This document shows, in pieces, positions 1-23,924 of a stretch of DNA of 23,924 bases. The notes beneath the pieces were generated by a model, which saw only the letters and a list, made by a program, of their open reading frames with translations, had not been told where the DNA came from and made no database searches. How positions within the stretch are numbered: position 1 is the first letter of the stretch; every line of letters begins with the position of its first letter. Source of the DNA: a virus; IMG/VR virus record IMGVR_UViG_3300031645_000015, positions 1-23,924 of that record. The stretch is one strand, 5' to 3'. A program made the position numbers and the translations under genes.

Positions 1-205
1 CCAACTAGCGGCCCGCCTCCTCACAGCCGGAGCCAGGGCCTGTCACGACGCCAACGCCAAGGCGCGGCGGAGGTACGAACGGGTCAGCGCGTACAACGAT
101 ATTCGCAGGGGCATCGTAGCCGGGGATGAGCTGGCAGTGTGCTTGGGGTTTGAGCGGCTGAAACGAACCACCCGGAAATCCCGGACAGTTGGAGGTGAGG
201 GGTGA
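1..205 (+). CDS. Small hypothetical protein, 5' end cut by window; paralogue of the gene at 825
   Basis: An open frame enters from the window edge (first full codon at 2) and stops at TGA 203-205, giving about 67 visible residues. The protein is basic and helical-looking, with ERVSAYNDIRRGIVAGDELA in its middle, and ends in GGEG. It is clearly a paralogue of the gene at 825-1028: both begin with a QLAA-x-LLTAGA-like segment, share 22 identical residues in the core and end in the same way. It overlaps the next gene by GTGA. I do not recognise the family. The high similarity of the two copies suggests a recent duplication in the small-gene array. Function unknown; that it is coding is supported by the preserved frame in both copies. 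Confidence 0.7.
   Translation, partial: QLAARLLTAGARACHDANAKARRRYERVSAYNDIRRGIVAGDELAVCLGFERLKRTTRKSRTVGGEG
75..142 (+). repeat. 68-nt perfect direct repeat, copy 1
   Basis: This stretch is identical to 916-983, 841 nt downstream. It lies in the core of two paralogous small genes. The flanks on either side are also related but carry several mismatches, mostly upstream (about 40-74). Confidence 0.9.
191..205 (+). promoter_or_regulatory. Repeated RBS/stop/start junction GGAGGTGAGGGGTGA (first of four exact copies)
   Basis: The 15-mer contains a strong Shine-Dalgarno sequence (GGAGGTGAG), then GTGA in which GTG is the start of the downstream gene and TGA the stop of the upstream gene. Exact copies lie at 191-205, 382-396, 564-578 and 1014-1028; a variant (AGAGGTGAGGAGTGA) is at 1325-1339. 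Within the upstream frame it encodes GGEG. It implies tight translational coupling of the array. Confidence 0.85.
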
Positions 206-396
206 GAGGCTACATACCGATGAGGCTGGTCAAGTGGGAGGACATCAAAGTGCGGTCTAACCTCGCCGGGGAGTTCCCGATGAAGGCCATGCCAGGCACC
301 GAGGGTGTGTTGCTGGTGTACTCTACCAGCGAGGCGGCGCAGGCTGCCTATCCAGATGCGAAAATAGTTGAACTGGCCTGGGGAGGTGAGGGGTGA
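202..396 (+). CDS. Small hypothetical protein, 64 aa
   Basis: GTG start at 202 sits 6 nt after GGAGG (191-195) and overlaps the previous stop as GTGA; an internal ATG at 220 is a weaker alternative. The protein has no recognised domain. It begins MRGYIPMRLVKWEDI, has a mixed alpha/beta look with a VLLVYST strand-like segment, and ends in GGEG because its 3' end is the repeated junction. No membrane segment. It is one of a chain of coupled accessory genes; function unknown. Confidence 0.65.
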   Translation: MRGYIPMRLVKWEDIKVRSNLAGEFPMKAMPGTEGVLLVYSTSEAAQAAYPDAKIVELAWGGEG

Positions 397-578
397 TTAT
401 CTACAGAGTCTACGACGACAGCACGGACCAGACGCATGGCTATTTTGAGGACGAGTACGACGCCGAAGACGCCTGCGACCTCATCAGAGAGGACCGCTGC
501 TTCGACGACTGGCGGGTTGAACCGCTGGAAGTACATGAGCGAGCGTCGAGGAAGGCAACCAAGGGAGGTGAGGGGTGA
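393..578 (+). CDS. Small acidic hypothetical protein, 61 aa
   Basis: GTG start at 393 overlaps the upstream stop (GTGA) and is preceded by GGAGG at 382-386. The product is strongly acidic (YFEDEYDAEDACDLIRED), starts with a strand-like MIIYRVYDD and ends in GGEG. Small acidic early proteins of phages often mimic DNA or inhibit host enzymes, but that is only a general analogy; nothing here identifies a target. Overlapping long frames at 436 and on the other strand look like shadows. Confidence 0.65.
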   Translation: MIIYRVYDDSTDQTHGYFEDEYDAEDACDLIREDRCFDDWRVEPLEVHERASRKATKGGEG

Positions 579-619
579 GTCGGGACACGGTCCACGAAGA
601 GCGAGACGAGATCGAATAG
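575..619 (+). CDS. 14-residue coupled mini-ORF, possibly the remnant of a deleted cassette
   Basis: The third copy of the repeated junction (564-578) provides a good ribosome binding site and a GTG start at 575, but the frame stops at TAG 617-619 after MSRDTVHEERDEIE. The next real gene has its own site at 625-629. This could be a leader peptide, a remnant of a gene lost by deletion, or simply a start with no selected product. Elsewhere in the array the same junction always leads into a gene of 60 or more codons. Confidence 0.25.
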   Translation: MSRDTVHEERDEIE

Positions 620-636
620 ACGCTGGAGGGAAAATG

Positions 637-828
637 ATGGACATGTTTATCTGCGACCACGCCACCCACCTGCTATGCCCTTTGGACGGGTGCCCGCATA
701 AGGTGCCCCACGAATACTGCGGCGACCCCTCGCAGAGCGAGGACGGCACGTCGTGCGGGCAAGCTCCGTGCTTCGATGGGGGCGCTGAGGTGTTCCCCTC
801 CGTCCGCTGCGTGCCGGTGGAGCCGTGA
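637..828 (+). CDS. Cys-rich small protein, 63-64 aa
   Basis: Two ATGs lie side by side (634 and 637) after GGAGG at 625-629; 637 has the better spacing (7 nt). The product has seven cysteines and several histidines in about 64 residues (CDHATHLLCPLDGCPH, then single Cys at about 29, 41, 46 and 59 counted from 634), suggesting a zinc-binding fold or disulfides. No signal peptide is visible, so intracellular zinc binding is the simpler idea. It ends in GTGA overlapping the next gene. A longer frame opening at 436 is not needed, since 436-578 lies inside the previous gene. Family not recognised. Confidence 0.6.
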   Translation: MDMFICDHATHLLCPLDGCPHKVPHEYCGDPSQSEDGTSCGQAPCFDGGAEVFPSVRCVPVEP

Positions 829-1028
829 AAGCCCTGCTCCTCCAGTTAGCGGCCCAGCTCCTCACCGCCGGAGCCAGCGCCTACCGCAAGGCAGACGCCG
901 CTGCCAAGCGCAAGCACGAACGGGTCAGCGCGTACAACGATATTCGCAGGGGCATCGTAGCCGGGGATGAGCTGGCAGTGTGCAAGGGGTTTGAGCGACT
1001 GAAACGAACTAACGGAGGTGAGGGGTGA
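825..1028 (+). CDS. Small hypothetical protein, 67 aa; complete paralogue of the gene at window start
   Basis: GTG start at 825 overlaps the previous stop (GTGA). The first residues MKALLLQLAAQLLTAGASA look like a short hydrophobic or amphipathic helix, followed by a basic segment (KADAAAKRKHERVSAYNDIRR) and a C-terminal GGEG. It might be a weak N-terminal signal or an amphipathic helix, but there is no cleavage site I would defend. A 68-nt stretch is identical to the copy at 75-142. Having two copies separated by three small genes suggests duplication within the array. Confidence 0.65.
   Translation: MKALLLQLAAQLLTAGASAYRKADAAAKRKHERVSAYNDIRRGIVAGDELAVCKGFERLKRTNGGEG
916..983 (+). repeat. 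68-nt perfect direct repeat, copy 2
   Basis: Identical to 75-142; encodes residues of the conserved core of the two paralogous small proteins without a single synonymous difference. Confidence 0.9.
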
Positions 1029-1339
1029 ATACGGTAAAAATCACGGTAGAGGTGGATCTCCAGACGCCGGCAGAGGCGGCAGTTGAAGCAGCGGTCAAAG
1101 GCATGTTCCAGACTGCTGACGGCGGTTACCATAGGCCTGGCGCCGCCGTCGGCATGATCCACGGGCAGGTCAAGAGGGAGGTCAGCGCCATGGACCTCAA
1201 GCCCGCGATCCTGGAGGCGATCAGCGGGCGTCTCACCGCAGCAGTGGCCGACGCTGTGGACGCTGAGATCAGGCGAGCGACCAAAGCGGCGATGAAGGCA
1301 GGTCTACAGCCCGGTGGCTGGCTGAGAGGTGAGGAGTGA
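1025..1339 (+). CDS. Hypothetical protein, 104 aa, Ala-rich helical
   Basis: GTG start at 1025 follows the fourth exact junction repeat (1014-1028). The protein opens with a strand (VKITVEVDLQT) followed by long Ala-rich helices (PAEAAVEAAVKGMF, and residues about 55-92). No membrane segment or known motif. It ends at a variant of the junction repeat, so its last residues are RGEE instead of GGEG, and it overlaps the next gene by GTGA. Not recognised; likely a soluble accessory protein. Confidence 0.65.
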   Translation: MNTVKITVEVDLQTPAEAAVEAAVKGMFQTADGGYHRPGAAVGMIHGQVKREVSAMDLKPAILEAISGRLTAAVADAVDAEIRRATKAAMKAGLQPGGWLRGEE

Positions 1340-1614
1340 GCGAGTTCGTGAAAGGCGTCTGGGTAGGAGCGGTGACAACTATGCTCTACGTGCTGATGGT
1401 GGCTGTTGTTGGCATTGTAGTCACCTCTTGCGGCCACCTACCGCCGCACTGGTGCCGGATCGAACCCATCCCAATCGAGACGGTCGGCACCCCGCAGATC
1501 CGTCACTGCGACGAGGAGACCTGCGAGGCTGTGCGCGGCGAGTGGACCGTTGACGATGTGTGGATGTTCGACATGGCCCGCGTGCTTTATGAGTGCGGGG
1601 AGGGGGCAGAATGA
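1336..1614 (+). CDS. Small predicted lipoprotein, 92 aa
   Basis: GTG start at 1336 (GTGA overlap, preceded by GAGAGGTGAGGA). The N-terminus has one Lys, then a hydrophobic stretch (about residues 8-31) ending in a lipobox-like VTSC with Cys at about 32, so lipidation and export are predicted. The mature part of about 60 residues has three or four more cysteines and a PPHWCRIEPIP segment. Small phage lipoproteins include outer-membrane spanins and superinfection-exclusion proteins; neither can be assigned from this sequence. A second lipoprotein gene follows one gene later. It overlaps the next start by ATGA. Confidence 0.65.
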   Translation: MSEFVKGVWVGAVTTMLYVLMVAVVGIVVTSCGHLPPHWCRIEPIPIETVGTPQIRHCDEETCEAVRGEWTVDDVWMFDMARVLYECGEGAE

Positions 1615-1835
1615 AGGTCAAGCTCTACGGCATTGCCAGGGTTAGGGACGGGAAGCGGGAGTGGTACCGCGGATCGTGGGGGTGGGGAGGTGGTATCTGC
1701 GCCGATGAAGACACCATGGCCGATGCTCAGGAGGTCGTCGACGAGCACCAGTCTTGGGATAAGATTTACCTCTACGCCGACGAGACCAGCGAGTGGGAAG
1801 GCGCTCAGGTCGTCGAGTTCGTCGCGGAGGTGTAG
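1611..1835 (+). CDS. Hypothetical protein, 74 aa
   Basis: ATG at 1611 overlaps the upstream TGA (ATGA) with GGGGAGGGGG just before it; a frame extension to 1593 would lie inside the previous gene and has no advantage. The product is beta-rich (MKVKLYGIARV), has a Trp/Gly run (YRGSWGWGGG) and an acidic C-terminal half. No signal, membrane helix or known domain. It is followed by the first true intergenic gap of the window (1836-1897), which contains no start codon with a good ribosome binding site before 1898. Confidence 0.6.
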   Translation: MKVKLYGIARVRDGKREWYRGSWGWGGGICADEDTMADAQEVVDEHQSWDKIYLYADETSEWEGAQVVEFVAEV

Positions 1836-1897
1836 GAAATAGAACAACCGGGAGGCACAACGCCGCCCGCAACGCCCGAGAGGGCAAGGAGAACGGA

Positions 1898-2230
1898 ATG
1901 AAGAAGTACGGAATCGACATCGCAGCGATCATGCTGGCCCTGGTCATCGGCGGGTGCTCGGGAGCGTCGGCCCTGGCTCCGGTGATGGATCCACAGGGCA
2001 TATTCGCCGCTGCGGGGATCACGGGGCAGTGCGTGGGCGCAGAGTCAGCGATGATCGCTCCTGTCTTCGAGGTGGATTGGAGCGGTAGCACGACCACCTT
2101 CGGGAGCGGCGTTCTTCTGGGCTGCGAGTCGGAGCTCTTTCAGTTCAGGTGCGTCCAGGTCAAGCCCGACGATCCTGAGGATAAGCCGGTGTGGAAGTGC
2201 GAGGCCCTGAGTACGTGGACGAAGCAGTGA
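1898..2230 (+). CDS. Predicted lipoprotein, 110 aa
   Basis: ATG at 1898 has AAGGAGA at 1886-1892; longer frames from 1793 would overlap the previous gene. The N-terminus MKKYGIDIAAIMLALVIGGC is a lipoprotein signal peptide with a lipobox ending in Cys20, although Asp7 in the hydrophobic part is unusual. The mature region has four more cysteines and a repeated Ser/Thr/Gly section, consistent with a small exported domain. In a phage this could be an outer-membrane spanin or a superinfection exclusion factor; the 90-residue mature domain is longer than many o-spanins. No inner-membrane spanin or endolysin is next to it. The stop overlaps the next start by GTGA. Confidence 0.65.
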   Translation: MKKYGIDIAAIMLALVIGGCSGASALAPVMDPQGIFAAAGITGQCVGAESAMIAPVFEVDWSGSTTTFGSGVLLGCESELFQFRCVQVKPDDPEDKPVWKCEALSTWTKQ

Positions 2231-2643
2231 TCATCGGAAAGAGCGGAGCGAAGGTCCCGCACAGCGTCTGCGAAGAGTGCAAGAAGCCCAAGGCGGCGCT
2301 CTACAACGTGGACGGTCGCAGGATCTGCATGGACTGCTACGAGGGCAGCCCCGCCCCTCCCGATACCGGGGAGCCTCTGATGGGATGGTATGACCCAGAG
2401 GAGCACGCCAGAGAGATGCTGGAGAACACCATCATCCGTGAGCGTGTAGCTCTCACGCTGGCAACAGAGACGCTGGAAGCCTACGAGGCCTGCGACGCGT
2501 GGGGCGACACCAACAAGACCAAGACTTCGACGTACTGGCGTGGAGGCGGCGCAGGTTTCGGTCCAGCTCGTCGGACGCTGAAACACATCAAGGAGATACT
2601 CGATGGGAGCGAAGAAGAAGTCGAGCGGCCAGATCCCGATTAG
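2227..2643 (+). CDS. Zinc-ribbon-like protein, 138 aa
   Basis: I chose GTG 2227 because it overlaps the upstream TGA (GTGA), as in the rest of the array; GTG 2191 in the same frame would overlap the upstream gene by 40 nt. Near the N-terminus two CxxC pairs (CEEC and CMDC, about 18 residues apart, with the turn NVDGRRI between) form a classical treble-clef/zinc-ribbon pattern. The rest is helical and charged (residues about 60-138). Such small zinc proteins occur near phage replication genes as DNA- or protein-binding factors; no catalytic motif is seen. The last 41 nt overlap the next gene. Confidence 0.65.
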   Translation: MIIGKSGAKVPHSVCEECKKPKAALYNVDGRRICMDCYEGSPAPPDTGEPLMGWYDPEEHAREMLENTIIRERVALTLATETLEAYEACDAWGDTNKTKTSTYWRGGGAGFGPARRTLKHIKEILDGSEEEVERPDPD

Positions 2644-2986
2644 CCTCCAGTTCTGGCGCAGCGACGAAGTGCAGGACCTGACGCTCTCGCAACGTGGTGC
2701 GCTGATGGATGCTATCGCGATGACGTGGGACGCTCCGGTGCCGGGGTATTTCTGCGAGGAGGTGCGGAAGCACACGGCCTGGTTCTCTGACCTCAATGTT
2801 ATGGAAGAAATAGGGTGCGACGAGGAAGACTGGCGTAGGCTTACCTTTCTCGGCCTCATCGCTGAGGACCCAGACGGCCACTGGCATATCCCGCAGATGG
2901 TCCCCTGGGCAGAGAAGGCGCAGCGCACACGGGCGGCGCGGTCCAGGGCCGGGAGCCTCGGTGCTGCATCCCGTTGGGCAAGGTAG
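2603..2986 (+). CDS. DUF1376/YdaU-like phage protein, 127 aa
   Basis: ATG at 2603 follows AAGGAG at 2590-2595, inside the end of the previous gene. The sequence has the look of the DUF1376/YdaU family: a basic N-terminus, then PISLQFWRSDEVQDLTLSQR, GALMDAIAMTWD, and a C-terminal Arg/Ala/Ser-rich helix ending in SRWAR. This family is common in phage replication regions, often where a replication-initiator N-terminal domain is found, and its helical fold resembles a winged helix. Here it sits directly before SSB and an annealing protein, which fits a replication role. The assignment rests on recognised pattern, not on an alignment. Confidence 0.6.
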   Translation: MGAKKKSSGQIPISLQFWRSDEVQDLTLSQRGALMDAIAMTWDAPVPGYFCEEVRKHTAWFSDLNVMEEIGCDEEDWRRLTFLGLIAEDPDGHWHIPQMVPWAEKAQRTRAARSRAGSLGAASRWAR

Positions 2987-3004
2987 TGCGAAAACTGCAA
3001 CCGC

Positions 3005-3034
3005 TTGCGCCGCTTCCGTGGCAAGTGCTACGGT
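3005..3034 (+). promoter_or_regulatory. Candidate sigma70-like promoter upstream of ssb
   Basis: TTGCGC (3005-3010) and TACGGT (3029-3034) are separated by 18 nt, and TG at 3026-3027 makes an extended -10. A short inverted repeat GCTA-CGG-TAGC (3027-3037) overlaps the -10. The position, in one of the few real gaps (2987-3051) before the SSB/ERF pair, makes a promoter plausible, but both hexamers are imperfect. Confidence 0.25.
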
Positions 3035-3051
3035 AGCGGCATGGAGGCTCA

Positions 3052-3459
3052 ATGAACGTCTATGGTTTCGTCGGCAGGGTCACTCAGGAACTCCAGCAAT
3101 TCGGGAGGGGCGACGGGGCCACCTCCGCGTCCTTCAACGCCATGGTGCCCAACTTTCGGGTGTCGAAGAAGGACGAGAACGGGTACAACTCCCACCTCTT
3201 CATGAAGGTCATCGCCTTCGGTCGCAACGCGGAGATGCTGATCTCCAAGCGGCTGGAGATAGGTGACTGGCTGGCGGTGAGCGGGCGGCTGGAGACGGAC
3301 AACTACACCAAGAAAAGCGGGGAGAAAGTCTTCGCCGTGAAGTGCGTCGCTGAGACGGTGGACTTCATCATGCAGCCGGGAGACAAGCGGGAGCGTTGGG
3401 AGGAGCAGAGCGAGAAGGTCCGTAGGCTCGATGAGCCTGATGGTGGGATGGTATTTTGA
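3052..3459 (+). CDS. ssb: Single-stranded DNA-binding protein, 135 aa
   Basis: Binds single-stranded DNA during phage replication and recombination. The N-terminal about 105 residues read as an OB-fold of the bacterial SSB type: MNVYGFVGRVTQEL, a central NSHLFMKVIAFGRNAEML strand-helix element and GDWLAVSGRLETDNY, followed by a strand ending FAVKCVAETVDFI. The C-terminal tail is short (RLDEPDGGMVF); it is acidic and ends in an aromatic, a weak version of the usual acidic tip. ATG 3052 is preceded by GGAGG (3043-3047). The next gene encodes an annealing protein, its usual partner. Confidence 0.85.
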   Translation: MNVYGFVGRVTQELQQFGRGDGATSASFNAMVPNFRVSKKDENGYNSHLFMKVIAFGRNAEMLISKRLEIGDWLAVSGRLETDNYTKKSGEKVFAVKCVAETVDFIMQPGDKRERWEEQSEKVRRLDEPDGGMVF

Positions 3460-3473
3460 CAAGGAGAGGCGAG

Positions 3474-4160
3474 ATGGCTGAGAAGATGAACCTGGGAGAG
3501 CGGCTGCTGGAGATCAGGAAGGCGCTGCCCTACCTCCAGAAGACGGCGAAGGGCTTCGGGTACGACTACGTGCCTGGGTCCGCGGTGCTGGCCGTGGTGG
3601 TTGGCAAGATGAATGAGATGGGCGTGATGCTGGTCCCCTCGTTCGTTCCTGGTACGCGCCACATCGAGGCGCTGAAGTACTCCACCAAGAGCGGGCAGGA
3701 GAAGCAGGGGTATCTGGTCCACGCCGACATGGTGATGACCTTCTTCTGCGTGGACACCCCCGAGGACCGCCTCGAGGTGTCGTGGATCCATGCTGGCTTC
3801 CAGGATGACCCGTCGCAGGCGTTTGGCTCCGGCCTGACGTACGCGGAGCGGTACTTCCTGCTGAAGTTCTTCAACGTCCCAACGGACAAGGACGACCCCG
3901 ACCGCTTCGTCGAGGAGAAGGGATCGCCCCAGATGAAGCGCCAGGTGGAGGAGTCCCGCCACGCTGACGATCCCCAGGTCGCCGCTGGTCTGCTCAAGAG
4001 CATCGCTGCGTGCAACGACCTCCCGACGCTGAAGTCGCTCTGGCTGAAGAACGTCAAGGTGGTGAAGGACCTCAGCAACGGCTTCCGTGCTGAGCTGGAG
4101 AAGGCCAAGGACGCCCGCAAGGACGCACTGGCGACGGCTGGCGGCGGCTCTCTGGCGTGA
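3474..4160 (+). CDS. erf: ERF-family single-strand annealing protein, 228 aa
   Basis: Promotes annealing of complementary single strands in phage recombination, as for P22 Erf. The evidence is the N-terminal ERF-like core: YLQKTAKGFGYDYVPGSAVL (residues about 20-39), a central beta region ending MVMTFFCVD, and the hallmark GSGLTYAERYFLLKFFNVPT followed by DKDDPD (about 118-143). The C-terminal third is a charged helical tail. ATG 3474 has AAGGAGAGG just upstream; a TTG 18 nt earlier in frame is less likely. The gene follows ssb by 14 nt, and its stop overlaps the next start by GTGA. Confidence 0.8.
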   Translation: MAEKMNLGERLLEIRKALPYLQKTAKGFGYDYVPGSAVLAVVVGKMNEMGVMLVPSFVPGTRHIEALKYSTKSGQEKQGYLVHADMVMTFFCVDTPEDRLEVSWIHAGFQDDPSQAFGSGLTYAERYFLLKFFNVPTDKDDPDRFVEEKGSPQMKRQVEESRHADDPQVAAGLLKSIAACNDLPTLKSLWLKNVKVVKDLSNGFRAELEKAKDARKDALATAGGGSLA

Positions 4161-4486
4161 CCCAGACTCTCACCTTCCTGCGTCCCTACGACGCTCTGCG
4201 CTACCGCTACTTCTTCGCCATCAGGCGTATCACCAAGGACAACAGGCGCTACTTCCGCAAGGGCCAAGTCTACTCGGTCGTGGTCCAGGGGCAGACATGG
4301 GGAGACGCTACCCTACTGGTGCGACTGCCTGTGATCGGGACCACCGTGCAGAAGCTCCTTGCTTCCATGACGGACGGGCTGGTAGGCTCGTTGAAGGGGC
4401 CAGTCCTCTTCATGGTCCTGGAGTGGGAAGCAGCGCATGGCACCATACAAGCCTCCGATACCAGCAGGGACGACACCGGGGAGTGA
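4157..4486 (+). CDS. Hypothetical protein upstream of terL, 109 aa
   Basis: GTG 4157 overlaps the ERF stop (GTGA). The protein is basic in its first half (RRITKDNRRYFRKGQVYSVV) and then has beta-strand-like segments (ATLLVRLPVIG, GPVLFMVLEWE), suggesting a small beta-barrel. It occupies the place where a small terminase subunit is expected, and overlaps terL by 50 nt, but shows no helix-turn-helix and no coiled-coil typical of that subunit. It may be a divergent packaging or DNA-binding protein. Function unknown. Confidence 0.6.
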   Translation: MTQTLTFLRPYDALRYRYFFAIRRITKDNRRYFRKGQVYSVVVQGQTWGDATLLVRLPVIGTTVQKLLASMTDGLVGSLKGPVLFMVLEWEAAHGTIQASDTSRDDTGE

Positions 4487-6389
4487 CGAGTTTCACGAGG
4501 CGTTGGAGAAGGACGCCAAACTCGCCTGGGAGTGGTTTGAGTTCTACGAGAAGAACCCGAAAGACTTCCTCCGCGAGTGCGTCAAGATCATCGACAAGAA
4601 CGGTGAACTGGTTCCGCTGGACATCGACAACCCGAAGTACGTCCGCGCCCAAAACTACTTCTTCAATATCTACATGCGGAACTACTTCAGCACTGGCCGC
4701 TTCCGTGCCGTAGTCCTGAAGGCTCGGCAGTGGGGCTGCACTACCGTCACCAAGGGCATCGAACTGCACGCTATGGTCTTTTCCGCGTACCACCGGGCTC
4801 TGTGTGTGGCTGACGACAACGACGGCGCAGAGGGCATCCTAGAGATCCTGCGGGACATGTACGACAACCTCCCCAGGTGGATCAAGCCGGCGACCAAGTT
4901 CGACCGGAACAACCGTATCCGCTTCGAGGGCTGGCCCGATGACTCCCCGCTGCACAAGACGCTGGAGGGCAAGTCCCACCAGAACAAGAGCTGGATGCGA
5001 GTCGAGACAGCGGCCAACGCCAAGGCAGGGCGGAAGTGGTCCATCCGTTCCTTCTCAGGTTCGGAGGTGGCGTTCTGGCCCAAGCACGCTGCCAAGGTGC
5101 TCGGTGGTATCTCCCAGGCCCTGGCCAAGACTGCTGGTTCTATCGGCGTGCTCGAGTCTACTGGCAACGGTTGGGGTGGCGAGTTCTACGAGCGGTGTGA
5201 ACGGTCCCGCAAGGGGGAATCCCCGTGGGAGTTCGTCTTCATTCCCTGGTACTGGATTGACGAGTACCGGCTGACGGCTCAGAGCAAGATGGAGTTGGAC
5301 TACCTCAAGGTCTCCTTCGCCATGTTCTGCCGGCAGGTGAAGAAGGGCGAATACGACGCTGCCCAACTCTCCCGCAGGGAGCGGTCCTTCGCTGCTGACC
5401 ACGGCTGCGACGGGGCTCAGATCCTCTGGTGGCGGTACACCCTGGATGACTCCTGCAACGGCGACGAGATCCTCATGGGGCAGGAGTACCCTGCCGTTCC
5501 GCAGGACGCCTTCATCGTGGACGGCTACGCGGCGTTCGACCCTGTTGCGCTCATGCGGCAGATGGAGGACGTGACCGATGGGGCGCTGTTCGACCTGTCC
5601 AGGGACGAGGACGAGCTTCGCACCCTGATCTACAAGCGGGACATCAAGGCGTTCGACCTGGCCGAGAACCGCCGCGGGCGTATCCACGTCTGGGAGCATC
5701 CAGTGGAGGGCCACGAGTACATCGTCGCTGTGGACCCGTCAGAGGGTGCTGAGTCCTACGTGGAGGAGAGCCAGGCCGGCGACAACACCGCCATCATCGT
5801 GGGTGACAGAACGACTGGGGAGGTCGTCGCACGCGTGGCGGGCCGCATCGTCCCTGACCAGACGGCGCTGCTGGCGATGGCGCTGGCCTACCGCTACAAC
5901 ATGGCCGTGCTGGCGCCGGAGAACAACGCTGGCTTCGGAACCGCCATCATCGAGATGGGCAAGGACTACGCATATCCCCACTTCTTCCTGGATCGCGTCA
6001 CCGACAACGTGATGAAGACCACTACCTACAAGATGGGCTGGAACACCAACAACAAGACCCGTCACGAGATGTTTACCACCGCCCGCGCCGATATCCGCAA
6101 GGGGCTCTGGAAGATTCGCGACAGTATGCTGCTGCGTGAGATGCTGTCCATGGTGTTCAAGCACAAGGAGGGCGGCTTCGTCAAGATTGAGCCCACCGGG
6201 GGATCCAAGGACGATGTGTGTTTGGCCTTCGTCATCATGTCCAGGGTGAACCACCTCCTCGGTGAGATGGAGAAGAACGAGGAGAAGAAGGACGCTAGGA
6301 AACCGCTGGACAAGAAGAACATGCTGTACGGCGAGTGGCAGCGACTTCGTGAGTTGGAGGACCGTCCCCGCAGATACTCCCCTTGGTAG
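4437..6389 (+). CDS. terL: Terminase large subunit, 650 aa
   Basis: ATP-driven DNA packaging motor and nuclease that acts at the portal. The ATPase domain (about residues 60-300) shows a Walker A-like KARQWGCTT (95-103), a Walker B region SEVAFW (209-214) and the coupling motif STGNG (241-245). The RNase H-like nuclease domain has AVDPSEG with Asp433, PEN with Glu495 and KDD (592-593) as the likely metal-binding acids. The length is somewhat above the usual 450-600 residues because of an acidic/basic C-terminal extension (about 605-650). ATG 4437 lies within the previous gene with GGAAG-type binding sequence before it. A 74-nt gap with no clear promoter follows. Confidence 0.93.
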   Translation: MAPYKPPIPAGTTPGSDEFHEALEKDAKLAWEWFEFYEKNPKDFLRECVKIIDKNGELVPLDIDNPKYVRAQNYFFNIYMRNYFSTGRFRAVVLKARQWGCTTVTKGIELHAMVFSAYHRALCVADDNDGAEGILEILRDMYDNLPRWIKPATKFDRNNRIRFEGWPDDSPLHKTLEGKSHQNKSWMRVETAANAKAGRKWSIRSFSGSEVAFWPKHAAKVLGGISQALAKTAGSIGVLESTGNGWGGEFYERCERSRKGESPWEFVFIPWYWIDEYRLTAQSKMELDYLKVSFAMFCRQVKKGEYDAAQLSRRERSFAADHGCDGAQILWWRYTLDDSCNGDEILMGQEYPAVPQDAFIVDGYAAFDPVALMRQMEDVTDGALFDLSRDEDELRTLIYKRDIKAFDLAENRRGRIHVWEHPVEGHEYIVAVDPSEGAESYVEESQAGDNTAIIVGDRTTGEVVARVAGRIVPDQTALLAMALAYRYNMAVLAPENNAGFGTAIIEMGKDYAYPHFFLDRVTDNVMKTTTYKMGWNTNNKTRHEMFTTARADIRKGLWKIRDSMLLREMLSMVFKHKEGGFVKIEPTGGSKDDVCLAFVIMSRVNHLLGEMEKNEEKKDARKPLDKKNMLYGEWQRLRELEDRPRRYSPW

Positions 6390-6463
6390 TGTAGAAATAA
6401 TTCCCTTGCATTCGCGTCCTTCGCTCGTCAATCATATAAGGGGCGAGACCAAGGGGGCCTACT

Positions 6464-6841
6464 TTGCTCACTATCCTGCTTTCAATTGCCATCATCTCCG
6501 CAGCCGGCGCAGCCTGCTACATCGCAACCATCTGGCGTTCGATCCGGCTGGCTGAGACCAAGGAAAGCAGCGACGTTGCTCGGCGGCTGGAGGTTCTGAA
6601 GCACGAGCAGATCGTGGCGCTTGATACTGTGCAGTTTCAGCACACCCAGGAAGCAGCGGAGTACGCCCATGAGTGCGAGTTGGAAGCGTACAAGCAGCGG
6701 GTTGAGGTCGAGGACGAGTTGAACCGGCGCAACCTACAGCACTATACGGCGCTCGGTGGCGCCGGGGCCGCGGACACGGATGAGCCCGCAGACGCCAAGG
6801 GCCGCGAGTTCTCCGTGACTGACTGGCGGGACCCGTCGTGA
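6464..6841 (+). CDS. Membrane-anchored coiled-coil protein, 125 aa
   Basis: TTG start at 6464 is 6 nt after GGGGG (6453-6457). The first about 24 residues (MLTILLSIAIISAAGAACYI) form one hydrophobic membrane segment, followed by a long charged helix (about 28-95) with coiled-coil character, and a short C-terminal tail. This topology (N-terminal anchor plus coiled coil) resembles an inner-membrane spanin, but it lies inside the packaging/head module rather than beside lysis genes, so a virion or assembly role is equally possible. It overlaps the next gene by GTGA. The upstream gap 6390-6463 has AT-rich patches but no pair of promoter hexamers with good spacing. Confidence 0.65.
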   Translation: MLTILLSIAIISAAGAACYIATIWRSIRLAETKESSDVARRLEVLKHEQIVALDTVQFQHTQEAAEYAHECELEAYKQRVEVEDELNRRNLQHYTALGGAGAADTDEPADAKGREFSVTDWRDPS

Positions 6842-7095
6842 AATTCCTCTGGGACATCGGAGTACCGCAGACGCCCCCCAGTATTGGCACCCCCGGCCAA
6901 TCCTCCATTGGCGATCCCATGAGCACCGGCATCAAGCAGCAGACGCTCTCCCAGGCCGCTGTAGTGCCTGAGTCCATGGCGTTGCTCCAGGTGCAGGAGG
7001 CAGGGCGGCAGGACCGCAGCCTCGCCGCTACGGAGCGAGAGCGCATGAAGGGCTACACGGCGACGCGTCCCCTCGAAATGCAGGTATGGGGGTAG
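6838..7095 (+). CDS. Hypothetical protein between terminase and portal, 85 aa
   Basis: GTG 6838 overlaps the upstream TGA (GTGA). The product is Pro/Ser/Gly-rich at the start (GVPQTPPSIGTPGQSSIGDP) and helical and polar later. No membrane segment or known motif. Its place between terL and the portal, in a run of three small genes, suggests a small virion component, but this is inference from position only. Confidence 0.55.
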   Translation: MKFLWDIGVPQTPPSIGTPGQSSIGDPMSTGIKQQTLSQAAVVPESMALLQVQEAGRQDRSLAATERERMKGYTATRPLEMQVWG

Positions 7096-7096
7096 C

Positions 7097-7390
7097 ATGT
7101 ACCAGATGACCCAGTACCAGCAGCGGAACAAGCCGAACAAGGACCGCTGGAAGGGCAAACTTATCAACAGCATCGGCGGGACGCTGTTGTCGATGATCCC
7201 GTATGTTGGGCCTGCTCTGGCAGCGACCGTGCCCGCCATCGTAGACAAGACAACGGACAACCTTGGGTTCGGCAGCGGGGCCACAGATGGCACCACTTCC
7301 GTAGCCATGAACAACCCAGTGGCGGCGCGTGCCCAGGCGAAGCAAGACCGAATGGCGTTTCTTGATCAGTGGCTTCCACCGTTGGCGTAG
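7097..7390 (+). CDS. Small protein with Gly/Pro hydrophobic segment, 97 aa
   Basis: ATG 7097 is two nt after the upstream stop, with GGGGG ahead of it. A basic, Gln/Asn-rich N-terminus (about 1-21) precedes a hydrophobic segment rich in Gly, Pro and Ala (residues 22-49, including LLSMIPYVGPALAATVPAIV), then a polar Gly/Thr/Ser region. The segment could insert into or disturb membranes, as do some internal virion or ejection peptides and unusual holins; a helix-breaking GxxPxxGxA pattern argues against an ordinary transmembrane helix. Function unknown. Confidence 0.6.
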   Translation: MYQMTQYQQRNKPNKDRWKGKLINSIGGTLLSMIPYVGPALAATVPAIVDKTTDNLGFGSGATDGTTSVAMNNPVAARAQAKQDRMAFLDQWLPPLA

Positions 7391-7399
7391 GGGAATAGC

Positions 7400-9346
7400 T
7401 TGTCAAAGCAGGAACTACACAGCGAGTTGATCAGCCGGGTGAAAGCCGGCGAGAAGTCGAAGCGGGTCCACAAGGCGCAGTGGCTGTGCAACACCCTCTT
7501 CTTCAAGGGCTACCAGTGGCAGGCGTACAACGAGACCCTGGGCATGTTCCAGGACATCGGGCCGCAGCATGACTGGAAGGTCCGGCTGGTGGAGAACTAC
7601 ATCCGGCCCATCGCTCTTACCATGTCTGCGAAACTGACGCAGAACCGCCCCACCTGGGTAGTCCTCCCCGCCACGATGGATGCTGACGACCGCAACAAGG
7701 CTCGGGTCTCTCAGCGGGTGCTGGACTACACCTGGGAGGAGTGCGAACTTCAGCCCAAGTTGTACGAGGCGGCGCTGTGGTCCGTGCTGACCGGCCAGGG
7801 GTTCTGGGCCATCTACTGGGACAAGAACAAGAACCTGGTGGAAGTCGAGGATCTCGAGACCGGCGAGAAGACTACCGAATCCAACGGCTTCCCCATGGTT
7901 GACGTGGTGGCACCGTTCGACATTGGCCTGGACCCGATGGCCGACAGCATCGAGCAGTGCGAGTGGGGATACCGCGTTCGGCTCGTGAGCACCGACTGGG
8001 TGAAAGAGAAGCTCGGCAAGAAGGTGAAGGGCGACGACATGCAGGACTGGGATCCTGACCTGGACCCCCGCCAGGCCCGCTCCTCCATCCTCAACGACTC
8101 CGACGACGAGGACGTGTACAAGGGCAACTACGTGCCCATGTATGAGTTCTACGACACGGTGAAGAAGAAGCTCTACTGGTTCACCAAGCAGGATCTTCTG
8201 AAGACGGACGAGTGGGAGTGGCCGGTGCCGTTCATCGAGTTCCCGTTCGTCCGCAACCTCGGAGACCTGAACGACGGCGTGCTTACGTGCGGCGGCGTCT
8301 GGGGCGACACGGTGGTGTCTGACCTGATCCCGCTCCAGATGGAACTGAACAAGACCGAATCCCAGATCCTGGAGATCAAGAACCTCACGTCGTTCCCCCG
8401 CCTCCTGGTGGCGCGCTCGGCACAGGTCCATGACCGCGATATCACCGATGCTCCAGGGTCCAGGGTGCCGTGGTCCGGCAACGGGGCCAAGCCTGAGCAA
8501 CTCAACATCGGGCAGATCCCCACCTACGTCTACCAGCTCCCCGACCGCATCATCCAGCGCATGTTCGATATCAGCGGAGTCCACGAGATTTCGCAGGGGT
8601 CCTCGCCTGGGTCTATCCAGTCTGGGCGTGGCCTCGCAATCCTGGCTGAGATGGACGCGACCAAGTTCGGGCCTCCTGCCAGGAACATCAGCCGCGCCAT
8701 CAGGCAGGCAGCGATTCGGATCCTGAAACTCTGGAAGGCGTACTCCAGGTATCCGCAGACGCTCCGCGTTGTGGGCGAATCGAACATGCTGGAGTTGGAT
8801 GACTTCGACGCGGGGACCATCGAATCCTTCGACGTGCTCATCCAGGAGGGGTCTACCATGGCGACGAACAAGTCGCTGCGGACGGATCAACTCCTCCAGA
8901 TGTGGCAGTTGGGGATCGAGCAGGATCCCCGCAAGATGAAGAAGATGCTGGAGTTCGGGGACTACGAGGAGGTCGCTGGCGACTTCAACCAGGACCGCCT
9001 GTTGCAGCGCCGTGAGATCCAGCAGATCCGCGACGGGGAGCAGATCCAGGGCAACCCGTGGGATGACGACTACACCCACGTTGACGAGATGGAAGCGTTC
9101 CTCAAGAGCACCCAGTACCCCAAGGAGCCGCAGGAAGTCCAGCAGGCTCTTGTGGCTCACTGGCAGGCGCACATGCAGCGTCTCCAGCAGATGAAGCAGA
9201 TGGAGCAGGAGGCCGCAGGACAGCGCGGCATTGCTGCGTCTGGAGCACCGAAGACTGAGACCGACGCAAGTAGCGTCAGTTTCAACCAGGGAATTGACCA
9301 GGGGGGTGAGGCGAACCCCGCAGGTCGTGTGGACCAAATGCTGTAG
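7400..9346 (+). CDS. Portal protein, P22-like, 648 aa
   Basis: Forms the dodecameric ring through which DNA enters and leaves the capsid. The N-terminal third has the typical pattern for short-tailed-phage portals: a helical start, a strand VRLVENYIRPIALTMSAKLT, then NRPTWVVLPATMDADDRNKA and a helix RVLDYTWEECELQPKLYEAA followed by a VLTGQGFWAIYWD strand. The C-terminal about 100 residues are Gln/Met-rich and polar, as in portal barrels or tails. TTG 7400 is preceded by AGGGGA; no better ATG lies nearby. It is followed by scaffold and capsid genes, which confirms the role. Confidence 0.87.
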   Translation: MSKQELHSELISRVKAGEKSKRVHKAQWLCNTLFFKGYQWQAYNETLGMFQDIGPQHDWKVRLVENYIRPIALTMSAKLTQNRPTWVVLPATMDADDRNKARVSQRVLDYTWEECELQPKLYEAALWSVLTGQGFWAIYWDKNKNLVEVEDLETGEKTTESNGFPMVDVVAPFDIGLDPMADSIEQCEWGYRVRLVSTDWVKEKLGKKVKGDDMQDWDPDLDPRQARSSILNDSDDEDVYKGNYVPMYEFYDTVKKKLYWFTKQDLLKTDEWEWPVPFIEFPFVRNLGDLNDGVLTCGGVWGDTVVSDLIPLQMELNKTESQILEIKNLTSFPRLLVARSAQVHDRDITDAPGSRVPWSGNGAKPEQLNIGQIPTYVYQLPDRIIQRMFDISGVHEISQGSSPGSIQSGRGLAILAEMDATKFGPPARNISRAIRQAAIRILKLWKAYSRYPQTLRVVGESNMLELDDFDAGTIESFDVLIQEGSTMATNKSLRTDQLLQMWQLGIEQDPRKMKKMLEFGDYEEVAGDFNQDRLLQRREIQQIRDGEQIQGNPWDDDYTHVDEMEAFLKSTQYPKEPQEVQQALVAHWQAHMQRLQQMKQMEQEAAGQRGIAASGAPKTETDASSVSFNQGIDQGGEANPAGRVDQML

Positions 9347-9355
9347 GAGGCGATG

Positions 9356-10102
9356 ATGCTTGAAGACACAGACCTGACGACCGATGAAGTCGTTGGTGAC
9401 GAGCCCAACCCAGAACTGGAGATCCAGGAAGAGTACGACGTTGAGGAATTGCCCGAGGTAGAACCGGAAGCGCAGGGTCCCGAAGTGGATCTGAAGACCG
9501 CACTCCAAGAGGCCAAGCATGAAGCTCTGAAGGCCCAGCAGGAGTTTACGTCCTACCGACAGCAGGCAGACTCCCTGATCCGGATGCAGAGCGAGAGGCT
9601 CAAGGCCCCTCGCAGAGCACCGCAGGAAGTCCCGGACGACGACGATCCCTGGGCAGAGCCGCAGCAGCGCCAGCAGGCACCTGTGGACAACTCCGGTATG
9701 AAGCAGGAACTGGCCGCGCTGAGGGCGGAGCTGAACTCATTCCGTTCCGAAGGCCAGCAGAAGGCGCTGAGGACCGACATCGAGTTGGCGACGCGGGCAG
9801 TCAACGACAAGTACCAGATGCCCCTCCTGGACGAAGAGAACATCATCTATGAGATGCAGAAGCACAACGGAGAGATGTCAGCGCAGCAGGCAGCGGAGCG
9901 TGTAGCCCGCCGCAAGCTGGGCGCGTGGAAGGAGTCTGGTATCCGGCGCGTGCGACCGAAGCACCGTGACGCCCCCGATGTTCCGCCCAACGTGCGGAAG
10001 ATGCGCGACTACACCGAGGCCCTGGATCCGGCTGGAACCAGGGACGACATGGAAGCACAAATGGAAGCCTACGAAAACAAGCTCAGAGAGTTTGACGTCT
10101 AG
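9356..10102 (+). CDS. Capsid scaffolding protein, 248 aa
   Basis: Directs capsid assembly and is lost from the mature head. The product is very acidic at the N-terminus (about 1-45), then a long coiled coil (about 45-80 and 110-150, with MKQELAALRAELNSFRSEG), a Gln/Pro/Asp linker, and a basic C-terminal region (RVRPKHRD) that could bind the coat protein, a charge layout typical of scaffolds. Two ATGs lie at 9353 and 9356; GGAGG at 9346-9350 fits 9356 better (5 nt). Position between portal and coat genes supports the call; sequence alone would not. Confidence 0.78.
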   Translation: MLEDTDLTTDEVVGDEPNPELEIQEEYDVEELPEVEPEAQGPEVDLKTALQEAKHEALKAQQEFTSYRQQADSLIRMQSERLKAPRRAPQEVPDDDDPWAEPQQRQQAPVDNSGMKQELAALRAELNSFRSEGQQKALRTDIELATRAVNDKYQMPLLDEENIIYEMQKHNGEMSAQQAAERVARRKLGAWKESGIRRVRPKHRDAPDVPPNVRKMRDYTEALDPAGTRDDMEAQMEAYENKLREFDV

Positions 10103-10118
10103 GCTATAGGAGGCCGCA

Positions 10119-11408
10119 ATGGCTATTCTCGGACAGAGCACAGGCGCAGCCGCAGAGTATGGCGGAGTCGTCGGTACGTCGTATGTGGAAGCCCTTCTCC
10201 GCGACATCGTGGGCAAGAGCATCGAGAAGCAGATCAACCTCGCAACCCCCTCGCTGGACGTGTTCAAGTCCCACACCGATGGGTGGAGCGGGCGTCGATA
10301 CCGTGCCCCCCTCGAGGTCGGGATCAACGGCTCCTTCTCCGCGGTGGAAGAGGGCGGGACCATCATCGGCGCTGACCGGATGGAGTACACCGAGTACGAG
10401 GTGCTCTCGAAGTACGTCTACTCGCAGATGGCGCTCACCGGCCAGGTCATGAACGCGACCCGCGACCAGCGCGGCGCAGTGAAGCAGGCGCTCTCCCTGG
10501 AGTCCGACGGCATCGTGCGCTCGTTCAGCCACCAGATGCAGAGGATGTTCTGGGGCAACGGCGTGGGCTACCTGGCCCTGGCAGACGGCGGCACGACCAC
10601 CACCGTGACCATGGACACCGGGGCGACCTTCCCCATCCCGACCGACACCCGGCACCTCCTCACCCGCATGAAGGTTGCGTGGGGAACCGCTGGGCAGCTC
10701 GCAGCCAACGCTTACGACGGCTACGGGTACATCTCGGCCATCGACTCGGCCAGCACCTTCACCGTGACCGTGACTGGCGGCAACGATCCCGCAGACCTGG
10801 ACCTCTTCGTCATGGGCGACCTCAACGTGAATTCGCTCAACAAGGAGTTCATGGGCATGGGTCTCATCGGCGCCAACGCTGGTGCGCTCCAGGCCGTTGA
10901 TCCCGCGTCCTACCCCACCTGGAAGGGCGGTCTCCTCCAGGCCAACGGCGGCGCAGGCGTCGGCGTGAACCTGACCCAGGACCTGATGCTGCGTGCGGTG
11001 AACAAGTTCGTGAACGTCAACGGGTGCCCCCCGACGGCGATCATGGCGCACTACAACATCCAGAACGAGTACATCAAGACCATCTCCCCCGACCAGCGGT
11101 ACGCACCGCAGAAGATGCTCGGCGGGTTCAAGACCATGGCGTACGCGGCCGGTGCCGGGGACGTGATGTGGATCTGGGACCGCTACGCGCCGTACAACCG
11201 GATGTACTTCCTCAAGCCCGAGTCCTTCCGCTACGGCTGGTGGAAGAAGCCTGGGTGGATTACCACCGGCAACGCTGGTGGCCAGATCATGCGCTTCGTG
11301 CCCAACGGCGATCAGGCCGTCGGCATCTACGGGGCCTACGGGAACTTCTACACCCGGAACCGGCAGCACGCCCTGGCGCTCACCGAGGTGAACGCGACCG
11401 TGGACTAG
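10119..11408 (+). CDS. Major capsid protein (HK97 fold), 429 aa
   Basis: Main structural protein of the head. Features fitting the coat proteins of short-tailed environmental phages are the N-terminal arm and YVEALLRDIVGKSIEKQINL helix, the ERxxG-like strand region RRYRAPLEVGINGSFSAVEE, and the central helix MNATRDQRGAVKQALSLESD. A Thr-rich beta insertion lies at about 155-240 and a C-terminal WWKKPGWITTGN/ NGDQAVGIYGAYGNFYT region ends the protein. The ribosome binding site GGAGG (10109-10113) is ideal. No separate protease gene is near, and the adjacent scaffold shows no obvious fused protease. A GC-rich hairpin follows the stop codon. Confidence 0.85.
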   Translation: MAILGQSTGAAAEYGGVVGTSYVEALLRDIVGKSIEKQINLATPSLDVFKSHTDGWSGRRYRAPLEVGINGSFSAVEEGGTIIGADRMEYTEYEVLSKYVYSQMALTGQVMNATRDQRGAVKQALSLESDGIVRSFSHQMQRMFWGNGVGYLALADGGTTTTVTMDTGATFPIPTDTRHLLTRMKVAWGTAGQLAANAYDGYGYISAIDSASTFTVTVTGGNDPADLDLFVMGDLNVNSLNKEFMGMGLIGANAGALQAVDPASYPTWKGGLLQANGGAGVGVNLTQDLMLRAVNKFVNVNGCPPTAIMAHYNIQNEYIKTISPDQRYAPQKMLGGFKTMAYAAGAGDVMWIWDRYAPYNRMYFLKPESFRYGWWKKPGWITTGNAGGQIMRFVPNGDQAVGIYGAYGNFYTRNRQHALALTEVNATVD

Positions 11409-11417
11409 AAGACTGAC

Positions 11418-11450
11418 GGGGGGGCGGGCGGGTAGTCCGCTCCCCCTCCT
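11418..11450 (+). terminator. GC-rich hairpin after the capsid gene (partial terminator or RNA-stability element)
   Basis: GGGGGGGCGGGCGG (11418-11431) can pair with CCGCTCCCCCTCCT (11437-11450) across a five-base GTAGT loop; one C-C mismatch and three G-T pairs interrupt about 14 positions. There is no U-tract after it, so it is not a canonical intrinsic terminator. A second small stem (CCCG 11457-11460 with CGGG 11467-11470) follows. Position right after the most highly needed virion gene suggests transcription attenuation or 3'-end protection. Confidence 0.4.
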
Positions 11451-11519
11451 GTAACGCCCGCGTCGTCGGGTAAACTGGGGGCTGGGGGCAACTCCGAACC
11501 CTAAGAGCAGGAGACTCCA

Positions 11520-13565
11520 ATGATCCGATCACACAACATCGACTGGAACCACATGGTCAAGACCGCCGAAACGGCGTCCTTCAATATCAGCAAGTACGAG
11601 GCTGGCGATATTGTGGTGCTGGACCCGGCTGGTGCGTCTGCACATATCACGATCACGCTGGACGCCAAGTACGACATGAACAAGAAGAGTGGCCCCGTCC
11701 ACTTCCTCATCTCCAGCGCCACGACCACGTATCAGGTGATCATCGCTGACAACAGCCTGTGCTACTCGTTCGCCGCCGACCTGACGCTGGGAAGCGCGAC
11801 CAAGGACCTCACCGGGAAGTTGTTCACGCTGGTCAGCGACAGCACCAAGTGGGCCTACGAGGGGCCGGAAGACGTGGACTTCGAGGGCGACCTGAGCGTT
11901 GACAGCCTCACCTCTGCTGGCGACGTTACCGTGGGCGGCGACGTACTTCTCGCTGACGGACAGGCCATCGAGGGGCAGGGAAGCATCCAGATCACGACCA
12001 AGGCCGTTGCTGCCGAGACCGACGGGTCCGACATCGACATCAACCTCGTTGCGGGCGGCGTGGCTGGCGTTGGCGCTGGTGGAGAAGGTGGCGACCATGC
12101 GACCACTGCCGGCGCTGGCGGTGCGGCCAATGCTGCTGCTGCCGGTGGAACGGGTGGAGACCTGAACTACACGGCTGGCACTGGTGGCGCTGGCGACGAT
12201 GACGTGGGCGCTCTCGGTGTCCCTGGTGTCGGTGGAACCCTCATCACCAAGGCAGGAGCAGGCGGGGCAGGTACTGCGGCAACTCAGGGCGGAGCTGACG
12301 GCGGGGACAACGCCCTCGTGGCCGGTGCCGGTGGGGTCGGCGGTGCGGCGACCGTGGGCGGTGTCGGCGGTGACGCCATCGTTCGTCCTGGTGCTGGTGG
12401 AGCGACTGGTGGAGGCGGGGCCGGTGCAGACGGCGAAGTCAAGATCGGTGACGCGGACACGAGCGCCATCGAGATCGGCAACGCGACTGACAACCCGACC
12501 TTCGAGTTCCTCGGCTCGAGCGACGTGGTTATCGCTGGGAACCTCAGCCCTGCGACCGGCAAGGGCGTTGAGGGCGACGGCAACCTGCTTATCACGACCG
12601 TTGATGCTGCGGCTGACACCGTGGGCTTCACGGCGACCTACGAGTCTGGCGAGGGTGGCGTGGCTGTGGCTGGTGCTGGCGGCGCTGGTGGCGCTCTCGC
12701 TACCACGGCTGGTGCTGGTGGCGCAGGCGTGTCTGGGTTCATCGGTGGAGCGGGCGGGGCTCTCTCTGTCTCCGCTGGTGTCGGTGGAATCGACGCGGAC
12801 ACGAACGCTGGAGCAGGCGGGGCGCTTGCCATCGCTGGTGGCGCTGGTGGTTCGGCTGCGGTCGCTGATGTGGCTGCTGGCGACGGTGGTGCTCTCAGTA
12901 TCGCTGCTGGTGCTGGTGGAGCAGGCGGCGCAGCGGGTGCGGTCGGCGGAAGCGGTGGAGACACCACGGTCAACGCTGGTGCTGCTGGCGTGACTGGCGG
13001 TGCCGGTGCGGGGTCCAACGGGAATCTCCTCATCGGTGCGGCGAACACCTCTGAGCTTCGCTTCGGCAACGCGACCGACAACCCAGGATCCGAGTTCCTG
13101 GGCACTGGCGGCGTGACCATCAACGGCCCGCTGATCACCCTCGCTAATACCCTTACCCTGGCAGTCGCACCGACCGATGATACCGCTGAGGGCGTCAAGA
13201 TCATGGGCGTCGGTGGAGAAGCTGGCATCTTGTTTGGGATGCCTCTCTACAAGGAAGCGACCGCTACCAAGTGGAAGATCGCTGACGCAGTGCAAGGCAC
13301 CGCTCTCTACCCGTGCATTGGGATCGCCCTGGGGTCCGCTGGCGACGGCGACGCGCTTCAGATCCTGCTCATGGGGACCATCGCTGACGCCTCCCGCTTC
13401 GCTGCGCTCACGACCGAAGGGGCTCCGGTGTACCTCAACGACACGGTGGGCACCTTCTCGGAGACCGCACCGAGCGACGCTGGCGACGCTGTGCAGCGGG
13501 TCGGTATCGTGATCGGCGCGGCTACCATGTACTTCAACCCGTCGCTAAACGTGGGCATCGTGTAG
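11520..13565 (+). CDS. Gly/Ala-rich capsid fibre or decoration protein, 681 aa
   Basis: Probably a virion surface protein attached to the head. Layout: N-terminal globular domain (about 1-115), a beta module (about 122-160), Gly/Ala arm 1 (about 178-306), a beta module (about 307-360), Gly/Ala arm 2 (about 376-500), a second copy of the beta module (503-538), and a C-terminal domain (about 550-681). The beta modules share FGNATDNP/IGNATDNP plus EFLG, so the protein holds an internal duplication of some 190 residues. The C-terminus (MPLYKEATATKWKIADA, TEGAPVYLNDTVGTFSETAP, TMYFNPS) resembles head-fibre C-terminal domains such as phi29 gp8.5-type proteins. The arms may form beta-solenoid or polyglycine-II packing. 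Good binding site AGGAG (11509-11513). Confidence 0.7.
   Translation: MIRSHNIDWNHMVKTAETASFNISKYEAGDIVVLDPAGASAHITITLDAKYDMNKKSGPVHFLISSATTTYQVIIADNSLCYSFAADLTLGSATKDLTGKLFTLVSDSTKWAYEGPEDVDFEGDLSVDSLTSAGDVTVGGDVLLADGQAIEGQGSIQITTKAVAAETDGSDIDINLVAGGVAGVGAGGEGGDHATTAGAGGAANAAAAGGTGGDLNYTAGTGGAGDDDVGALGVPGVGGTLITKAGAGGAGTAATQGGADGGDNALVAGAGGVGGAATVGGVGGDAIVRPGAGGATGGGGAGADGEVKIGDADTSAIEIGNATDNPTFEFLGSSDVVIAGNLSPATGKGVEGDGNLLITTVDAAADTVGFTATYESGEGGVAVAGAGGAGGALATTAGAGGAGVSGFIGGAGGALSVSAGVGGIDADTNAGAGGALAIAGGAGGSAAVADVAAGDGGALSIAAGAGGAGGAAGAVGGSGGDTTVNAGAAGVTGGAGAGSNGNLLIGAANTSELRFGNATDNPGSEFLGTGGVTINGPLITLANTLTLAVAPTDDTAEGVKIMGVGGEAGILFGMPLYKEATATKWKIADAVQGTALYPCIGIALGSAGDGDALQILLMGTIADASRFAALTTEGAPVYLNDTVGTFSETAPSDAGDAVQRVGIVIGAATMYFNPSLNVGIV
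12051..13019 (+). repeat. Two Gly/Ala-rich repeat arms (12051-12437 and 12645-13019)
   Basis: Each arm repeats a loose unit of the form GGALxIxAGxGG plus a linker of about 7-11 residues, encoded by GCTGGTGGCGCT-like DNA. The arms are separated by a beta module (12438-12599) that recurs after the second arm (13026-13133). The DNA repetition makes the gene prone to slippage or recombination. Confidence 0.75.
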
Positions 13566-13575
13566 GGGGTGGCTG

Positions 13576-14739
13576 ATGGCTGATCTTCATGTAGGAGTCG
13601 CACAGACTTACGCGACGTTTGCTGACGCTTCCGCAGCTTCCGCAGACGGAGATACCTTTATATTCCACCCTGGGACCTACGCTGCGGCTGTAGTCATCCC
13701 ACACGATAATCAGACGATCACGACCTCCCAGGATGGGGCGGTCGCCATAGATGGCGGCAGCACACCTGGAGCTATCACCCTCACACATAAGGACAACTTC
13801 ATTCTTGGGTTGCCTGGAGACGGGCCGTACCTCACTGTTGACAGCACAGCAAATTGCGTATTGCACTATGGCGGTGACGGTTTTACGGTGCAAGACTGCA
13901 CTTTGATATCGACCTCCACGAATGATGTTAATTTCTGTGTACATCTGTCGAGTGGGGGTTCCGGGGGTACGGGGGCTTTCACCTTCCGACGATTGAAGCT
14001 CAGGGGTCCGGCTGCTTATTCCTTGTACAGATCAAGTGGCATGTGGTTTAATATAAACTACAGCACATGTGTCTTTACCTGTGAGGATCTAGACTTTGCT
14101 CGATGCTATGCTGCCATAGACAACCGAGCCGCTCCCATGGAATTCAACCGTATCACTGTCACGGGCGGGTATGGCACAAACCCACATACCGGGATAGGGT
14201 TCTCGGGTAAGGGCGTCGTAAACACCGTAAAGAACTCGAAGTTCTGGGACCTCAGCCGAGCCTTTGTCGGTCAGGCCGGTGCCAAGCCTCCGGTGGTGCT
14301 CAATTGTACGCTCGATGACAATGCAGAACATTTTGACGTAAGAGTTGCTCTAACCTCCACTATCCAAAACTGCACTCTCACCAACGGTGCTGTTGACTTC
14401 TATCCCACAACTGTACTTACTAACTGCTTATTGTGGAATATTACGGGGACAGCATATACGCAGACGGACTGTGTAGCTGGTACGGTGTCTCCCTACGTGG
14501 ATGCATCCACCCAGGACTATCAATTGTTCGTTGGCTCTGAGGCCGTGGACATCGGGGTGCTCCTCACGGGCATCGTTGATTTTGACTATGATGGCGTTGC
14601 GAGGCCTCAAGGTGCCGCACCAGACGCCGGGGCTTATGAGTATGAGGCTACCGGCGTCGGCGGCACGTCGAGTTGGAACGGGGCAGCGGGTCTCTCTTTT
14701 TGGAACGGACTTACACCAAGCTCCTGGAACGGAGTGTAG
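13576..14739 (+). CDS. Right-handed beta-helix tail/virion protein with C-terminal WNG repeats, 387 aa
   Basis: Likely a receptor-binding or surface protein. The N-terminus (TYATFADASAASADGDTFIF, then HPGTY) is the typical entry to a pectate-lyase-like beta-helix, and the body (about 30-320) shows rung-like strand/turn repeats with NCTL, DCTL, NCLL motifs. Near the C-terminus VDFDYDGVARPQGAAPDAGAYEY matches the end motif of many parallel-beta-helix proteins. The last 23 residues add three WNG motifs (Trp at 367, 376, 384). No catalytic residues can be named. Base composition is visibly more AT-rich than neighbours, with codons such as TTA, ATA and AAT, so the gene may be a recent acquisition. 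GGGGG precedes ATG 13576. Confidence 0.75.
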   Translation: MADLHVGVAQTYATFADASAASADGDTFIFHPGTYAAAVVIPHDNQTITTSQDGAVAIDGGSTPGAITLTHKDNFILGLPGDGPYLTVDSTANCVLHYGGDGFTVQDCTLISTSTNDVNFCVHLSSGGSGGTGAFTFRRLKLRGPAAYSLYRSSGMWFNINYSTCVFTCEDLDFARCYAAIDNRAAPMEFNRITVTGGYGTNPHTGIGFSGKGVVNTVKNSKFWDLSRAFVGQAGAKPPVVLNCTLDDNAEHFDVRVALTSTIQNCTLTNGAVDFYPTTVLTNCLLWNITGTAYTQTDCVAGTVSPYVDASTQDYQLFVGSEAVDIGVLLTGIVDFDYDGVARPQGAAPDAGAYEYEATGVGGTSSWNGAAGLSFWNGLTPSSWNGV

Positions 14740-14748
14740 GGGGATCTC

Positions 14749-14829
14749 ATGGGTGGCCTGACTACTTGGAATGGCGTCGCTGTAACAACCTGGAATGGCG
14801 TCGCCGTTTCAACCTGGAACGGAGTGTAG
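14749..14829 (+). CDS. 26-residue micro-protein made of WNGV octapeptide repeats
   Basis: ATG 14749 lies 5 nt after a GGGGG binding site that immediately follows the previous stop. The product is only MGGL followed by TTWNGVAV, TTWNGVAV and STWNGV, i.e. 2.75 copies of an octapeptide with Trp at 7, 15 and 23. Wobble positions differ between copies (AAT/AAC, GGC/GGA, GCT/GCC, GTA/GTT), which suggests that the peptide sequence is selected. The same WNG motif ends the upstream beta-helix protein, and both genes end in the same TGGAACGGAGTGTAG. It may be a small virion peptide that packs on the beta-helix tail, or a coupling device. Too short for standard gene finders. Confidence 0.55.
   Translation: MGGLTTWNGVAVTTWNGVAVSTWNGV
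14761..14826 (+). repeat. 24-nt tandem repeat encoding the WNGV octapeptide
   Basis: Units at 14761-14784, 14785-14808 and 14809-14826 (partial). The differences between units are silent or conservative. Confidence 0.85.
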
Positions 14830-14838
14830 GAGTAAGCC

Positions 14839-15201
14839 ATGTGGACACCTGTAAAGATCGCCTTCGCCACAGACAATAAGAAGTCTGCGGCCTTCAAGCT
14901 GGCGGCTGACTGCCGCGGGCTTGGGATATACGTCCCCACCATCGAGAGCGCCACCGTGACGCTTGAGGTGTACACCGGGCGGTCTCCCACCGACGTGAGC
15001 AACGATGTTCTGGCCGCTACCGCGGACACAGACTGGGAGCCTCTGTCCGCTGCTTTCTACACCCCGGCTGGCACTGGCGATATCGTCGTGGCCGTGGCTG
15101 AACAGCCCTTCGGTGGCTGCTGGCTGCGGTTCGTGACCAGCAACGTGCAGACCGCAGACCGTACCTTCAAAGTCAACCAGCATGGAGCACTGTCGTCATG
15201 A
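14839..15201 (+). CDS. Hypothetical virion protein, 120 aa
   Basis: ATG 14839 has GGAG at 14829-14832. The protein is beta-rich with repeated strand segments (ATVTLEVYTG, GDIVVAVAEQP, CWLRFVTSN) and no signal or membrane helix, like a jelly-roll or beta-sandwich domain. Its place between receptor-binding-type proteins and neck proteins suggests a small structural or decoration protein. I do not recognise a named family. It overlaps the next gene by ATGA. Confidence 0.65.
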   Translation: MWTPVKIAFATDNKKSAAFKLAADCRGLGIYVPTIESATVTLEVYTGRSPTDVSNDVLAATADTDWEPLSAAFYTPAGTGDIVVAVAEQPFGGCWLRFVTSNVQTADRTFKVNQHGALSS

Positions 15202-15626
15202 TGATGAATGCAGACCCTACGTTCGTGCGTGCGCTACAGGACTACGACCCGCAACTGGACTGCCAGTGGAACGACCACGCCAAGCGGTGGGCCGTTGGCC
15301 GCTGGATACGCAAGGTCCAGCACGAGGGCGAGATCGAACGTGGGGTCAGCATCGGCATGGTGCGCGACCACTTCCATCCCATTTTCCACGTCGAGACGGA
15401 GGACCGAGAGTACCGCCGTCCTGGGCGTGACACCATCGAGTCACTGGTCTACATGGACCTGTGGCAGGGCAAGGGCATGACTGCCAACAGGCGTCGTATC
15501 CTCGCAGAGCAGGAGGCCCAGTCCGACGCCATCGAGCAGGAGCGCATCACGCTCCGCGATGACTCCATTGACGAAGCCGTGAGTTCCATGGACAGCGGCT
15601 GCGGCTTGAGGAAGTGGTGGACCTGA
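15198..15626 (+). CDS. Conserved-looking phage protein of unknown role, 142 aa
   Basis: ATG 15198 overlaps the upstream TGA (ATGA), with GGAG at 15184-15187. The first part has the pattern VRALQDYDPQLDCQWN, followed by strands and a Trp-rich segment (KRWAVGRWIRKV), then an acidic/basic helix (about 90-130). A similar start (acid residues then YDP-x-L-x-x-x-W) is familiar from small proteins near phage neck genes, but I cannot name the family with confidence. It ends TGATG, coupling it to the next gene. Possibly a virion assembly factor. Confidence 0.6.
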   Translation: MMMNADPTFVRALQDYDPQLDCQWNDHAKRWAVGRWIRKVQHEGEIERGVSIGMVRDHFHPIFHVETEDREYRRPGRDTIESLVYMDLWQGKGMTANRRRILAEQEAQSDAIEQERITLRDDSIDEAVSSMDSGCGLRKWWT

Positions 15627-16333
15627 TGACCCTCGGTGAATCACTCACGACCATCCGTGCGCTACTGGGTACACGGGACACGGCCAACATCTGGACCGAC
15701 GCCGTGCTCACGACGCTCATCAACTTGGCGCAGAATCAGATATGGCGCAGGGTGGTGGGCTACAACCCTGACCTCTGCGGGTCAGCGAAGCGGTGTACCT
15801 ACGCCAAGGACCTGTTGAGCCTGGACCTGGAATCAGCCGGCGCGCTGAACAGCGACATCGACGCTGTGCTCTCGGTCTACGCCATGGTGCAGGACGCTGA
15901 TCCGTCCACGAGCAACCCTGCCTACGTGCTGCGTCCCATCGGCCTGGCTGACATCGACTCGACGCGGTACGGCGGCAACCCCTCGGTGACGGCGCTTGCA
16001 GACTACACCCTCCAGTCGGCGCAGTTCCGCTACGCCATGTCTGGAAGGACGATCAATATCCGCCCCATCCCGTCCATCGACCAGTACCTCTGGGTGCGCT
16101 ACATCGCTACCCCCTCGAAGCTGACCGCTGCCGCTGACGAGATATTCGGCGGCGACCTCAAGAGCCTCCACGACGTGGTTCTCTATCGCACCCTGATGCT
16201 TGCGGCAGCGCGTAGCAAGGAAGGGGCCGACCACTACATGGAGCTTGAGCGGACAGCATGGGAGGACTCGTTGACCATCCTCGAGAGCCAGTCCCAGGAG
16301 CCGTTGGGAGTTCGTAATGTCTCCCCCGGTTAG
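15626..16333 (+). CDS. Head-tail adaptor-like protein, 235 aa
   Basis: Likely sits under the portal in the neck of the virion. The N-terminal MTLGESLTTIRALLGTRDTA, then WTDAVLTTLINLAQNQIWRR is typical of phage adaptor proteins (a helix, then W-x-D-x-x-L-x-x-x-I-N-x-A-Q), and the following beta region plus a C-terminal helix with LHDVVLYRTLMLAAARSKEG also fits. I chose ATG 15626, which overlaps the preceding stop (TGATG); GTG 15614 in frame is possible. It overlaps the next gene by 17 nt. Comparison with SU10/P22 gp4-type adaptors would be decisive. Confidence 0.7.
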   Translation: MTLGESLTTIRALLGTRDTANIWTDAVLTTLINLAQNQIWRRVVGYNPDLCGSAKRCTYAKDLLSLDLESAGALNSDIDAVLSVYAMVQDADPSTSNPAYVLRPIGLADIDSTRYGGNPSVTALADYTLQSAQFRYAMSGRTINIRPIPSIDQYLWVRYIATPSKLTAAADEIFGGDLKSLHDVVLYRTLMLAAARSKEGADHYMELERTAWEDSLTILESQSQEPLGVRNVSPG

Positions 16334-18044
16334 GCCAGTCCCCTTCTGGAAGCCCACCGGCATAGACGGGAGCGCGACGTCAGAGTCTCCTTGGGAACTC
16401 CTCCTGAACGTCTTCCCCCAGCCTGACGGCTGGCATTCATTCGGTGGGTGGCGGCGCTGTAGCGTAGGCAAGGCGATCTCTCAGCGGTTGCTGGGTGCTG
16501 GCGTCTTCTTCGATGGTCACAGCGACGCTCTACTGCGCCTGGGCCTGGACGAGACGGCCCGCCTCTTCATCCTGGAAGTGACGGACAGCGACGGCAACGT
16601 CAGGATGCACGTCTACACCAACGCTGGATACGAGCCCGTGGAGGGGATCACCCGCTACTCCATGGCGGCTCTGAACGGCAGGGTGTTCTTCTCCGCTGAC
16701 GGGCGCACGCCCTACGTCTCCGCTGTGCAGGGGACGGACACGGACATCCTCACGACCAACATAGGTGGCGACGAGAACGGCGGGCTCATCTTCGCCATGA
16801 CCGAGTTTCGGGATGGCGTCAACTCCGCGAACTGGGGTTACATCAACGGCAACTTCGGAGCCCCTGTGGTGTGCGCTCATTCCAACAGCGTCTTCTACGG
16901 TGGATTCACCAGCCGCGTTGTTTCCTTCCCCAACGCTCTGACCGACGACCAGCGGATCATCGACCCTAGTTTGGTGGAGACCTCCACGTCGCTGCGGCTC
17001 AACGCTCAGTGCATCTGCTACACCGACGCCGACGATCCCTTCGCCATCGGCCTACGGAACTTCATCCAGTTGAAGACCAAGTACCCAATCACTGCGATGG
17101 TCTCCTGGAAGGACTCGCTGATCGTGCTGACCACCGGCGACGTGTGGAAGATCACTGGCGAGGACAACATCAACTTCGACACCGAGCGGATCTCGGAGGG
17201 TGTTGGGTGCCAGCACTCCTACTCGGCCTGTGCGACCCCTCACGGCGTTATCTTCGGAGACCGCAATGGGCTGCACATCTGCACGGGGGACTCCGTACAG
17301 ACGCTCTCAGCCACCATAGACTTCATGTTCCAGGAGATGACGCCAATCCCCGACTCCTTCTCTGGCCGCAATCTGGTCCCGTTCCAGTTGGACAAGAACT
17401 GGGGAGGCTTTGGCTACATCGGGAGCAGAGAGGAAGTCTGGTGCCCCGTGGCCGAGGCCGGTTCTGCTTCCAAGAAGTACATCCTGGTCTACTCGTTCAG
17501 GACAGGGACGTGGACGGTGCTTGACAGCCTCGCAAGCTCCACGACACCTGCGATGACCAATGACTACGTGGAGACCATAGTTCCCCTGGGGGACCGCATC
17601 TTCGCTGTGTCAGGCAGCAACATCTATGAGGCCATTCCCAACTCGGGGGCTGAGATTGCGTCCTTCGGGTACATGGTTACGAAGCCGTTGCTCATCGACG
17701 AGCAGGCAGAGCAGACGGTCATCGGTTCCAACTTTGTCTTCCGGGACACCCCCGCCAACGGTACGCTTCACCTCTGGGGTGGAGAGACCTGGGCTGATGG
17801 CGACGAGCAGTTTGGGGAGTACACGATCCCTGCTGCGCCTGAGTTCCTCACCGACGAGGCCATGGTCTGGGGTACGGGGAAGTGGGGCGCCAACAAGTGG
17901 ACGGGGGACAAGACCCGCACCTCCCGCATGGACTTCCTGGGCCGCAGCGGATACTGGCGCATCGGCATGACGGCGGGCAGCGCCAAGCGGTGGCACCTCC
18001 GCGGCATGGAATTGCTGGTCCGTCCCAATCCGGTGAAGCGATGA
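16317..18044 (+). CDS. Tail nozzle/stabilisation-like protein, 575 aa
   Basis: Probably forms the short tail tube end below the adaptor. Features: a start rich in Pro/Trp (PVRPVPFWKPTGID), a long all-beta body with propeller-like blades (VFFSADGRTPYVSAVQG; ITAMVSWKDSLIVLTTGDVW; GVIFGDRNGLHICTGD), and a C-terminal half with GRSGYWRIGMTAGSAKRW followed by a final strand. This pattern is seen in nozzle or packaged-DNA-stabilisation proteins of short-tailed phages. GGGAG before ATG 16317 fits well. The overlap with the adaptor gene and the ATGA overlap with the next gene support a joint assembly unit. No enzyme motif is seen. Confidence 0.68.
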   Translation: MSPPVRPVPFWKPTGIDGSATSESPWELLLNVFPQPDGWHSFGGWRRCSVGKAISQRLLGAGVFFDGHSDALLRLGLDETARLFILEVTDSDGNVRMHVYTNAGYEPVEGITRYSMAALNGRVFFSADGRTPYVSAVQGTDTDILTTNIGGDENGGLIFAMTEFRDGVNSANWGYINGNFGAPVVCAHSNSVFYGGFTSRVVSFPNALTDDQRIIDPSLVETSTSLRLNAQCICYTDADDPFAIGLRNFIQLKTKYPITAMVSWKDSLIVLTTGDVWKITGEDNINFDTERISEGVGCQHSYSACATPHGVIFGDRNGLHICTGDSVQTLSATIDFMFQEMTPIPDSFSGRNLVPFQLDKNWGGFGYIGSREEVWCPVAEAGSASKKYILVYSFRTGTWTVLDSLASSTTPAMTNDYVETIVPLGDRIFAVSGSNIYEAIPNSGAEIASFGYMVTKPLLIDEQAEQTVIGSNFVFRDTPANGTLHLWGGETWADGDEQFGEYTIPAAPEFLTDEAMVWGTGKWGANKWTGDKTRTSRMDFLGRSGYWRIGMTAGSAKRWHLRGMELLVRPNPVKR

Positions 18045-18694
18045 TCACCCTGTACCGCCCCATTGACCCAAGCATCTTCACGTCGAAGCAGGCCAAGAAC
18101 CTCGCCGTCGCCGTCGCGAGGCCAGGAGTATTGGTTGCGACCGCGCAGGCTTTTGTGGAGGCCCTTGGGCGCCAGGAGCAGTACATCGTGCTGGCCCCTG
18201 GGATCTACACCATCTACTCGTCGATCACGGTGCGGAACGACAACGTGGTAATCCAGGGCTGTGGGTGGGAGACAGAGATACGATTCGTCAAGGACGCGGA
18301 GTTCCTCTTCTCCGGCGACAACACCACGCTGGCCGATCTCCGCGTCAACGGGAACGACGTTGCCTTCGCCAAGACCTACGCCACCAAGGTTACTGGGTCC
18401 AGGTTCAAGTCGTTCAACGTCTGGTACGAGGACTGTGACGGGGGCCTCTCTCTCCAGGGCTACGGTGCCCACGTCTGGGGTTGTCTGGTGACAGGCCACA
18501 CGACTTGCGGTATCCTGGTGTCAGGCGACAGGTGCCGTATCGCTCAGAACGAAGTCGAGGGGCACAAACGAGGCTTCGGTGACATTCGGATTGTGGGAGA
18601 TAGCAACCTCGTGAACCACAACCAAATACCAGGCGGCGTACCCGGCATCGTGGATGTAGGGGCTGGCAACGACTGGACGGTGAATCTATTCTAG
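18041..18694 (+). CDS. Short right-handed beta-helix protein, 217 aa
   Basis: ATG 18041 overlaps the nozzle stop (ATGA). After an N-terminal PIDPSIFTSKQAKNLAVAVA there is a classical pectate-lyase-type entry (YIVLAPGIYTIYSSITVRND, then NVVIQGCGWETEIRF) and about five to six rungs with rung motifs such as TLADLRVNGNDV and NEVEGHKRGFGDIRI. It is much shorter than a normal tailspike and lacks a clear trimerisation domain. It may be one subunit of a multi-protein spike or a chaperone-like tail protein. The codon use is normal for the window, in contrast to the beta-helix gene at 13576. Confidence 0.7.
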   Translation: MITLYRPIDPSIFTSKQAKNLAVAVARPGVLVATAQAFVEALGRQEQYIVLAPGIYTIYSSITVRNDNVVIQGCGWETEIRFVKDAEFLFSGDNTTLADLRVNGNDVAFAKTYATKVTGSRFKSFNVWYEDCDGGLSLQGYGAHVWGCLVTGHTTCGILVSGDRCRIAQNEVEGHKRGFGDIRIVGDSNLVNHNQIPGGVPGIVDVGAGNDWTVNLF

Positions 18695-18703
18695 GGGGCT
18701 CTC

Positions 18704-19201
18704 ATGTCGATTCCATTCGTAGACGTTACTGACGGGACGGTCGCAACCGCCGCCAGCATGAATAGCAACTTCGCTCTGATCAACGACAAGTTGGACGCGG
18801 CAGGCGGCGACGGTCTCGAGGCCGCGGAGATGAAGGCGAAGTGGTATCGGTCGCAGATGGTGTTCACTGTGGCCGCACCTGCGAACGACGCAGTTTTCGA
18901 CTTCGGCAAAATCATGGTTCCTCCCATCGCTCAGTACGCGGTGGTAGAGGGCCTGTCCGTGGGGGTGGAGGCCATCGCTTCTGGCAGCGTGAAGTGCAGC
19001 GTGTTGGTGAACGGCTCAATCGTGGGCGGCAGTGTGACCGTGACCGCCGCCGCGGGGGTTACTCTCGTGTTCGACAGCCTCGCAGCAACGACCATCGCCG
19101 CCAGCCAGTCCATCAAGATCCAGCAGACATCGAACGCGTACACCGGAGTAACCAACCTCACCGTCTGCCTGTTCCTCAAGCAGATCGACAAGGAGGCGTA
19201 G
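18704..19201 (+). CDS. Small tail-fibre-like protein, 165 aa
   Basis: ATG 18704 is preceded by GGGGG. The N-terminus VDVTDGTVATAASMNSNFAL, followed by INDKL, has the pattern common at the start of phage fibre and baseplate-attached proteins (DG-T-x-x-x-A-x-x-x-N-x-N-F). The rest is a beta-sandwich-like region rich in Val/Thr/Ala (about 50-160), perhaps a jelly roll. Together with the preceding short beta-helix protein it may form a two-part receptor-binding complex. Confidence 0.65.
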   Translation: MSIPFVDVTDGTVATAASMNSNFALINDKLDAAGGDGLEAAEMKAKWYRSQMVFTVAAPANDAVFDFGKIMVPPIAQYAVVEGLSVGVEAIASGSVKCSVLVNGSIVGGSVTVTAAAGVTLVFDSLAATTIAASQSIKIQQTSNAYTGVTNLTVCLFLKQIDKEA

Positions 19202-19203
19202 TC

Positions 19204-20448
19204 ATGGCCAACATGCCAATGGGAAACAAGAGCGCATGGTCGGGGAAGCCTATGCCCGGCATGGACAACAACGCCAAGCGCCCCGGTATCGCTGGGCCAG
19301 GGATGCAGCAGGGGCTGAACCCTGGAGCCAATGCGAAGGCTCTCCAGGCGATGCTCCCCATGCCGTCTTCGATGGGGCAGCAGCGGTCCATGGTGGGGCA
19401 GCAGCGACCTCAGATGGGTCAGCAGCGCGCTCCGATGGCCGCGCCCACGCGTCAGATGCAGCGGCCCGTGCAGCAGCAGATGAGGCAGCAGGCGCGCCCC
19501 ATGCAACTACCGCAGCAGTCCTTCCAGGGGATCCCCCAACTGTGGCAGCAGCAGCAACAGACCCCGATCTCTGGCACGCCGACCCCTCCTGGGAGCATGC
19601 AGCAGGCGTTCGGTATGCAGGGGAGCATCCCCCAGTCGATGATGGCGGGGACTGCGGCTGACGCTTTCTACGCTGATGGCGGCGAGGCAGACCAGCAGAT
19701 CGCTGGGAGCACTACCGGCACGGTGGTTGATCCCCAGACCCAGGGATACGGGCAGACCGGCGCGGCGGAGACCGGCACTGGCGGCACGGCTGACGGCAGT
19801 TTCAAGACCCAACTTGAGCAGGCGATGTGGGACGCGTACAACAACCCAGAGGGTATTGATCCTGAGTTGCTGGCGCAGCAGCAGGCAGAGGCCCGCGATA
19901 GCGTGTCGAAGGACTACGCACAGCAGCAGTGGGAGATGTCGCAGCAACTCGGTGCCCGCGGGATGGGCATGAGTGGTGCTTACCTTACCGGCAGGACCGC
20001 ACTGTCTGGGCAGAGAACCGCTGCGATGGAGAAGGCCGCTCGCGACCTATGGCTCCAGGACGAGAAGCTCAAGGCGCAGAAAGAATCCGAAGCAATGGGA
20101 CACCTTGCCTCCTTCTACGGTCCCGATGTCCAGCAGCAGATCTCGGAGATGCAGGCTGAGAAGGCGTATGAGATCTGGGAGAAGGAGTTCGGTCCCAACC
20201 TCGCTGCTCAGGGACGGGACATGGCGATTGCTGCGAAAAAGGCCGGTTACGACTCAGCAATGGCGCAGAGGGTAGGAGACGAGTGGGTGCAGAAGTGGAC
20301 CGGCGAGGACACCAACAACTACGTAGGCGACGCGTTCGTGCCGCAAGAGGTTGCAGCGCAGAAGCCGCTCCAGGGCCAGGGCACCGTGCAGGACAACCAA
20401 GGGAACATGTGGATCTGGGACGGCTACGGCTGGATGATGGTGGATTAG
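19204..20448 (+). CDS. Gln/Met-rich virion protein, 414 aa
   Basis: ATG 19204 follows GGAGG just inside the end of the upstream gene; a much longer frame from 18841 would cover that gene and is rejected. Residues about 1-150 are low-complexity (Gln, Met, Pro, Arg) with three tandem copies of M-x-GQQR. From about 200 to 385 the protein is helical and polar with many Gln/Ala (EQAMWDAYNNPEGIDPELL), and it ends in MWIWDGYGWMMVD. This make-up resembles internal or ejected virion proteins of short-tailed phages, but no family was recognised and position is the main argument. Confidence 0.6.
   Translation: MANMPMGNKSAWSGKPMPGMDNNAKRPGIAGPGMQQGLNPGANAKALQAMLPMPSSMGQQRSMVGQQRPQMGQQRAPMAAPTRQMQRPVQQQMRQQARPMQLPQQSFQGIPQLWQQQQQTPISGTPTPPGSMQQAFGMQGSIPQSMMAGTAADAFYADGGEADQQIAGSTTGTVVDPQTQGYGQTGAAETGTGGTADGSFKTQLEQAMWDAYNNPEGIDPELLAQQQAEARDSVSKDYAQQQWEMSQQLGARGMGMSGAYLTGRTALSGQRTAAMEKAARDLWLQDEKLKAQKESEAMGHLASFYGPDVQQQISEMQAEKAYEIWEKEFGPNLAAQGRDMAIAAKKAGYDSAMAQRVGDEWVQKWTGEDTNNYVGDAFVPQEVAAQKPLQGQGTVQDNQGNMWIWDGYGWMMVD
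19372..19431 (+). repeat. Imperfect tandem repeat encoding GQQR units
   Basis: Three units of about 18-21 nt (GGGCAGCAGCGG-like) encode MGQQR, MVGQQR and MGQQR in the disordered N-terminus of the Gln-rich protein. Confidence 0.7.
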
Positions 20449-20457
20449 GAGGAAGTC

Positions 20458-21708
20458 ATGGCGCTGTACAAAGTCAACGATCCAGGATGGAAGCCTCGCA
20501 AGCCGTCGTTTAACGACTCCTTCAAGCAGGCGCTTGGCGGTGCTCTCGGGCAGGCGCTGGTGAAGGTTCCGACGAGCATCCTTGGTGGTCTCGCCAACAA
20601 CGCCATGGACACCTCGTTCCAGCAGGGCGGCAGCGGGTGGGAGGCTATGCAGTCTCCTGCTGATCTCGCCAACTACCGAGCCAAGCAGGAGCAGGAGGCG
20701 GCACTGCGCGGTCTCAACCTCGACGTGGGCGGTGTGACCCTTGACGCCTCCCGTCGCAAGGAGCGAGAGGCCGGCCAATTGACCACGGGGCGCATGGCCG
20801 CGGCCAGGGCCAAACTCGCCGGGACTACCCGCGTGGAGGAAGAGGCCACAGAGACTCGCCCCTATCGCTACTCCCAGGCAGCGACCGGAGCAAGAAGCGC
20901 AGCGGACACTGCCGGTATCCAGGGCAAGGTGTTGCAGGAGATGGAGTACCAGCGCAACGCTCCCCGTCTGGTGGCAGGAGAGGACGGCAGGAAGTGGAAG
21001 AAGGGCACCCGTGGCGATTGGGTTCCATACGAGGAGCCGGCCCCCAAGGTGGTGACGGTGCGGAGTGGGCGCGGCGGCGGTCTTCCCTCTGGTGACAAGT
21101 ACGCCAACGGCATCGTGGCCGCTCTCAAGGGCGTTGCTGGTGCCAGTCTTGTTCCTGTCCCCAACGCAGCGGGCGGAACAGACTACAAGTTCGTCAGCCC
21201 CGACGCGAAGAACGCGGAGTACAACGTCCGCATGGCGCGTGCCTCGCAGTTGCTGGACCAGTACATGAAGGCCAACCCCGAGGAGGCCCAGGCTCTCATG
21301 GCCAACATGGGCTACTTCGCTGGCGGCGGGAAGGCCCCGTCTCCTGGTGCTGGTGCAATCGGTGGAGCGAGAGGCACTGCCCAGGGTGGGCGGGCCGCTT
21401 CCCCCATAGATGCAAATACTGGCCGTACCGTGACAGGGGCAGCGAAGCCTGGGTCGAAGAAGCCTTCCCGTCCCCCCGCATCACTGGACACCCAGATCCA
21501 GCGCATCGACAGCGAGTTGGGCAAACTCCAGGAGCAGCGGTTCAAGGCGCAGACAGCATCGGAGGCTGGCTTCCTTGGCGCAGCAGCACGCAAGGCGGCG
21601 GGTGATGAGGTGAAGCGCATCGACGCTGACATTCTGAAGAAGCAGAGCCAGATGGAGAAACTCTCCAAGAGCTACGAACCCGGCACGGCACCGTATCCCT
21701 ACCAGTAG
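20458..21708 (+). CDS. Virion-associated hypothetical protein, 416 aa
   Basis: ATG 20458 follows AGGAGG after the previous stop. The protein is mainly helical and polar with long Ala/Lys/Glu/Arg-rich regions, a Gly-rich N-terminal helix (FKQALGGALGQALVKVPTS, amphipathic), a central GRGGGLPSGDKYANGIVAAL region, a Gly/Ala/Pro linker (about 300-340) and a C-terminal coiled coil (about 340-400, TQIQRIDSELGKLQEQRFKA). No enzyme motif. By position and composition it is probably an internal virion/ejection protein alongside its neighbours. Confidence 0.58.
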   Translation: MALYKVNDPGWKPRKPSFNDSFKQALGGALGQALVKVPTSILGGLANNAMDTSFQQGGSGWEAMQSPADLANYRAKQEQEAALRGLNLDVGGVTLDASRRKEREAGQLTTGRMAAARAKLAGTTRVEEEATETRPYRYSQAATGARSAADTAGIQGKVLQEMEYQRNAPRLVAGEDGRKWKKGTRGDWVPYEEPAPKVVTVRSGRGGGLPSGDKYANGIVAALKGVAGASLVPVPNAAGGTDYKFVSPDAKNAEYNVRMARASQLLDQYMKANPEEAQALMANMGYFAGGGKAPSPGAGAIGGARGTAQGGRAASPIDANTGRTVTGAAKPGSKKPSRPPASLDTQIQRIDSELGKLQEQRFKAQTASEAGFLGAAARKAAGDEVKRIDADILKKQSQMEKLSKSYEPGTAPYPYQ

Positions 21709-21723
21709 GCGTGGAGATGAATC

Positions 21724-23924
21724 ATGGCGACAAGGGACATCCTGGATGAACTGCTGAACCTCTCTTCCCTTGCGCCTCCAGCGCAGCCCCCTATCCCCGA
21801 TCTGGTAGGCCAGTACGAGCAGCCCGTTGCGCTCCCCTACGAGCCTCCGCCCGCCATCGAGTACGAATCCCCAGGGGTCCAGTACGCAGCGCCTCCAGCC
21901 GTCGAGTATGAGCCTCCCATGGCTCCAGTCGCACCCCCGCAGGCACCAGGGCAGGTGCCTGCCTCTCCGCGGGAGGTAATGGGGGTGCAGGGGGAGGCAG
22001 CGGGGCTTGACTCGCCTCCGGCTCCGTTGCCTCCCGTTGCAGCGCCGTCCTTCTCTGAGATTGCAGGATGGGATGCTCCTCCTGAGCCGGTCCCCACCTT
22101 CTCGGAGATCGCAGGGTGGGAGCAGCCTGCTCCTGAGCCCATCGTGGACCTCCCTGGCTGGAACCACGTCCCCATGGTTGGCAAGGTGGACGCGCCGGCC
22201 ATCGACGCTGTGATGACGGCCTACAGGACCATGCCATCAGACACGCTCGCGAGGAAGGGCCGCGCCGTGCGCGCAGAAGTCAACTCCCAGCGCCGTGAAG
22301 AACTGATGGGACCAGACCCGTACACCGACGCGCTCAAGCCGCGGGTGCCGGGGTCAGAGAAGAACGTCCCCACTGGAACACCGTTCCCTGGCGGCATGTT
22401 CGGCACGCCTGGTGCTGGCGCTGCTCAGATGATCTCCTCCACGGTGCTGGGCAGCGATAAGCAGGCAGAGGCGGCGGCTACCACCGCGGGGGCAGAGCGG
22501 CAACAGTCCATGCTGGACCAGCCGGGGATCATCCATCCTGCCATCAGCGTTCCCTACCGCATGGGCCGGTCCAATCCCATGGCCGAAGTGCCCCAGGCTG
22601 TGCGCTACCTCTCCGACGTGGACATGAAGGGCGGGGCAGCGTCTGGTGTGAACCTTGGTGCGCTGGTAGACAACTTCGGAGTGGAGTACCAGGACGGCAG
22701 CAAGGGGCTTGGCTTTGGCAACTCCTACGCGGTGATGCGCCTTGGGAAGTTCGCCAAGGACAAGGCAGCGTTCAACGCCATGCTGGATATCCCCGAGGTG
22801 CAGGAGTACCTGCGGGTGAGCCGCGAGCTCGACGTGAACCAGAGCGACTCTGCTCGAGGCCGAGTCAACGCTGACCTGGGAGCCATGTACCCGGCGTTGC
22901 AGCCGTACCTCCGCGGTGGCCCCGTCAATCTCCCCGCTGGAACGGTGGTCCCCGAGGGCTACGACGCTGGAGAGAAAGTCTTCGGGCAGTCAGACGACTA
23001 CATCGACAATCCCGAGGGAGCACAGCGAGAGATCGCCAAGGCCACGATGTCCGAGCTGGAAGTCATGGCCCAGCGCGCAGCCATCCGCGGCGACGGAATG
23101 ATGGCCAACCTCGCCATGGAGCGGCACAACAACGAGTACCGAGAGCGCCACCTGTCCACCATGGAGGTCATCGAGAACATCCCCCGTTCTATGGGGCACA
23201 TCATGACCGCTCCGTTCACGATGATGATGTCGCTGGCGGCAGGCTCTGTCGATGTCGGCACCGCATACATGACTGGGGCTATGACTGGAACCACTGATCC
23301 AATCACGGACAAGATGGCGCCGCTCCAAGAGGGCGTGGAGCAGTTTGGACAGGCGATGGCCCGCTGGCCGTTGGGTCCGTGGCTGATCGCCAACTGGGCG
23401 ACTGGCGGCTTGGTCAACATGCCCGAGGAGTTGAAGCACGAGGCCCAACTTACCTACGAGCGCGAGCCCATCATGGCGGCTCTCGACGCGGGCATTATCG
23501 TGCAGACAGGTTTCAGGGTCATCGGCGGGATGCGTGAAGCGGCAGTCGGCAAGGCTGGCACAGCGATGGATCGAGTCTTTGCTGGGGCCAGAGAAGGCAG
23601 CGCCCAGTACAAAGCCATGGTCCGCATCCGTGGCCGGTTCGGAGACCTCGCCAACTACATGGACCGCCGAGTCATCAAGGGCCAGGAAGCGAGACTAAAG
23701 GAGATCCAGGACGCCATCAAGAGCGGCGACCTGAAGAAGGCCAACAGGATCCAGGCCCAACTCAAGAAGCTCAACCCCGAGCAGTACCAGCGCATCTTGG
23801 AGACGCTCCGCAAGGACGTGCGAGGGCTGGAGGGCATGAGCGGCGTGGACCAGGCGGCGGCGGCTGAACTGATGGAGGCGGTGGGGAATATCTCCAGCCT
23901 GGACAACGCCTACACCCAGGCCCA
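21724..23924 (+). CDS. Very large virion protein, at least 733 aa, runs off the window
   Basis: The frame from ATG 21724 (GGAG at 21713-21716) stays open to the last base. Residues about 18-150 are Pro-rich and disordered, with loose YEPP/IEYESP/VEYEPP motifs and two copies of FSEIAGW sixteen residues apart. From about 180 the protein is folded and helical; around residues 485-610 there are stretches with weak hydrophobic, Met/Gly/Ala-rich segments (TAPFTMMMSLAAGSVDVG; WPLGPWLIANWATGGLV), then a charged coiled coil (about 645-710). Large late proteins with membrane-active middle parts suit an ejected internal protein. No lytic transglycosylase or protease motif is visible in this part. Confidence 0.72.
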   Translation, partial: MATRDILDELLNLSSLAPPAQPPIPDLVGQYEQPVALPYEPPPAIEYESPGVQYAAPPAVEYEPPMAPVAPPQAPGQVPASPREVMGVQGEAAGLDSPPAPLPPVAAPSFSEIAGWDAPPEPVPTFSEIAGWEQPAPEPIVDLPGWNHVPMVGKVDAPAIDAVMTAYRTMPSDTLARKGRAVRAEVNSQRREELMGPDPYTDALKPRVPGSEKNVPTGTPFPGGMFGTPGAGAAQMISSTVLGSDKQAEAAATTAGAERQQSMLDQPGIIHPAISVPYRMGRSNPMAEVPQAVRYLSDVDMKGGAASGVNLGALVDNFGVEYQDGSKGLGFGNSYAVMRLGKFAKDKAAFNAMLDIPEVQEYLRVSRELDVNQSDSARGRVNADLGAMYPALQPYLRGGPVNLPAGTVVPEGYDAGEKVFGQSDDYIDNPEGAQREIAKATMSELEVMAQRAAIRGDGMMANLAMERHNNEYRERHLSTMEVIENIPRSMGHIMTAPFTMMMSLAAGSVDVGTAYMTGAMTGTTDPITDKMAPLQEGVEQFGQAMARWPLGPWLIANWATGGLVNMPEELKHEAQLTYEREPIMAALDAGIIVQTGFRVIGGMREAAVGKAGTAMDRVFAGAREGSAQYKAMVRIRGRFGDLANYMDRRVIKGQEARLKEIQDAIKSGDLKKANRIQAQLKKLNPEQYQRILETLRKDVRGLEGMSGVDQAAAAELMEAVGNISSLDNAYTQA
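22051..22119 (+). repeat. Two FSEIAGW motifs, 48 nt apart
   Basis: 22051-22071 and 22099-22119 both encode FSEIAGW, with a following acidic/Pro segment (DAPPEPV, EQPAPEP). Synonymous differences between copies show the peptide is conserved rather than freshly duplicated. Confidence 0.8.

Follow-up and report, generated by a model that had tools for sequence, protein, structure and literature searches.

A 15-nt sequence, GGAGGTGAGGGGTGA, recurs in a row of small phage genes and carries within itself the ribosome binding site, the stop of the upstream gene and the start of the downstream gene. The DNA analysed is a complete IMG/VR record, a linear tailed-phage fragment of 23,924 bases (the window). 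On balance, the 15-mer is best read as a translational-coupling junction that doubles as an Erf/SSB-assisted site for the gain, loss and swapping of whole genes. This reading draws on the anatomy and reuse of the 15-mer, on a gene duplication that ends at it, and on gene changes in relatives that are bordered by junctions of the same kind.

Anatomy and possible descent of the repeated junction

The window presents the gene order SSB, Erf-like annealing protein, terminase, portal and major capsid. Its first 2.6 kb form a row of small genes, for which no significant family match was found. The features of this region are as follows.

2 to 205, + strand: g1; 5' end cut by the window start, paralogue of g5, C terminus ...GGEG
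191 to 205, + strand: junction copy 1; full Shine-Dalgarno (SD) core GGAGGTGA, GGG and GTGA stop/start overlap
202 to 396, + strand: g2; 64 amino acids, homologue in another phage (L049), 52% identical
382 to 396, + strand: junction copy 2; exact 15-mer
393 to 578, + strand: g3; 61 amino acids, no relatives found, C terminus ...GGEG
564 to 578, + strand: junction copy 3; exact 15-mer
575 to 619, + strand: 14-codon open reading frame (ORF); start supplied by copy 3 and weakly similar to that of g3
634 to 828, + strand: g4; 64 amino acids, Cys-rich, ATG start with GGAGG
825 to 1028, + strand: g5; 67 amino acids, paralogue of g1 (73% identical), GTGA overlap with g4 and weak SD
1014 to 1028, + strand: junction copy 4; the g1/g5 homology stops exactly here
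1025 to 1339, + strand: g6; 104 amino acids, no relatives found
1325 to 1339, + strand: variant junction AGAGGTGAGGAGTGA; two mismatches to the 15-mer
1336 to 1614, + strand: g7; 92 amino acids, membrane- or lipoprotein-like N terminus as read from the sequence, ATGA junction at its end
2227 to 2643, + strand: g10; 138 amino acids, 33% identical homologue adjoining the junction array of another phage (L036)
3052 to 3459, + strand: single-strand DNA-binding protein (SSB); phrog_44, 1.7e-12
3474 to 4160, + strand: Erf-like single-strand DNA annealing protein; phrog_155, 4.8e-29, candidate recombinase for short-homology exchange

The array extends beyond position 1339 through other GTGA and ATGA junctions that lack the 15-mer, and it may also continue upstream of the window start, where g1 is cut. 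Elsewhere in the window, positions 11520 to 13565 encode a 681-amino-acid Gly/Ala-rich protein with collagen-like GAGG/AGG repeats and no PHROG match, which is probably a structural or fibre protein.

The four exact 15-mers, all on the + strand, lie within 0.84 kb, and none occurs in the rest of the record (22.9 kb). No exact copy arose in 100 dinucleotide shuffles of the window, and a search of the window allowing three mismatches retrieved seven sites against 1.5 expected from such shuffles. The 15-mer is composed, in order, of the 8-nt SD core GGAGGTGA, which is complementary to the 3' end of 16S rRNA, a GGG spacer and the 4-nt GTGA overlap of stop and start. The core stands 3 nt before the GTG, and GGAGG stands 6 nt before it. 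In the upstream frame each copy reads GGA GGT GAG GGG TGA, that is, GGEG followed by the stop, and in the downstream frame it provides the GTG; the shared C-terminal GGEG of the upstream proteins is therefore the translation signal read in the upstream frame. With its perfect match to the 16S 3' end, proper spacing and stop/start overlap, the 15-mer has the features of an ordinary SD junction with a 4-nt overlap. It is best explained as a translational-coupling junction, the coupling itself being predicted.

These features bear out the earlier note, which had placed exact copies at 191, 382, 564 and 1014 and a variant at 1325, and had seen one sequence serving as ribosome binding site, upstream stop, downstream GTG and GGEG. 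Its statement that each copy joins two small genes holds in general but not for the copy at 564, which opens only the 14-codon ORF and not a proper small gene. This ORF is possibly the scar or remnant of a gene that was lost or has decayed. Nor does the 15-mer stand at all junctions of this phage, as the note had allowed it might: the full 8-nt core occurs at four of the 31 gene starts checked, which are the four array starts only, while the variant at 1325 retains 7 bases of it and the remaining starts 0 to 7 nt.

The 15-mers are restricted to translation starts in the non-structural part of the genome. Identical copies at gene starts, confined to that region, are also found among the start-associated sequences (SAS) of cluster K mycobacteriophages (PMC3203893), and the 15-mer might likewise be a DNA or RNA recognition site for a phage or host regulator. 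This is very improbable, given that nearly all of its bases are already accounted for by the SD and the stop/start overlap, that no inverted repeats were found next to the window junctions, and that no known RNA family was matched in Rfam.

Outside the 15 nt, the flanking sequences of the copies are unrelated, except in the duplication of g1 and g5 (copies at 191 and 1014). Here DNA homology extends over about 200 bp and terminates precisely with the final base of the 15-mer. The copies at 382 and 564 share a weak similarity (38 nt at 76%). Genes g2, g3, g4 and g6 have no similarity to each other, in agreement with the earlier claim that the genes between the junctions are unrelated but for one pair.

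The copies could all derive by simple descent, with one gene and its junction duplicated in tandem repeatedly, the bodies diverging unrecognisably and the junction held by constraint. The clear g1/g5 duplicates are of this kind, the 382/564 similarity would fit, and the ORF at 575 may represent a degraded duplicate of g3. As an account of the whole array, however, simple descent is improbable. It is opposed by the dissimilarity of g2, g3, g4 and g6, by the relationship of g2 to a gene of another phage in a different neighbourhood, and by relatives that differ in the presence of whole genes and not by divergence alone. Tandem duplication, which the earlier note had offered as its alternative, thus explains the g1/g5 pair only.

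Occurrence of the 15-mer in other phages

The 15-mer is present in 66 other IMG/VR stretches, most of the records holding a single copy. In these other phages it joins two ORFs of at least 50 amino acids in 20 of 47 distinct usable contexts. Among comparison sites, the same is true of 24 of 70 GTGA sites preceded by GGAGG (34%) and of 5.7% of other GTGA sites. The rate for the 15-mer is close to that of any GGAGG...GTGA site, and the sequence itself is therefore an ordinary strong translation signal.

Repetition of the 15-mer within 1 kb, by contrast, is not ordinary. Two exact copies occur in each of three records (L015, L037 and L038), one exact copy and one with two mismatches in L042, and one exact copy and two with one mismatch in L050; four copies were found in none of the other IMG/VR records counted. 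Bacterial genomes yielded no pair of 15-mers spaced 150 to 180 nt apart. In L015, L037, L038 and L042, which are unrelated phages, the copies lie 0.4 to 2.8 kb apart between non-paralogous small genes.

These counts bear on a serious though less probable explanation, in which selection for translation alone has kept or independently evolved a strong SD and overlap at each junction, and illegitimate recombination leaves gene-precise products as the survivors. Twelve of the 15 positions belong to the SD core or the stop/start overlap, the same 15-mer appears in unrelated phages at the rate of other GGAGG...GTGA sites, and most mosaic borders are preferentially explained by illegitimate exchange close to the edges of genes (PMC3029335). 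Junctions that combine the full SD with a different spacer are nevertheless rare, with about six distinct examples in 0.66 Mb of other phage DNA, which makes independent convergence on four identical GGG-spacer junctions within 1 kb unlikely. Moreover, other junctions of the same phage, some of them overlapping, function without the 15-mer.

Gene content of relatives at similar junctions

Close relatives were sought in IMG/VR with the terminase, g5, Erf, g2 and capsid, and none was found with these five queries. The relatives retrieved were L071 (a short capsid, 69%), L072 (a distant Erf), L036 and L081 (terminases 29 to 31% identical to that of the window) and L049, together with more distant terminase matches. 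In INPHARED, none of g2, g5, g10 and the L081 lipoprotein had a match, and no relative of g2 was found in bacterial genomes. L049 supplies the single g2 homologue detected in IMG/VR, and an exact 15-mer lies about 0.5 kb away from it; the 86.9-kb record of L049 contains no detectable relative of the window terminase or capsid. L036 carries its g10 homologue after its own junction array. Changes of gene content are accordingly seen in distant relatives and not at the window's own exact 15-mers.

L081 and L049 share 152 identical bases up to GGCCGGGGAGGGGGA, and this identity stops inside the G-rich junction GGGGAGGGGGA. Past the shared block, L049 has two extra small genes, the second of which is the g2 homologue, and similarity to L081 returns at GGGGAGGTGGACCGATGAGCG for 68 bp (90%). 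On the left side, the genes immediately preceding GGAGGTGAGG(A/G)GTGAA are unrelated in the two phages and terminate in GGAGGTGAGGAGTGAA and GGAGGTGAGGGGTGAA, and the gene that follows belongs to one family. The borders on both sides therefore indicate that gene presence or absence changes at junctions of this class. They fall in similar G-rich SD junctions or in a one-base variant of the 15-mer, and not in identical 15-mers. Two other borders are located inside genes, one 68 bp into the block that starts at the MSES gene and one within the lipoprotein gene. In L049 the g2 homologue is preceded by GGGGGGAGGAGTGA, so that genes are not tied to a fixed junction.

The exchange of cassettes at a shared junction, as proposed in the earlier note, is thus seen in part. 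Relatives vary in whole genes at such junctions, as L081 and L049 do, which departs from the unvarying gene order that the note had held against its proposal, but no breakpoint in these relatives lay inside an identical 15-mer.

This argument rests on L081 versus L049. L036 and L081 are nearly identical contigs (99.94% over 8154 bp), and L036, L049 and L081 are all identical over the 152 bases, after which L036 matches L049 for another 1.7 kb at 100%. L036 could have arisen by recombination very recently, or its assembly could have joined L049 and L081 as a chimera across the shared 152 bp. Because a chimera could have formed across bases identical in all three, L036 was not counted as an independent case, and its use as a clean recombinant of L049 was set aside. 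In total, 1893 bp of the 9844-bp L036 match L049 at 100% identity, and this stretch overlaps by about 200 bp the part that matches L081. g7 was suspected to be homologous to the L081 lipoprotein, but 55 of 1000 shuffles scored as well; the similarity is not significant, and the idea was dropped.

Two features of L081 were noted alongside. The gene at positions 1 to 209 is open-ended, consists of near-perfect repeats of Ala, Arg and Trp (AAARDAAWAAARAAARDAAW...) and finishes in the junction GGAGGTGAGGAGTGA. The lipoprotein-like gene at 206 to 535 is one 109-amino-acid ORF in L081, where a run of C has five members, and is split in L049 and L036 by a run of six.

Proposed exchange and comparison with known systems

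In the proposed mechanism, the last codons of an upstream gene would form the full SD core GGAGGTGA, with the GTG of the next gene overlapping the TGA stop. The small accessory genes that precede the recombination and packaging modules would each move as a unit in gains, losses, duplications and swaps, and the 15-mer would be repeated as a result of its junctions acting as the short common sequence at which such exchange occurs. Annealing at the junctions would probably proceed through the phage's own Erf and SSB, and every exchange would leave the reading of both neighbouring genes intact. The window encodes both proteins, and Rad52-like proteins, Erf among them, are efficient at recombining homologous stretches that are short or diverged (PMC3945230), which suggests the corresponding activity here. 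A site-specific recombinase was also considered and rejected: the window proteins scanned gave no integrase, transposase or HNH match, and inverted repeats do not adjoin the junctions.

Homology-guided exchange helped by the Erf annealing protein is the likelier reading. The preference for guidance over blind recombination followed by selection is only moderate, because the relatives break at similar and not identical junctions and two borders lie within genes. Surviving borders at junctions are also expected if selection removes breaks inside genes. A bolder version, which we consider doubtful, is a self-propagating cassette format, in which a fixed stop/ribosome-site/start tag is adopted by any small gene that joins the array and unrelated phages trade single genes through the tag by Erf annealing at 11 to 15 bp.

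In the nin region of phage lambda, small genes form a chain with overlapping stops and starts and with the SD inside the upstream gene. These interlinked genes resemble the array of the window, although they belong to another phage and overlap by ATGA.

For lambdoid phages, short conserved boundary sequences were proposed to serve homologous gene exchange (Clark et al. 2001; Susskind and Botstein 1978, as summarised in PMC3029335); at most mosaic borders such sequences reportedly cannot be recognised (PMC3029335). As characterised in that summary, they share with the 15-mer a short sequence common to gene junctions and a proposed role as exchange point between phages. In the window, too, the same short sequence stands at several junctions between unrelated genes, and mosaic borders fall in such junctions (both sides of L081 versus L049, and the right end of g1/g5); the junctions are similar and not all identical, and the other borders are intragenic. 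Set against the lambdoid sequences so described, the boundary in the window is made up of the stop, the ribosome site and the start themselves, and a single genome holds several copies of it.

The SAS of cluster K are likewise short direct repeats with an SD core at the starts of non-structural genes of different families, and sometimes include the upstream stop, as the 15-mer does (PMC3203893). They differ in their 13-bp consensus, GGGATAGGAGCCC, which GGAGGTGAGGGGTGA does not match, in mostly ATG starts, in conservation beyond the rRNA pairing, in a copy number of 11 to 19 per genome, and in the 17-bp inverted repeats that accompany about half of them (PMC3203893). In Brujita and Island3, whole small genes are present or absent in close relatives with sequence shared at gene ends as the crossover, as in the exchange proposed here, but that sequence is about 50 to 60 bp of 3' coding sequence and not a 15-nt translation junction (PMC3029335).

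Whether phage mosaics arise from exchange at short shared junctions or from random recombination and selection is a long-standing question, for which a repeated junction with the translation signal as shared sequence, together with whole-gene differences in relatives, offers a compact natural test system. The idea of boundary sequences is already known; new here is that the boundary is the translation signal itself.
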